Source of the DNA: Oscillospiraceae bacterium | GTDB lineage: Bacteria > Bacillota > Clostridia > Oscillospirales > CAG-272 | Reading direction: 5' to 3' | Assembly (NCBI GenBank): GCA_015064345.1 | Contig: SVSK01000004.1 | Location: 1-53,574, forward strand | DNA: 53,574 bases | Shown here: piece after piece, positions 1 through 53,574 of the stretch | How the letters are laid out: each line of letters opens with the position of its first letter | Position numbering within the stretch: position 1 is the first letter of the stretch | Program-made: the position numbers and the translations under genes | The notes under the pieces: generated by a model | The model's input: only the letters and a program-made list of their open reading frames with translations | What the model was told of the DNA's origin: nothing | Database searches by the model: none

Positions 1-54
1 ATGAAAACAGCATCTCTTAGAGGTGCTGTTTTTGTTATGTTAAAGCAACACCAT

Positions 55-115
55 CGAGATTTCCCCGTGTCATGGAAATCTCGAGAGTGTCACCATAGTG
101 ACACTCAGTATTCGC
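55..115. repeat. palindromic repeat unit A
   Basis: First of three copies of a 61-63 bp unit. Each copy has two adjacent inverted repeats: CGAGATTTCC paired with GGAAATCTCG, then AGTGTCAC paired with GTGACACT, followed by CAGTATTCGC. This copy is 2 bp shorter than the other two, with both differences in the loops, so the stems are preserved. Confidence 0.85.
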
Positions 116-178
116 CAACATACAACAAGGAGACTTGCATTAGCAGGTCTCTTTTGTTGTATTAGAGGAGATATCTTG

Positions 179-241
179 CGAGATTTCCCCTTTGTCATGG
201 AAATCTCGAGAGTGTCACCGTCAGTGACACTCAGTATTCGC
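179..241. repeat. palindromic repeat unit B
   Basis: Second copy, beginning 124 bp after unit A and almost identical to unit C. The space between A and B (122-160) holds a different, longer hairpin with arms ACAACAA and TTGTTGT and a T-rich 3' side. Confidence 0.85.
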
Positions 242-306
242 CAACACTTAGCGAAAAGATCGATTCCTTTGAATCGGTCTTTTTGTTATGTTACATGAGA
301 TACCAC

Positions 307-369
307 CGAGATTTCCCCTTTGTCATGGAAATCTCGAGAGTGTCACCGTCAGTGACACTCAGTATTCGC
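307..369. repeat. palindromic repeat unit C
   Basis: Third copy, beginning 128 bp after unit B. It is followed by another variable hairpin (378-406, arms AAAGAGA and TCTCTTT). A fourth variable hairpin lies before unit A (about 4-33) and one between B and C (253-285). The array is therefore alternating conserved double hairpins and variable terminator-like hairpins. No credible gene lies in 1-488; the two short plus-strand reading frames there are made of the repeats. Confidence 0.85.
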
Positions 370-488
370 GGGCACCATAAAGAGATGGGATTGTTCCGGT
401 CTCTTTTCATTTATTTTTACAAATATTGTCACAAAAACTCTCACAGATGCGTTATAATATATGTCGCGACGATAACAAAGGAGAAATA

Positions 489-989
489 ATGATGCAAACC
501 AATAAAGACTCAAGCATGATTGCTGAGCTGTACCGGATGTATGAGCAAAGAATGTTCTTTGAGGCACGCGGTATACTTTCTGACGATCAGCTTGCCGAGG
601 ATGCTGTTCATGACGCCTTTCTGAAGCTCATACGCAACAGAGACAGGCTGGCAAAGCTGAGCACATCACAGGTATCAAGCTATGTTCGCCATACTCTGCG
701 AAGCTGTGCCATTGACATATATCGAAGGAACAAGCGTGACAGAGAGAATCTGTGCGATATAGAGGAAGCAACCGGCGTCGTAGGCTCGTGCGATAACCTA
801 AACGACGGGGCGCTGTCTCTTATCGAAATGCTGCCGCTAAAGTACAGAGGTGTGGCAAGCTGTATCTACAGACACGGTCTCACAGCCAAAGAAACCGCCG
901 CCGTGCTGATGCTAACAGAATCATGCGTCAGAAAAAGATGCGAACGAGCAAAGAAAATGCTTGCTGATCTGCTGAACGAAACGATTTGA
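489..989 (+). CDS. ECF-like RNA polymerase sigma factor
   Basis: A 166-aa sigma-70-family protein expected to direct RNA polymerase to a small regulon. The N-terminal part (about residues 10-75) resembles region 2, with the acidic stretch DDQLAEDAVHDAFLKL and an arginine-rich CAIDIYRRNKR end. The C-terminal part (about 108-155) resembles region 4 with an HTH (LTAKETAAVLMLTESCVRKR). I chose the start at 489 because AAAGGAG precedes it at 477-483; the frame stays open further upstream without a ribosome site. A TATAAT lies at 453-458 without a well-spaced -35. The next gene starts 13 bp downstream and looks like a membrane partner, the usual sigma/anti-sigma arrangement. Family confident, regulon unknown. 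Confidence 0.8.
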   Translation: MMQTNKDSSMIAELYRMYEQRMFFEARGILSDDQLAEDAVHDAFLKLIRNRDRLAKLSTSQVSSYVRHTLRSCAIDIYRRNKRDRENLCDIEEATGVVGSCDNLNDGALSLIEMLPLKYRGVASCIYRHGLTAKETAAVLMLTESCVRKRCERAKKMLADLLNETI

Positions 990-1002
990 AAGGAGATATT
1001 TT

Positions 1003-2334
1003 ATGAGAGAACAACATACTTTCTCAGAGAATTATGATAATAAAAAAAGAGCCATTCTTGATGCGCTTAACAGTACAGAGGAGCCGAAGACTTACCCAAA
1101 CTACAGAATTGCAGTTAAACTTATCGCCGTTGCAGCGATTATTTCGGTGCTGACTATTGGCGTATTTGCCGCTGTAAAGCTTGCGAATTTCGCGATAACC
1201 CAAGATGATGACGGCATAAGAATACACGCAAGCTTGCCTGAGAAGTCAGAGTCTGATGATGAGGTTGAAGAAAACAAGCCTCTCCGCAGCTGGAATATTG
1301 ATGACGGCGGCGTTGGTGCTAAGCTGATCTTCGGATACATGCCCGAGGATATTACCGAAAACGCAACAACACCGTACAAGTACAGTAATGAAGAATTCAC
1401 TCGCGCCTTGACTTTTACCGGATATGACCTGCGCAGAAGCGATTTTGATGAAGTTTTATCAGGAGCAGCTTCTTATAAGAGCATTGATACAGGCGCAAAC
1501 AAAGCGTATATCGTTTACGGAAAAAGCGAAGTCTCGTTCTACGACAGAATGCTGTATATTCTTTTTGAGGATGAAGATCTGCTTGTCAGCGTATACGTAA
1601 GCTACGGAATTACCGATGAAGAGCTTACAATGATCGTGGAGAATCTGTCTGTAGTCGAGACCTACGACACAGCAGAAGCGATGCCTATCGGTAACGAATT
1701 TGGCACAAATTCCGGAGAGACACAGGTATACTATTACGAAAATCCCCCGGAATACTACTCGGACCTCTTAAAGCTTGGCGAAACAGGCACAGACGAATCT
1801 GTATATCACGCAGCGTCCGTTACGGTCAACTCGATTGATTATTATGACAGCCTGGCAGGCTTTGACTACGGCAATATCATCAATATGGACTTTGTCAAGA
1901 AATTCATTGATGACAGAGGTAATCTTATCGAATATTACCGTACAGAGATCATCCGTGGTGACGGCGAGACAACCGTTAGCAAGTACGGTGAAAACGTGCC
2001 GATGACAAAGAAATTTATCACTGTTACCTTAACTCTCGATTACGAGTACATGGGAGATGCGGACCTCGGTAAATTTGACTATGAACCGCCGTATCTGCAC
2101 ACATTCTCACTCGGAGGCATCGTGATTCTTGATGACGGTGAGGTAAGATTCAGAGAAGGGGACTATGACATTAACAAAACACCCGGCACCCACGCAGTAA
2201 GCCATGATCCTGTCTACCGCGAATATCTCGGAAACAATACATGGATACTCGGCTATCTTATCGACACAGATGAGCTTGACGGGGAGCTGTACTTCTTCAG
2301 CGATCACGCAGATATAGGCTACGCACTCAAATAA
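1003..2334 (+). CDS. membrane protein, possible anti-sigma partner
   Basis: 443 aa. A short cytoplasmic N-terminus (about 37 residues) is followed by one hydrophobic segment (about 38-60) and then a large, acidic, Tyr-rich extracytoplasmic region. Topology and position directly after the ECF-like sigma gene fit the clostridial group in which a membrane protein with DUF4179/DUF4367-like regions restrains a co-transcribed sigma factor. I see no zinc-binding anti-sigma motif in the N-terminus, so the anti-sigma role rests on context. The ribosome site is AAAGGAG at 989-995. The gene ends at a hairpin shared with the convergent AraC-family gene. Confidence 0.55.
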   Translation: MREQHTFSENYDNKKRAILDALNSTEEPKTYPNYRIAVKLIAVAAIISVLTIGVFAAVKLANFAITQDDDGIRIHASLPEKSESDDEVEENKPLRSWNIDDGGVGAKLIFGYMPEDITENATTPYKYSNEEFTRALTFTGYDLRRSDFDEVLSGAASYKSIDTGANKAYIVYGKSEVSFYDRMLYILFEDEDLLVSVYVSYGITDEELTMIVENLSVVETYDTAEAMPIGNEFGTNSGETQVYYYENPPEYYSDLLKLGETGTDESVYHAASVTVNSIDYYDSLAGFDYGNIINMDFVKKFIDDRGNLIEYYRTEIIRGDGETTVSKYGENVPMTKKFITVTLTLDYEYMGDADLGKFDYEPPYLHTFSLGGIVILDDGEVRFREGDYDINKTPGTHAVSHDPVYREYLGNNTWILGYLIDTDELDGELYFFSDHADIGYALK

Positions 2335-2339
2335 ACAAA

Positions 2340-2368
2340 AACGGTATCCGAACAACTCGGGTACCGTT
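2340..2368. terminator. bidirectional terminator
   Basis: AACGGTATCC and GGGTACCGTT form a hairpin with a 9-nt loop between two convergent genes; T-rich sequence follows on the plus side. Confidence 0.7.
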
Positions 2369-2374
2369 AATTCA

Positions 2375-3178
2375 TTATTTTTCAATCTCGTTTCTGTTTA
2401 CAATGCGATATCTGTTTGGGGGCAGTCCCATTTTTTGAGAAAAGACTCTCGTGAACGTGCGGCTGCTGTTAAAACCGCATTCACTTGCAATCTTTGTGAT
2501 GGGGTCTTTAGTTTTTATCAGCCTTGTAGCGGCGGCTCTTACTCTCAAAGAATTGATATACTCTACAAAGGTTGTGCCGAGCCTCTGAGAAAAAGCACGG
2601 GAAACGTGGTATTTGTTTACGCCCACTACGTGAGAAAGATCGGTAAGGGTGATCTTTTGATGATAGTTGTTCAAGCAGTACGCAACGATAGAATTTACAA
2701 GAGGCAGATCAACGAAGGACTTGTTTTCATACTGCATCAAACGGAGAAGCTGCAGCGCAATGATTTTCGTATAGCTTTTGCAGATCTCGGTTTTGCTGTC
2801 CAGGTTTGAATTGTATTCTTCAACCATTTCCTTGAGGATCTTGCTCCAGATAGCAGGCTCACTGCCGCTTTTGATTACAGGGGATTCAGGGACATTGTTG
2901 GTAAACGAATCTCTGCTGAGACCGCACCATTCGGGGTCGAATATCATCATGATGTGGCGATTGCTTTGGGTAGATTTATAGCTATGCTCACGGTTGGGGA
3001 ACACAATTAAGAAATCTCCTGCATTCAGGGTGTAGTTTTTACCACCCTCGGTGACGTCCAATTTACCCGAAAAGACATAAGTGATCTCTACTTCGCTTTG
3101 AAAATGTGATGGATAGTTGAGATTTATGCCGCTTGCGATAAAGAAATCTCTGTTAAATCGCTCAAAAAATATTTCCAT
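2375..3178 (-). CDS. AraC-family transcriptional regulator
   Basis: 267 aa. The N-terminal half (about 15-120) reads as a cupin-like ligand-binding domain (SGKLDVTEGGKNYTLNAGDF). The last 100 residues carry the two-HTH AraC DNA-binding domain: first helix pair near ITLTDLSHVVGVNKYHVSRAF, second near ITKIASECGFNSSRTFTRVF, ending with the usual PPNRYR. The start at 3178 has GAAAGGGGG seven bases upstream; a longer reading frame to 3304 would run through the promoter and was rejected. The ligand is unknown. No adjacent sugar-use gene points to a target. Confidence 0.88.
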   Translation of the reverse strand: MEIFFERFNRDFFIASGINLNYPSHFQSEVEITYVFSGKLDVTEGGKNYTLNAGDFLIVFPNREHSYKSTQSNRHIMMIFDPEWCGLSRDSFTNNVPESPVIKSGSEPAIWSKILKEMVEEYNSNLDSKTEICKSYTKIIALQLLRLMQYENKSFVDLPLVNSIVAYCLNNYHQKITLTDLSHVVGVNKYHVSRAFSQRLGTTFVEYINSLRVRAAATRLIKTKDPITKIASECGFNSSRTFTRVFSQKMGLPPNRYRIVNRNEIEK

Positions 3179-3200
3179 AAAATGCCCCCTTTCAAAAAAA

Positions 3201-3229
3201 ATTATAATCGAATTTTCACTTGAAGTCAA
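3201..3229 (-). promoter_or_regulatory. sigma-A-type promoter of the AraC-family gene
   Basis: On the minus strand TTGACT (3224-3229) and TATAAT (3201-3206) are 17 bp apart, just upstream of the ribosome site of the AraC-family gene. Confidence 0.8.
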
Positions 3230-3310
3230 CAAATTATCATTCATTTGAAGATAAAAGTCAAGATTTGTCTGTGCGAGCGTGTAATTTGGCATAAAATCAA
3301 ACAAATAATC

Positions 3311-3347
3311 AAAAGCCGCATCTGCATTTCGCTGACACGGCTTTTTT
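3311..3347. terminator. terminator hairpin
   Basis: AAAAGCCG and CGGCTTTTTT arms enclose an imperfect loop. It lies downstream of the small Asn/Gln-rich gene on the minus strand and has an A/T tail on both sides. Confidence 0.6.
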
Positions 3348-3394
3348 GTACCCCTGTTAATTATGCGGCTGAATTAATTTCTCCGGGGAGACTA

Positions 3395-3553
3395 TCAGAA
3401 ATTGCGGTCGTTCTGACTCTTGTTCTGATTCTGGTTGTTGCTCTGGTTCTGATTCTTGTTCTGGTTATTGCTCTGGTTCTGGTTCTTATTCTGGTTCTTG
3501 TTCTGATTCTTATTCTGGTTGCTGTTCTGTGTTTTGTTCTGATTACGATCCAT
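3395..3553 (-). CDS. small Asn/Gln-rich repetitive protein
   Basis: A 52-aa protein starting MDRNQNKTQN and ending SQNDRNF. The middle is built almost only from Asn, Gln, Lys and Ser in QNK/NQN/QSNN steps. An ATG at 3553 follows GGAG with a 10-nt gap and the frame ends with TGA. The plus-strand frame over the same DNA encodes an implausible Leu/Val/Ile ladder, which is the mirror of the CAG/AAC repeats and is rejected. No signal peptide, membrane segment or cysteine. Similar tiny Asn/Gln-rich proteins occur in Clostridia, but I know of no established function. It lies alone between an AraC regulator and an SLH protein, all on the minus strand. Confidence 0.65.
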   Translation of the reverse strand: MDRNQNKTQNSNQNKNQNKNQNKNQNQSNNQNKNQNQSNNQNQNKSQNDRNF

Positions 3554-3649
3554 TTTTATCAAGCTCCGTTTTTCAGTAGTATTCCGAATTCGATTTGTAA
3601 GGGTACGGATATATTATTTCTGGATCGAGTCAAAATTATTCCGAATTAA

Positions 3650-4921
3650 TCAGTCAACATATATTTTCTTAACAGTAAGAAGCATCTGTGCAACCTCGGC
3701 ACGGCTGACAGTATCGTTTGCTGAAAAATTCCGGTTTCCCGTCCCGTTGAATACTCCTGCAGAGGTAAGGGCATATATTGAACTCTTTGCCCATGCAGGA
3801 ACGTTGCTTGCGTCTGCAAATACCGGAACAACGTCGCTTTCTTCAGCACCAATGATGGCGTTGAGTATTACCGCAGCCTCTGCTCTTGTTATGTTATCCT
3901 TTGGATTGAAATATAACAGACCGTTTTCTCGTGAGCCTTTAATGATACCAAGACTTTGAGCCCGTGCCACGTAACCGCTTGCAGATTCTGATATCTCGTC
4001 GTCATCGGCAAAAACAGTTGCGGCAGGAGCAATCTCACCGGCACCGAGCACTTTCATTACAGTTACAAGAAAATCCTCTCGGCTTATCTTTTCATCGGGA
4101 TCAAAGTACATCTCGCCGTTTACGGAGCGCACACTCATAGCGTCACTTGCAACCATGACTATCGCCGCGTTATGTGCCCAGTGTCCGTCAAGGTCGGCAA
4201 AAACCAGCTCGGCTTCCGCATTGTCGATGCTGACTGATACAGTTTTCACCTCGGAATAATTGCCCCACTCGTCAAAAACTGCATAAGAGAAAGAATCCTC
4301 TCCCACAAGTCCGTCATACGGGGTGTAGCGATAGTCACCGCTGTTCTTGTTCAGAATCTCGATGATACCGCGCCGGGGATAGTCTACTATCTCAAATGTC
4401 AAAGAGTCTCCTTCAGCATCATTGGCATCAAGGGTTCCGAAAACCGCAATGTCCTTCTGAGTCCATACGGGAATCGCAGTATCTACTGTCGAGACTGATG
4501 GAGCAAGATTGACAGAATCGGTGTATTTGAGCACACATTCTATACTGTAATAGTCTCCGGCTCTGAAACGGAAAGAGCTTGTTTCACAGGAAGATGTTGG
4601 AACAAAGTATAAATACTCAAGCCCTGCCTCAGATATTGTTTGATTCACCGTAACAGGCGCATTATTGTACATCAAAACGCCATCGGTTGCAGGCGGAAGA
4701 GCAGTGATAGTAATTGAATTTACATCACGTCCGACGGCGCGGTCAAAATCAGTTGCTGTAAAGTCAATTTCACCCGTAACAAGCCCGGAGCGGATCATCT
4801 TGGTATCTTCAGCAAGGATCTTCAGAGCAGGAGATAGAAGTGTAGAACCGGTGGCGAAGGTCGGAACGATTGCCGATATGACCAAAACGGTTGTCAAAAT
4901 TACTGCGATAAACTGTTTCAT
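3650..4921 (-). CDS. secreted S-layer-homology (SLH) protein
   Basis: 423 aa. Residues 1-23 form a signal peptide ending near PTFATG. The middle (about 125-235) has a cadherin/Big-like fold segment (LDANDAEGDSLTFEIVDY, then YTPYDGLVGEDSFSYAV). Three SLH repeats follow at about 240-295, 305-360 and 365-423, recognisable from FADLDGHWAHNAA, FNPKDNITRAEAA and FSANDTVSRAEVAQML. SLH triplets bind pyruvylated or teichoic-type cell-wall polymers, so the protein is expected on the cell surface. The ribosome site is GAAAGGA before the ATG. Its surface partner or enzymatic role, if any, is not visible. Confidence 0.85.
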   Translation of the reverse strand: MKQFIAVILTTVLVISAIVPTFATGSTLLSPALKILAEDTKMIRSGLVTGEIDFTATDFDRAVGRDVNSITITALPPATDGVLMYNNAPVTVNQTISEAGLEYLYFVPTSSCETSSFRFRAGDYYSIECVLKYTDSVNLAPSVSTVDTAIPVWTQKDIAVFGTLDANDAEGDSLTFEIVDYPRRGIIEILNKNSGDYRYTPYDGLVGEDSFSYAVFDEWGNYSEVKTVSVSIDNAEAELVFADLDGHWAHNAAIVMVASDAMSVRSVNGEMYFDPDEKISREDFLVTVMKVLGAGEIAPAATVFADDDEISESASGYVARAQSLGIIKGSRENGLLYFNPKDNITRAEAAVILNAIIGAEESDVVPVFADASNVPAWAKSSIYALTSAGVFNGTGNRNFSANDTVSRAEVAQMLLTVKKIYVD

Positions 4922-5035
4922 ATAAGTATTCCTTTCGTTTTATATGTGTTATTCGCTAAAGTTTATGTGAAATTAATGTAAAAGATGCATGAAAAAGAAT
5001 ACATGAATAATTATAAATTTTGTGTGTAAAAAACC

Positions 5036-5064
5036 TTGTATTTTTCGATGATATGATTTATAAT
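5036..5064 (+). promoter_or_regulatory. sigma-A-type promoter of ilvE
   Basis: TTGTAT (5036-5041) and TATAAT (5059-5064) with a 17-bp spacer, about 29 bp before the ilvE start. Confidence 0.75.
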
Positions 5065-5092
5065 ATAGAAAAATTATACTTTGGAGGCTATT

Positions 5093-6163
5093 ATGCTTAA
5101 CATTAAGATAGAAAGAGTTGCCACACCGAAAATCAAGCCTGATTACAGCAAGCTGGGCTTTGGTAAGTTTTTTACAGACCATATGTTCCTCATGAACTAC
5201 TCTACCGAAAAGGGTTGGCACGATGCACGTATCGTTCCTTACGGTCCTATCATGCTTGATCCTTCCGCAATGGTATTCCACTATGCACAGGAGCTTTTCG
5301 AGGGTCTCAAGGCATACAGAACAGCGGCAGGTAACATCCAGCTTTTCAGACCTGACAAGAATATCGACAGAATGAACGCAACATGTGATAGACTTTGTGT
5401 GCCCCAGATTCCCGCAGAGGACGTGCTTCAGGCTATCAAGGCAGTTGTTGAAGTGGACAAAGACTGGGTACCTTACGATGAAGGAACATCTCTCTACATC
5501 CGTCCCTTTATCATCGCAACAGATCCTATGCTTGGCGTTCATCCTTCCCACACATACATTTTTGCTATCATTCTCTCTCCCGTTGGTTCCTACTACGCAG
5601 CAGGTATCAATCCTGTAAAGATCTATGTTGAGCGCGAATATGTTCGCTGCGTAAAGGGCGGTACAGGTCGTGCAAAGGCGGGCGGTAACTACGCTGCATC
5701 TCTTATCGGTCAGAAGAGAGCGGAAGATATGGGATGCGCACAGGTTCTCTGGCTTGACGGTGTTGAAAGAAAATACATCGACGAGGTTGGCGCTATGAAC
5801 GTCTTCTTCGTAATCAATGGCACAGTTATCACTCCTGAACTTACCGACGGAAACATCCTTCCCGGTGTTACTCGTATGTCCTGCATCGAGCTTCTGAAGA
5901 AGTGGGGCGTTCCCGTAGAAGAGAGAAAGCTTTCCATCGACGAGGTTATCGAAGCGCAGAAGAACGGCACTCTCAACGAAGCATTCGGAACAGGCACAGC
6001 CGCTGTTATCTCTCCTATTGGCGAGCTTTACGACGGAGATACCAAAATGGTCATCAACAACAACGAGATCGGCTCTATCGCAAAGAAACTCTACGACGCC
6101 ATCACAGGTATTCAGTGGGGCAAAGATGCCGACATCATGGGCTGGATCGAAAAGATCGACTGA
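5093..6163 (+). CDS. ilvE: branched-chain amino acid aminotransferase
   Basis: 356 aa. A PLP-dependent class IV aminotransferase that interconverts Leu, Ile and Val with their 2-oxo acids using glutamate/2-oxoglutarate. The PLP-binding lysine is Lys195 in the GGTGRAKAGGNYAAS segment. The later VGAMNVFFV and GTGTAAVISPIG segments match the cofactor-phosphate loops of the family, and length is typical of the longer BCAT type. The start at 5093 follows TTGGAGG; the frame is open four codons upstream, inside the ribosome site. The gene is monocistronic, with its own promoter and terminator. Codons are strongly C/T-ending biased (ATC, CTT, TAC), as in other apparently highly expressed genes here. 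Confidence 0.93.
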   Translation: MLNIKIERVATPKIKPDYSKLGFGKFFTDHMFLMNYSTEKGWHDARIVPYGPIMLDPSAMVFHYAQELFEGLKAYRTAAGNIQLFRPDKNIDRMNATCDRLCVPQIPAEDVLQAIKAVVEVDKDWVPYDEGTSLYIRPFIIATDPMLGVHPSHTYIFAIILSPVGSYYAAGINPVKIYVEREYVRCVKGGTGRAKAGGNYAASLIGQKRAEDMGCAQVLWLDGVERKYIDEVGAMNVFFVINGTVITPELTDGNILPGVTRMSCIELLKKWGVPVEERKLSIDEVIEAQKNGTLNEAFGTGTAAVISPIGELYDGDTKMVINNNEIGSIAKKLYDAITGIQWGKDADIMGWIEKID

Positions 6164-6179
6164 TAAATATTCTTATAAT

Positions 6180-6213
6180 AAAGTCTGTGTTTTGGCACAG
6201 GCTTTGTTTTTTT
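6180..6213 (+). terminator. rho-independent terminator after ilvE
   Basis: AAAGTCTGTG and CACAGGCTTT form a 10-bp stem followed by G and a run of T. Confidence 0.8.
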
Positions 6214-6278
6214 GTGACCGCCGTGTGCATTGAAGCATAAAATGCTAAAGCAAAAGAAAACGTGCTATCGGAGGGAAT

Positions 6279-7367
6279 ATGAGGGGCATTTACGACGGTT
6301 ACACATTAATAAAGACAAACGGTGAGACAACTTATTTCGCAGGCGGGAACACTGAATCGGGATTTGTCGGTAGCTATGAAGATATTGCTAACGAAAACGA
6401 TCTTGAAAGGGTGTACATAATCAAAGGCGGGCCGGGCACTGGAAAGAGCACGTTAATGAGAGCCATCGCAAAGAGAGCAGAGGCGGCAGGGTGTGAAACA
6501 GAGTATTACCGTTGCGGCTCTGATTCGGATTCTCTTGACTGTGTGTTGCTTGACAAGAAGCTTGGTGTACTCGACGGTACAGCTCCGCACGTTTGGGAGA
6601 TGAAATATCCCGGTGTAAGATCAGAGTTGATTGATGTGTCCAAATATCTTGACAAAGATCAGCTTGAGGCACATAAAGATGAGATAATTTATGCTTCAGC
6701 CATGAAAGCGTCTGAATACTCTTCGGCTTACAGATATATGAAAGCGGTGTCTGTCGCGGAATCGGAAATGCTTGAAAACAGTAGTCGCTTGTTTGATTGG
6801 AACAAGGCGGGAAAATATATTAAAAGATTTGTGAAAAGCATTGGTAAACCTACAGGAGACGGCGGCTTGAGTAAGAGATTTACTCACGCAGTAACGGTGA
6901 AAGGAATAAGTTGCCTCGACACACTAAAGCACGCCGGAAGGATTCGCTATACTGTTGCAGACAGCTTATCCGTTGCTCCTCATTTTATGGGTATGCTTAA
7001 GGATGCACTTGAGAAGGAAGGATTCACACTGACGGTGGGGCTTGTGCCTCTTGGCGGTCATGTCAGCGGAATATACGTCCACGATGCGGATATCTGCGTA
7101 GAAACGGGTGAGAGGGAAGAAGGGTCAAAAAACATTAATATGAACAGGTTTGTGATCCGCCAAAATGAAGGTGGGGTCAAAGGGAAGATAAGACTTGCGG
7201 CAAAAGTCAGAGAGTCTTGCTTGAGCGAAGCGGTGTCTTCTCTTAAATCAGCAGCTGAACATCATTTCACGCTCGAGGAAATATATAAATCATCTATGGA
7301 TTTTGAAGCAATGTTCGCTGAGATTGAGCCTCTTATTGGACAAATTATGCTGCGAATGAAAAAATAG
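6279..7367 (+). CDS. P-loop ATPase, PRK06851-like, duplicated
   Basis: 362 aa. The N-terminal domain has a clear Walker A (GGPGTGKST, about residues 51-59) after TYFAGGNTESGF, and a later VLDGTAPH segment. This matches the uncharacterised clostridial nucleotide-kinase-like family I know as PRK06851. The C-terminal half (about 205-285) repeats the fold pattern (THAVTVKGISCLDTL, then ADSLSVAPHFMGMLKDAL), but the second P-loop is lost: no Gly-Lys-Ser/Thr remains. The start follows CGGAGGG. Cytoplasmic, no membrane segment. Substrate unknown; neighbours do not suggest a pathway. Confidence 0.7.
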   Translation: MRGIYDGYTLIKTNGETTYFAGGNTESGFVGSYEDIANENDLERVYIIKGGPGTGKSTLMRAIAKRAEAAGCETEYYRCGSDSDSLDCVLLDKKLGVLDGTAPHVWEMKYPGVRSELIDVSKYLDKDQLEAHKDEIIYASAMKASEYSSAYRYMKAVSVAESEMLENSSRLFDWNKAGKYIKRFVKSIGKPTGDGGLSKRFTHAVTVKGISCLDTLKHAGRIRYTVADSLSVAPHFMGMLKDALEKEGFTLTVGLVPLGGHVSGIYVHDADICVETGEREEGSKNINMNRFVIRQNEGGVKGKIRLAAKVRESCLSEAVSSLKSAAEHHFTLEEIYKSSMDFEAMFAEIEPLIGQIMLRMKK

Positions 7368-7407
7368 GATAATCGTTGAGAAAAGTATGACAATTTTTGC
7401 TATACTA

Positions 7408-7436
7408 TTGACGGTTGTTGTAAATTAATGTATAAT
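7408..7436 (+). promoter_or_regulatory. sigma-A-type promoter
   Basis: TTGACG (7408-7413) and TATAAT (7431-7436) with a 17-bp spacer, upstream of the zinc-ribbon membrane protein; the leader would be about 110 nt. A second TATAAT at 7516-7521 has no good -35. Confidence 0.7.
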
Positions 7437-7555
7437 TGTGAAAAGTGTCATTAATCTACACAGAAAGTTAATACTGCATTATCAAAATGCGGTTTTATAT
7501 TTAACATCTGCGGTGTATAATTTATGTGTAAATTAAATTGTACAGAGGTTGTTTG

Positions 7556-7963
7556 ATGAGCAATTTCAGAAATAGAATGATGACATTCATGTACGGCAGA
7601 TACGGTATAGACGAACTGTATTACGGCTTGTTTGCTGTTTCGATCCTCATAGCTGTAATAAATATGTTTGTCGGCTCACTTGCTTTGTATATTGTCGGAG
7701 TGGTCTCTCTCGGCTTTATGATTTTTCGTTATTTTTCTCGTAAGCATGAGAGAAGAAGACGGGAAAACAGGCTGTTCCTCAAACTGTGGAAACCGATAAA
7801 AAGTTGGTTTATTCTTCAGAGAGATAGATTCAGAGATCGCAAAACCACAAGATACAGAAGATGTCCCGCCTGCAAAGCGATAATTAAGCTTCCGAATAAA
7901 AAAGGCTCCCACTCAGTCAGATGCCCAAGATGTGGAGAGAGATTCGGCGTACGCATTATTTAG
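7556..7963 (+). CDS. small membrane protein with C-terminal zinc ribbon
   Basis: 135 aa. Two hydrophobic segments (about 20-42 and 45-62) are followed by a very basic stretch (RKHERRRREN) and a C-terminal zinc ribbon made of CPACK and CPRCGE, about 20 residues apart. The layout suggests an inner-membrane hairpin with a cytoplasmic zinc-binding tail. I do not recognise a named family; proteins of this layout are common and uncharacterised in Clostridia. The start at 7556 has AGAGG upstream; the frame is open six codons earlier through the ribosome site. It may be co-transcribed with the fucosidase-like gene 44 bp downstream. Confidence 0.65.
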   Translation: MSNFRNRMMTFMYGRYGIDELYYGLFAVSILIAVINMFVGSLALYIVGVVSLGFMIFRYFSRKHERRRRENRLFLKLWKPIKSWFILQRDRFRDRKTTRYRRCPACKAIIKLPNKKGSHSVRCPRCGERFGVRII

Positions 7964-8007
7964 GATTGTATTAATCAGAGATACAAAAACGAAAGGAACT
8001 CAAGACT

Positions 8008-9372
8008 ATGGAAATGAAAGAATTTCTGAAAAGCGCGGCAAGCGTAAAGCCTTCAAAGCGTCAGATGAATTGGCACAATACCGAATTCTACGCATTTGTT
8101 CACTTTACAATGCCCACTTATCTTAATGCAGAGATCGGTGAAGGTAACGAGGATGAAAACCTTTTCAACCCCTACGATATCAACTGCGACGAATGGGTAG
8201 AGGCTGTTAAGTCTGCCGGAATGAAGGGCCTTGTTCTCACAGCAAAGCATCATGACGGTTTCTGCCTGTGGCCTTCCAAGTACACAGAGCACTGCGTTAA
8301 GAACAGTAAACTGTGGAAAGACGGCAAGGGTGACGTTGTTAAGGAATGTGCTGAAGCGTGCAAGAGAGGCGGCATCAAGTTCGGTGTATATCTCTCTCCT
8401 TGGGATAGAGCAGAAAAGTCTTACGGTACACCCGATTACAACGATTTCTACTGCAATCAGCTTGAGGAACTTCTTACAGGCTATGGCGAGCTGTTCATGG
8501 TATGGTTCGACGGTGCTTGCTTCGAAGGTCCCGACGGAAGAAAGCAGGAATATGATTTCAAGCGCTACATAGAGCTTATCCGCAAGTATCAGCCCAACGC
8601 TTGTGTATTCAATGACCACGGTCCCGACGTTCGTTGGTGCGGTAACGAGGGCGGTAAGTCCAGACGTGCTGAATGGGCAGTTGTTCCTTGCGAGCTTTGC
8701 TACAGAGCAGAGGTTCAGAGCGGAGCAGGTCCTCTTGCAGGTGAGGGAGATCTTTCCTACATGCAGGCATACGACGGAAACATCGGTGAACTTCATAACA
8801 TCATGTACTCCACAGGTCTTACATATACTCCTGCGGAAATTGATATGTCCATCAGACCCGGTTGGTTCTATCATCCCGATCAGGAACCTCATTCTCTTGA
8901 GAGACTGTTCAATACATACATCACATCTTGCGGTCACAACGCAGGCTTCAACCTCAACATTCCTCCCATGCCGAACGGCAGATTCGACCAGCGCGATATC
9001 GCACGTCTGAAGGAACTTGGTGACTTCATCAATTCCGAGTTTGCTGAAGAGAAAAAGATGCCGTACACAATTGAGAGAGAAGACCTGAGCGAAACACAGT
9101 GCCGCTTCACTCTCAAGTTCAATGAATGGCGTCACATCCGCTACGTTGTTCTCCGCGAGGATATCGAAAACTACGGTCAGAGATGCGAAAGCTTCCAGAT
9201 CGCATATAAGATCGGTGACGAGCAGTTCTATACAGGCTTCTCCATCGGTAACAAGCAGATCTGCAGACTTAAGGACTACTATCTCAACCAGCTTGTTATC
9301 ACAGTGACTGCAGCTCGTGATACCGTTCACCTCAAGGATATCGAGATCTTCAACTGCGTAGTTGATCATTAA
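8008..9372 (+). CDS. GH29 alpha-L-fucosidase-like glycoside hydrolase
   Basis: 454 aa. The segments NTEFYAFVHFTMPTYLNAEIGEG, LTAKHHDGFCLWPSKYT and GELFMVWFDGA are hallmarks of GH29; the expected nucleophile is Asp168 in VWFDGA. It lacks a signal peptide, so it should act on imported fucosylated oligosaccharides in the cytoplasm. The last 100 residues form a beta-rich accessory region. GH29 contains enzymes of different linkage specificity and the substrate cannot be read from sequence. The ribosome site is GAAAGGA. Strong codon bias suggests high expression, and the long frame on the opposite strand is a by-product of that bias. Confidence 0.85.
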   Translation: MEMKEFLKSAASVKPSKRQMNWHNTEFYAFVHFTMPTYLNAEIGEGNEDENLFNPYDINCDEWVEAVKSAGMKGLVLTAKHHDGFCLWPSKYTEHCVKNSKLWKDGKGDVVKECAEACKRGGIKFGVYLSPWDRAEKSYGTPDYNDFYCNQLEELLTGYGELFMVWFDGACFEGPDGRKQEYDFKRYIELIRKYQPNACVFNDHGPDVRWCGNEGGKSRRAEWAVVPCELCYRAEVQSGAGPLAGEGDLSYMQAYDGNIGELHNIMYSTGLTYTPAEIDMSIRPGWFYHPDQEPHSLERLFNTYITSCGHNAGFNLNIPPMPNGRFDQRDIARLKELGDFINSEFAEEKKMPYTIEREDLSETQCRFTLKFNEWRHIRYVVLREDIENYGQRCESFQIAYKIGDEQFYTGFSIGNKQICRLKDYYLNQLVITVTAARDTVHLKDIEIFNCVVDH

Positions 9373-9384
9373 TCACAGAAAAAT

Positions 9385-9425
9385 AACAGCGTGAAACTGC
9401 AATTTTAAGCAGCCACGCTGTTTTT
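9385..9425. terminator. bidirectional terminator
   Basis: AACAGCGTG and CACGCTGTT form a perfect 9-bp stem between the convergent GH29 and queH genes, with T-runs on both strands. Confidence 0.8.
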
Positions 9426-9427
9426 GT

Positions 9428-10132
9428 TTATTCGCTTAGTCCGTGCCCATCGAGCCAATTTTTGAATTCACGATCCGACATAGCCTCTGAATTTTCATCA
9501 AGTACGGTCACAGCATTTTTCCTTTTTTCAGATTCAACCTTACTGAAAACACATCCGCAGTAATCCTGTCGGTAAAGTCCGTACTCGCCGGACAGCTCTA
9601 TAGAACGCTTGTAACCGTTTTTCTTCTTGAAATCGGAGAAAAGATAGCTGATTCCGTATTCAGCTTCAAGTTCTGCGCCGATCTCGTTGAGCCACTCTGC
9701 GTTCTTGTAGGGGCTTATTGAGAGGGTAGTGGTGAAGTAGTCGAACCCACCGCTTTTTGCCGCCTCAGCCGTCCTGCGAAGCCGTAGAGCATAGCAGACA
9801 CGGCACCGCTCACCACCCTCGGGTAAGTTTTCCATCCCACGAACTGCATCGAAAAATTCAGCGCTGTCATACTCAGGTGAGATCACGCTTGATGAGTAAC
9901 CGGCATCACGCACAAATCGGTTCAACTCATCAAGTCTCACCGTAAATTCTTCCTCGGGATAGATGTTAGGGTTGTGAAAAAACAGAGTGATGTCAAAATA
10001 CTGCGAGAGGTATTCGAGCACATAAGAAGAGCAGGGGGCACAGCATGCATGAAGCAGCAAAGAGGCCTTGTTCTCTGCCTTTGCAACCTTTGACAGCGTC
10101 TCTTCAAGCATGAGTCCGTAGTTGATTTTCAT
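9428..10132 (-). CDS. queH: epoxyqueuosine reductase QueH
   Basis: 234 aa. QueH (former DUF208) reduces epoxyqueuosine to queuosine, the last step of wobble-base modification in GUN-anticodon tRNAs. It shows the expected cysteines: CCAPC near residue 30, ERCRVCYALRLR in the middle, and DYCGC near the C-terminus, which together bind an Fe-S cluster and a second metal. The start at 10132 has AGGGGAGG upstream. The other queuosine gene in this window, queA, lies at 42731 and makes the substrate of this enzyme. Confidence 0.92.
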   Translation of the reverse strand: MKINYGLMLEETLSKVAKAENKASLLLHACCAPCSSYVLEYLSQYFDITLFFHNPNIYPEEEFTVRLDELNRFVRDAGYSSSVISPEYDSAEFFDAVRGMENLPEGGERCRVCYALRLRRTAEAAKSGGFDYFTTTLSISPYKNAEWLNEIGAELEAEYGISYLFSDFKKKNGYKRSIELSGEYGLYRQDYCGCVFSKVESEKRKNAVTVLDENSEAMSDREFKNWLDGHGLSE

Positions 10133-10162
10133 TTACATATCCTCCCCTGATGATTTGCTCAT

Positions 10163-10191
10163 ATTATAGCATACTCACACAGTTTTTTCAA
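10163..10191 (-). promoter_or_regulatory. sigma-A-type promoter of queH
   Basis: Minus-strand TTGAAA (10186-10191) and TATAAT (10163-10168) with a 17-bp spacer. Confidence 0.78.
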
Positions 10192-10262
10192 GCGCGCAGC
10201 GGCATTTATCAAATCGCACTATTAATTACCTATATAATTAACAGTATCTATCAATTTCACTA

Positions 10263-10291
10263 TTGAAATTATCGGAAAAGTATAGTATAAT
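10263..10291 (+). promoter_or_regulatory. sigma-A-type promoter of the LCP-like gene
   Basis: TTGAAA (10263-10268) and TATAAT (10286-10291), 17-bp spacer, divergent from the queH promoter. Confidence 0.75.
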
Positions 10292-10326
10292 AAACTAATA
10301 ATGCGAAAACGAAAGGATGGTGGCGT

Positions 10327-11724
10327 ATGCTCTCTGCAATTAAGAATTTCGGTGTAACTTTTCTTATCTCACTCGCCATATTCGGCGTAATTGCATATTT
10401 TGCGACGGGATTTGTTACCGGTACAGTTACGGACATTCTTGAAAACGAGCAGGATAAGCTCAGCGAGATCATTCAGAATAACGATCCGATAGCAGATGAG
10501 ACCGAGGACCCGTCTGACGATCCTGATGTTGTACCTGAAAAAGAGATCCTCGGTGAGAGCTTTAACTTTCTGATAGTTACCACAGACTTCAGGCCCGATG
10601 CTTTTGCTGATTATCTTCCCACTGAGGGCGACATAAAGCTTGGAGATCCTAATTATGTGTATCCCACCGATTACCTCGGATACCTTTCATCTGAATACAG
10701 AAAGTCGAATGTAACGTCGATCATAGTTGTTCGCATTGATAAGGAACGTGAGCAGGTTATATTCTCTTATGTGACACCGAAGATCCGCGTATTCACATCT
10801 GCCGGATATAAGACTCTCAGCGAGGTGTACGGACTTTACGGCATAGAAAGGCTTGCCGAGCACATTAATGGGTTGACAGGTCTGAAATATGACTATACAT
10901 TCCTGCTTAACGGTTATAACATGGATGAGCTGGTTTCAATCGTCGGTTCACTCGGTGTAAGCGTTGCAAAAGACATATACTTCGACGGAAAATACAACAC
11001 ATTTGCTTCTCACAGTATTGTTGAGGTCACAGATAAAAAAGGCAATACAACTACTAAATCTGTGGCTAACGACAAAGTGCTTGAGGCAGGGTATATTGCT
11101 TTTTCTGCGGAGAACCTGTATAATGCGGCCTCTGTTATAGAGCATAGCGCTACGGAGCTTCAAACGAAACAGACTCTGTCGATTGAGACGGCACGAAGCT
11201 TCCTCACATATCTTGCGGGGCTTGACGAGGATCATCTGAAAACAGTTCTTGCACAGCTTCTGATAGATGAGGAAAGTTGGGATAGCATCCCAGAAATTAT
11301 TGAGGAGATCAAGCGTCCCGAGCCGGAGGAAACATCAGATCCGTCAGGATCATATCTCCCGTTTGATACAACTCCTGTTGAAACGGAAACACTCTCTCCG
11401 GAGACTGAAGTTCCCGAAACAGAGGCGCCCGAAACTGAAGCTCCCTCAGAAGAAACTGAAGCTCCCGAAACAGATGAGCCTGAGAACGAACCCAAGCTTT
11501 TTGAACCGGATACCACTGTTTTTGAGAGTAACTTCACAATTGAAGAATTCTATGAGATATACGACCTCTTATGCTCGGTTCTCAGATATGAACATAAGAT
11601 AATTACATATCCCGTAACATATATTGCGGCAACTGAGGACAGCGAAGAGTACTTTGCTCACGATATCAACCGTGCAACAGAACTCTTTAGTACTTACCGC
11701 AAGGTCCCCGAAACAAGTAAATAA
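10327..11724 (+). CDS. LytR-CpsA-Psr-like membrane protein with acidic Thr/Glu/Pro tail
   Basis: 465 aa. One N-terminal membrane segment (about 8-28) and then an extracytoplasmic domain. Residues 80-255 resemble an LCP domain: NFLIVTTDFRP, TSIIVVRIDKEREQVIFSYVTPKIRV, and the core INGLTGLKYDYTFLLNGYNMDELVSIVG. LCP enzymes transfer undecaprenyl-linked glycopolymers to peptidoglycan. The match is divergent and I cannot assign the arginines of the active site, so it may be a non-catalytic relative. Residues about 340-395 are a low-complexity linker of ETEAPETEAP type. The ribosome site is AAAGGATGG. glyS follows 39 bp later, perhaps in the same transcript. Confidence 0.6.
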   Translation: MLSAIKNFGVTFLISLAIFGVIAYFATGFVTGTVTDILENEQDKLSEIIQNNDPIADETEDPSDDPDVVPEKEILGESFNFLIVTTDFRPDAFADYLPTEGDIKLGDPNYVYPTDYLGYLSSEYRKSNVTSIIVVRIDKEREQVIFSYVTPKIRVFTSAGYKTLSEVYGLYGIERLAEHINGLTGLKYDYTFLLNGYNMDELVSIVGSLGVSVAKDIYFDGKYNTFASHSIVEVTDKKGNTTTKSVANDKVLEAGYIAFSAENLYNAASVIEHSATELQTKQTLSIETARSFLTYLAGLDEDHLKTVLAQLLIDEESWDSIPEIIEEIKRPEPEETSDPSGSYLPFDTTPVETETLSPETEVPETEAPETEAPSEETEAPETDEPENEPKLFEPDTTVFESNFTIEEFYEIYDLLCSVLRYEHKIITYPVTYIAATEDSEEYFAHDINRATELFSTYRKVPETSK

Positions 11725-11763
11725 TAATTTAGATTTTCTATCGATAAAGGAAGGTAAACAATC

Positions 11764-13167
11764 ATGAGAATGGCTAATGAAGCAAAAACAATGGATAAGA
11801 TAGTTGCTCTTTGTAAGAACAGAGGCTTTATCTACGCAGGATCCGAGATCTACGGCGGTCTCTCAAACTCCTGGGACTACGGTCCTCTCGGCGTTGAATT
11901 CAAGAACAATGTTAAGAAGGCATGGTGGAAGAAGTTCGTAACAGAGTGCCCCTACAACGTAGGTCTTGACTCCGCTATCATTATGAATCCCCAGGCATGG
12001 GTTGCATCCGGTCACCTTGGCGGATTCTCTGACCCTCTTATGGACTGTAAGGTGTGTAAGAGCCGTCACAGAGCTGACAAGCTTATCGAAGACTACGCTT
12101 TCCAGAACGGCCTTGACGTTAACCCTGCAGGCTGGTCTGACGACGAGATGAGCGCATATATCAAGGAAAACAGAATCGGTTGTCCCGACTGCGGATCCAT
12201 GGACTTCACAAGCATCCGTAAGTTCAACCTCATGTTCAAGACATTCATCGGCGTTACAGAAGAGAGCTCCAACACAGTTTACCTTCGTCCCGAAACAGCA
12301 CAGGGTATTTTCGTAAACTTCAAGAGCGTTGCAAGAACAACAAGAAAGAAGATGCCTTTCGGTGTTGCACAGATCGGTAAGTCCTTCCGTAACGAGATCA
12401 CTCCCGGTAACTTCGTATTCAGAACACGTGAATTTGAGCAGATGGAGCTTGAATTCTTCTGTAAGCCCGGTACAGATATGGAATGGTTCGAGTACTGGAG
12501 AGGCTTCTGCGCACAGTGGCTGTATGATCTCGGCATGACAAAGGAAAATCTCCGCCTCCGCGACCATTCTCCCGAGGAGCTTTGCTTCTATTCCAAGGGT
12601 ACAACAGACTTCGAGTTCCTCTTCCCGTTCGGATGGGGCGAGCTCTGGGGTATTGCTGACAGAACAGACTACGACCTCACACAGCACCAGAAGGTTTCCG
12701 GTGAATCCATGGAATTCTTCGACGCTGAAACAGGCGAAAAGTATATTCCTTACGTTGTTGAACCTTCTCTCGGCGCAGACCGCGTAGCACTTGCATTCCT
12801 TTGCGATGCATACGACGAAGAAGTTATCGACGCAGAGAAGAACGACGTTCGTGTTGTTCTCCACCTGCATCCCGCTCTTGCTCCCGTTAAGGCTGCGATC
12901 CTTCCTCTTTCCAAGAAGCTTTCCGACAACGCTTCTGAGCTTTATGCAACTCTCTCCAAGAAGTTCACAGTTGAATTTGACGAAACAGGTTCCATCGGTA
13001 AGAGATACCGCAGACAGGACGAAATCGGTACACCCTTCTGCATTTGCTACGACTTTGAATCTGTTGAAGACGGCTGCGTAACAGTTCGTGACCGTGACAC
13101 AATGGAGCAGGTTCGTATGCCTATCGCTGAAGTTGCAGCTTATATCGAAGCAAAGCTTGAATTCTGA
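11764..13167 (+). CDS. glyS: glycyl-tRNA synthetase, alpha2 type
   Basis: 467 aa. A class II aminoacyl-tRNA synthetase of the single-chain dimeric type (not the bacterial alpha/beta tetramer), charging tRNA-Gly. Visible hallmarks: [23 protein letters not shown] near the N-terminus, two CxxC pairs (CKVC and CPDC), [11 protein letters not shown], motif 2 [24 protein letters not shown], motif 3 around [15 protein letters not shown], and a C-terminal anticodon-binding domain. The start at 11764 has AGGAAGG eight bases upstream; a second ATG two codons in is possible. The short upstream gap leaves no space for a T-box leader. Strong codon bias. Confidence 0.95.
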
Positions 13168-13185
13168 TATATATCGGAGAAAACT

Positions 13186-14067
13186 ATGACTTTTACAATT
13201 AGATCAGGCGAATCTGTTGGTGTTGTACGCACTCTTGGCGGCGAGCTTATATCATTCATCAATGACGGTAAAGAGTACGTTTGGCAGGGAATAGAGGAGC
13301 ATTGGAACGGCCAGGCTCCCATCCTTTTCCCGGTTTGCTGCAAGGCGAAAGATGATAAGATCGCTTTTGACGGCGTAGAATATCCCATGCCCAAGCACGG
13401 TATCGCAAGAAAGCGCGAGTTCGAGCCTGTGTATATTTCAAAGGACAAGGTAGTCCTTGAGCAGAGAGCAACTGAAGAAACTCTCAAGATGTTCCCGTTC
13501 TATTACTCTCTGAAGGCAGAGTATTACGTTAACGATGCGGGCTTTTCGGTTAAGTTCATCGTAAAAAATCTTGATAAAAACGAGATGACCTACTGCATAG
13601 GCGGACATCCCGGATTCAATGTTCCTCTTTCTGAGGAGGATGGCACTTTCGAGGACTACAGTCTCTACTTTGAAAACGCTGAAGGTTGTACAGTCTCTCT
13701 CACAAAAGACGGATACATGGACAGTAGCGTTCCGAAGGTTGATAGACTGAATGGCACAAATGAGCTTCCGCTTATCTATTCGGATTACGACAACGATGCG
13801 CTTATCGTTGAGAATCTGCCCGTAAAGTCTGTGAAGCTTGTATCCCGCAAGTCGGGTAAGGGATTTATGTTCAATTTCGAAGGCTTCAACGCACTTGGAC
13901 TTTGGACACCCATCGGTAAGAAATCTCCGTTCATTTGTCTTGAACCATGGAACGGACTTCCCGCAGATGTTGACGAAACAACCGAGGCAAAAAGCAAAAA
14001 GTATTCTGTTACACTTGCTCCCGGCGAAGAACATACCGTGGGCTACAGCGTAGAGCTTATAAAATAA
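13186..14067 (+). CDS. aldose 1-epimerase (mutarotase-like) family protein
   Basis: 293 aa. The beta-sandwich galactose-mutarotase-like family is recognised from GGELISFINDGKEYVWQG, the HGIARKREF segment and the IGGHPGFNVPL segment; the two histidines of KHGIAR and GGHPGF match the catalytic pair of the family. The closest group is the LacX-type sugar epimerase, which may act on hexose-6-phosphates, but the substrate cannot be assigned. The ribosome site is CGGAGA. It follows glyS by 18 bp and precedes ksgA by 17 bp, so the three are likely one transcript. Confidence 0.82.
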   Translation: MTFTIRSGESVGVVRTLGGELISFINDGKEYVWQGIEEHWNGQAPILFPVCCKAKDDKIAFDGVEYPMPKHGIARKREFEPVYISKDKVVLEQRATEETLKMFPFYYSLKAEYYVNDAGFSVKFIVKNLDKNEMTYCIGGHPGFNVPLSEEDGTFEDYSLYFENAEGCTVSLTKDGYMDSSVPKVDRLNGTNELPLIYSDYDNDALIVENLPVKSVKLVSRKSGKGFMFNFEGFNALGLWTPIGKKSPFICLEPWNGLPADVDETTEAKSKKYSVTLAPGEEHTVGYSVELIK

Positions 14068-14084
14068 TCATTACGGAGTAAAGT

Positions 14085-15008
14085 ATGCAGCTTTGTAATC
14101 CGCAAACCGTTCGCGGACTTCTTGATAAATACGGTCTTGCCCCCAAAAAAGCATTCGGACAGAACTTTCTGATAAATCCCATGGTGCCCGAACGAATTGC
14201 AGACGCATCTGCATCCTTTGCGGATCAGTCGAAGCCAATGGGCGTTATCGAGATAGGACCCGGTGTGGGTGCTCTGACACAGTATCTTTGTCAGAATTAC
14301 GATAAAGTTGTGGCTATTGAGATAGACCGCGGACTCATCCCCCTCCTTGGCGAGGCTCTTGAAGAATTCGACAACGTAACTGTGGTTGAGGCAGACTTTA
14401 TGAAGATAGATCTGCCCGAGTTTGTCAGAGAACACTTCTCCGACATTCTTGACGCAGGCGGAACGATAGGCGTTTGTGCGAATCTTCCGTACTACATTAC
14501 AACACCTGTTATCATGAAGCTTCTCGAATCCTATCCCATGACTGAAAAGCTTCCGTTCTCGTCAATCGTCGTCATGATCCAGCTTGAAGTGGCAAGAAGA
14601 CTTGCAGCAAAAGCGGGAAGCGATGACTACGGCTCCATTACCGCCTCCATTGCACTCAGAGCAAAGGCAGAGAAGCTGTTTGACGTGTCTGCCGGAAACT
14701 TCCACCCAGTTCCGAAGGTAGCATCCGCGGTTGTGGGCATCATACCTCACAGCGGAATCAGGGAAGTGTACCCGGATGCTCCTGCCGACGAAGATGAGTG
14801 CCTGGCATTTGCCGATGATGTGAATGATCTGATCAACCTCGCATTCGGTCAGAGAAGAAAGACTCTTGTCAACGCACTTAGCGGAAAATACTCAAAAGAA
14901 AAAACCGCAGCGGCACTTGAGACTTGCGGCATTAGAGCTGATATAAGAGGAGAAAAGCTTTCTGCATCAGAATTCTGCAGGATAACTGATATTCTCACGA
15001 CGAAATAA
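14085..15008 (+). CDS. ksgA: 16S rRNA (adenine1518/1519-N6) dimethyltransferase
   Basis: 307 aa. KsgA/RsmA dimethylates two adjacent adenines in the 3' hairpin of 16S rRNA with SAM as donor, a late check in 30S assembly. Visible: KKAFGQNFLINP, SAM motif I EIGPGVGALTQYL, catalytic motif IV NLPYYITTPV, and the C-terminal helical domain with FGQRRKTLVNAL. Length is slightly above the typical 270-290 aa. The start follows CGGAG. Last gene of the apparent glyS transcript, ending at a shared terminator. Confidence 0.95.
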   Translation: MQLCNPQTVRGLLDKYGLAPKKAFGQNFLINPMVPERIADASASFADQSKPMGVIEIGPGVGALTQYLCQNYDKVVAIEIDRGLIPLLGEALEEFDNVTVVEADFMKIDLPEFVREHFSDILDAGGTIGVCANLPYYITTPVIMKLLESYPMTEKLPFSSIVVMIQLEVARRLAAKAGSDDYGSITASIALRAKAEKLFDVSAGNFHPVPKVASAVVGIIPHSGIREVYPDAPADEDECLAFADDVNDLINLAFGQRRKTLVNALSGKYSKEKTAAALETCGIRADIRGEKLSASEFCRITDILTTK

Positions 15009-15024
15009 TACAAAATTACAAAGA

Positions 15025-15057
15025 AAAGATCCGAAGACAGGGTGTCAACGGATCTTT
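15025..15057. terminator. bidirectional terminator
   Basis: AAAGATCCG and CGGATCTTT form a 9-bp stem between convergent ksgA and the lipid-kinase gene. Confidence 0.8.
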
Positions 15058-15061
15058 ATTT

Positions 15062-15943
15062 TTATATAAACAGTTCAACAGCGTGTTCGAGAATCTGTAC
15101 AGTTCCTTCTGTAAAACTTCCGCCGGGCTCACCGTCCACAGTCCATGGCATTGGAACATCGGCTTGGAACTTTATGCTTTTAGCTTGAGCAAAGGTGATA
15201 TACTCACTGCTTGTGTCCTGCATGAGCACTGCGCTGAGCATTTTTGCGCCGTCAACAGGTTTGTCGGGGTTACGAACCAGGATAAGCTCCATAAGGCCGT
15301 CGTTGATGCTGATGGGCTCTTTGATCTTCAAGTCAAATCCTCCAACTCGCTTGGTGTTTGATATCATGCCGTAGAGAAAATCCCCGTCAATTACACCGCC
15401 GTCGTATTCAAGACGTAGCTTCCAAGGCTTTATAGCAGGCAGGCTTTTGATGCCCTCAAGCAGATATGCGGTCCTTCCGAGATTTTGCTTAAGCTGTTGC
15501 GGAGTCTGATACGAGACCTCGGTAAACGCACCGAAAGCGGAAATATAAACAAAGGGCTTGCCGCAGAAAAGGCAAATATCAGCCTTGATTGGATCATTTG
15601 ATACAATATGCTGTGCAACCTTCACGGGACTAAAGGGAATGCCCCAGCTTTTTGCAAAGTCATTGGTGGTACCTGAGGGGATATATCCGATTTGCGGCTT
15701 TTTGTTCAGGGAGAGAACACCTGACACGGTCTGGTTGAGAGTTCCGTCTCCGCCTGCCGAAACGATGACATCAAAGGATTCACCCAGTGCTGAAACTGTT
15801 TCCTCAATATCTGTTTTATTTTTGCTGATATGGGTGGTAACGTCGTACCCGCCATTCTCCAAAATGTCAATAATGTCTATAAGATGGGGCGTGATTGTAG
15901 CCTTAGCAGTAACGGGATTTATTATCAAGAGCAGTTTTTTCAT
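15062..15943 (-). CDS. diacylglycerol/lipid kinase family protein (YegS/DagK-like)
   Basis: 293 aa. A soluble lipid kinase of the DAGK catalytic family. SAGGDGTLNQTVSG near residue 60 is the nucleotide-binding GGDGT motif, and IPSGTTNDFAKSWGIP is the second conserved block. The C-terminal beta-sandwich contains the usual VDGEP. Likely phosphorylates diacylglycerol or another membrane lipid at the inner face of the membrane; the exact lipid is not readable. The start at 15943 has GGAG eight bases upstream; seven upstream codons without a ribosome site were excluded. Confidence 0.85.
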   Translation of the reverse strand: MKKLLLIINPVTAKATITPHLIDIIDILENGGYDVTTHISKNKTDIEETVSALGESFDVIVSAGGDGTLNQTVSGVLSLNKKPQIGYIPSGTTNDFAKSWGIPFSPVKVAQHIVSNDPIKADICLFCGKPFVYISAFGAFTEVSYQTPQQLKQNLGRTAYLLEGIKSLPAIKPWKLRLEYDGGVIDGDFLYGMISNTKRVGGFDLKIKEPISINDGLMELILVRNPDKPVDGAKMLSAVLMQDTSSEYITFAQAKSIKFQADVPMPWTVDGEPGGSFTEGTVQILEHAVELFI

Positions 15944-16056
15944 ATAAATACTCCAATATACCATTCATAACTAAATTATAACAAAAAAACATCCGCCGTA
16001 ACACAAATAATCTTTACAAACATGTTAATATTTTGTTAATCGGAAGGGCATAGAAA

Positions 16057-16092
16057 CAAAAAGGAGACTGACTCAAAATGAGCAATCTCCTT
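16057..16092 (-). terminator. terminator of rpsU
   Basis: Minus strand: AAGGAGA and TCTCCTT arms followed by TTTTGTTT, immediately downstream of rpsU. Confidence 0.75.
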
Positions 16093-16122
16093 AATTTGTG
16101 CATTAATTCCGAAAGAAGTCGA

Positions 16123-16299
16123 TTATTTGTACTTACGCTTTCTTGCCGCTTCAGCCTTCTTCTTTCTCTTTACGCTGGGCTTCTCATAGCATTCTCTCTT
16201 ACGAAGCTCTGCCTGGATACCGGAACGCTGACACAGTCTCTTAAAACGACGAAGTGCACTGTCGAGAGACTCGTTCTCTTTTACTCTGATTTCTGCCAT
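16123..16299 (-). CDS. rpsU: 30S ribosomal protein bS21
   Basis: A 58-aa protein beginning [19 protein letters not shown] and ending in a very basic tail ([19 protein letters not shown]), the standard form of bS21. It binds near the anti-Shine-Dalgarno region of the 30S subunit. The frame is short enough to be missed by length cut-offs. A GGGAGGG site lies upstream of the ATG, a consensus promoter 59-87 bp upstream and a terminator directly downstream, so it is a complete monocistronic unit. Confidence 0.95.
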
Positions 16300-16357
16300 C
16301 TGTATTCCCTCCCTTCGCTTTGGGCAAAGGTAACAATAATTCGTTTACCTCTTGAAT

Positions 16358-16386
16358 ATTATACTTGAGTAATATCCTTTTGTCAA
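16358..16386 (-). promoter_or_regulatory. consensus sigma-A promoter of rpsU
   Basis: Minus-strand TTGACA (16381-16386) and TATAAT (16358-16363) with a 17-bp spacer, a full consensus match. Confidence 0.88.
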
Positions 16387-16475
16387 TAGGTTTCAAATAT
16401 TTATTTTTAATTATTGCAATATTTTGGGGCATTTCAGATGAATTTTAGCGAAACCTGAGCGATTTACTTTACCGG

Positions 16476-16943
16476 TTATCTTCTTGCATTGCAGCCCGGT
16501 GCGCGTGACTTATCAAATGCCGGATTATAGCCGTAGTAGTTGCGTGAGTCAAGGGTGTCAAGCACGCGACCAAGTGCCTCACCGAAGCGCTGATAGTGGA
16601 CCACTTCACGCTGTCTGAGGAACTTGATAGGATCGCAAACATCAGGGTCATCGATCAAGCGAAGCAGATTGTCATAAGTTGTTCTTGCCTTCTGCTCTGC
16701 GCCCATGTCCTCGTGAAGATCGGTGATGGGATCTCCCTTTGACTGAATATATTTCATATCAAAAGGAACACCTGCGGCAGAAGCGGGGTAGACACCTGCT
16801 GTGTGGTCCACATAGTATGCATCAAATCCGTTTTTCTTGATGTCATCCATGCTCATGTTTCGAGTAAGCTGAGTAAAGATCGTTGAAATGATCTCCATGT
16901 GTGCAAGTTCTTCTGTACCTATTTGCTGCACATAATGCATCAT
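16476..16943 (-). pseudogene. cotJC: cotJC 3' part, separated from its 5' part by an inserted element
   Basis: The last 144 residues of a CotJC (manganese-catalase-like spore coat protein) lie at 16910-16476. The 11 codons before them (16943-16911) come from the inserted element and its core, giving a chance ATG. The cotJC-derived part begins at ELAHMEIIST and contains four of the five expected di-manganese ligands: Glu65 and His68 (ExxH), Glu136 in EQKARTTYDN and His169 in REVVHYQRF, numbered in the rejoined protein. It continues to an Arg-rich C-terminus. No spore-type promoter or ribosome site precedes the chance ATG, so it is probably silent until rejoined with the 5' part at 20365-20556. 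It is better seen as one half of a split gene than as decay. Confidence 0.9.
16911..16922 (+). other. attachment core, left junction
   Basis: TTCTGTACCTAT, identical to the core at 20365-20376. On the minus strand it reads ATA GGT ACA GAA, the Ile-Gly-Thr-Glu codons of CotJC residues 61-64. The sequence to its left is cotJC; to its right is the element, with TGCATC at 16936-16941 as the probable recombinase arm. Confidence 0.85.
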
Positions 16944-16984
16944 TTTTTCTTCTTATGCATCATATGTTCGTATCGGAGGTGCGT

Positions 16985-17176
16985 ATGAAAAACAGATACA
17001 CTATGATAAATTCGGGTCTGTCGGACGGGTCAAAACTGAAAATCGGCAATAAGTTTAATAGGCTCCTGTGCGAGGGAATTATTTTGTCACTAAGGGATAG
17101 CGGCCACATTTGCGAAATGGAATACAGGAGGGCAAGAATCACGGTAGATCAAAAATTCGGGGAGAAACGCAAATGA
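16985..17176 (+). CDS. 63-aa protein overlapping the recombinase; candidate excision factor
   Basis: A small basic protein (MKNRYTMINSGLSDG to QKFGEKRK) with CGGAGG just before its ATG. Its TGA overlaps the recombinase ATG in an ATGA, so the two should be translationally coupled. I recognise no family, and there is no membrane segment or signal. Serine-integrase elements generally need a small recombination directionality factor to switch from integration to excision. Size, charge and coupling make this the best candidate in the element, but that role is inference. A reading frame extends upstream across the att core into cotJC DNA and was rejected. Confidence 0.6.
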   Translation: MKNRYTMINSGLSDGSKLKIGNKFNRLLCEGIILSLRDSGHICEMEYRRARITVDQKFGEKRK

Positions 17177-18504
17177 AAATTGCAGCTTACTGCCGAGTAT
17201 CTACCGAAAAATCAGATCAGATCAATTCGTATATTGGTCAGATACGCTATTTTTCAGAGATTACAGAGAGAAACACGGAATGGGAACTGTATAATATATA
17301 CGCCGACGAAGGTATAAGCGGTACGTCAACATCGGGGCGCAGTGAATTCAACCGCATGATATCCGATGCTTATGACGGAAAGTTCCAGCTGATTGTCACA
17401 AAAGAGGTCAGCCGCTTTTCACGAAATATTCTTGATACAATCGCCTATACCCGTGAGTTGAAGCGGCTCGGTGTTGGAGTCATCTTCCTGACGGATGGGA
17501 TAAATACCTTGGACGCAGACTCAGAGCTGCGTCTTTCAATAATGAGTTGTATTGCCCAGGAGGAGAGTCGCAAAACATCGGAGAGAGTTAAATGGGGACA
17601 AACGCGGCAGATGGAGAAGGGAGTGGTGTTTGGCAGATCATTGCTTGGATACACGGTTAAAAGCGGAAAGATGGCAGTCGAGCCAATTGGAGCGGAGCTT
17701 GTCAGGAGCATATTCAGCAAATATGTTTTTGAACAGAAGGGCACAACAGTTATTTCGAGAGAAATGGAGGAAATGGCGAGAGAAATGGGAATAATTCGCC
17801 AATGGACACCAGCATATATTTCTAAAGTACTGAAGAATGAAAAATATGCAGGAGATCTGCTTCAAAAGAAGACCGTCACACCGGATTATCTCACTCATAC
17901 AAAAAAATACAACCGCGGAGAGGAAAGTCAGATATACATCAGAGACCACCATGAGCCGATAGTCGACAGGGAGGTGTGGAACGAAGCCCAAAGCAGGCTT
18001 GAAAGAAGAAATAAGCAGAAGGGCGGTACATCATGCTCTGTGAGATATGCTTTTTCAGGGCGAATAAAGTGCGGAGTATGTAAAAAAAGCTTTGTCTCCC
18101 GTAACAGATCAGGGAAAAACGGTAAATACAAAACTTGGGTATGCGGTGGCTCACTTGCGAGCGAGGTAAATCGTGGAGAGAAATGCACGGTCGGAGTGTC
18201 GGTGAGGGACTTTGAACTCTACTCAATGGTAAAGCTTATTATATCTTTGATAGATATTGACAGAGGTAAGTTACTCAAAATTGTTATGGATGCATGTGAC
18301 AATTCAAATATTAGTGAAGCGCGCAGAAGGGAAATTTCAAAAGCAGCAGAAAGCCTTCTGTCGGGGGAGACAGTCTGCGATGCGATAGTCAAGCAGTTGG
18401 TTGAGACTGTATTCGTATATCCCGATAAACATTGTGAGGTGAAACTGAAAAATACAGATAGCATGTGGACTTTTGTGCGTGATAATCATAGGGAAACCAT
18501 GTAA
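17173..18504 (+). CDS. large serine recombinase
   Basis: 443 aa. The N-terminal resolvase/invertase domain (about 1-140) has the catalytic serine at residue 10 in AAYCRVSTE, and the conserved arginine-rich segment VTKEVSRFSRN. The middle is the recombinase domain (GYTVKSGKMAVEP to TPAYISKVLKNEKYAGDL). A zinc ribbon follows (CGVC at about residue 316, then VCGG and KC), and a C-terminal basic region. It should cut and rejoin the two att cores flanking this element. It starts at 17173, overlapping the small ORF, with GGGGAGA upstream. Codon use is less biased than in neighbouring housekeeping genes, consistent with a mobile origin. Function by family is confident; its role in cotJC rejoining is inferred from the att sites. 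Confidence 0.92.
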   Translation: MKIAAYCRVSTEKSDQINSYIGQIRYFSEITERNTEWELYNIYADEGISGTSTSGRSEFNRMISDAYDGKFQLIVTKEVSRFSRNILDTIAYTRELKRLGVGVIFLTDGINTLDADSELRLSIMSCIAQEESRKTSERVKWGQTRQMEKGVVFGRSLLGYTVKSGKMAVEPIGAELVRSIFSKYVFEQKGTTVISREMEEMAREMGIIRQWTPAYISKVLKNEKYAGDLLQKKTVTPDYLTHTKKYNRGEESQIYIRDHHEPIVDREVWNEAQSRLERRNKQKGGTSCSVRYAFSGRIKCGVCKKSFVSRNRSGKNGKYKTWVCGGSLASEVNRGEKCTVGVSVRDFELYSMVKLIISLIDIDRGKLLKIVMDACDNSNISEARRREISKAAESLLSGETVCDAIVKQLVETVFVYPDKHCEVKLKNTDSMWTFVRDNHRETM

Positions 18505-18553
18505 TATTATGGCGAAAAAGGAATAATAATTTATTATTTCTGTGAAATAACTA

Positions 18554-18582
18554 TTGCATAATTTATCATCGTGTGGTATAAT
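18554..18582 (+). promoter_or_regulatory. sigma-A-type promoter of the antiporter
   Basis: TTGCAT (18554-18559) and TATAAT (18577-18582) with a 17-bp spacer, about 60 bp before the antiporter start. The cargo gene therefore has vegetative-type expression independent of the recombinase. Confidence 0.75.
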
Positions 18583-18639
18583 TATTCCAAATCATACGAC
18601 TATGTCGGATTAATGATGACTAATTATCTGGAGGACATT

Positions 18640-20301
18640 ATGACTAAGACAAAAAAGATCGTACTCGCCGTTGCGATAGTGCTGATTATTGCGGCACTCG
18701 TATATGCGGGCGTTACAGATGCGGCAAACGGAACAGTAGCTTGTCCAGACTGTGGCACAGCGGCTGATCTCGCTTGCGAAACATGCGGCGGTGAAGGTGC
18801 TGTTCGTGGTACACTTTGGGCTATTCTGCCACCCGTTATTGCTATCGGACTCGCGCTCATCACAAAGGAAGTTTATTCCTCACTCTTTATCGGTATCATT
18901 GCCGGTGGACTTCTCAGCACAGGATTCTCATTTACCGGTACTGTAGATGCAGTTATCAACGACGGTCTCATTGCCGCTGTATCCGGTACTGCCGGTATCT
19001 TTATCTTCCTTGTAGAACTTGGAATTATCGTTGCCCTTATTAATAAGGCAGGCGGCTCTGCTGCATTCGGTAACTGGGCAAAGACTCATATCAAGTCCCG
19101 TGTAGGCGCAATGCTTGCTACATTCCTTCTTGGTGTGCTTATCTTCGTTGACGACTATTTCAACTGCCTCACAGTAGGCTCCGTAATGCGTCCCGTTACA
19201 GACTCCAAGAATATCTCCCGCGCAAAGCTTTCATACATCATCGACGCAACAGCTGCTCCCGTTTGTATGATCGCGCCCATTTCCTCTTGGGCTGCTGCAG
19301 TTGCAAGCTATGCCGAAGAAGGTCAGGGTCTCTCTCTGTTCATCAAGGCTATTCCTTACAACTTCTATTCCATCCTTACACTCGTATTCATCATCGCAAT
19401 TTCTCTTATGAAGTTTGACTACGGCCCGATGAAGCTTCACGAGTTCAATGCAATCAACAATAATGACCTTTACACAAGCGGCGACAAGAATGAGGCTGTT
19501 GAAGTAACTCCTTCCTCTAAGGGTAGAGTTATCGACCTCATTATCCCCATTATTCTTCTCATCGGCTTCTGCGTTCTCGGTCTCGTTTACGTTGGCGGTA
19601 TATTCGACGGTGCTACATTTGTTAACGCATTCGCTGATACAGATGCAACAGTAGGTCTGCCTTGGGGCTGCCTTATCGCTCTTGCACTTATCATCATTTA
19701 TATGCTCGCTCGCGGCGTTGTTTCTCTTAAGGAAGCAATGGAATGTGTTCCTCAGGGCTTCATTGCAATGGTTCCCGCGATCCTCATTCTCACATTTGCA
19801 ACATCCCTTAAGAACATGACGTCTCTCCTTGGCGCAAAGTACTACGTTGGTGATCTTATGGCAGGTAACGCTGAAACACTCGGCGCATTCCTTCCCGCTA
19901 TCATCTTCCTTGTTGCTTGCGTTCTCGCATTTGCAACTGGTACATCTTGGGGTACATTCGGTATCCTCATTCCTATCGTTACAGCTATTTTCCCCGCAGG
20001 AAGCGAACTCCTCATCATCGGTATGTCCGCATGCCTCGCAGGTGCTGTTTGCGGCGACCACTGCTCTCCCATCTCCGACACAACTATCATGTCCTCTGCG
20101 GGCAGTCAGTGCAACCACCTCAACCACGTATCCACTCAGATGCCTTACGCAATCACCGTAGCAGCAATTTCCGCTGTTATGTTCGCAATCTCCGGATTTG
20201 TTCAGAACATCTGGATCTGCCTGCCCCTCGGTATCGTTCTTACAATCGCAACACTGTTTGTTATCAAAGCTGTTACAAACAAGAAGACTGCACAGCAGTA
20301 A
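18640..20301 (+). CDS. NhaC-type Na+/H+ antiporter family membrane protein
   Basis: 553 aa with about a dozen hydrophobic segments. The family core is seen in FVDDYFNCLTVGSVMRPVTD, APVCMIAPISSWAAAVA, FATGTSWGTFGILIPI and CGDHCSPISDTTIMSSAGS, which are typical of NhaC/IT-superfamily exchangers. Between the first membrane segment and the rest is an extracytoplasmic CPDCG...CETCGG pair, like a small zinc or disulfide knuckle and unusual for the family. The start at 18640 follows TGGAGG. It sits inside the cotJC-intervening element, has its own promoter and terminator, and uses the same highly biased codons as glyS and nrdD, unlike the recombinase. The exchanged solute could also be an organic acid or amine. 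Confidence 0.8.
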   Translation: MTKTKKIVLAVAIVLIIAALVYAGVTDAANGTVACPDCGTAADLACETCGGEGAVRGTLWAILPPVIAIGLALITKEVYSSLFIGIIAGGLLSTGFSFTGTVDAVINDGLIAAVSGTAGIFIFLVELGIIVALINKAGGSAAFGNWAKTHIKSRVGAMLATFLLGVLIFVDDYFNCLTVGSVMRPVTDSKNISRAKLSYIIDATAAPVCMIAPISSWAAAVASYAEEGQGLSLFIKAIPYNFYSILTLVFIIAISLMKFDYGPMKLHEFNAINNNDLYTSGDKNEAVEVTPSSKGRVIDLIIPIILLIGFCVLGLVYVGGIFDGATFVNAFADTDATVGLPWGCLIALALIIIYMLARGVVSLKEAMECVPQGFIAMVPAILILTFATSLKNMTSLLGAKYYVGDLMAGNAETLGAFLPAIIFLVACVLAFATGTSWGTFGILIPIVTAIFPAGSELLIIGMSACLAGAVCGDHCSPISDTTIMSSAGSQCNHLNHVSTQMPYAITVAAISAVMFAISGFVQNIWICLPLGIVLTIATLFVIKAVTNKKTAQQ

Positions 20302-20309
20302 TCACTAAT

Positions 20310-20350
20310 TCAAAAAAGATCCGTTATCCTTCGGGGTAGCGGATTTTTTG
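20310..20350. terminator. bidirectional terminator inside the element end
   Basis: AGATCCG...CGGAT arms extended by TTATCC/GGGTAG with a TTCG-type loop, and T-runs on both strands. It ends the antiporter transcript and, from the other side, any cotJ transcript entering the unexcised element. Confidence 0.85.
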
Positions 20351-20364
20351 ATGCAATTTATGTA

Positions 20365-20376
20365 TTCTGTACCTAT
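20365..20376 (+). other. attachment core, right junction
   Basis: TTCTGTACCTAT, identical to the left core. On its left, inside the element, GATGCA at 20350-20355 mirrors TGCATC near the left core. On its right is the cotJC 5' part. Confidence 0.85.
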
Positions 20377-20578
20377 ATCGGTAAGTATGCCGGCAACATC
20401 GCGGTTGGGCATAACGTAACGCTGATTAAGGTATCTCATTGACGCACCGAGTTCACCGTCCGGACCGCCAAGCTGTGAGAGGATCATCTTAGCGAGAGCA
20501 GGATTGGGATTTTTGATCTTTACAGGGTACTGCAGTTTCTTTTCATATATCCACATAATTCATTATATCCTTTCTTTA

Positions 20579-20824
20579 TCAAAGTTCCCAGGGCCATGGC
20601 TCGCTTACCCATTTCCAACAATCTGTTGACTGATTATTGTACATGGTAAGCGGACCGTATTTTTCTTCATAGACGGCAAGCGCCTCTTTATACAGCTTAC
20701 TGTATTTGTGATAGTGGTGAAGGGCGGCGCGGCAATGAGGATGGGTGTCAAGATACAAAACGGTCTCAGTGACAACAAAGGAATAGTTCTGTATTAATTT
20801 GAGTAATTTCTTTTGCTCGTTCAT
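20579..20824 (-). CDS. cotJB: spore coat protein CotJB
   Basis: 81 aa. The family signature is visible: ETVLYLDTHPHCRAALHHYH, then YEEKYGPLTMYNNQ and the C-terminal WVSEPWPWEL. CotJB is made in the mother cell with CotJA and CotJC and is needed for their assembly in the inner coat. The start at 20824 has AAGGAG upstream; an 18-codon upstream extension was excluded. It lies 22 bp before the cotJC start. Confidence 0.92.
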   Translation of the reverse strand: MNEQKKLLKLIQNYSFVVTETVLYLDTHPHCRAALHHYHKYSKLYKEALAVYEEKYGPLTMYNNQSTDCWKWVSEPWPWEL

Positions 20825-20856
20825 AATAATGTTTTCTCCTTGCTTATCTTGATCTC

Positions 20857-21243
20857 TTAACGACAACTGCTGCCGCATCCATAATAAAATGGCTTATACA
20901 GCTCCGTAAACATAGTTCCGTGAGACATAGCATCCTCTTCGCAGTACAGATTCTGCCAAATCTGATCGGGCGTATAGGCCATTGCAAGAGAATAAGACGC
21001 GAGACAGTTGTTTTTGCCGCAGCCTTCATCACACTGTGAATTGTCCGGACGGCTTGGTCTTGTGATTTCCTGCCGAGCTTCAACGCGTGATCTGACCTGA
21101 CAGCGACTTGCCGCGGAATTTGCTGATCCGTAGTCTCTGTCGCCATATGAGCAGCATGTTGTATTTTCTTCATTCAGTATTCTCTCAAGCATATCGTCGT
21201 CGATACGCTCGCGGGGAGTGCTGGGGTATTTTCTGTATTCCAT
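20857..21243 (-). CDS. cotJA: spore coat protein CotJA
   Basis: 128 aa. The C-terminal part (LAMAYTPDQIWQNLY, then EDAMSHGTMFTELYKPF) matches CotJA; the N-terminal 65 residues are a variable, Cys- and Arg-rich extension longer than in Bacillus. First gene of the cotJ operon, 32 bp before cotJB. A CGGAGG lies about 15 bases before the ATG, rather far. A CATATACT on the minus strand at about 21300 resembles a sigma-E -10, but I find no matching -35, so no promoter is claimed. Confidence 0.87.
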   Translation of the reverse strand: MEYRKYPSTPRERIDDDMLERILNEENTTCCSYGDRDYGSANSAASRCQVRSRVEARQEITRPSRPDNSQCDEGCGKNNCLASYSLAMAYTPDQIWQNLYCEEDAMSHGTMFTELYKPFYYGCGSSCR

Positions 21244-21353
21244 GATCTTCTGATAATTCCTCCGAGATAGTTTGAGAACGGTTTACATTCTCATGTGCAG
21301 TATATGTTAAGAAAGTGAGTCGGGACACAAAAAAGTTTTCTTTATAACACAAC

Positions 21354-21382
21354 TTGTAAATGTGGCAAAAGTATGGTATACT
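21354..21382 (+). promoter_or_regulatory. sigma-A-type promoter of rnhA
   Basis: TTGTAA (21354-21359) and TATACT (21377-21382) with a 17-bp spacer. Confidence 0.75.
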
Positions 21383-21410
21383 GTAGCAAAATGATATTGA
21401 CGGAGAGAAT

Positions 21411-21854
21411 ATGCTTAAAGTAGATATATACACAGACGGCTCCTGCCTTAAAAATCCGGGTCCCGGTGGCTGGGGAGCAATACTTGTGTACAAGGGTGTA
21501 GAGAAAGAGCTGTCAGGCGGTGAGGCAGACACTACCAACAACAGAATGGAGCTGACAGCCGCTATAGAGGCGCTGAGAGCTCTTAAGAAGCCTTGCAAGG
21601 TTACAATGACTACCGACTCAAAGTACCTCTGTGACGGGATAGGAAAGGGCTGGGCGCAGTCCTGGAAGAATAAGGGCTGGAGACGAAGCGATAATTCACC
21701 CGCGCTCAATCCTGATCTGTGGGAGGAGCTTCTCACACTATGCGAGACTCACGATGTTGAGCTTGTTTGGGTAAAGGGGCACGCAGGCCACCCTTATAAT
21801 GAACGCTGTGATGAAATGGCGCAGTCAAGGGCGAGGGAATACCAGAATGGATGA
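21411..21854 (+). CDS. rnhA: ribonuclease HI
   Basis: 147 aa. Degrades the RNA strand of RNA-DNA hybrids. All catalytic carboxylates are present: Asp in [16 protein letters not shown], Glu in NNRMELTA, Asp in [11 protein letters not shown], and the C-terminal [14 protein letters not shown] block. The standard short bacterial form. The ribosome site is CGGAGAG. It overlaps the start of the following DUF1294 gene by 8 bp. Confidence 0.95.
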
Positions 21855-22131
21855 GCTTTTAATAAAAATCATCCTCTTGTGGATTGCCGTTGTTTCTCTT
21901 GTTTCCGTAATCATTACTGTCGCAGACAAAATAAAAGCGCGGCGTGGAGCGTATAGAATCTCCGAGGCCGCACTTATGATCTTTTCAGCTCTTGGCGGAT
22001 CTGTCGCAATGCTTGTTACAATGCTGATTATCCGTCATAAGACAAAACATATTAAATTCATGCTGGGAATACCGATTATTATACTGTTTCAGTTGATCAT
22101 CGCAGTTTACGCAGTCACTCGCCTGCTTTGA
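21847..22131 (+). CDS. DUF1294 family membrane protein
   Basis: 94 aa. Matches DUF1294 in [18 protein letters not shown] followed by [13 protein letters not shown], with three hydrophobic segments. A small integral membrane protein of unknown function. Start chosen at 21847, inside the end of rnhA, giving [12 protein letters not shown]; coupling to rnhA is likely. Its end overlaps the end of the convergent comEC by 17 bp. Confidence 0.8.
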
Positions 22132-24433
22132 TTACCTGCCTGTATGTAGCACTGCCAAGTCGCATTGGGTGAGAATCTGTGTATTCTTTCAGTTCTTCAT
22201 CCATGTGCTCATACGCATCATCACTTACTATCATAACCTTCGGGTCACCTATAAGGCTGATTCCGAAGGATTTTTTATATACAGGACTGTGCACGGCGAA
22301 AATGAGAGTATCCGCATCATCGGTGAGGGACAGAACATCATAATTCGACTCATTGAATGAACCTGAGAGAATTACCGTGGTTTCGTCCCCAACATCAATT
22401 CTTACTGACGTAATCGGATGCGATGACCTACTGATATAAGTTCGGTCGGCAAGGGTAATTATTGCGTCTCCAAATACAAAACTGCCCCCACGCGGCAAAA
22501 CCAGTATATCAATTCCGCCTGCTTCTGCAAACTCACACATGGAAGCGAAAATACCTTCTTCGCGCTCGTTAATTGGCTCGGGCAAGATCACGCATCGCAA
22601 AATCTCCCTGCTGCTGATTTGAGAAAGAAGACTTATGTGCTTGTTATGGTAATGAGTCAGAAGCAAATATTCTATCTCGCATCCGTGCAGCTCTGCAGAT
22701 TCGTGAATCAGACTGCTTGCAAATCCATATGAGGCATCAGAGATATCTGCAATTAGGATCTCTCCATTTGACTTAATAACAAATCCGTCATTCTTGTTTT
22801 CGGTAATGTATGAAATACGCACATTCACCTTGTCAAAGGATTGCACGGCGAATATTGTGCAGAAGAATACAGCGCATAAGGAAAATGAGCTGATGAGAAG
22901 TGTGATCCTTCGTTTTTTCTCTGCTAACGGAAGAATTATCAATAACGCAGCAATGGGAATGAGAAAATATACGCTGAAGTTATAGTTTACTGAAAGCATC
23001 ACCCATTTTCCGCCACCTACCCAACCGGCAAGTCTGTTTAGAAGTTCAGTAAATCCTGTGATGCAAAATGAGAAGGGAGTTATAAACACGGCGAGGGGAT
23101 ACAAAACCAAATATGCCATCGAGATATACATAAACAGCGTGATCAGCGGTATAAATATTACATTTGCAGGGATAGATACGAGGGAAATTTCTCCGAAATA
23201 TAGCCAAATGATAGGCATTACCGAGAGGGTTACAAGAGTAGTAAGGGCAAAGGTCTCTCCGCAAGAAACAAGGAATCGCTTGAACCTATTTCCACCGCGC
23301 AGATTAATTCCGTGCTTTTCCCGAAGCTCTCTGTATACAGATCCTTTGACAGTCTGAAACACGATACAGCTGTATGTTGCGAGGAAGGATAGCTGTAAAC
23401 CGCAGTCAAGCGTGGCGTAGGGGTTAAGCAGCACAAGAATCGTTCCTGCTATGGCAAAGGAGTTGATTATGTTTGCACGCTTGAAGAGCAAGATTGAGAA
23501 CTGTGCCAAAAGATGCATGACACCCGCTCTGACAACAGAGGCAGAAAAACCTGTAACGCCCATCATGAACAGGATAACTGCCATATTTATCATCGCTCTG
23601 TGCTTTCTCTTGACTTTTGTTTTCTTGAATGCACTCTCAAGCATGGCAATTATTATCGAGAAGTGGGTTCCGCTGACCACAAGGAGATGAGTTATTCCTA
23701 TCCTCGTGAAATCCCGTTCAATGGTGTCTGATAGGTATTCCTTGTTGCCGAGGAGAACAGCGGAAGCAAACCCACCCGACTCATATCCGCAGTGAGCCAC
23801 AAGCATGGATGTAAGGCGCCCGTTGATTTTGTTAAAAAATCTTCCAATGTCTATTGAGCCGTCAACACCCACCGCAGTTAGATTCTCATCTTTGGCAACA
23901 AGCAAGATGTTTTTAGAGAGATAATATCTTTTACCGTCAAATACTGTACTGCTTACTGAATCAAGTGTTGAATAGAGAACACTGCCTGATATAAGGCTTC
24001 CTTCCTCAAGATATCCTGCTTCTGTATTAAGAAGTAGCTTTGTTCCTGCCGGGAGATACGCTGACTCTTTGACTGTAGCAACGTATCGTGAGGCATATGA
24101 AAGTGCAAACACACAGTCTTCTACCTCAAGCAAAACATTGTCTTCTTTGCCTGCGTTCTTTTCAATATTGTCTATGCGAATATTTAAGCAATATATGGAA
24201 ATACATCCCGCAACAATGGTGGCGGCAAGGATCAAGTATAGCCCGAGTCGAGTTGCCTTGTTTATAATACGGTTAAGGTCTGTCCGTGAGAGGAAAAATA
24301 TGAGTAAAATTGATAATACTGAGGCGCAAATGAATACCATCTTTGCTTTCATGTCGAGATAAGCAAAAATGCAGGATGACACGAAGAAGGAGAGAAACAT
24401 TGCCACAGTTGGATATTTTTCAATCAGCTTCAT
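22115..24433 (-). CDS. comEC: ComEC/Rec2-type DNA-uptake membrane protein
   Basis: 772 aa. Order: N-terminal membrane segments and DUF4131-like region, the competence domain (SGTHFSIIIAMLE; VTGFSASVVRAGVMHLLAQ, about 240-500), then a C-terminal metallo-beta-lactamase-like domain (about 525-760). ComEC forms the channel that takes single-stranded DNA across the membrane. In the C-terminal domain the metal motif reads THYHNKH, where the usual HxHxDH has Asp, so nuclease activity is doubtful. The start at 24433 follows TCGGAG; 13 upstream codons were excluded. No other competence gene is visible in the window. Confidence 0.87.
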   Translation of the reverse strand: MKLIEKYPTVAMFLSFFVSSCIFAYLDMKAKMVFICASVLSILLIFFLSRTDLNRIINKATRLGLYLILAATIVAGCISIYCLNIRIDNIEKNAGKEDNVLLEVEDCVFALSYASRYVATVKESAYLPAGTKLLLNTEAGYLEEGSLISGSVLYSTLDSVSSTVFDGKRYYLSKNILLVAKDENLTAVGVDGSIDIGRFFNKINGRLTSMLVAHCGYESGGFASAVLLGNKEYLSDTIERDFTRIGITHLLVVSGTHFSIIIAMLESAFKKTKVKRKHRAMINMAVILFMMGVTGFSASVVRAGVMHLLAQFSILLFKRANIINSFAIAGTILVLLNPYATLDCGLQLSFLATYSCIVFQTVKGSVYRELREKHGINLRGGNRFKRFLVSCGETFALTTLVTLSVMPIIWLYFGEISLVSIPANVIFIPLITLFMYISMAYLVLYPLAVFITPFSFCITGFTELLNRLAGWVGGGKWVMLSVNYNFSVYFLIPIAALLIILPLAEKKRRITLLISSFSLCAVFFCTIFAVQSFDKVNVRISYITENKNDGFVIKSNGEILIADISDASYGFASSLIHESAELHGCEIEYLLLTHYHNKHISLLSQISSREILRCVILPEPINEREEGIFASMCEFAEAGGIDILVLPRGGSFVFGDAIITLADRTYISRSSHPITSVRIDVGDETTVILSGSFNESNYDVLSLTDDADTLIFAVHSPVYKKSFGISLIGDPKVMIVSDDAYEHMDEELKEYTDSHPMRLGSATYRQVIKAGE

Positions 24434-24496
24434 ATACCGCTCCGAAAGTTGTGATACCAAATAATACCACATTATTTCGGAAAAGTATATAGTACT

Positions 24497-24769
24497 TTAC
24501 AAAATATCCTCCAGCACGTCAAACATAGTGCAGGGAGTCACATTTCCATTCACGAGAATGTCAAAAATTTGTTTTGCTGTCTTCAGCTTTCGCGTGATGT
24601 CAAAGGCTAACTTGTATTCGGTCACACCGTTCTGTGTCGCGTCGACTCTCACGGAATATACCGTATTGCAGCTGAGAATATATTTGCTTTTCAGTAAGCT
24701 GTATTCAAGAAAAATTTCCTCCACAGTAGTCTTTTTGTATTTGATTAGCTCAAAACGATGATTATCCAT
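24497..24769 (-). CDS. DUF6514-like small protein
   Basis: 90 aa starting MDNHRFELIKYKK, with GGAG ten bases upstream. The C-terminal block ITRKLKTAKQIFDILVNGN followed by VTPCTMFDVLEDIL matches the pattern I associate with DUF6514 of Clostridia. No membrane segment. Function unknown. It precedes comEC by 63 bp on the same strand and might be co-transcribed. Confidence 0.6.
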   Translation of the reverse strand: MDNHRFELIKYKKTTVEEIFLEYSLLKSKYILSCNTVYSVRVDATQNGVTEYKLAFDITRKLKTAKQIFDILVNGNVTPCTMFDVLEDIL

Positions 24770-24789
24770 GTTGAATCGTACTCCGTTCA

Positions 24790-25194
24790 ATGTTGTAAAT
24801 GGATTATATCATTTGAAATCTTCACGAAGATTAATTTTTTGGCAATAATAGTTTAGTTTACTAATCAATTAATATTTATTGGGATAAATTGTTAATCAGT
24901 GGGTAAAAACACAATATATGGTATGTTTTCAGAAGAAAATGGGAGAACTTTTGTGTTGAAAGTATTATTTATAGTGACTTCGAATTATTAGTTCGCGTGA
25001 AAATGTAGTTCGATAGCTTTCAAGAGAGACAAAAACTATGTAATTGTTTGGGAAATATCGGAATTATTTAATCGAGTAATGATTCAGTTTAACAATTTTG
25101 CACCAAAAACAGCCTAAAAAAATAAATTTGTGCGATTTTGTGTGAAGAATAAACTTTTCACGCAAAAACCTCACATTAACTATATCTTGTGACA
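24790..25194. other. AT-rich intergenic region without a recognised gene
   Basis: About 400 bp of AT-rich DNA between the DUF6514-like gene and the manA terminator. I see no frame with a ribosome site, no RNA gene and no extended inverted repeat. Confidence 0.5.
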
Positions 25195-25223
25195 GAAAAA
25201 GCGCCATGCTAACAGCACAGCGC
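25195..25223 (-). terminator. terminator of manA
   Basis: On the minus strand GCGC-TGTGCT and AGCATGGCGC form a hairpin followed by TTTTTC, just after the manA stop. Confidence 0.75.
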
Positions 25224-25229
25224 ATTATT

Positions 25230-26204
25230 TCAGTTTACAGTTGTTACAATTATTTCTGCTTTACCGTCAATTACGACTTCTCCTGTTCCTGCGGGTATAA
25301 AATAACTTTCGCCTTTTGCAATGGGAAGTGTAAAGTTGTCAGACATTATTACCGCATTATCTGCGTCAATTACAAGAATTGAGATAAAGCTATCATCACC
25401 GGCAGTGAGCCCAATTGGTAACTCGGAGCATGCCTTATATTTTACGGAGGTGAAATACTCACATGAGCAGAGTATCTCGCCGCTCGACTCGCAGGGAACT
25501 GAGAAACGAATAGCGTTAATTTCATCCTCGCTTCTTACTTTGATAACATCAAGAGCCTTTTCTGTGTGAAGCTGGCGAAGAGAACCGTCCGCTTGTCTGC
25601 GTTCGTAGTCATATACTCTGTATGTTATGTTGGAGTTCTGTTGAATTTCAGCGATAAGTATTCCCGCGCCGATTGCATGAACCTGACCGGAGGGAATGAA
25701 ATAGACATCCCCGGGCTTAACTTCTACGTAGCACATTTTTCCTTCGGTTTTTCCGGACTCAACTGCTTCAGCAAGCTCTTCAACAGTGCATCCGTCAGTT
25801 AAACCGTAAACAAGCTTAGCTCCGGGCTCGGCATCAATTATGTACCACATCTCGGTCTTTCCAAGCTCACCCTCATGCTCGAGAGAGTACTCATTGTCGG
25901 GGTGTACCTGAATGGATAGCTTGTCGTTGGCGTCAATAAATTTGATAAGCAACGGGAAACGGTCGTACTTTTCAGCATTGGAACCCAGGATAGCAACGGG
26001 ATCTCTGCCGATGAATGTACCAATCTCAACACCGGCATATTCACCGTTGTCAATAATGCACATTTCATTGTTGCGGACGGAAAGCTCCCATGATTCAGCA
26101 AGCTTATCAAAAGGGGCAGTTTTGTTATATTCGCGTTTCAGCTTGTCACCGCCCCAAATTATCTCTTTGGACACGGGGCGCATAAGCATAGGGTATTTCT
26201 TCAT
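25230..26204 (-). CDS. manA: mannose-6-phosphate isomerase, class I
   Basis: 324 aa. Interconverts mannose-6-phosphate and fructose-6-phosphate in a zinc-dependent cupin fold. Metal-site segments are visible: KLSIQVHPDNEYS, GKTEMWYIIDAEPGAKLVYGL, and PSGQVHAIGAGILIAEIQQNSNITYRVYDY. This is the short Firmicutes type. The ribosome site is AGAGG. Last gene of a minus-strand group with a ROK regulator and a TIM-barrel epimerase, which suggests a mannose or related sugar pathway under ROK control. Confidence 0.92.
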   Translation of the reverse strand: MKKYPMLMRPVSKEIIWGGDKLKREYNKTAPFDKLAESWELSVRNNEMCIIDNGEYAGVEIGTFIGRDPVAILGSNAEKYDRFPLLIKFIDANDKLSIQVHPDNEYSLEHEGELGKTEMWYIIDAEPGAKLVYGLTDGCTVEELAEAVESGKTEGKMCYVEVKPGDVYFIPSGQVHAIGAGILIAEIQQNSNITYRVYDYERRQADGSLRQLHTEKALDVIKVRSEDEINAIRFSVPCESSGEILCSCEYFTSVKYKACSELPIGLTAGDDSFISILVIDADNAVIMSDNFTLPIAKGESYFIPAGTGEVVIDGKAEIIVTTVN

Positions 26205-26228
26205 ATTAAACCTCTGAAATGTTGTGTG

Positions 26229-27278
26229 TTATTTAGAGTACAGTAAATTCTCAAGCCAGTTATGGCGAATCTCCATAGCAAGGCCGAGATGCGCGCTGTT
26301 ACCTCCACGTAAGGAACCGATGATTTCGGGAATTTCGCTACCTTTCAGCCGATACTTGTTTGTAAGCAGATTCTTAATGAGTGCAATGAAGTCTTCTGTA
26401 GGAAGTATTGATTCGATTTCCAAAATAACTGCATGCGGGTTCATCATTTTAATAGTATTATAGAGCGCAAGTGCAATTTCTTCCGCACAAGCTTCCGGAC
26501 TTTTGGAAATTTTGATTTTGTCTTCGAGGGTAAGACCGTCAAAGCAAAGCGTAGCTCCGAAATCGCTTACCTTTTCATCACGTCCCGCCAGAATGTTTCC
26601 GTTAAGAATAAATGCACCGAGCATGATTTCGTAACTGATATACCAATATAGGATACCTTTTTCCTTATGGCCGGGGATTATAGTAGCGTTATATAAAGCT
26701 GCGACATTGGTAGCGGAACTGACAATTATATCGGTGCTCGGGAAATATTCGGAAAATTTGGCGTGCAAATTGATGGATGATATTTCCGGAAAATGAGAAT
26801 TTACGGCGATATCCTTGCTCTTCATGTATGATCCCACAACCGAAACTCCGATTGCAAGGCAATTTGCTATGTCGTAGTTCTGGAGAAGATATTCAAGAAT
26901 TTTCCCCATGATGTTATCGACATTTTCAGAGAAGGGAATATCAGCCTGAAAATCGTAGCGCTTTATATATATAAGCTCCATGCGGAGATTATATAGTGTA
27001 ACGATAAATTTGTCGGGGCAAACATCAACCATTACCATATACATATTCTCATTAACGCTGAGAGAACCTGCCCGTCTGCCTGCGTGAGGTTTTGCCTCAA
27101 GCACCTGTGAAATAATCCCGGTGTCGATGAGAGATTCTGCTATTTTGCCGACAGTAACGAGGCTGAGGCCCGTCTTTTCCGAAATTTCCGCCCTTGTGAT
27201 GGATTTCGAGAGTGTGATTTCGGAAAATATTGCTTTGGTATTCTCATATTTGATGTTTTTTAGTGTAGTCTCGCTCAT
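26229..27278 (-). CDS. ROK-family transcriptional regulator
   Basis: 349 aa. The N-terminal winged HTH (about 12-65) is seen in TRAEISEKTGLSLVTVGKIAESLIDTGIISQ followed by KPHAGRRAG, as in NagC/XylR-type repressors. The rest is a ROK sugar-kinase-like domain, but the sugar-kinase ATP and zinc motifs are weak or absent, so it is probably a pure sugar sensor. The start follows AGAGGAA. It lies 24 bp upstream of manA, a likely target or part of the same regulated group. Confidence 0.83.
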   Translation of the reverse strand: MSETTLKNIKYENTKAIFSEITLSKSITRAEISEKTGLSLVTVGKIAESLIDTGIISQVLEAKPHAGRRAGSLSVNENMYMVMVDVCPDKFIVTLYNLRMELIYIKRYDFQADIPFSENVDNIMGKILEYLLQNYDIANCLAIGVSVVGSYMKSKDIAVNSHFPEISSINLHAKFSEYFPSTDIIVSSATNVAALYNATIIPGHKEKGILYWYISYEIMLGAFILNGNILAGRDEKVSDFGATLCFDGLTLEDKIKISKSPEACAEEIALALYNTIKMMNPHAVILEIESILPTEDFIALIKNLLTNKYRLKGSEIPEIIGSLRGGNSAHLGLAMEIRHNWLENLLYSK

Positions 27279-27327
27279 TCAAGTTCCTCTTAAAATTGTA
27301 TATTATGTCAGATAATGAATTTTTGAG

Positions 27328-28209
27328 TTATAGTGAATTTTTATATTCAAGAAAGCGTGATACCATGTACTCGCCGAGGGTGTGTGCATATCTTGCGAAA
27401 TCAACAGCAAATGCGTCAGGCAAGCATCCATAGTTTACCTCAAAGGTAAGGTCTCCCGAATATCCTTTATTCGCAAGAGCATTAAGCACATGATCCCAGT
27501 TTATGTGTCCCATAAAGGGAAGATTGTGATTGTCATACCTTCTGTTGTTATCGTGAGTATGTGTGGCAATAATTTTGCTCTTCAGCCTTCCCATGGCGTC
27601 GCAGATGTCGTTTCCGTATGCCATATGAGTGTGACCGAAATCCCAGCAAACACCAACCGAATCACATTTGAAGCGCGAAACGATAGCGTCTACTTCCTCT
27701 ACGTAAGAGCAAAAGCGTACTCTGTGATCATCGTTTCCGATCCACTCAAACAGGGTCTCCATAGCAATTTTCACACCGTGCTTTTCGGCTCTTTCAACAA
27801 CAGGCGCATAAACGTCGTATATCGTGTCAATCACCTCATCATAGTCCCACTGAGCGTAGTTTTTCTTGTACCAAGTGTCTGCATGTACCACAAGACAGTC
27901 GGCACCAAGAACAGCGCAGTCGTCAACGCATTCGAGAAGCCTGTCTTGAAATCCCTCAGGCATCAGTCTGCCCTCGAAGAAAGGAGCGTGAGCCTGATTG
28001 ACGGACAATCCGATCTTATCGCAGTAGTCACGATAGCCGTGTATCCACTTTTCATGGTCTGTGTCGTCTTCTGCGTGTGTCATAGAATGCATACTGAAGT
28101 CAATAGTATCAAAGCCACCCTCACGGATGATCCTCAGAGATTCTGTACGCGGTCTCATCGGAAGATTGGGTCTGCCTCTAAAATAACTTTCGTTTATTGA
28201 TATTCTCAC
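27328..28209 (-). CDS. sugar phosphate isomerase/epimerase-like TIM barrel protein
   Basis: 293 aa, starting with GTG (VRISINESYFRGRPNLPM), with GAGAGG upstream. The AP-endonuclease-2/xylose-isomerase-like family is recognised from the repeated metal-binding residues: VNQAHAPFFEG, GADCLVVHADTW, IAMETLFEW, VGVCWDFGHTHMAYG, IIATHTHDN and LTFEVNYG. Members isomerise or epimerise keto-sugars. The exact substrate is unknown. First gene of the minus-strand sugar group with the ROK regulator and manA. Confidence 0.8.
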   Translation of the reverse strand: MRISINESYFRGRPNLPMRPRTESLRIIREGGFDTIDFSMHSMTHAEDDTDHEKWIHGYRDYCDKIGLSVNQAHAPFFEGRLMPEGFQDRLLECVDDCAVLGADCLVVHADTWYKKNYAQWDYDEVIDTIYDVYAPVVERAEKHGVKIAMETLFEWIGNDDHRVRFCSYVEEVDAIVSRFKCDSVGVCWDFGHTHMAYGNDICDAMGRLKSKIIATHTHDNNRRYDNHNLPFMGHINWDHVLNALANKGYSGDLTFEVNYGCLPDAFAVDFARYAHTLGEYMVSRFLEYKNSL

Positions 28210-28289
28210 AGAGAATCACATCCTCTCGCACGCAAATACGCCCATTTATACTATTCTATCACAAACGACAGGAAAAGTCAAACAAAAAA

Positions 28290-28318
28290 AGAAAAAACCA
28301 CCTCAAAAAGAGATGGTT
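28290..28318 (-). terminator. terminator after tRNA-Arg
   Basis: Minus strand: AACCATCTC and GAGGTGGTT arms followed by a run of T. Confidence 0.8.
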
Positions 28319-28320
28319 GA

Positions 28321-28395
28321 CCCGCCCTAAGGGATTTGAACCCATGACCATCGGAATCGGAATCCGGTACTCTATCCGGGCTGAGCTAAGGGCGG
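28321..28395 (-). tRNA. tRNA-Arg (anticodon CCG)
   Basis: 75 nt on the minus strand. The 7-bp acceptor stem is CCGCCCT with AGGGCGG; the anticodon arm CGGA-TTCCGAT-TCCG gives anticodon CCG, reading CGG; the T-arm has GGTTCAAATCC. CCA is not encoded. It stands alone with its own promoter and terminator. Confidence 0.92.
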
Positions 28396-28412
28396 ATATG
28401 CTCGTGGGATGT

Positions 28413-28441
28413 ATTATACCATAATAATCCTCCAAAGTAAA
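28413..28441 (-). promoter_or_regulatory. sigma-A-type promoter of tRNA-Arg
   Basis: Minus-strand TTTACT (28436-28441) and TATAAT (28413-28418), 17-bp spacer, 17 bp before the tRNA. Confidence 0.78.
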
Positions 28442-28524
28442 GAGAAAAAAGAAAATCTTGTTGTCGAAATTTGTGTTTTATTCCAAAAAAATTACTGCAA
28501 CTCATAATATTTTACTGCAAATAA

Positions 28525-28553
28525 TTGAAAAATTACAAATGATATGTTATAAT
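28525..28553 (+). promoter_or_regulatory. sigma-A-type promoter of tsaE
   Basis: TTGAAA (28525-28530) and TATAAT (28548-28553), 17-bp spacer. It supports the tsaE start at 28591 and excludes an upstream start at 28552. Confidence 0.78.
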
Positions 28554-28590
28554 GACTTATCACAGTAAAATTATCGGGTATATTTATAGT

Positions 28591-29019
28591 ATGGTTATTA
28601 TTTCACATAACGCAGAAGAAACCGAAGCTCTCGGTGCAAGACTTGGAGAGTCAATACAAAACAGTGATAAACTGTTCTTTATTGCAATGTACGGAGACCT
28701 TGGCGCAGGTAAGACGGTTTTTGTCAGAGGACTGGCATCTGTGCTTTCACCGGGAAGTCGCGTGAAGAGCCCTACCTATACACTTGTAAATGAATACAGA
28801 AAGGGTAGCCGCCCGCTTTTCCATTTTGATCTCTACAGGATCTCCGACTCTGACGAGCTTGACGGATTCGGTTTTGAAGAGTATCTGAAGAACGGAAACT
28901 GCATAGCTGAGTGGAGTGAAAACCTCGGAGACGATATACCGGAGAACACAATATTCGTAAAGATAGAAAAAATCGGAGAAAGCGACCGCAGAATTACCGT
29001 TGACGGCGCTGAAATATAA
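28591..29019 (+). CDS. tsaE: tRNA t6A synthesis ATPase TsaE
   Basis: 142 aa. ATPase partner of TsaB/TsaD in making N6-threonylcarbamoyladenosine at position 37 of ANN-decoding tRNAs. The Walker A is GDLGAGKT, followed by KSPTYTLVNEY, HFDLYRISD and the conserved IAEWSENL. The start at 28591 lies about 30 nt after the expected transcription start and has no convincing ribosome site, so it may be read from a very short leader. tsaB follows after 2 bp. Confidence 0.92.
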   Translation: MVIISHNAEETEALGARLGESIQNSDKLFFIAMYGDLGAGKTVFVRGLASVLSPGSRVKSPTYTLVNEYRKGSRPLFHFDLYRISDSDELDGFGFEEYLKNGNCIAEWSENLGDDIPENTIFVKIEKIGESDRRITVDGAEI

Positions 29020-29021
29020 TT

Positions 29022-29744
29022 ATGAAAATACTCTCACTTGACACAAGTGCAAAGACAGCAACAGCCGCTCTTGTTTCTGACAGCGAGCTGGTTGCTGAAT
29101 ATTCTATACTGACAACAACTCACTCGACAACGCTTCTTCCTATGATAGAGTCCATTTTCAAGCTTGCAGGTATCAAGGCAGAGGACGTTGACTTGTATGC
29201 TGTTACAGTCGGCCCCGGCTCATTCACCGGAATCAGAATCGGAGTTTCAACAGTAAAGGGACTCGCATTTGCATATAACACACCCTGTGTTGGAGTTTCT
29301 GCACTGTCGGCAATGGCAGAAAACCTTGGTGGACTTGATGGCATCATAGTACCCGTTATCGACGCACGACGTGACATGGTATATACAGCACTGTTCAGAT
29401 CATTACCTGACGGAAGTGTTGAAAGACTTACTGAGGACATGCAGATATCTATTGACGAGCTTTTTGAGCTTCTCGGTGAATATCGTGACACAAGGATATA
29501 CTTCACCGGAGACGCTTACACAAAGGTGTCTGAAAGATTCTCGAATCATGAGCAGGGCATAACTCCCGTTAAGCTTCGTGCCCAGTCAGCTTACGGTGTC
29601 GCATCTGCAGGACTTAAGCTTTGGAATAACACAGAAGATAAATCTGCATTAACAGCCGCTGCACTTATGCCTGTGTATCTCAGAAAATCTCAGGCGGAAC
29701 GCGAGCGTGAGGAAAGACTTGCGGCAGAGAATAATATACAGTAA
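29022..29744 (+). CDS. tsaB: tRNA t6A synthesis protein TsaB
   Basis: 240 aa. An ASKHA-fold scaffold that dimerises with TsaD. Hallmarks are LSLDTSAKTATAAL at the N-terminus and VTVGPGSFTGIRIGVSTVKGLAFA. It forms an operon with tsaE. The usual neighbours rimI and tsaD are missing here; rpiB follows instead. Confidence 0.92.
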   Translation: MKILSLDTSAKTATAALVSDSELVAEYSILTTTHSTTLLPMIESIFKLAGIKAEDVDLYAVTVGPGSFTGIRIGVSTVKGLAFAYNTPCVGVSALSAMAENLGGLDGIIVPVIDARRDMVYTALFRSLPDGSVERLTEDMQISIDELFELLGEYRDTRIYFTGDAYTKVSERFSNHEQGITPVKLRAQSAYGVASAGLKLWNNTEDKSALTAAALMPVYLRKSQAEREREERLAAENNIQ

Positions 29745-29763
29745 CAACGGAGGAAATTGAACT

Positions 29764-30216
29764 ATGGATAAGAAAAAACTCGTTCTTGCATCTGACCATG
29801 CAGGATTTTACCTGAAAAATGCGCTTGTTAAGATGTTTACGGAAGCGGGATATGATGTAATCGACTGCGGAACAGACTCTGATGCCAGCTGCGACTATCC
29901 CGTATTTGCCGAGAAGCTTTGTAATACTATCAACTCAGGTGAAGCAGAGCTGGGAATCCTTTGCTGCGGCACGGGAATCGGCATGAGCATGGCGGCGAAC
30001 AAGGTCAAGGGCATCCGTGCTGCTTGCTGCTCTGATATCTTCAGCGCAAAGTTCACTCGACTCCACAACGATGCAAACGTGCTTTGCCTTGGCGCACGAG
30101 TTGTTGGCGAAGGACTTGCTTGGGAGCTTGCAGAATGCTTTGTAACCACTCCTTTTGAAGGTGGAAAGCATGCTCGCCGAGTTGGTCTCATTCACGATAT
30201 CGAAAATAAGCAGTAA
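29764..30216 (+). CDS. rpiB: ribose-5-phosphate isomerase B
   Basis: 150 aa. Interconverts ribose-5-phosphate and ribulose-5-phosphate (or allose-phosphate analogues). Seen: ASDHAGFYLKNAL at the start and the catalytic CCGTGIGMSMAANKVKGIRAA block with its active-site cysteine. The ribosome site is GGAGG. It lies 19 bp after tsaB, probably the same transcript. Confidence 0.93.
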   Translation: MDKKKLVLASDHAGFYLKNALVKMFTEAGYDVIDCGTDSDASCDYPVFAEKLCNTINSGEAELGILCCGTGIGMSMAANKVKGIRAACCSDIFSAKFTRLHNDANVLCLGARVVGEGLAWELAECFVTTPFEGGKHARRVGLIHDIENKQ

Positions 30217-30258
30217 GTAAAACAAGATAATCTGACAATAACAGGAGGGAGAATGCAA

Positions 30259-30882
30259 ATGAAGAATTACATTGTTACAATCACCAGACAGTATGGTAGC
30301 TGTGGACGTGCGGTTGGCGAGAGGCTTTCAGAGCTTCTCGGATATAAGTTTTACGACAAGAATCTGATTACCATGGCGGCTCAGAGAAGCGGTTTGAGCA
30401 GTGAAGTTCTCGGAAATGTAGACGGCCAGGCGGCAAACAGTCTGTTATATACTCTTGCTCTTGGCTCCTCATCATACAACCACGGCATGAGTCAGGTTAA
30501 TCTTCCCATCAATGATAAGCTGTTTGTACTCCAATCTGAAATTATTAAAGAACTTGCCGATTCCGACGATGGTGCGGTTATTGTCGGACGTTGTGCTGAC
30601 TATGTTATTTCGGGAAATCCCAGACTTGTGAGGATATTCATCTGCGGTGAATTCTGCAACCGAGTAAAGCGGGTCATGGCACGTCACGGCCTCACAGAAT
30701 CTCAGGCTAAGGATATAACAATCAAGACTGATAAGCGCCGCGCGAACTATTACAGCTACTATACAGGGGATAAATGGGGTAAGCTGGATAAATACGACCT
30801 TGTCATTAACACTGACAATATGACTGTTGAAAAGGCAGCTCAGCTTATTGCGAGTTATCTCGCAATTCTTGATGCCGAATAA
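30259..30882 (+). CDS. cytidylate kinase-like family protein
   Basis: 207 aa. Begins with the family's VTITRQYGSCGRAVGERLSELLGYKFYDKNLI, a P-loop variant (GSCGRAVG) instead of a canonical Walker A. It also has VIVGRCADYVI and the lid-like KTDKRRANYYSYYTGDKWG. Such Cmk2-like proteins are common in Clostridia in addition to the classic cmk; the nucleotide substrate is uncertain. Two ATGs are possible; 30259 is better spaced from AGGAGGG than 30253. A terminator follows. Confidence 0.82.
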   Translation: MKNYIVTITRQYGSCGRAVGERLSELLGYKFYDKNLITMAAQRSGLSSEVLGNVDGQAANSLLYTLALGSSSYNHGMSQVNLPINDKLFVLQSEIIKELADSDDGAVIVGRCADYVISGNPRLVRIFICGEFCNRVKRVMARHGLTESQAKDITIKTDKRRANYYSYYTGDKWGKLDKYDLVINTDNMTVEKAAQLIASYLAILDAE

Positions 30883-30897
30883 TCTATATTCTCAAAC

Positions 30898-30928
30898 TAA
30901 AGGGACAGGTGATCTGTTCCTTTTTTAT
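30898..30928 (+). terminator. terminator after the cytidylate-kinase-like gene
   Basis: AAAGGGACAG and CTGTTCCTTT arms with a GTGAT loop, followed by T. Confidence 0.82.
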
Positions 30929-30931
30929 TTG

Positions 30932-30960
30932 TCATACCGGTCGCTATATAAGCATATATT
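30932..30960 (+). promoter_or_regulatory. candidate sigma-E promoter of the spoIIIA operon
   Basis: TCATACC (30932-30938) and CATATATT (30953-30960) are 14 bp apart, close to the sigma-E pattern. It lies between the upstream terminator and spoIIIAA, where a mother-cell promoter is expected. Confidence 0.55.
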
Positions 30961-30990
30961 ATATTACAGCATAGAGTTGGGTGGTGTAAT

Positions 30991-31854
30991 ATGGATAAGT
31001 CGGAAAGACAGGCTCTCGGATATCTGCCCCCAGTTGTAAAAACCGCAATTTTGACTGTTATGGGACATAGCAAGGAACAAATCAACGAGATTCGAATAAG
31101 AACGAACAGACCGCTTTGCCTTGTAGTCGGCAGAAATAATGTGGTAACAGATCATGTGTGCACCGACCTTGACCTTGAGTACGTTATGTCAAAGCTGTGC
31201 AAGGGCTCACTGTACTCATATGCAGAGAACATAAAGGACGGCTTTGTGGCGGGAGAGGGCGGAATCAGAGCAGGGGTGTGCGGACGAGCTGTAGTTATTG
31301 ACGGCAGTATCGACTGTGTGAGGGATATAACGTCAATCAATATCCGAATACCGCACAGAGCAGTCGGCGCGGCTGATGAGCTTTACAGTCTTGTAACAAA
31401 GCACGGAAGCACGCTGGTTTACTCAAAACCGGGTATGGGAAAGACGACACTACTCCGAGAACTGATACCGCTTTTGGCGAATATAAAAAATGGCAAGAAG
31501 GTTTCTGTTATAGATACCAGATATGAACTGCATACAGGTTCAGACTGTGATGATATGGCTGATATTTTCCTTGGATATCCGAGAGCTCCCGGCATGCTGT
31601 CAGCGGTACGCACAATGTCGCCTGAATACATAATTTGTGACGAGATAGCCGATGCGGGAGATATTGAGGCAATACTTTCTGCCCACTCTTCGGGAGTATC
31701 GGTTGTTGTATCAGCTCATGCCGGTACGGTTGAAGAGCTATACAAGAACCCACATATCGGCGAACTGATCGAGCTTGGGATATTCAGTGTACTGTACGGA
31801 ATAAAAGATAATGGTCATGAGGTGACATTTTATAATGACAGAAAGCATAGTTAA
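30991..31854 (+). CDS. spoIIIAA: stage III sporulation protein AA (ATPase)
   Basis: 287 aa. The secretion-type ATPase of the SpoIIIA-SpoIIQ channel (feeding tube) between mother cell and forespore. Walker A KPGMGKTT is at 146-153, Walker B YIICDEIAD at 213-221, and the AHAGTVEELY block follows. N-terminal features EIRIRTNRPL and YSYAENIKDGFVAGEGGIRAG are typical. First gene of a complete eight-gene operon. The ribosome site is weak (GGTGG). Its end overlaps spoIIIAB by 20 bp. Confidence 0.95.
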   Translation: MDKSERQALGYLPPVVKTAILTVMGHSKEQINEIRIRTNRPLCLVVGRNNVVTDHVCTDLDLEYVMSKLCKGSLYSYAENIKDGFVAGEGGIRAGVCGRAVVIDGSIDCVRDITSINIRIPHRAVGAADELYSLVTKHGSTLVYSKPGMGKTTLLRELIPLLANIKNGKKVSVIDTRYELHTGSDCDDMADIFLGYPRAPGMLSAVRTMSPEYIICDEIADAGDIEAILSAHSSGVSVVVSAHAGTVEELYKNPHIGELIELGIFSVLYGIKDNGHEVTFYNDRKHS

Positions 31855-32323
31855 AATAGCAGGATCGGTCATATTGCTTGCAACATCTATATATTTTGGG
31901 CAGGTTAAGATAACTGCAGAACGCACAAGAATAAAAATATTGTCATCATTTGGGGATATGATCAAATATATTGGGGAGAAGATAGAGCATTTTTCCTCTC
32001 CGCTTCCGGAAATATTATCTGAATACAACAACCCTTACCTTGAAAGTGTTGGATATCTTGACGCTATAAGATCACACGGACTTTCGTTAGTTCCCGACTG
32101 CCTTAAGATATCGCAGAATCACGAGGAATACATACTGATAAAGCGTTTCACCGACAGTATCGGCAAGGGATATAAGGATGAAGAGGTTACGCTTTGCAAG
32201 TACACCCACCAAAAGCTTGCGGAACTTGAAGAAAAAATGAGTGCCGTGCTTAAAGATAAAGAAAAACTGTACAGAACGATCCCGCCTATGCTGGCATTGT
32301 CTGTAATTCTGATATTGATATAA
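31835..32323 (+). CDS. spoIIIAB: stage III sporulation protein AB
   Basis: 162 aa. One N-terminal membrane segment, a long helical cytoplasmic part and a C-terminal hydrophobic end (PPMLALSVILILI), resembling GspF-type secretion platform proteins. It shows the family's EKIEHFSSPLPEI. Overlaps spoIIIAA, so probably translationally coupled. Confidence 0.9.
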   Translation: MTESIVKIAGSVILLATSIYFGQVKITAERTRIKILSSFGDMIKYIGEKIEHFSSPLPEILSEYNNPYLESVGYLDAIRSHGLSLVPDCLKISQNHEEYILIKRFTDSIGKGYKDEEVTLCKYTHQKLAELEEKMSAVLKDKEKLYRTIPPMLALSVILILI

Positions 32324-32333
32324 ATGAGGACGT

Positions 32334-32528
32334 ATGGATATTTCAATTATTTTCAAGATTGCAGGTGTCGGACTTCTGATCGCGGTAGCTCACCAGATAT
32401 TACAGCGCTCAGGCAGAGATGAGCAGGCATTGCTTCTTTCACTTGCCGGTGTTGTGTTTGTTTTACTGATTCTTGTTGGGCAGATTGGGGATCTTTTTAC
32501 AAAAATCAGAGGAATATTCGGAATATGA
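32334..32528 (+). CDS. spoIIIAC: stage III sporulation protein AC
   Basis: 64 aa with two membrane segments joined by a short loop containing GRDEQALLLSLAG, the family signature. Small membrane component of the channel base. Overlaps spoIIIAD by 4 bp. Confidence 0.93.
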   Translation: MDISIIFKIAGVGLLIAVAHQILQRSGRDEQALLLSLAGVVFVLLILVGQIGDLFTKIRGIFGI

Positions 32529-32899
32529 GTGAGATATTTTCACTGTGCGGAATCGGACTGTGTGCTGTTTTTACTATATCCGTTATTCGAGAAATTTACA
32601 GCGGATATGTCAGGCTAATCGTTCTTGCGTTTTCTGTATTCTGCATCGCGTTAATAATCCCGAACCTCCAAAATGCAGTAGGGTTCATCAAAGAGGTGGC
32701 GTCAAAGGGTAACGGCGAGTTTGTTGAAGTCTTGCTCAAAGCGCTCGGAATAACCTATCTTTGCTCCACTGCTTCAGAGATATGCTGCTCAGTAGGTGAA
32801 GGGAGCGTTGGCAGTCACATTGAAACTGTAGGGAAAATCGAAATTCTCGCTCTCTCACTGCCGCTTTATCGAGATCTTCTTGAAATGACGCTTCTATGA
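32525..32899 (+). CDS. spoIIIAD: stage III sporulation protein AD
   Basis: 124 aa. A larger relative of SpoIIIAC with several membrane segments and the conserved LLKALGITYLCSTASEICCSVGEGS and VGKIEILALSLPLYRDLLEM blocks. Overlaps spoIIIAE by 4 bp. Confidence 0.93.
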   Translation: MSEIFSLCGIGLCAVFTISVIREIYSGYVRLIVLAFSVFCIALIIPNLQNAVGFIKEVASKGNGEFVEVLLKALGITYLCSTASEICCSVGEGSVGSHIETVGKIEILALSLPLYRDLLEMTLL

Positions 32900-34038
32900 A
32901 ATACACACGACTTATTTTGTTGACATTGATCGCTATCTTCTTGACCACATCTGTAGAAGGAGCTGAGCACTCCTATTCCGGATCAAACACGGGAGAGTAT
33001 GCTGCTAAAACTGAATGGGACAATCTTATAACAGCTCTGCCGGATGACATTAAGAATGAAATTGACGACATCGACCCATATTCTCCGGAGAATGCCGTAA
33101 CGTCTGTTCGAGAGAAGTCTTCGATGGGATACTGGTTTAGTCGCGCATGGGATGCTGTAAATGATACTCTGCATAATATGTTTCCGAGTGTACTGCCTGT
33201 ATTTTCCCTTGTGCTTCTTCTTGCGGCTGCAAAAATGATGCTTCCAGATTTATCTGTTGAGCTTTCGGAAAATTTCTTGATGCTTGGCAGGCTTGCTGTC
33301 GCAATATCTCTGTTCAAAATCACTTTTGGTATTCTTGAGAGCGCACAAATATATTTGTCAAACATATGCAAGGTTATGAATCTTCTCACACCTGTCATGC
33401 AAGCGGTGTATCTTGCCGAAGGGTCTCTCACTCGATTAAGCGTCTCGACAACGGCGGTAATGATAACGGTGAATGCAGTGGGTTTTGTCAATACCCGAGT
33501 AATGGCACCGTGTACAACAGTGCTTCTTGCTCTATCAGCGGTTTCGAGAATTTGCGATGACGTAAAGCTTGTTGGACTGACTGCTGGTATACGGAATCTT
33601 ATTATGCGGATATGGCAGATCGTCACAATAATGTTCTCATTCATGCTCGGCACACAGTCAGTAATTGCAAGCTCTGCAGATAATCTTGCCGCAAAAACGG
33701 TGAAATTTGCCATTGGGTCGTTTATACCGATGGCCGGCGGCGTTATGGCTGAGGCATACAATACAGTAAAAGAGGGATTGTCGTTTGTCAAAACAACAGC
33801 GGGTATAGGCGGAATAATCATTATCCTGCTGCTACTAATTCCGGGAATTATTCCACTTGTGGTATATAAGTTGTCGGTAATAATTCTCTCAAGTTTGGCA
33901 GTAATGCTGAAGCTTGACGGAATCAGCGAACTGTTCGACGAGGTGAAGGGAATAGTCGAGATCATCACCGCAATAGTACTTTACACCTCGCTGATGCTTG
34001 TCTTTGCCATCATACTATTTACAAAATCTCAGGTGTAA
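32896..34038 (+). CDS. spoIIIAE: stage III sporulation protein AE
   Basis: 380 aa. An N-terminal signal sequence (ILLTLIAIFLTTSVEGAE) and then a polytopic membrane protein. The conserved MAPCTTVLLALSAVSRI and IGSFIPMAGGVMAEAYNTV blocks are visible. Core membrane component of the SpoIIIA channel. Its stop overlaps the spoIIIAF start as TAATG. Confidence 0.93.
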   Translation: MKYTRLILLTLIAIFLTTSVEGAEHSYSGSNTGEYAAKTEWDNLITALPDDIKNEIDDIDPYSPENAVTSVREKSSMGYWFSRAWDAVNDTLHNMFPSVLPVFSLVLLLAAAKMMLPDLSVELSENFLMLGRLAVAISLFKITFGILESAQIYLSNICKVMNLLTPVMQAVYLAEGSLTRLSVSTTAVMITVNAVGFVNTRVMAPCTTVLLALSAVSRICDDVKLVGLTAGIRNLIMRIWQIVTIMFSFMLGTQSVIASSADNLAAKTVKFAIGSFIPMAGGVMAEAYNTVKEGLSFVKTTAGIGGIIIILLLLIPGIIPLVVYKLSVIILSSLAVMLKLDGISELFDEVKGIVEIITAIVLYTSLMLVFAIILFTKSQV

Positions 34039-34490
34039 TGATGAAAAGCTATCTCAATACCTTGATAATCGCTATGGTTGTCTCACAACTTGCCATAAGA
34101 TTCGCTCCCGGAAAAGAATCGGCAAGGAAGTACGTTAGCTTTGTGTGTGGTCTGGTCGTAATGCTGTGCCTGCTTGAGCCGATATCAGCCGGAATCAAAA
34201 ATGCAGGAAAGCTGTTTTCTGATATAAAAGATATGTTCACTTATTCGGAAGAAGAGGTTGCGACAGAGGACAAATATTTCGAATCAGCAAGCGTAATAAT
34301 GTCGTATGTTTCGGACACCTACCGCATAGAGATTGAGCGAATAAAAATGACCTTAATTACCGATGATTTCGATGAGAGTGTCATTGAGATACATATTTTC
34401 ATAAAAGACTGCAATTCAGAAGTTCAGAATGAAATTGAGAAGGAACTGTCAAAAGAGCTGTCCGTTCCGATTTTTGTGTTTACGGGGTAA
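34038..34490 (+). CDS. spoIIIAF: stage III sporulation protein AF
   Basis: 150 aa. Two N-terminal membrane segments around ESARKYVSFVCGLVVMLCLLEPI, which is the family signature, then a soluble ring-building-type domain. A second ATG lies one codon later. Confidence 0.9.
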   Translation: MMKSYLNTLIIAMVVSQLAIRFAPGKESARKYVSFVCGLVVMLCLLEPISAGIKNAGKLFSDIKDMFTYSEEEVATEDKYFESASVIMSYVSDTYRIEIERIKMTLITDDFDESVIEIHIFIKDCNSEVQNEIEKELSKELSVPIFVFTG

Positions 34491-34494
34491 AAAT

Positions 34495-34959
34495 ATGAAG
34501 ATCAAAAAGTATTTTGAAGAGAATAAAAACAGGCTTACCATTTTACTGCTTGCTTTGAGCGGAATTGTTCTTATAGTGGCAAGTACCATGTTTGGCAGGG
34601 ATGAGGAGGATGCGGTGACGGAGTACACGGAGATAGGCTTCTATACCGCGTATCTTGAGGAGAGAATTACAGACCTTTGCAACAGCCTGTATGGTGTTTC
34701 CGACACTCAAGTTTTTTTGACTCTCGACTGTTCGAGCGAGCAGATATATCAAAATGACAGTGCATCCGATTTTCTCATACTTACCGGGGACGATGGAGAT
34801 ATGGCAGTCAAGCTTTGCGAGATATACCCCAAAGTACGCGGTATCGCAGTAGTATGCCGAGGGGGAGATATACCGAGAATACAAGCCACAGTAACAGATC
34901 TATTGGCAGCAGCCCTTGGTCTTCCGAAAAATCAAATTCAAGTGGCAGGAAGCTCGTGA
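34495..34959 (+). CDS. spoIIIAG: stage III sporulation protein AG
   Basis: 154 aa. One membrane segment (LLLALSGIVLIVASTMFG) and an extracytoplasmic domain with VRGIAVVCRGGDIPRIQATVTDLLAAALGLPKNQIQV, the conserved ring-building motif of the protein that forms the large ring between the two membranes. The start at 34495 follows the spoIIIAF stop by four bases; upstream codons inside spoIIIAF were excluded. Confidence 0.93.
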   Translation: MKIKKYFEENKNRLTILLLALSGIVLIVASTMFGRDEEDAVTEYTEIGFYTAYLEERITDLCNSLYGVSDTQVFLTLDCSSEQIYQNDSASDFLILTGDDGDMAVKLCEIYPKVRGIAVVCRGGDIPRIQATVTDLLAAALGLPKNQIQVAGSS

Positions 34960-35024
34960 TTTGCGGAATATTCGGAGCCTGAAGGGCATAAACTGTAATG
35001 AAATATTTATCGGAGGTAATATGT

Positions 35025-35597
35025 ATGATAAAATTCAGAGAAATCGGAGATAAGATCAGGCAGGCCGGCAAAAAAATGGGAACCAAGACACTGATCGCAG
35101 CAGGAGCGGTCCTTGTGCTCGGATGTGCGGTGGCTCTCAGCCTTATTCTCGGCGGTGGAGACGGCAGCATGGTGGACCAAAAGAATAAGCTGGCTGTTGA
35201 CCTCACTTCTGACGGCGCAGGAGAAGTTCTTCAGCCAAACGAAGTGAAGGATTATTTTGCAACAATAGCGCTTCAGAGAGATCAGGCGAGAGATGAGGCC
35301 ATGGCGGTTTTGAAGACTGTGACTGAAAGTGAAACTGCACTTGAAGAAGCCAAACAGGCGGCACTTACCGACATAAACAAAATTGCTGCCGATATAGAGC
35401 GTGAGGCAAACATTGAGACTCTTGTCATGTCAAAAGGCTTTGAACAGTGCATTGCAGTTATCAGTGACAATAAATGCAATATAATCGTTCAGACGAACGG
35501 ACTTCTTCCCGGACAGCTTGCTCAGATTGCTGAGATTGTTTACGAGCAGACGGGTATTGTCCCGGAAAACTTGAAAATCATCGAGAAAAATACATAA
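35025..35597 (+). CDS. spoIIIAH: stage III sporulation protein AH
   Basis: 190 aa. One N-terminal membrane segment and a C-terminal ring-building domain; the family feature VKDYFATIALQRDQARDEAMAVLKTV is clear. SpoIIIAH binds forespore SpoIIQ across the intermembrane space. The start at 35025 has GGAGG nine bases upstream. Last gene of the operon, followed by a terminator. Confidence 0.93.
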   Translation: MIKFREIGDKIRQAGKKMGTKTLIAAGAVLVLGCAVALSLILGGGDGSMVDQKNKLAVDLTSDGAGEVLQPNEVKDYFATIALQRDQARDEAMAVLKTVTESETALEEAKQAALTDINKIAADIEREANIETLVMSKGFEQCIAVISDNKCNIIVQTNGLLPGQLAQIAEIVYEQTGIVPENLKIIEKNT

Positions 35598-35603
35598 AAA
35601 AAT

Positions 35604-35636
35604 TCTCCCGATTGAGCGATGAACTCAACCGGGAGA
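35604..35636. terminator. terminator between spoIIIAH and the convergent esterase
   Basis: TCTCCCG and CGGGAGA arms, with an inner GAG/CTC pair. Confidence 0.75.
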
Positions 35637-35652
35637 TCTCTGTTATGCGAAA

Positions 35653-36666
35653 TTACTTCTTTTTCTTTTTGGAAGCTGTGATGATCACGATGGCTATGAC
35701 AACAACACCGATTATGATAACTACGATTGCGACAGAAGGATTAGTTGAACCGGAGTCAGAAGCATCGGGTACATCAGTCTCGGGTGCGGTTGTTTCGGGT
35801 GCAGCGGTTTCAGGTGCTTCAGTCTCGGGTGCAGCGGTTTCTCTCGGACCTGTTTCAAGGACCTCGGGATAACGATCTGCCAGGGTATGAGTGTATAACC
35901 AGTCGATCATTTCGCCGTCTACTGCCGCATACTCCCATGCATTGTGTCCCACACCGTTGAGGGATTTGTAGTAGAAGTCCTTGTTGCCTGCTGCGCGAAT
36001 AGCTCTCGACATAACACGGGTGCCGTCGGCGGGAACAACGTTGTCGCTTGAACCGTGATAGGTTCTGATAGGCATATCCTTGAGCACTTCTGCCTTTGTG
36101 GGGTCAGCCGCACCGCAGATCGGAACAGCAGCCGCAAAGAGCTCAGGGTGACGCATGATAGCATCCCAGGTGCCGTAACCACCCATGGAAATACCCATAA
36201 TGTAAGTCTGAGCACGGTCGCCGCCGTAAGCTGCAGATACTTCATCAAGGATCTTGAGAGCGGTCTTCAGCGCCTTGCTTTCGGGAATCTCATCAACTGA
36301 ATAGTTACCGTTTTCCCAAGGTGTGTTTACCCACTGATCATCTGTCGGACACTGAGGGGCAATGATAATGGTGTTCTCAAGAAGCTCCGGACGGGTTGCA
36401 AAGAGATCGTCGATTACAAGGTTGAGCTGATTTACGTTATCGTTTCCTCGTTCACCTGCACCGTGCAGGAACAGAAGAACGGGGTAGTATTCGGTTTCCT
36501 TGTAGTCGGTGGGGAGGATTACAGTATAAGCCACCTCGTAATTATCCTCAGCTGCATTAACATAGGTATCCTTTACTACTGTTGCGGACTCGGGTACAGC
36601 ATATACGGATACAGCCGTCAGGCAAACAAGCATTGCAACAAGAAGGAGATTAAATATTTTTTTCAT
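35653..36666 (-). CDS. surface-anchored alpha/beta-hydrolase (esterase-like)
   Basis: 337 aa. Signal peptide (1-23), then an alpha/beta hydrolase domain (about 35-270) with oxyanion-side LFLHGAGERGND, nucleophile serine in GISMGGYG, acidic IRTYHGSSDNVV and catalytic histidine in GVGHNAWEY. This fits the putative esterase/feruloyl-esterase-like group that often acts on plant polysaccharide esters; the substrate is inferred only by family. Then a Thr/Glu/Ala/Pro linker (about 275-305), one membrane segment and a KKKKK tail, so it is held on the outer face of the membrane. It has its own promoter at 36695-36723. Confidence 0.83.
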   Translation of the reverse strand: MKKIFNLLLVAMLVCLTAVSVYAVPESATVVKDTYVNAAEDNYEVAYTVILPTDYKETEYYPVLLFLHGAGERGNDNVNQLNLVIDDLFATRPELLENTIIIAPQCPTDDQWVNTPWENGNYSVDEIPESKALKTALKILDEVSAAYGGDRAQTYIMGISMGGYGTWDAIMRHPELFAAAVPICGAADPTKAEVLKDMPIRTYHGSSDNVVPADGTRVMSRAIRAAGNKDFYYKSLNGVGHNAWEYAAVDGEMIDWLYTHTLADRYPEVLETGPRETAAPETEAPETAAPETTAPETDVPDASDSGSTNPSVAIVVIIIGVVVIAIVIITASKKKKK

Positions 36667-36694
36667 AACATTACCTCGAATGATATTTTTATAT

Positions 36695-36723
36695 ATTATA
36701 TCATCACTTTAAGCGAATTTCAA
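36695..36723 (-). promoter_or_regulatory. sigma-A-type promoter of the esterase gene
   Basis: Minus-strand TTGAAA (36718-36723) and TATAAT (36695-36700), 17-bp spacer. Confidence 0.78.
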
Positions 36724-36746
36724 TACCTTTTGTTTACACATTGTTA

Positions 36747-36776
36747 TTGCCTTTTGCCTCCCCTGTGTGGTATAAT
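36747..36776 (+). promoter_or_regulatory. promoter of the PAP2 phosphatase gene
   Basis: TTGCCT (36747-36752) and TATAAT (36771-36776), 18-bp spacer, with TGG before the -10 (extended -10 type). Confidence 0.65.
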
Positions 36777-36809
36777 ATAGAAAATATTATCTTTTCAGGA
36801 GTAAATAAT

Positions 36810-37367
36810 ATGACTTGGCTTAACGAATTTGAGGCTGGCCTGCTTCACTCTTTGCACGATCTGCTTCACTGTAAAGCACTTGACTGGTTTTTTCCGCTTA
36901 TCACAAAGCTTGGTAATGCAGGAATATTCTGGATAATTCTTGCGGTGGTTCTTCTCATATTCAAGAAGACGCGCAGAGCAGGCGTAACAATGGCAATATC
37001 GCTCATTCTCGGCCTGCTGATCTGCAACATTACTATGAAGCCCCTTATTGCACGCATTCGCCCCTATGACTTTGACACAACTCTTCAGGCACTTATGCTG
37101 TCAACACCCGAACACGATTTTTCGTTCCCGTCAGGACATACCGTAGCGTCCTTTGATGCTGCAGTTGCACTTTGGCTTTGCAACAAAAAGTGGGGAACTC
37201 CTGCCGTTATTCTTGCGGCAATCATCGCATTCTCTCGTCTGTATCTTGTGGTTCACTATCCCACGGACGTTCTTGCAGGTGTTGTGATCGCTGTGGCAAT
37301 CGCTTTTGCGGCATACGCTATTGCAAAATGGTTTATCAAAGTAACAAAGCTGCCTTGCGCTGACTAA
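36810..37367 (+). CDS. PAP2-family membrane phosphatase
   Basis: 185 aa, polytopic. All three PAP2 phosphatase motifs are present: KPLIARIRP, PSGHT, and SRLYLVVHYPTD. Members dephosphorylate undecaprenyl diphosphate or phosphatidate at the membrane; the exact lipid is not readable. The start at 36810 follows CAGGAG. Its 3' end overlaps the convergent ldh by 4 bp without a terminator between them. Confidence 0.88.
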   Translation: MTWLNEFEAGLLHSLHDLLHCKALDWFFPLITKLGNAGIFWIILAVVLLIFKKTRRAGVTMAISLILGLLICNITMKPLIARIRPYDFDTTLQALMLSTPEHDFSFPSGHTVASFDAAVALWLCNKKWGTPAVILAAIIAFSRLYLVVHYPTDVLAGVVIAVAIAFAAYAIAKWFIKVTKLPCAD

Positions 37368-38320
37368 ACGGTTATTTCACGGTTAAGCTCCAGCTTATCA
37401 ATATATCCGGATATTGTTTCGGCGGATAGCTTCAGACGTTTCATTTCGTCATCATTCAAAGGAATGTCAAGCACCTGACGCACACCCTCGCGCCCGATGA
37501 CGGCAGGAACGCTGAGGCAAATATCTTCAACGCCGTAATGTCCGCTGACCAAAGTAGATACAGGGAGGATCGAGCCGTCGTCACTTACGATGGATTTAAC
37601 GATCCTCTTTGTTGATTGTGCGATAGCGTAGTAGGTTGCTCCTTTATCGCGAATGATATCGTACGCGCTGTTTTTCACATGATCAAAAATCGGATAAAGC
37701 TCGCTCATGCTCATTCCGTGCATTTTGCAGTAGTCGATGAGGTCAACGCCTGACACGTTTGCAGATGACCATACGGCCAGCTCACTGTCACCGTGTTCAC
37801 CAATTATAAATGAGTGAACGTTTCGGGAGTCAACATTAAGCTTGTTTCCGACAAGATACTTCAGGCGTGCCGTATCGAGTACTGTTCCGCTTCCGATGAC
37901 ACGGCTCGGATCAAATCCCGACAGCTTCAGTGCAACGTGTGTCAGGATGTCTACGGGGTTTGTTACAACGAGAATAATACATTCCTTGTTGACCTCTGTG
38001 ATCCTGTCAATGATATCGTGGAAGATTTTTGCATTGCGGTTGAGCAGATCAAGACGCGTTTCGCCTTCTTTTTGGTTCACTCCTGCGGCGATTATGACTA
38101 TGGAAGCATCGCTGAGCGCGGAATAAGTGGAAGAATATATCTGCATTTGTGAGAGAAAAGGAAGACAATGTGCTAAGTCCAGCGCCTCCCCTCGCGCTTT
38201 GGCTTCATTTGCATCAATGAGAGCCATTTCGTTGAACATCTCACTCTCCATGAGTGTGTAGGCAATAGTCGCGCCAACGAATCCGCAGCCGACAATTCCA
38301 ATCTTTTTTATATCTGTCAT
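37364..38320 (-). CDS. ldh: L-lactate dehydrogenase
   Basis: 318 aa. Reduces pyruvate to L-lactate with NADH. Visible: the NAD-binding GCGFVGATIAYTL, the specificity loop GVNQKEGETRLDLLNRN, where Gln at the LDH/MDH position favours lactate, NPVDILTHVALKLSG, and the catalytic histidine in IIGEHGDSELAVWS. The start at 38320 follows GGAGG; a 65-codon upstream extension was excluded because it runs through the next gene's terminator. Confidence 0.93.
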   Translation of the reverse strand: MTDIKKIGIVGCGFVGATIAYTLMESEMFNEMALIDANEAKARGEALDLAHCLPFLSQMQIYSSTYSALSDASIVIIAAGVNQKEGETRLDLLNRNAKIFHDIIDRITEVNKECIILVVTNPVDILTHVALKLSGFDPSRVIGSGTVLDTARLKYLVGNKLNVDSRNVHSFIIGEHGDSELAVWSSANVSGVDLIDYCKMHGMSMSELYPIFDHVKNSAYDIIRDKGATYYAIAQSTKRIVKSIVSDDGSILPVSTLVSGHYGVEDICLSVPAVIGREGVRQVLDIPLNDDEMKRLKLSAETISGYIDKLELNREITV

Positions 38321-38387
38321 ATTAACCTCCGATAAATAATATTTCGGGATTAGTATGAGCAAAACAGAGTAAAATATCCTAAAAAAG

Positions 38388-38416
38388 AAAACTGCATTAC
38401 GGTGAATGCAGTTTTT
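38388..38416 (-). terminator. terminator of the ylxM-ffh-rpsP-khpA operon
   Basis: AAAACTGCATT and GAATGCAGTTTT arms with an ACGG-type loop; lies directly after khpA on the minus strand. Confidence 0.8.
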
Positions 38417-38420
38417 TGTA

Positions 38421-38687
38421 TTATCTGATTTCAACAGTGACTTTCTTGTCAGCCATTTTAGCGGCTGCTTTTGTGACGGTACGGAGCGCACGGGCAATTT
38501 TGCCATGCTTGCCAATTATCATACCCATGTCAGCTTCTGCTACCTTAAGTGTCAAAACAGTGCCGGATTCGTTTTCCTCTTCCGTTACACTAACAGCGTC
38601 CGGATCGTCTACAATAGCGCGAGCCATACCGGCAAGGACCTCTTTCAAGTCAATGTCGTGATAGGTTGCACCGGTTGTGTTGTCCAT
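38421..38687 (-). CDS. khpA: KH-domain RNA-binding protein KhpA
   Basis: 88 aa. One KH domain with the GxxG loop in MGMIIGKHGKIARALRTVTKAA. KhpA pairs with KhpB/EloR in Firmicutes and affects cell elongation and small-RNA function. It follows rpsP by 2 bp, the conserved position. The extended N-terminus is slightly longer than usual. Confidence 0.92.
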   Translation of the reverse strand: MDNTTGATYHDIDLKEVLAGMARAIVDDPDAVSVTEEENESGTVLTLKVAEADMGMIIGKHGKIARALRTVTKAAAKMADKKVTVEIR

Positions 38688-38689
38688 AA

Positions 38690-38932
38690 TTATTTGATAA
38701 TACCTGTCTTTGTGAGAAGAGACTTAACTGTTTCAGTGGGCTGAGCACCGTTCTGGAGCCACTTCTGAACCTTTTCCTCTTCAACCTTGATGTCTGCAGG
38801 GTTTGTCATAGGGTTGTAGTAACCGACCTCTTCGATGAATCTTCCGTCGCGGGGAGATCTGGAATCTGCAACAACGATGCGGTAGAAGGGAGCTTTCTTT
38901 TTACCCATTCTTCTGAGTCTGATCTTAACCAT
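38690..38932 (-). CDS. rpsP: 30S ribosomal protein bS16
   Basis: 80 aa, [37 protein letters not shown], the standard bS16 N-terminus. The start at 38932 has TGGAGG upstream; four codons before it belong to the ribosome site. Part of ylxM-ffh-rpsP-khpA. The usual rimM, trmD and rplS do not follow. Confidence 0.95.
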
Positions 38933-38996
38933 TTTGTCCTCCAAAATTTTGTAAATAATATATTTTTTGTATTTTATAAAAATCCGTGGTGTGCTA

Positions 38997-40334
38997 TCAC
39001 ATCATAAACGGCATTTTCATCTTCTTCATGGCTTTCATGCCTTTTTTACCGGATGAGAACTGCTTTATCATGTTGTTCATCATATCATACTGTTTGATGA
39101 GCTTGTTCACTTCTTCAACAGTAGTACCGCTTCCGGCAGCGATTCTCTTACGTCTTGAACCGTTAAGCAGATTTGGATGCTCTCTTTCCTGAACCGTCAT
39201 TGAGAGAATGATGGCTTCCGTTCTTGCCATGGCGCGCTCGTCGATCTTTGCATCTTTAAGCTGACCTGGCTTTACACCGGGAATCATACCCATGAGCTGA
39301 TCGAGATTGCCCATCTTCTTTATCTGTCTGAACTGGTCAAGGTAATCTGTAAGAGTGAAAGTGTTCTCACGTAGCTTTCTTTCAAGTTCTTCCGCTTTTT
39401 TATCGTCAAAGGCCTGCTGAGCCTTTTCGATCAATGTAAGAACGTCGCCCATTCCGAGAATTCTTGATGCCATTCTGTCGGGGTGGAAGGGCTCGATCGC
39501 ATCAAGCTTCTCACCGATACCGATGAACTTGATGGGCTTACCTGTTACGTGGCGAATGGAAAGTGCCGCACCGCCTCTTGTGTCACCGTCAAGCTTGGAA
39601 AGAAGCACACCGGTGATATCAAGCTGCTCGTTGAAAGAGGAGGCAACGTTTACTGCATCCTGACCCGTCATCGCATCAACTACGAGGATGATCTCAGTAG
39701 GCTGCACGTTTTCCTTGATAGAGCAGAGCTCATTCATCAGCACCTCGTCAACATGGAGACGACCTGCGGTATCAATGAATACCATGTCGTGACCGTGGCG
39801 GCGAGCGTGCTCAAGTCCTGCTTTAGCTATCTCAACAGGATTGCCGAGTCCCATTTCAAATACGGGAACGTCTATCTGACCGCCAACGACCTTGAGCTGG
39901 TCAATAGCGGCGGGTCTGTAAACGTCACAGGCTACAAGCAAAGGACGCTTACCTTGTTTCTTGTACATACCCGCAAGCTTTGCAGAGTGAGTTGTCTTAC
40001 CTGAGCCCTGAAGACCGACCATCATTATGACTGTCGGAGGCTTTGAGGATATCTGAAGCTTGTTGTTAGCCTCTCCCATGAGCTTGATAAGCTCTTCGTG
40101 AACGATCTTGATGATCTGCTGAGCAGGGAGGAGACTCTCAAGCACTTCAGAACCAACAGCGCGCTCGGTAACAGACTTGATAAATTCACGAACTACCTTG
40201 AAGTTTACGTCAGCTTCAAGCAGTGCAAGCTTGACCTCACGCATACCCTCTTTTACATCGGATTCTGTGAGCTTACCTTTATTTCTGAATTTTTTGAAAG
40301 CTTTCTCAAGCTTTTCGGATAAATTATCAAACAT
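38997..40334 (-). CDS. ffh: signal recognition particle protein Ffh
   Basis: 445 aa. N domain, GTPase G domain ([29 protein letters not shown]-like [15 protein letters not shown]) and Met-rich M domain that binds the 4.5S RNA and signal peptides ([10 protein letters not shown], then [21 protein letters not shown]). Targets membrane proteins to the Sec translocon. The ribosome site is AGGAG. It begins 2 bp after the ylxM stop. Confidence 0.95.
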
Positions 40335-40336
40335 TT

Positions 40337-40717
40337 TTACTCCTGTATATCACCGTCAGACCGATCAGCGGTACGAACGGTGTTCAGCATTTCGATAACC
40401 TTTTGAAGCTTGACCTGTGTGTCGGGATCCGTGCCTGCCGAGATACATGCCACTTGGGCGATGATCTCATCAACAATTGCGGACTGCTCACGGCTCTTTT
40501 CTATGATCTTAAGTTTGGCTTCAAGGTCATAAACTTCTTCTTCGCTTTTCTTAATGGCGTCGCGAACACCCTGACGGGAAATTCCCGTAAGCTCGGATAT
40601 CTCTGAAAGGGAGTAATCTTCATTATAGTAGTAATCAAGTATCTCCCGTTTGCGCTCTGTGAGAAGCACACCGTAGGTGTCAAGCAAAACAGGGAACATC
40701 ATATTTTTTTCAAACAT
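40337..40717 (-). CDS. ylxM: YlxM/p13-type HTH protein
   Basis: 126 aa, UPF0122 family. A sigma-region-4-like HTH is visible in EDYSLSEISELTGISRQGVRDAIKKSEEEVYDLE. YlxM is encoded before ffh in most Firmicutes and assists the signal recognition particle. The C-terminal extension (about 85-126) is acidic and variable. A strong promoter with a palindrome directly downstream precedes it. Confidence 0.9.
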   Translation of the reverse strand: MFEKNMMFPVLLDTYGVLLTERKREILDYYYNEDYSLSEISELTGISRQGVRDAIKKSEEEVYDLEAKLKIIEKSREQSAIVDEIIAQVACISAGTDPDTQVKLQKVIEMLNTVRTADRSDGDIQE

Positions 40718-40734
40718 AAAATCCCCTCACAATG

Positions 40735-40757
40735 CTGTAAAGTAAATCACTTTACAG
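40735..40757. promoter_or_regulatory. palindrome just downstream of the ylxM -10 box
   Basis: CTGTAAAGT and ACTTTACAG, perfect 9-bp arms with a 5-bp centre, directly after the -10 box and covering the expected transcription start. It may be an operator or a 5' leader hairpin. Confidence 0.6.
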
Positions 40758-40786
40758 AGTATACCACATCGACTACCCTTTGTCAA
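40758..40786 (-). promoter_or_regulatory. sigma-A-type promoter of ylxM-ffh-rpsP-khpA
   Basis: Minus-strand TTGACA (40781-40786) and TATACT (40758-40763), 17-bp spacer. Confidence 0.85.
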
Positions 40787-40820
40787 TAGGAAAAATAAAA
40801 TATTTTCGGGAATTTTCACA

Positions 40821-40865
40821 AAAAAATCAGACTGTCTCCGTGTAAAATAAACAGAGAGCAGTCTG
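40821..40865 (-). terminator. terminator of the TIM-barrel epimerase gene
   Basis: Minus strand: CAGACTG...CTC and GAGACAGTCTG arms followed by ATTTTTTT. Confidence 0.8.
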
Positions 40866-40875
40866 TGTGAGTTAT

Positions 40876-41625
40876 TTACTTTTCGAGCCACTTATGGAGA
40901 AGCTCCGAATCGCGGTAAAGCTGGTCTTCGCTACCGTCGCGCACAAATTCCATGTGAAGACTGTGGTCACGTCCGTCAGAGCCGATAATGTCAATGTACT
41001 TTCTCCAAATTGTCTCACCGTCTCCGAGAGGAAGCATATCGCCGCCAATCCAATGGAAAACGTGAATGTTTGTACAGTAAGGCATGATCGCTTTGCAGGA
41101 GGCAATATTGTATTCTTCATCCTTGAACTGATTAGGCTGCCAGTACAGGCGAAGATTGTTCTCGGCAACATCATTCAGCAGGCGAAGTGCGCTGTCGTAG
41201 TGGTCGGTAAGCGTATTTCCGTGGAATTCGGGACAAACCGTAATGCCGTAAGGCGAGGCGATCTTGCAAACCCGCTTGAGATTTTCCGTAGTCGCTCGAC
41301 GTTCTTCTTCAGTAGCATCGCAGGACCACTGCTTTCCCGCCCACACTCTGATCATATTTGTGCCAAGACGTGCGGTTGTTTCGATCTGCGCCGCGATCTC
41401 CTCATCAGTACCCGTACATCTGTAGTATGAGCCATAGGACGCAATCTTAATTCCGTTATTCTGTGAAGCGCGTACAGCCTCTTCAATCGCCGCAATATCC
41501 ATCGGGGGAACGTGTACGTCGCCGCCCCATTCGATCTCATATAGTCCTGCTTTCTTTGCAATTTCTGCAACCTTATCCTTGTCAAACTTTCTGAATGTGA
41601 CAGAAATCAGTCCGGTTGTAAGCAT
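40876..41625 (-). CDS. sugar phosphate isomerase/epimerase-like TIM barrel protein
   Basis: 249 aa. The second xylose-isomerase-like TIM barrel of the window, only distantly similar to the one at 27328. Metal-ligand segments: AGLYEIEWGGDVHVPP, NMIRVWAGKQ, ITVCPEFHGNTLTD, NIHVFHWIGGD, and HSLHMEFVRDG. Substrate unknown. The ribosome site is AGGAG. It follows dapA by 18 bp and may be co-transcribed. Confidence 0.78.
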   Translation of the reverse strand: MLTTGLISVTFRKFDKDKVAEIAKKAGLYEIEWGGDVHVPPMDIAAIEEAVRASQNNGIKIASYGSYYRCTGTDEEIAAQIETTARLGTNMIRVWAGKQWSCDATEEERRATTENLKRVCKIASPYGITVCPEFHGNTLTDHYDSALRLLNDVAENNLRLYWQPNQFKDEEYNIASCKAIMPYCTNIHVFHWIGGDMLPLGDGETIWRKYIDIIGSDGRDHSLHMEFVRDGSEDQLYRDSELLHKWLEK

Positions 41626-41643
41626 ATTTTTATCTCCTGTTAT

Positions 41644-42537
41644 TTAGATTAGTCTGTATTTTTTCAGCACATCTGTAAGCCGCGCAAGATTATCTTTTCC
41701 GATTTCGCAAAGCGGTAGCCTTAATGTGCCGCCGCAAAGTCCCATAATCTCGCAAACTGCCTTTACAGGTATCGGATTAACCTCGCAAAACAGCACCCCG
41801 AATAGATCGTGAAGCTCTCTCTGAAGCAAAGCTGCACCCCGTGTATCTCCGCTTGTAGCAGACTCCGCGAGCGCGTGCATCCGCTCTGGAATAATGTTCG
41901 CCGCAACAGATATCACACCGACTCCGCCGAGTGCACAAATAGGAAGGGTCTGATCATCGTTTCCGCTGTAAAGTGCCAGCTTGTCACCTACACGGGAAGT
42001 TATGTCTGCCGCATAGGAAATGTTGCCTGAGGCCTCTTTTATACCCACGATATTCGGGTGATCCGAAAGTCGCTCGTATACTGAAAGCGGAATATTTACT
42101 CCGGTGCGGGAGGGGATGTTGTACAGTATAGTCGGGCAGTCTGCCGCATCAGCGATGGCAGTGAAGTGACGTACAAGCCCCTCGTCACTTGCTTTGTTGT
42201 AATAAGGTGAAACTACAAGCACACCGTCGCATCCGGCATCGTGCGCGAATTTTGACAGCTCAACGGAATAGGCAGTTCTGTTTGTGCCTGTGCCTACGAT
42301 CAGCGGAACTCTGCCGCCAACCTTTTCAGCTGCGTAACTGATGCATTCGCGCCTCTCTTTGTCGGTCATGGTGGATGACTCGCCTGTTGTGCCAAGTACT
42401 AAAATTGCGTCAGTGCCCGAGGAGACTTGAAAGTCAATCAGCCTGCCGAGAGAGGGAAGATCGAGAGAACCGTCGCTGTAAAACGGTGTAACCAGGGCAA
42501 CACACGACCCTGTGAACGGTAATGATTTATATGACAT
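41644..42537 (-). CDS. dapA: 4-hydroxy-tetrahydrodipicolinate synthase
   Basis: 297 aa. Condenses pyruvate with aspartate semialdehyde, the first step of the diaminopimelate/lysine branch and of dipicolinate for spores. GTTGESSTMT, the catalytic tyrosine in ILYNIPSRTGVN and the Schiff-base lysine in IVGIKEASGN are all present. The start at 42537 has TGGAG upstream; 30 upstream codons were excluded because they cross the promoter. Confidence 0.93.
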   Translation of the reverse strand: MSYKSLPFTGSCVALVTPFYSDGSLDLPSLGRLIDFQVSSGTDAILVLGTTGESSTMTDKERRECISYAAEKVGGRVPLIVGTGTNRTAYSVELSKFAHDAGCDGVLVVSPYYNKASDEGLVRHFTAIADAADCPTILYNIPSRTGVNIPLSVYERLSDHPNIVGIKEASGNISYAADITSRVGDKLALYSGNDDQTLPICALGGVGVISVAANIIPERMHALAESATSGDTRGAALLQRELHDLFGVLFCEVNPIPVKAVCEIMGLCGGTLRLPLCEIGKDNLARLTDVLKKYRLI

Positions 42538-42597
42538 AGTAAACTCCAAACATAAATTGATCGAAAACAGTTGAAAACGGCCGCGATGTGTTATATA

Positions 42598-42627
42598 ATT
42601 ATAAATAGCCGTTTTCTTACAATACAA
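42598..42627 (-). promoter_or_regulatory. candidate sigma-A promoter of dapA
   Basis: Minus-strand TTGTAT (42622-42627) and TATAAT (42598-42603), 18-bp spacer. Confidence 0.6.
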
Positions 42628-42730
42628 TTTATGCCGAGCGGAGTCTATTGTTTACAATAATGATAACACGCGCACCACGGTTTGTCAAGGCACGGCTGGT
42701 AACCGAAATAAAACAAATCGGAGCTGAATT

Positions 42731-43831
42731 ATGATTAAAAATGCACTTCCGCAGACTGATTTGCGTCTGTCGGATTTTTATTATGACTTGCCTGAGGAGA
42801 GAATAGCACAAACTCCCCTTGAGCCCCGTGACTCATCCCGCCTTTTGGTTCTCGACCGAGAAAACGACACAATAGAGCATAAGGTGTTCAGAGACATTAT
42901 CGACTATCTTGAGCCGGGAGACGTGCTTGTTGTTAACGATACAAGAGTTATCCCCGCGCGAATCATCGGTCACAGAAAGCTGCGATACGACGAATTCACA
43001 AAAGAAAAGGTGGAAACCGGATCAACAGCCCCTGTTGAGCTTTTGCTTCTCAAACAGCGCGAGAACGATGTATGGGAGGCGCTTGCAGGACCCGGAAAAC
43101 GAGCAAAGCCTGGAGACGTTATCGAATTCGGTGACGGACTTCTTGAGGCTCATATCCTTGATGTAATAGAAGGCGGATGCAGACTAGTTAAGTTTATCGT
43201 TAATGGTGCTGAAACAATGTTTGAAGCTCTTGACATTCTCGGCACAATGCCACTTCCACCGTACATTACGGAAAAGCTTGACAATCCCGAAAGATACCAG
43301 ACTGTGTACTCTCGTCACCAAGGATCAGCTGCAGCACCAACCGCGGGACTTCATTTTACCCCCGAATTGCTCGAGCGCATCAAGGAGAAAGGAATCGAGA
43401 TAGTTCCCGTATTGCTTCATGTAGGACTTGGCACGTTCAGACCTGTAAAAGAGGACAAGATAGCTGATCACGAAATGCATTCCGAGTACATTCGCGTAAC
43501 AGAAGAATCAGCAAAAATTATAAACGAACGTAAGGCGGCAGGCGGCAGAGTTATCGCTGTGGGAACAACATCATGCCGTGTTCTTGAATCTGCGTCTACT
43601 GATGACGGAGTGCTTCAGACTGTTGACACCGACACAGGAATTTTTATCTACCCGGGATATAAATTCAAGATAGTTGACGCGCTTATCACCAACTTCCATT
43701 TGCCGGAAAGTACACTTCTCATGCTTGTGTCTGCTCTTTCAAGCCGTGAGCAGATCATGCGCGCATACAAGACTGCAGTAGAAGATAAATACCGCTTCTT
43801 CAGCTTTGGCGATGCGATGTTTATTAAGTAA
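42731..43831 (+). CDS. queA: S-adenosylmethionine:tRNA ribosyltransferase-isomerase
   Basis: 366 aa. Transfers and rearranges the ribosyl part of SAM onto preQ1 in tRNA, giving epoxyqueuosine, the substrate of QueH (9428). Seen: [51 protein letters not shown] and [16 protein letters not shown]. The ribosome site is CGGAG. Starts a queA-cdd-miaA group, two of whose members modify tRNA near the anticodon. Confidence 0.95.
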
Positions 43832-43844
43832 TAACGGAGATAAT

Positions 43845-44252
43845 ATGGCAGAAGATATCTGGACTATCCTTTATAATAAAGCGGTAGCTGTGCAAAATCC
43901 CCGTGTGATCTCGCCGTTTATTGAGGCGGGAGGGGTTGGCGCTGCAATACTGACAAAAAGCGGAAATATTTATACCGGTGTCTGTATAGATACGGCAAGC
44001 ACCCTCGGTATGTGCGCAGAGCGAAATGCAATAGCCAACATGATTACAAACGGCGAGCATAATATTGACAAGGTAGTTGCTGTCATGCCAAACGGTGAGG
44101 TCGGATCTCCTTGCGGTGCGTGCCGTGAGTTTATGATGCAGCTTGCCTGTGACAGCGGTGAGATAGAAATACTTACCGATTACGAAAGTCGAACTGTAGT
44201 AAAACTAAAAGAGCTTCTCCCAGACTGGTGGGGAAAAGAGAGGTTTGAATGA
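43845..44252 (+). CDS. cytidine deaminase family protein
   Basis: 135 aa. Zinc-dependent deaminase fold with the catalytic CAERNAI (His of the usual HAE replaced by Cys, as in CDD) and the PCGACREFM zinc pair. Similar to small cytidine or blasticidin-S-type deaminases; probable role is pyrimidine salvage. The start at 43845 has CGGAG upstream. Overlaps miaA by 4 bp. Confidence 0.85.
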   Translation: MAEDIWTILYNKAVAVQNPRVISPFIEAGGVGAAILTKSGNIYTGVCIDTASTLGMCAERNAIANMITNGEHNIDKVVAVMPNGEVGSPCGACREFMMQLACDSGEIEILTDYESRTVVKLKELLPDWWGKERFE

Positions 44253-45190
44253 ACAAAATTAAAACGATCTCAATACTCGGACCTACCGCGTCAGGGAAAA
44301 CAGGACTTGCCATAGAACTTGCGAAGAGGCTTGACGGCGAGATAATTTCCTGTGACTCCATGCAGTTGTACCGAGGAATGGATATAGGCACAGCAACTCC
44401 CGATATGGAAGAGCGCGCCGGAATACCTCATCATCTGATGGATGTGGTAGACCCAGAATATGATTTTTCAGCCATGGAGTACGCCAAGCTTGCTTCGGAG
44501 GCTATCGCTGATGTTGCATCCCGCGGTAAGTTTCCGATTCTCTGCGGCGGTACCGGAATGTATCACGATTCACTAATGAAAATATCATCGTTTTCAGAAG
44601 GTGAGGCAGATGAAGCACTGCGTGATGAGCTGTATAAATACGCACAGGACAACGGAAATGAAGCGCTTCACGAAATGCTCGCGGAGTTTGATCCGGAAGC
44701 TGCGGCAAATATTCACCCGAACAATGTAAAAAGGGTCATTCGAGCAATCGAGATATACAAGACAACAGGTAAGACAAAAACCGAAACTGACCGTGAGCAG
44801 ATCTCCGGTGAGATACCCTATGACAATACCGCGTTTATCTTGGACTTTGCTGACCGCGACCTCTTGTACTCACGGATAGAGAAGCGTGTTGATATAATGA
44901 TTGATATGGGGCTTGAGAGGGAAGTGCGTGATATTCTTTGCTCCGGCAGAAGTATCAGCAGGACCGCATCACAGGCGATAGGATACAAAGAGTTTCTGCC
45001 ATACTTCAATGGAGAAAAAACACTCGACGAGGTGGCGGCAGATATCAAGCTGGCAACACGTCACTACGCAAAGCGTCAGATGATCTGGTTCAGACGATAT
45101 AAGGATGCTGTTCGCCTCGTTCCGGATAAGTGCGGGGAAATACTCTCATCATCCTCCCTTGCAAACGAGGCACTACTATATATAGTATAG
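44249..45190 (+). CDS. miaA: tRNA dimethylallyltransferase
   Basis: 313 aa. Adds a dimethylallyl group to A37 of UNN-decoding tRNAs. P-loop GPTASGKT at the N-terminus, DSMQLYRGMDIGTATP, the substrate-site FPILCGGTGMY, and the C-terminal YAKRQMIWFRR are visible. Starts in ATGA overlap with the deaminase gene and ends at a terminator. Confidence 0.95.
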   Translation: MNKIKTISILGPTASGKTGLAIELAKRLDGEIISCDSMQLYRGMDIGTATPDMEERAGIPHHLMDVVDPEYDFSAMEYAKLASEAIADVASRGKFPILCGGTGMYHDSLMKISSFSEGEADEALRDELYKYAQDNGNEALHEMLAEFDPEAAANIHPNNVKRVIRAIEIYKTTGKTKTETDREQISGEIPYDNTAFILDFADRDLLYSRIEKRVDIMIDMGLEREVRDILCSGRSISRTASQAIGYKEFLPYFNGEKTLDEVAADIKLATRHYAKRQMIWFRRYKDAVRLVPDKCGEILSSSSLANEALLYIV

Positions 45191-45204
45191 TAAAACTAAA
45201 TATT

Positions 45205-45241
45205 GCGGATATATTGTGTGATTCAAAATATCCGCATTTTT
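45205..45241 (+). terminator. terminator after miaA
   Basis: GCGGATAT and ATATCCGC arms followed by A and a run of T. Confidence 0.82.
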
Positions 45242-45340
45242 TTATTGTTAGTTTCAACTTCCGTAACACCGTATTAATTTCTTGTAAAATCCATAGAAAT
45301 TGAGCGGAAAAATTCGTTAAAATCGCCGAACAAGTTCCAA

Positions 45341-45369
45341 TTGACAACACTGACTATATATGGTACAAT
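45341..45369 (+). promoter_or_regulatory. sigma-A-type promoter of nrdD
   Basis: TTGACA (45341-45346) and TACAAT (45364-45369), 17-bp spacer, overlapped by the first NrdR-like box. Confidence 0.83.
45351..45366. promoter_or_regulatory. NrdR box 1 (degenerate)
   Basis: TGACTATATATGGTAC matches the ACACwATATATwGTGT-type NrdR box in its core. It lies between -35 and -10, 32 bp upstream of box 2, i.e. about three helical turns. Confidence 0.6.
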
Positions 45370-45382
45370 ACTAACGCACGAA

Positions 45383-45398
45383 ACACAATATATAGTAT
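45383..45398. promoter_or_regulatory. NrdR box 2
   Basis: ACACAATATATAGTAT, differing from the NrdR box consensus in one position. NrdR represses ribonucleotide reductase genes through paired boxes at this spacing; the downstream gene is nrdD. Confidence 0.8.
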
Positions 45399-45426
45399 TT
45401 TACAGTAGATTTGGAGGAATCGAACC

Positions 45427-47610
45427 ATGAAAATGAAAATTATCAAGAGAAACGGATCTGAGGCTGAATTTGACAGCACGAAGATACTTAATGCTATAAC
45501 AAAGGCAAACGACAACGTTGAAGAAAAATATCGCATGACTGACTTGCAGATCGAGCGCATCACCGAGCGTGTTGTGCTTGCGTGTGAGCAGCTCGGCAGA
45601 TCCCCCTCTGTTGAAGAAGTGCAGGACCTTGTAGAGCGTCAGATCATGGCACACGGTGCGTTTGAGGTGGCTAAGGCTTACATTACATACCGCTATACCC
45701 GGACCCTTATTCGTCAGTCCAACACAACTGACGACAAGATCCTCTCTCTTATCGAATGCAATAACGAAGAAGCAAAGCAGGAAAACTCCAACAAGAACCC
45801 GATCATCAACTCCACCCAGCGCGACTACATGGCAGGTGAGGTTTCCCGTGATATTACAAACAGAATACTTCTTCCTCAGGACATAGTTGAAGCACACAAC
45901 GAGGGCCTCATCCACTTCCACGACTCCGACTATTTCGCGCAGCATATGCACAACTGCGATCTTGTTAATCTCGGCGATATGCTCCAGAACGGCACAGTTA
46001 TCACAGGCACACTTATCGAGAGACCTCACAGCTTCTCAACAGCCTGCAACATTGCTACTCAGATCATCGCACAGGTTGCTTCCAATCAGTACGGTGGACA
46101 GTCTATCTCCCTCACACATCTCGCTCCGTTCGTTCAGGTAAGCCGCGAGAAGATCCAGAAGGACGTTGCCGCTGAAAACGAGCTTCTCGGACGCAAAATG
46201 ACTGAAGAAGAAGCAAGTCTCATCGTTGAAAAGAGACTTCGTGAAGAGATCCGCCGCGGCGTTCAGACAATTCAGTACCAGGTTGTAACACTTCTTACAA
46301 CAAACGGCCAGGCACCATTCGTTACAGTATTTATGTATCTCGGCGAAGCGGAAAACGAGTCACAGCGCCGTGACCTTGCTATTATTATTGAGGAGGTTCT
46401 TCTCCAGAGAATCCAGGGAGTTAAGAACGAAAAGGGCGTATGGGTAACTCCCGCATTCCCGAAGCTTATCTATGTTCTTGAAGAAGACAATATTCACGAA
46501 GATTCCAAGTATTGGTATCTTACAAAGCTGGCGGCAAAGTGTACTGCAAAGCGCATGGTTCCCGACTACATTTCCGAAAAGAAGATGCTTGAACTTAAGG
46601 TTGACAAAAACGGCGAGGGACATTGCTACACCTGTATGGGCTGCCGCAGCTTCCTGACACCTTATGTAGACCCCGAAACAAACAAGCCAAAGTATTACGG
46701 CAGATTCAACCAGGGCGTTGTAACTATCAACCTTCCCGATATCGCTCTTTCTTCCGGTGGAAACCGTGAAAGATTCTGGCAGATATTCGACGAAAGACTT
46801 GAACTCTGCTACCGCGCACTATGGTGCAGACATGAGCGTCTCAAGGGAACTCTCTCTGATGCCGCTCCCATTCTTTGGCAGTACGGCGCATGTGCACGAC
46901 TTGAAAAGGGCGAGCCCATCGACAAGCTCCTCTACGGCGGATATTCTACGATCTCCCTCGGATACGCGGGACTCTATGAGTGCGTAAAGTATATGACAGG
47001 CAAGAGCCATACAGATCCTGAAGCAACTCCCTTTGCACTTGAGATAATGGACTACCTCAACGCTGCTTGCCGCGGTTGGAAGGCTAAGCATAATATTGAC
47101 TTCAGCCTTTACGGAACTCCTCTTGAGTCCACTACATATAAGTTTGCAAAGTGCTTGCAGAAGAGATTCGGCATCGTCCCCGGCGTTACAGACAAGAGCT
47201 ACATTACAAACAGCTACCACGTTCACGTAACAGAGGACATCAACGCATTTGATAAGCTTCGCTTTGAGGCACAGTTCCAGCATCTCTCTCCCGGCGGCGC
47301 GATCTCCTATGTTGAAGTGCCCAACATGCAGAACAACATTGACGCAGTTCTCGAGGTTATGAAGTTCATCTATGATAACATTATCTACGCAGAACTGAAC
47401 ACCAAGAGTGACTACTGCCAGGAATGCGGATATGATGGAGAGATCCAGATCGTTGATGACGGCGGAAAGCTTGTTTGGGAATGCCCGAACTGCCATAACC
47501 GCGATCAGGATAAGATGAACGTTGCACGCCGTACCTGCGGATACATTGGCACACAGTATTGGAACCAGGGCAGAACTCAGGAAATCAAGGAAAGAGTCCT
47601 TCACCTGTAA
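45427..47610 (+). CDS. nrdD: anaerobic ribonucleoside-triphosphate reductase (class III)
   Basis: 727 aa. Makes deoxyribonucleotides without oxygen by a glycyl radical. N-terminal ATP-cone (about 1-95), catalytic barrel with CYTCMGCRSF, C-terminal zinc site (CQECGYDGEI and CPNCHNRD), and the glycyl radical loop RTCGYIGTQYWNQGR near the C-terminus. Radical is installed by NrdG, encoded 12 bp downstream. Regulated by two NrdR boxes. Strong codon bias. The ribosome site is TTGGAGG. Confidence 0.96.
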   Translation: MKMKIIKRNGSEAEFDSTKILNAITKANDNVEEKYRMTDLQIERITERVVLACEQLGRSPSVEEVQDLVERQIMAHGAFEVAKAYITYRYTRTLIRQSNTTDDKILSLIECNNEEAKQENSNKNPIINSTQRDYMAGEVSRDITNRILLPQDIVEAHNEGLIHFHDSDYFAQHMHNCDLVNLGDMLQNGTVITGTLIERPHSFSTACNIATQIIAQVASNQYGGQSISLTHLAPFVQVSREKIQKDVAAENELLGRKMTEEEASLIVEKRLREEIRRGVQTIQYQVVTLLTTNGQAPFVTVFMYLGEAENESQRRDLAIIIEEVLLQRIQGVKNEKGVWVTPAFPKLIYVLEEDNIHEDSKYWYLTKLAAKCTAKRMVPDYISEKKMLELKVDKNGEGHCYTCMGCRSFLTPYVDPETNKPKYYGRFNQGVVTINLPDIALSSGGNRERFWQIFDERLELCYRALWCRHERLKGTLSDAAPILWQYGACARLEKGEPIDKLLYGGYSTISLGYAGLYECVKYMTGKSHTDPEATPFALEIMDYLNAACRGWKAKHNIDFSLYGTPLESTTYKFAKCLQKRFGIVPGVTDKSYITNSYHVHVTEDINAFDKLRFEAQFQHLSPGGAISYVEVPNMQNNIDAVLEVMKFIYDNIIYAELNTKSDYCQECGYDGEIQIVDDGGKLVWECPNCHNRDQDKMNVARRTCGYIGTQYWNQGRTQEIKERVLHL

Positions 47611-47622
47611 TCGGAGCATACT

Positions 47623-48144
47623 ATGCACTACGGAGAAATTAAAGATTGCGATATTGCGAATGGTCCCGGAGTAAGAGTCTCGCTGTTCGTGTCCGGATGC
47701 ACCAATCATTGTGAGAACTGTTTTCAGCCGCAAACTTGGGATTTTTGCTACGGTCAGCCGTTTACCGAGGAGACTGAAGAAAAGATCCTCTCAATGCTGG
47801 CACCGGCATATATCAAAGGACTGACTTTGCTTGGCGGAGAACCATTTGAACCAAAGAATCAGGAGAGACTGCTTCCGTTCGTTCGACGGGTCAGAGAAAT
47901 CTATCCGAACAAGACAATTTGGGCGTTCTCGGGCTTTACCTACGAGGAGTTGTGCGACAAATCCTCCTACGCGAACTGCGAATACACTTCCGAGCTTCTT
48001 TCATTGATCGACGTGCTTGTTGACGGACGGTACGTAGAGAGATTGCGTAATATCTCACTTCGCTTCAGAGGCTCGGAGAACCAAAGGCTCATTGACCTTG
48101 TGAAAACAAGACAAAAGGGAAGCGTAGTCCTTTGGGATAAATAA
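47623..48144 (+). CDS. nrdG: anaerobic ribonucleotide reductase activating protein
   Basis: 173 aa. A radical-SAM enzyme that creates the glycyl radical on NrdD. The 4Fe-4S motif is CTNHCENC (Cx3Cx2C) in the family context VSGCTNHCENCFQPQTWDF; LLGGEPFEP is the SAM-binding GGE. Operon with nrdD, followed by a terminator. Confidence 0.95.
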   Translation: MHYGEIKDCDIANGPGVRVSLFVSGCTNHCENCFQPQTWDFCYGQPFTEETEEKILSMLAPAYIKGLTLLGGEPFEPKNQERLLPFVRRVREIYPNKTIWAFSGFTYEELCDKSSYANCEYTSELLSLIDVLVDGRYVERLRNISLRFRGSENQRLIDLVKTRQKGSVVLWDK

Positions 48145-48155
48145 AAATCAAAGAA

Positions 48156-48190
48156 AAAAGACAGTATAGCTTTTGCCGTACTGTCTTTTC
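48156..48190 (+). terminator. terminator after nrdG
   Basis: AAAAGACAGTA and TACTGTCTTTT arms, 11-bp stem. Confidence 0.83.
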
Positions 48191-48227
48191 TGTTTCAAAA
48201 GAGGATATTCTTATTGACTTACGTTAC

Positions 48228-48434
48228 TTATTTTGCAGAGAGATCGTTTTCGTACTTTTCGATCATCTTCTTAACCATCTGACCGCCGATAGAACCTGCC
48301 TGACGGGAAGTGAGGTCGCCGTTGTAACCATTCTGAAGATTTACCCCAACTTCATTTGCAGCCTGAATCTTGAACTGCTCCATAGCAGCTTTTGCTTCGG
48401 GAACAACGATTCTGTTAGAATTCTTTGTAGCCAT
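48228..48434 (-). CDS. alpha/beta-type small acid-soluble spore protein
   Basis: 68 aa, MATKNSNRIVVPEAKAAM with the two family blocks EAKAAMEQFKIQAANEVGV and DLTSRQAGSIGGQMVKKMIEKYE. SASPs coat and protect forespore DNA and are degraded on germination by GPR. The start at 48434 has TGGAG upstream. A sigma-G-type promoter lies upstream, as expected for a forespore gene. Confidence 0.93.
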   Translation of the reverse strand: MATKNSNRIVVPEAKAAMEQFKIQAANEVGVNLQNGYNGDLTSRQAGSIGGQMVKKMIEKYENDLSAK

Positions 48435-48469
48435 TTTTGTTTTCTCCATTCAAAATCATAAATGTTTCT

Positions 48470-48504
48470 GAGAGATTGTTTTCTCTCGGCGAGACTTCTG
48501 TCTC
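48470..48504 (-). other. two leader hairpins of the SASP transcript
   Basis: Perfect arms GAGAGA/TCTCTC (48470-48487) and GAGAC/GTCTC (48491-48504) lie between the sigma-G-type promoter and the gene, so they would be at the 5' end of the mRNA. Confidence 0.5.
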
Positions 48505-48511
48505 ACGCTAA

Positions 48512-48541
48512 TATTATGATTCATGTGTTACGAATTTATGA
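48512..48541 (-). promoter_or_regulatory. sigma-G-type promoter of the SASP gene
   Basis: On the minus strand TCATA (48537-48541) and CATAATA (48512-48518) are 18 bp apart, fitting the sigma-G pattern (GHATR, CATnnTA). Confidence 0.72.
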
Positions 48542-48681
48542 ATGGTAATTTGTGAGAGGGAAACGGAGTGATTTTGTTCTAAATTATGTGGATTAATCGA
48601 ATAATCATTAAATAATCAAAAATCCGTGACCATTTTTGAGAGAATTTGCTGATAAATATCACATAATATTCCGTATTTCTA

Positions 48682-48710
48682 TTTACTTTCCGCGGCATTT
48701 GTAGTACAAT
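48682..48710 (+). promoter_or_regulatory. candidate sigma-A promoter of the LRR-dockerin gene
   Basis: TTTACT (48682-48687) and TACAAT (48705-48710), 17-bp spacer, about 66 bp before the start. Confidence 0.65.
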
Positions 48711-48776
48711 TACTATGTATATCTATATAATTATATATATTATAGCATAAATCAATCTTTAAGCGAGGACTGTAAA

Positions 48777-51700
48777 ATGAAGAAACGCATACTGTTCATT
48801 TTTGCTACAGTACTGTTAGCTTGTCTTTTAACGGCAGCAGTCAGTGCCGAAGACCGCGGTGTCATAGACTCTGGCAAATGCGGCGATAATCTAACATGGA
48901 CATTGTATGATGACGGTGAACTTGTTATCGAAGGCACAGGTGATATGTGGGATTATGTGATAGTGGGAACTAATGGGCCCGGATGTGGTGGGATCATTTC
49001 ATCAGCCCCTTGGGTAAGCTATTCGAAATTGACTAAGTTAACAATTTCATCCGGTGTTACGTCTATCGGTAACCTTGCATTCATAAATTGCAGCAGCTTC
49101 ACAGGCGATTTGACAGTCCCGGACAGCGTGAAAACAATTGGTATCAGAGCATTTTGTGGTTGCATCGGATTTACTGGCAGTCTGAGAATTGGCAACAGCA
49201 TAACCACGATAGGCGAGGGTGCGTTCGAGGGCTGTACCGGCTTCACAGGCGATTTGACAGTCCCGGACAGCGTAGAAACTATCGGCGTTCTCGCATTCTA
49301 TGGATGTAGCGGCTTCACAGGAGATCTTGTAATTCCCGACAGCGTAACAACGATTGGTGGCGGTGCATTCTGGGACTGTAGCGGCTTCACAGGCAGCCTA
49401 ACAATAGGAGATAGCGTAACCACAATTGGTGAAAGTGCATTTGCTGATTGCAGTGGCTTCAAAGGCAACCTAACAATAGGTGATAGCGTAACCACAATTG
49501 GTTTTAGAGCATTCGGGTCCTGTAGTGGCTTCACAGGTAATTTAGTAATTCCCGATAGCGTAATATCAATTGGTGATGATGCATTCATTTTTTGCAACGG
49601 ATTTAATGGAAGTCTAACAATAGGTAATAGCGTGACCATAATTGGTGAGTTTACATTCGCTTATTGCAGCGGCTTCACAGGTGATTTAGTAATTCCTGAT
49701 AGCGTAACCACAATTCGTGATCTGGCATTCTCTGAATGCAGTGGCTTTACAGGTGATTTAGTAATTCCTGATAGCGTAACCACAATCGGTGACAGTGCAT
49801 TCATGAACTGCAGCGGCTTAACAGGCGACCTGACAATCCCGATCGGCGTAACTATAATTGGTGACTATGTATTTTCTGGTTGCAGTGGCTTCACAGGTAA
49901 CCTGACAATCCCGAACAGCGTAATTTATATTGGTGACTATGCATTCCATGGCTGCAGCGGATTAACCGGTGATCTTGTAATCCCGAACAGTGTTACAACA
50001 ATTGGTAAGAATGCATTCGCTTTTTGTAGAAGTTTTAATGGTATCCTAATCATTGGTGACAGCGTTGCATCAATCGGTGATTTTGCTTTCGGATATAGCG
50101 GCGGTTTCTCATACATTATTATTGGTGAAAATAACACTGAATATTATTGCAAAAGCAATTGTTTGATTAAATCTTCAACAAATGAGTTAGTATTAGGGTG
50201 CAAAAACAGTATTATACCTAATTGTGTAGCCTCGATTGGCAACTATGCATTCTCGAATTGTAGCGGCTTAACAGGTAACCTTGTAATCCCCGATAGCGTA
50301 ACAACAATTGGCGATTTTGCATTCGCTTACTGCAGCGGCTTAACAGGTGATCTTATAATCCCGAATAGTGTTACTGCAATTGGTAACAATGCATTCGTAG
50401 GCTGTACAGGATTTACAGGTTGTCTTACTATTTCTAATAGAGTAACTGAAATTAGAAGCAGTACATTTTTGGGATGTAGCGGCTTTACGGGCAGTCTCAC
50501 TATTCCTGATAGTGTAACTTCAATCGGTAATTTTGCATTCAGTCAATGCCCTGGCTTATCTGGTGACCTTGTAATCCCAGATAGCGTGACCACGATCGGA
50601 GATGAAGCATTCTACTATTGTAGCGGCTTTACAGGCGACCTTATAATACCCGACGGCGTTATCACTATTGGTGAGAGAGCATTCTTTAAATGCGAAGGCT
50701 TCACAGGCAACCTAATAATTGGTAATAGCGTAACTACGATTGAAGATGGTGCATTCTATCTGTGTAACGGCTTCACTGGAGATCTCGTGATTGGGGGCGG
50801 CTTAACAACAATAGGCGATAGTGCATTGTTAGAGTGCAAAAGACTAAATGGAATCGAAGTAGATGTAAATAATAATGTGTATCATAGCGATGGAGATTGC
50901 TTAATTGAGACCGCAAGCAATGAATTAATTTTGGGTTGCAAGAATAGTGTTATCCCCAATTATATTAAAATAATCGGTGATTACGCATTCGATTATTGTA
51001 CAGATTTTACAGGCAACTTGGTAATTCCGGACAGTGTAACATCAATCGGTGATGGTGCATTTGGAGGATGTAGCGGATTAACAGGCAGCTTGGTAATTCC
51101 GGACAGTGTAACATCAATCGGTGATAGTGCATTCTATGGATGTAGCGGATTCACAGGTGATCTTGTAATCGGCGACAGCGTAACATCGATTGGTGGTTCA
51201 GCATTCGCTTTCTGCAGCGGCTTCACTGGGGACCTTGTGATCGGCAACAGCGTAACAACGATTGGTGTCGGTGCATTTAGGAACTGCAGCGGCTTCACAG
51301 GTGATCTTGTTATCCCTAACAGCGTAACATCGATTGGTTTTAGGGCATTCTATAACTGCAGTAGCTTAACCAAAGCAACCATCTATACTACTGATGCAAC
51401 ATTTGGTACGGCGATCTTCTCCGGCACTTCCCCTGACTTCACTATCTACGGCTACGCAGGGTCTACGGCTGAAGCTTACGCAACCGCAAACAACCACCCG
51501 TTTGTAGCCTTCGATGCCTTCACCCTCACCGGCGCACTCACAACCTACCTCTCCGCCACCGACGACGTAACGCTCTCTCTCTTCGCACCTGATACAACCG
51601 AGCCTGCGTACACAATCACACTTGCAGGCGATGCAACAGAGTACAAGTTCGACGCGGTAGCCCCCGGTACATACACAATGGTCGTTAAAAAGAAAAACCA

Positions 51701-51962
51701 TGTTACTCGCGAGTACGAGCTTGTAATCGGTGAAGAGGACGTAACTCAGGACGTTAAGATCCATCTCATCGGTGACCTCGACGGAAACGGCAGGGTTAAC
51801 ACCCGCGACTGGAATGCAGTTCGAGATCACATTAACAAATCGGCGGTTATAACTGATTCGTACAAGTTTGCCTGTGCTGATATCGACGGAAACGGCAAGG
51901 TTAATACCCGTGACTGGAACGCAATCCGCGACCATATCAACAAATCCAACCCTTTATGGTAA
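48777..51962 (+). CDS. secreted BspA-like LRR protein with C-terminal dockerin
   Basis: 1061 aa. Signal peptide (1-24), a short beta region (GKCGDNLTWTLYDDGELVIEG), then nearly 30 leucine-rich repeats of the BspA/TpLRR (LRR_5) type. The unit is 24 residues, around CSGFTGDLVIPDSVTTIG, and repeats at DNA level with a 72-bp period. Two longer insert units (YCKSNCLIKSSTNELVLGC and YHSDGDCLIETASNELILGC) break the array. A linker follows, and the C-terminus is a type I dockerin with two Ca-binding loops (GDLDGNGRVNTRDW and DIDGNGKVNTRDW) each followed by NAxRDHIN. The dockerin implies docking onto a cohesin; a cohesin-like protein is encoded 183 bp downstream. BspA-type LRRs usually mediate adhesion. 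The start follows GCGAGG. Confidence 0.88.
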   Translation: MKKRILFIFATVLLACLLTAAVSAEDRGVIDSGKCGDNLTWTLYDDGELVIEGTGDMWDYVIVGTNGPGCGGIISSAPWVSYSKLTKLTISSGVTSIGNLAFINCSSFTGDLTVPDSVKTIGIRAFCGCIGFTGSLRIGNSITTIGEGAFEGCTGFTGDLTVPDSVETIGVLAFYGCSGFTGDLVIPDSVTTIGGGAFWDCSGFTGSLTIGDSVTTIGESAFADCSGFKGNLTIGDSVTTIGFRAFGSCSGFTGNLVIPDSVISIGDDAFIFCNGFNGSLTIGNSVTIIGEFTFAYCSGFTGDLVIPDSVTTIRDLAFSECSGFTGDLVIPDSVTTIGDSAFMNCSGLTGDLTIPIGVTIIGDYVFSGCSGFTGNLTIPNSVIYIGDYAFHGCSGLTGDLVIPNSVTTIGKNAFAFCRSFNGILIIGDSVASIGDFAFGYSGGFSYIIIGENNTEYYCKSNCLIKSSTNELVLGCKNSIIPNCVASIGNYAFSNCSGLTGNLVIPDSVTTIGDFAFAYCSGLTGDLIIPNSVTAIGNNAFVGCTGFTGCLTISNRVTEIRSSTFLGCSGFTGSLTIPDSVTSIGNFAFSQCPGLSGDLVIPDSVTTIGDEAFYYCSGFTGDLIIPDGVITIGERAFFKCEGFTGNLIIGNSVTTIEDGAFYLCNGFTGDLVIGGGLTTIGDSALLECKRLNGIEVDVNNNVYHSDGDCLIETASNELILGCKNSVIPNYIKIIGDYAFDYCTDFTGNLVIPDSVTSIGDGAFGGCSGLTGSLVIPDSVTSIGDSAFYGCSGFTGDLVIGDSVTSIGGSAFAFCSGFTGDLVIGNSVTTIGVGAFRNCSGFTGDLVIPNSVTSIGFRAFYNCSSLTKATIYTTDATFGTAIFSGTSPDFTIYGYAGSTAEAYATANNHPFVAFDAFTLTGALTTYLSATDDVTLSLFAPDTTEPAYTITLAGDATEYKFDAVAPGTYTMVVKKKNHVTREYELVIGEEDVTQDVKIHLIGDLDGNGRVNTRDWNAVRDHINKSAVITDSYKFACADIDGNGKVNTRDWNAIRDHINKSNPLW
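48990..51360 (+). repeat. 72-bp LRR tandem repeat array
   Basis: Coding repeat with a 72-bp period inside the LRR-dockerin gene. Copies vary in sequence, so it is an old coding duplication and not a CRISPR. Confidence 0.85.
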
Positions 51963-51984
51963 ATTAACCATCTCTTGTTTGAGA

Positions 51985-52140
51985 TAAACTCATAACTTGT
52001 CTTAATATCCAACCCGTGCCCCATAAGCCATATGGGGTATGGTTAGGGTTTAAGAATATAGGGCGAAAGCCCCGCAGCTTTAGTGAAAGGCGAGACACTC
52101 AAGCGGTGAGCACTTTTATCTCGCAAAAAAGAAAGGAGCT
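51985..52140 (+). promoter_or_regulatory. structured leader RNA upstream of the cohesin-like gene
   Basis: At least three perfect stems: CCCCATA/TATGGGG around an AGCCA loop (about 52019-52037), GGGC-GAAA-GCCC tetraloop hairpin (about 52061-52072), and GCGAGA/TCTCGC enclosing about 29 nt (about 52089-52129), followed by AAAAAAGAAAGGAG ribosome site. It does not match any riboswitch class I can identify. Confidence 0.5.
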
Positions 52141-52145
52141 TGGTC

Positions 52146-53574
52146 ATGAACAAGCGAATTATTTCAACTGTCATGGTCTTGTCCATGTTGTTTATTATGT
52201 TGGTATCTGCAGTACCTTCATATGCCGCAACTACGGAAGACCTGACGATCACGGCTGTGGCTGATAAATCTACAGTCGTGGCTGGCGACACGGTCACCTT
52301 TACGGTGAAGATCGGTCCTCACACCGATCTGCTGGGACTGGCATTTCAGTTGGATATACCGGACGGACTTACTTATGTAGTCGGATCCTATAAGCTGACT
52401 GAAGACCTTAAATCAACGTTGGGAGCGAGTAGTTGTGAGTTCTATGAGAGCACTCTATTCTTCCTTGCGGATGCTCAGTACACTTCAACAAGTGAACTTG
52501 ACATCATGACATTCCAGTGCACGGTAGATGCGGATGCGACCGGAACTCTCACTCTCGGCTTTATGCCTGATGAGAATGAGGACAACTACAACCATGCAAA
52601 AAACCTTAATTTGGTTCACGTTCCTGCATCTGTAGTTGTAGCTACACCTGTTACTGGTGTAACACTTCAGGAGACTATGTCTCTCAAGAGAGGGGAAACA
52701 AAGACCCTCAGCTTCACAGTAACCCCTGCTGATGCTACTAACACGGCTGTTCAGTTTACTTCCGGCAATCCTGAAATTGCTACTGTAGACGAAACAACCG
52801 GTGCTGTAACCGGTGTTAAAAAGGGTACAGCTATTATCACAGTAACAACAGAAGACGGTGGATTCACAGCAACATGTACTGTGACTGTTATTTGTATTCA
52901 CGGCGGTGGTACAGCAACATGTCAGACACTTGCGGTTTGTGAATATTGTGGAGAATCTTACGGTAGACTTGCCGACCACAACCCTGAGACCGAATGGACA
53001 AAGGATGAAACCGGCCACTGGTACAAGTGTAAGACAGAAGGCTGTACAGAAAAGGTAGACTTCGCAGCACATACACCTGATCATGAAGGTGGAGCAAGCG
53101 AAGACTATGCAGTAAAGTGTACAGAATGTGATTACACCATCTACGAGCGGCTTGAGCACACCCACGTCTTCGACAGACAGGAAACAACAGATACATACAA
53201 GGTATGTGATGCAACCTGTCAGACAAAGGCAACGTACAAGTATTCTTGTAAGTGCGGTGAAGCAGGCACAGAAACCTTCGAGGTTGGTGACTATGCTGAC
53301 CACAATCCTGAGACCGAATGGACAAAGGATGAAACCGGCCACTGGTACAAGTGTAAGACAGAAGGCTGTACAGAAAAGGTAGACTTCGCAGCACATACAC
53401 CTGATCATGAAGGTGGAGCAAGCGAAGACTATGCAGTAAAGTGTACAGAATGTGATTACACCATCTACGAGCGGCTTGAGCACACCCACGTCTTCGACAG
53501 ACAGGAAACAACAGATACATACAAGGTATGTGATGCAACCTGTCAGACAAAGGCAACGTACAAGTATTCTTGTA
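52146..53574 (+). CDS. secreted cohesin-like/BIG2 protein with Cys-rich tandem repeats (3' end beyond window)
   Basis: Open to the window edge (476 codons and one base). Signal peptide (1-27, ending PSYAA). Residues about 32-155 resemble a cohesin: VVAGDTVTFTVKIGPHTDLLGLAFQLDI, then LDIMTFQCTVDADATGTLTLGF. Residues about 168-245 are a BIG2 Ig-like domain (VTLQETMSLKRGETKTLSFTV to GTAIITVTTEDGG). From about residue 250 the sequence is Cys-rich, with a 108-residue unit repeated almost identically. Each unit holds pairs such as YKCKTEGC, VKCTECDY and YSCKCGEAG, probably zinc-binding. The ribosome site is AAAGGAG. Likely a surface scaffold or adhesin and a possible partner of the upstream dockerin protein. 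Confidence 0.78.
   Translation, partial: MNKRIISTVMVLSMLFIMLVSAVPSYAATTEDLTITAVADKSTVVAGDTVTFTVKIGPHTDLLGLAFQLDIPDGLTYVVGSYKLTEDLKSTLGASSCEFYESTLFFLADAQYTSTSELDIMTFQCTVDADATGTLTLGFMPDENEDNYNHAKNLNLVHVPASVVVATPVTGVTLQETMSLKRGETKTLSFTVTPADATNTAVQFTSGNPEIATVDETTGAVTGVKKGTAIITVTTEDGGFTATCTVTVICIHGGGTATCQTLAVCEYCGESYGRLADHNPETEWTKDETGHWYKCKTEGCTEKVDFAAHTPDHEGGASEDYAVKCTECDYTIYERLEHTHVFDRQETTDTYKVCDATCQTKATYKYSCKCGEAGTETFEVGDYADHNPETEWTKDETGHWYKCKTEGCTEKVDFAAHTPDHEGGASEDYAVKCTECDYTIYERLEHTHVFDRQETTDTYKVCDATCQTKATYKYSC
52974..53574 (+). repeat. 324-bp coding tandem repeat
   Basis: The unit from 52974 to 53297 is repeated from 53298 to the window end with only a few base changes. In frame (108 codons) and nearly identical, so a recent duplication. 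Confidence 0.9.

Follow-up and report, generated by a model that had tools for sequence, protein, structure and literature searches.

A Serine-Recombinase Element Within the Spore-Coat Gene cotJC, Probably a Compact Intervening Element of the Skin Type

In the window, i.e., the whole stretch of 53,574 nucleotides from an Oscillospiraceae bacterium that was analysed here, the spore-coat gene cotJC is interrupted after codon 64 by an insert of 3,454 bp, with a copy of a 12-bp core at each junction. The insertion is probably a skin-type intervening element, from which cotJC would be rebuilt by excision in the sporulating mother cell, even though the sigmaE/SpoIIID-like motif that is found in part of its recombinase clade is absent from the window. 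The same gene is interrupted at four sites in relatives of the host, and in a pair of relatives that share an insertion the separated halves are under strong purifying selection.

The Split Gene and Its Junctions

Both pieces of cotJC match the Mn_catalase profile of Pfam in the correct order, the 5' piece at profile positions 1-67 (E 5.7e-20) and the 3' piece at positions 59-193 (E 6.4e-30). The frame of the 5' piece continues for 19 codons inside the element, to position 20305. Since the upstream neighbours encode CotJB and CotJA, the gene is part of a cotJABC operon on the minus strand (Table 1), and the element lies within the coding region of a sporulation gene. The core, TTCTGTACCTAT, occurs in the window at 16911 and 20365 only, and no reverse-complement copy was found there. 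When the element is deleted together with one of these short direct repeats, what results is one uninterrupted reading frame, which counts 208 codons from its ATG. The first-pass annotation had described cotJC as split by a serine-recombinase element that can be removed in frame and had noted a 12-bp core common to both junctions, and both descriptions are borne out. The in-frame removal stands as an exact join, but not as evidence of function, because excision of any site-specific insertion restores its target. Chance can be excluded, as many relatives have the gene cut at this very codon.

Table 1. Positions of the cotJC pieces, the intervening element and neighbouring genes in the window
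Feature	Position	Strand	Remark
cotJC 3' piece	16476..16922	-	Core to stop; Mn_catalase profile match
Intervening element	16911..20364		3,454 bp including one core
Core copy, 3' junction (attR)	16911..16922		Probable crossover at GG, cotJC strand
Outer inverted repeat TGCATCA, one P arm	16936..16942		Deduced attP pairing
63-aa ORF, candidate directionality factor	16985..17173	+	Precedes recombinase
Large serine recombinase, 443 aa	17173..18504	+	Resolvase, Recombinase and Zn_ribbon_recom domains
NhaC-type Na+/H+ antiporter, cargo, 553 aa	18640..20301	+	Domain search
Matching inverted repeat TGATGCA, other P arm	20349..20355		Deduced attP pairing
cotJC 5' piece	20365..20556	-	Codons 1-64, core included; Mn_catalase profile match
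Core copy, 5' junction (attL)	20365..20376		Repeat of core
cotJB	20579..20824	-	PF12652, E 1.3e-30
cotJA	20857..21243	-	PF11007, E 1.6e-13

CotJC can be aligned with solved manganese catalases, and the GTEELAH stretch at Gly62 is the metal-binding motif of the catalase. Within the core, the crossover probably takes place at the GG of codon Gly62. The attP sites deduced for 22 elements (L146, L188 and L061 were left out, L188 having no twin in that set) form an inverted repeat about this GG, with a mean of 10.1 of 16 positions paired, compared with 5.1 of 16 for attB in the same test and 4 expected by chance. Pairing was complete (16/16) in two elements, and the GG was the best centre in 14 of the 22. 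The attP of the window is weaker; 7 of its inner 16 positions are paired, which is no better than about another centre. Over 24 positions, 14 pair about the GG, which is then the best of 14 centres. Two deduced attP patterns had no match in viral contigs, and a degenerate pattern of the rejoined site matched two contigs.

Recurrence of the Interruption in Relatives

When the genomes of the genus were searched with the joined protein, 8 of the 25 gave a full-length match (one of them, in G008, holding one stop), 11 gave pieces alone (the piece in G019 ending at a contig end) and 6 were unmatched. In the family, cotJC matched 107 of 128 genomes, two of which contain a distant paralogue alone. 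Among the remaining 105 with an orthologue, 61 have it at full length, 43 in pieces only, and one is ambiguous. Hence, relatives with a full-length cotJC, for which a search had been proposed in the first-pass annotation, exist both in the genus (8/25) and in the family (61/105).

The cuts fall at four sites, approximately QLGG|PDGE, DIG|TEELAH, LAA|EQKAR and RFG|DAL, all adjoining the metal-ligand motifs of manganese catalases. By main site, the 43 cut genomes are distributed over sites C (6), 0 (5), B (14) and A (13), and five are cut at several; G102 and G258 are apparently cut again at C. The cut was read at the DNA level in 26 of the 43, and for the other 17 it was taken from match borders, so that some of the latter may be contig ends, as in G065. 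Automatic core finding (at least 8 bp) succeeded at three of seven split loci, and the junctions were instead read by codon. As a control, these 128 genomes were also searched for ksgA (14085-15005), which was matched in 124 of them, as one piece in 123; the match in G060 begins at residue 63, and no clear cut of ksgA was found in the 124.

Several cuts can coexist in one genome. One genome has three pieces on a single contig (G033), another four pieces over three contigs (G134), and in a third there are two cuts on one 3.6-Mb contig (G599). A 3' piece and its recombinase lie together on a 4.8-Mb contig. Pseudoflavonifractor sp. An44, a strain genome, has both cotJC pieces, and one piece each was seen in Oscillibacter sp. 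ER4 and Anaeromassilibacillus sp. An250. The split in the window is real, yet it does not stand alone: cotJC is the target of many insertions, which fall at four sites. We are inclined to regard cotJC as a docking hub on which at least five clades of serine recombinases may have converged at four sites next to its metal-ligand motifs; in genomes with two or three insertions, the gene would be restored in the mother cell by multiple excision, like a multi-exon gene spliced at the level of DNA, and the smallest elements would resemble gene-carrying introns whose cargo is resident metabolic genes.

Recombinase Clades

In a tree of 45 recombinases, including six background sequences, those of the four sites and of a variant at site A form five unmixed groups. 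Clade and site agree with five label changes, which is the minimum, compared with a mean of 23.9 after shuffling, and none of 200 shuffles was as low. Support is good for groups B, 0, C and the variant. It is weaker for group A (93/65), whose unity is partly by construction, as its rows were picked by similarity to the recombinase of the window; among them is L093, on whose stretch no cotJC piece lies. The rows outside A were picked by their position beside or inside a split.

Ten queries from clade A were used on species genomes, and 74 of the 80 best loci include a piece of cotJC whose cut lies near codon 62-64, with six loci lacking one; these loci come from named genome records, a few of the alignments overrun the border, and at least three contigs are shared with other sets. 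In predicted viral contigs, a cotJC piece was present at 11 of 80 loci, one of them weak, and two of these contigs, of 37 and 45 kb (L205 and L208), are considered below. A class-wide sample contained a clade member in 32 of 393 genomes. Thirty of these loci, the window included, were inspected with 1.5-kb flanks, and 19 had a cotJC piece and 9 did not; at two further loci, the piece was known from wider stretches. The clade favours cotJC, yet it is not confined to it. One locus (L161) was considered as a split sigK and was rejected, as sigK is whole there.

Selection on the Separated Halves

Loci L135 and L136, from the genomes of two species, share one insertion, with collinearity extending over 14.7 kb (89% identity). 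Between their 3' halves there are 26 synonymous and 0 nonsynonymous changes over 111 codons (p = 3.7e-17 vs. neutrality), the match stopping at codon 176, where the gene is perhaps cut again at site C. This half is constrained and is therefore unlike a permanently broken, promoterless half. The 5' halves of the pair differ by 18 synonymous changes and 1 nonsynonymous change, and the recombinases are constrained too (dN 0.087, dS 0.94). The 3' half of another pair, L088 and L089, for which a common insertion was not established, gave a dN of 0.049 and a dS of 1.30.

For the window itself, a sister having the same insertion was not found among the genomes searched. Compared with the intact gene of G006, its 5' half has 31.6 synonymous and 14.4 nonsynonymous differences and its 3' half 64.2 and 29.8, respectively, a constraint much like that of an intact pair; the insertion may be young. 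Stop codons were found in 1 of 93 5' pieces and in 1 of 40 3' pieces of split loci, but these pieces were found by similarity, so that badly decayed ones would be missed, and three contigs were counted twice. The decay that an inactivating insertion would leave was not seen, mostly on the evidence of the relatives, and the halves in the window are open. In the relatives L135 and L136, both separated halves are thus under strong purifying selection and have stayed functional over evolutionary time.

Genes Carried by the Element

The element contains three genes, as had been noted, and by ORF and domain searches these are a 63-aa ORF and genes for a serine recombinase and an antiporter. All three are on the plus strand, and the recombinase gene is thus opposed to cotJC; this orientation is variable, as both genes have the same direction in L096 and L316. 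The large serine recombinase matches an integrase family of PHROG (E 1.3e-96). Its best match among long solved chains is YokA (SprA; 9dxh, E 4.5e-13), and its best match overall among solved chains is the catalytic-domain chain 3g13. For the 63-aa ORF, which has the position customary for a directionality factor gene, no match was found in Pfam, NCBIfam or PHROG. It has a weak pattern in common with small ORFs ahead of some related recombinases, to which it is 9-25% identical, and by this pattern such an ORF was recognised ahead of 16 of the 90 recombinases that have a small upstream ORF. Among the three proteins of the window's element, PHROG matches (integrase, invertase) were obtained for the recombinase only, and in carrying no structural or replication genes of a phage the element does not resemble a prophage.

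The nhaC gene was matched in 22 of 25 genomes of the genus and is 92% identical in G006; the sole copy found in the host, whose genome is incomplete, is the one inside the element. NhaC as a common cargo was rejected, as 217 other loci yielded no match at 1e-4 and there was just one weak match (6e-4). A common position of nhaC was rejected as well, since the surroundings of the gene in G006 show no collinearity with the window. At site A, 24 distinct elements with both ends known range from 3.3 to 9.0 kb, a set that includes one element with the variant recombinase (L061) and misses larger elements owing to the size of the flanks; the element of the window is the second smallest. Judged by eye, the genes of the other elements are varied and mostly metabolic. 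An Rfam search of positions 16000-22000 gave no match, and the numbers of sigma-70 promoter-like sites (14 vs. 10.1 expected) and terminator-like sites (2 vs. 3.7) were uninformative.

A SigmaE/SpoIIID-Like Motif Upstream of Related Recombinase Operons

Of 104 clade recombinases, 25 are preceded by a sigmaE-type pattern that had been fixed in advance, compared with a mean of 4.7 and a maximum of 11 in shuffles. After thinning, it was found in 24 of 94, vs. 4.9 in shuffles and 2 of 33 control recombinases. A sigmaK-type pattern was not enriched (12/104; shuffles 5.9, maximum 13). A SpoIIID-like box was visible among the sigmaE-type matches, and a composite of the two was drawn up post hoc from these matches, with the consensus forms of sigmaE and SpoIIID. 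This composite was found at 20 of 100 clade loci, with a shuffle mean of 0.47 and a maximum of 4, once on the other strand, and at 1 of 37 control recombinases. The 100 loci are clade members, some of them away from cotJC, and near relatives inflate the count; three contigs seen twice (L146, L167 and L188) were left out, as they were in the count of translation starts below, and near-identical upstream stretches were thinned. Upstream of the window's own recombinase, the composite motif is absent.

Host Genome

The host assembly comprises 2.0 Mb in 84 contigs and is 79% complete. It contains one match to the 3' piece, in the integrated form only, and neither a second nor a rejoined copy of this piece was found in it. 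A complete cotJC paralogue of 33% identity lies on a different contig. An intact second cotJC elsewhere, with the copy in the window decayed, which the first-pass annotation had named as a refutation, was not seen; there is just this distant paralogue, and both halves are open. The genome contains spoIVA, and a sigmaK model gave two full-length matches, both under the cut-off, which are thus sigmaE/sigmaK-like.

Proposed Mechanism and Alternative Explanations

A large-serine-recombinase element has probably entered an attB at the Gly62 codon of cotJC, within the GTEELAH stretch, and would now be maintained there as a compact intervening element of the skin type. While cells are vegetative, the split cotJC would yield no full-length catalase. 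Once sporulation sets in, the recombinase would act in the mother cell, probably together with a small directionality factor, releasing the element as a circle and rejoining cotJC in frame, and the unrearranged copy would be inherited via the spore. In C. difficile, the CotJC-type catalases CotCB and CotD belong to the mother-cell regulon of sigmaK, according to PMC3789822, and, by analogy with their genes, cotJC may be considered a mother-cell gene. The skin-like reading put forward in the first-pass annotation is the best supported one, in view of the intact relatives, the undecayed halves, the selection in L135 and L136, and the motif in part of the clade.

The element might also be excised without a link to sporulation, either as a switch of the phase-variation or lysogeny type in growing cells or for its own transfer, and cotJC would then be a conserved landing site. 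This would fit with the related recombinases in predicted viral contigs, two of which carry a cotJC piece (L205 and L208), with those that lie away from cotJC, with two contigs of G010 that end at the junction, as a mixed population might give, and with yin of another species, which was found excised at all time points according to PMC10747680. Such an explanation is nevertheless unlikely, as the interrupted gene is a spore-coat gene, the sigmaE/SpoIIID-like motif lies upstream in part of the clade, and no phage genes were recognised by eye in the small elements, the PHROG run having covered the three proteins of the window. It is rather improbable that a plain mobile element has killed cotJC and that the halves are intact because the insertion is recent. 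The insertion in the window, for which no sister with the same insertion was found, may be recent, and CotJC-type catalases can be dispensable, as cotCB and cotD mutants indicate, but the rarity of stops in the pieces, the lack of nonsynonymous changes in the 3' half of the pair sharing an insertion, and the repeated insertion at four sites, flanked in the pieces read by an open frame on each side, all argue against a dead gene.

Translation of the two halves into a split catalase, with no rejoining of the DNA, would be conceivable from in-frame ATGs within the element, which give the 3' piece of the window a 155-aa ORF, and in 3 of 39 3' pieces a start lies upstream that is accompanied by a match to a ribosome-binding site. 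However, 18 of the 39 have no in-frame upstream start (one of them at a contig end), 18 more have no ribosome-site match of 5 or more, and the ATGs of the window lack such a match as well, which makes this explanation very improbable. An artefact of assembly or binning can practically be dismissed. The window does come from a fragmented metagenome assembly of 84 contigs, like most relatives, but the split lies in mid-contig, both pieces recur in a strain genome, that of Pseudoflavonifractor sp. An44, two cuts lie on the 3.6-Mb contig and a 3' piece with its recombinase on the 4.8-Mb contig, and the control gene ksgA is unsplit.

Rearrangement of spore genes is known so far from a handful of separate cases. 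With cotJC cut in about two fifths of the surveyed family genomes that have the orthologue, at four sites and by separate recombinase clades, dozens of natural replicates are available for asking whether such elements are parasites, tolerated on account of a disposable mother cell, or regulators that the host retains. In addition, cotJC can look truncated or missing in a vegetative genome when perhaps it is not, and each clade supplies a recombinase with a known site.

Comparison With Known Systems

There is a close likeness to skin in sigK of B. subtilis and C. difficile, where a large serine recombinase acts on a short core within a split mother-cell gene and precise excision restores the frame, as the computed deletion does for cotJC. 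According to PMC5025042, the directionality factor gene of the C. difficile skin is under the control of sigmaE and SpoIIID, and the motif in the cotJC clade is therefore a close parallel; the same source describes the skins of B. subtilis and C. difficile at different sites of sigK, a precedent for multiple sites per gene. In contrast to sigK, which encodes a sigma factor, cotJC encodes a structural coat catalase. Its element measures 3.45 kb and lacks phage genes, and the gene has four target sites in one family, with up to three cuts per genome.

Like the cotJC element, gin in gerE of B. cereus ATCC10987 is an intervening element that is not a phage and that encodes a serine recombinase, GirC; its small factor, GirX (42 aa), has a candidate counterpart in the 63-aa ORF. 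However, as described in PMC5595907, it is 28.6 kb long, contains three recombinases and interrupts a transcription-factor gene, whereas the cotJC element has one recombinase in 3.45 kb. Spore genes are also interrupted by SP-beta (spsM), vfbin (spoVFB) and vrin (spoVR) (PMC4191935) and by yin (yabG) (PMC10747680), and those described there excise and rebuild the gene. These elements are described as prophages or prophage-like, whereas the cotJC element is compact and carries cargo, and in cotJC several recombinase clades act on one gene. Prophage phi027 of C. difficile R20291 lies beside a CotJC-type catalase gene and is described as adjacent to it, with no split of the gene, and spore-linked rejoining is not mentioned in the passages covered (PMC11222575).

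Hosts named in the literature covered are sigK, spsM, spoVFB, spoVR, gerE and yabG. cotJC was not found as a host in the titles and abstract openings covered, a body of literature that excludes most subscription journals and bioRxiv; the main text of a recombinase survey (PMC10083194) contains no cotJ, and nothing relevant was found in the passages covered of PMC12946183. Thus, this kind of element is already known, whilst the host gene, the use of four sites with multiple cuts per gene, and the size of 3.45 kb appear to be new.

Related recombinases and cotJC in other genomes

At the split cotJC genes of other genomes, further arrangements were observed. In the DNA stretches L199 and L202, the reading frame of the 3' part of cotJC stays open over some 1.7 kb on its upstream side and runs through the recombinase region; this could possibly be a recombinase-catalase fusion frame. 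The 3' end of cotJC past site C (cut at about RFG|DAL) is present twice in tandem in genome G224, as if two elements had been stacked. In genome G010, two contigs (L064 and L065) break off right at the junction in cotJC, which might happen if the assembly forked there because cotJC was present both rejoined and split.

For some recombinases of the clade, no full cotJC split was seen in the flanking DNA examined. In Intestinibacillus massiliensis, a short target-motif stretch lies immediately beyond the recombinase, and no other cotJC piece was found across the 17 kb examined. No cotJC piece is present within 1.5 kb of four clade members in large genomes (L304, L307, L310, and L312), of which the last three retain a small ORF, a 58-codon open stretch, ahead of the recombinase.

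The host genome (G000) encodes a full-length manganese-catalase paralogue, with no cotJ gene in the adjacent frames read.

Locations of features in the host and other genomes
Feature	Location	Remark
Manganese-catalase paralogue	G000, contig C3, 24046-24612	33% identical
Target-motif stretch	L181, ~9623	VGTEELAHE
Tandem cotJC 3' ends	G224, L111, 2828-2905 and 3488-3538
sigK pieces	G008, contig C89, 19554-19853 and 11949-12308	~7 kb apart
sigK and related recombinase	L161, 1748-4205	Directly adjoining

sigK in relatives

In one stretch, L161, a related recombinase adjoins a complete sigK. In G008, which belongs to the same genus as the window, sigK is found in two pieces, the second with two stops inside its match; here, sigK itself looks split, as in a skin-like case.
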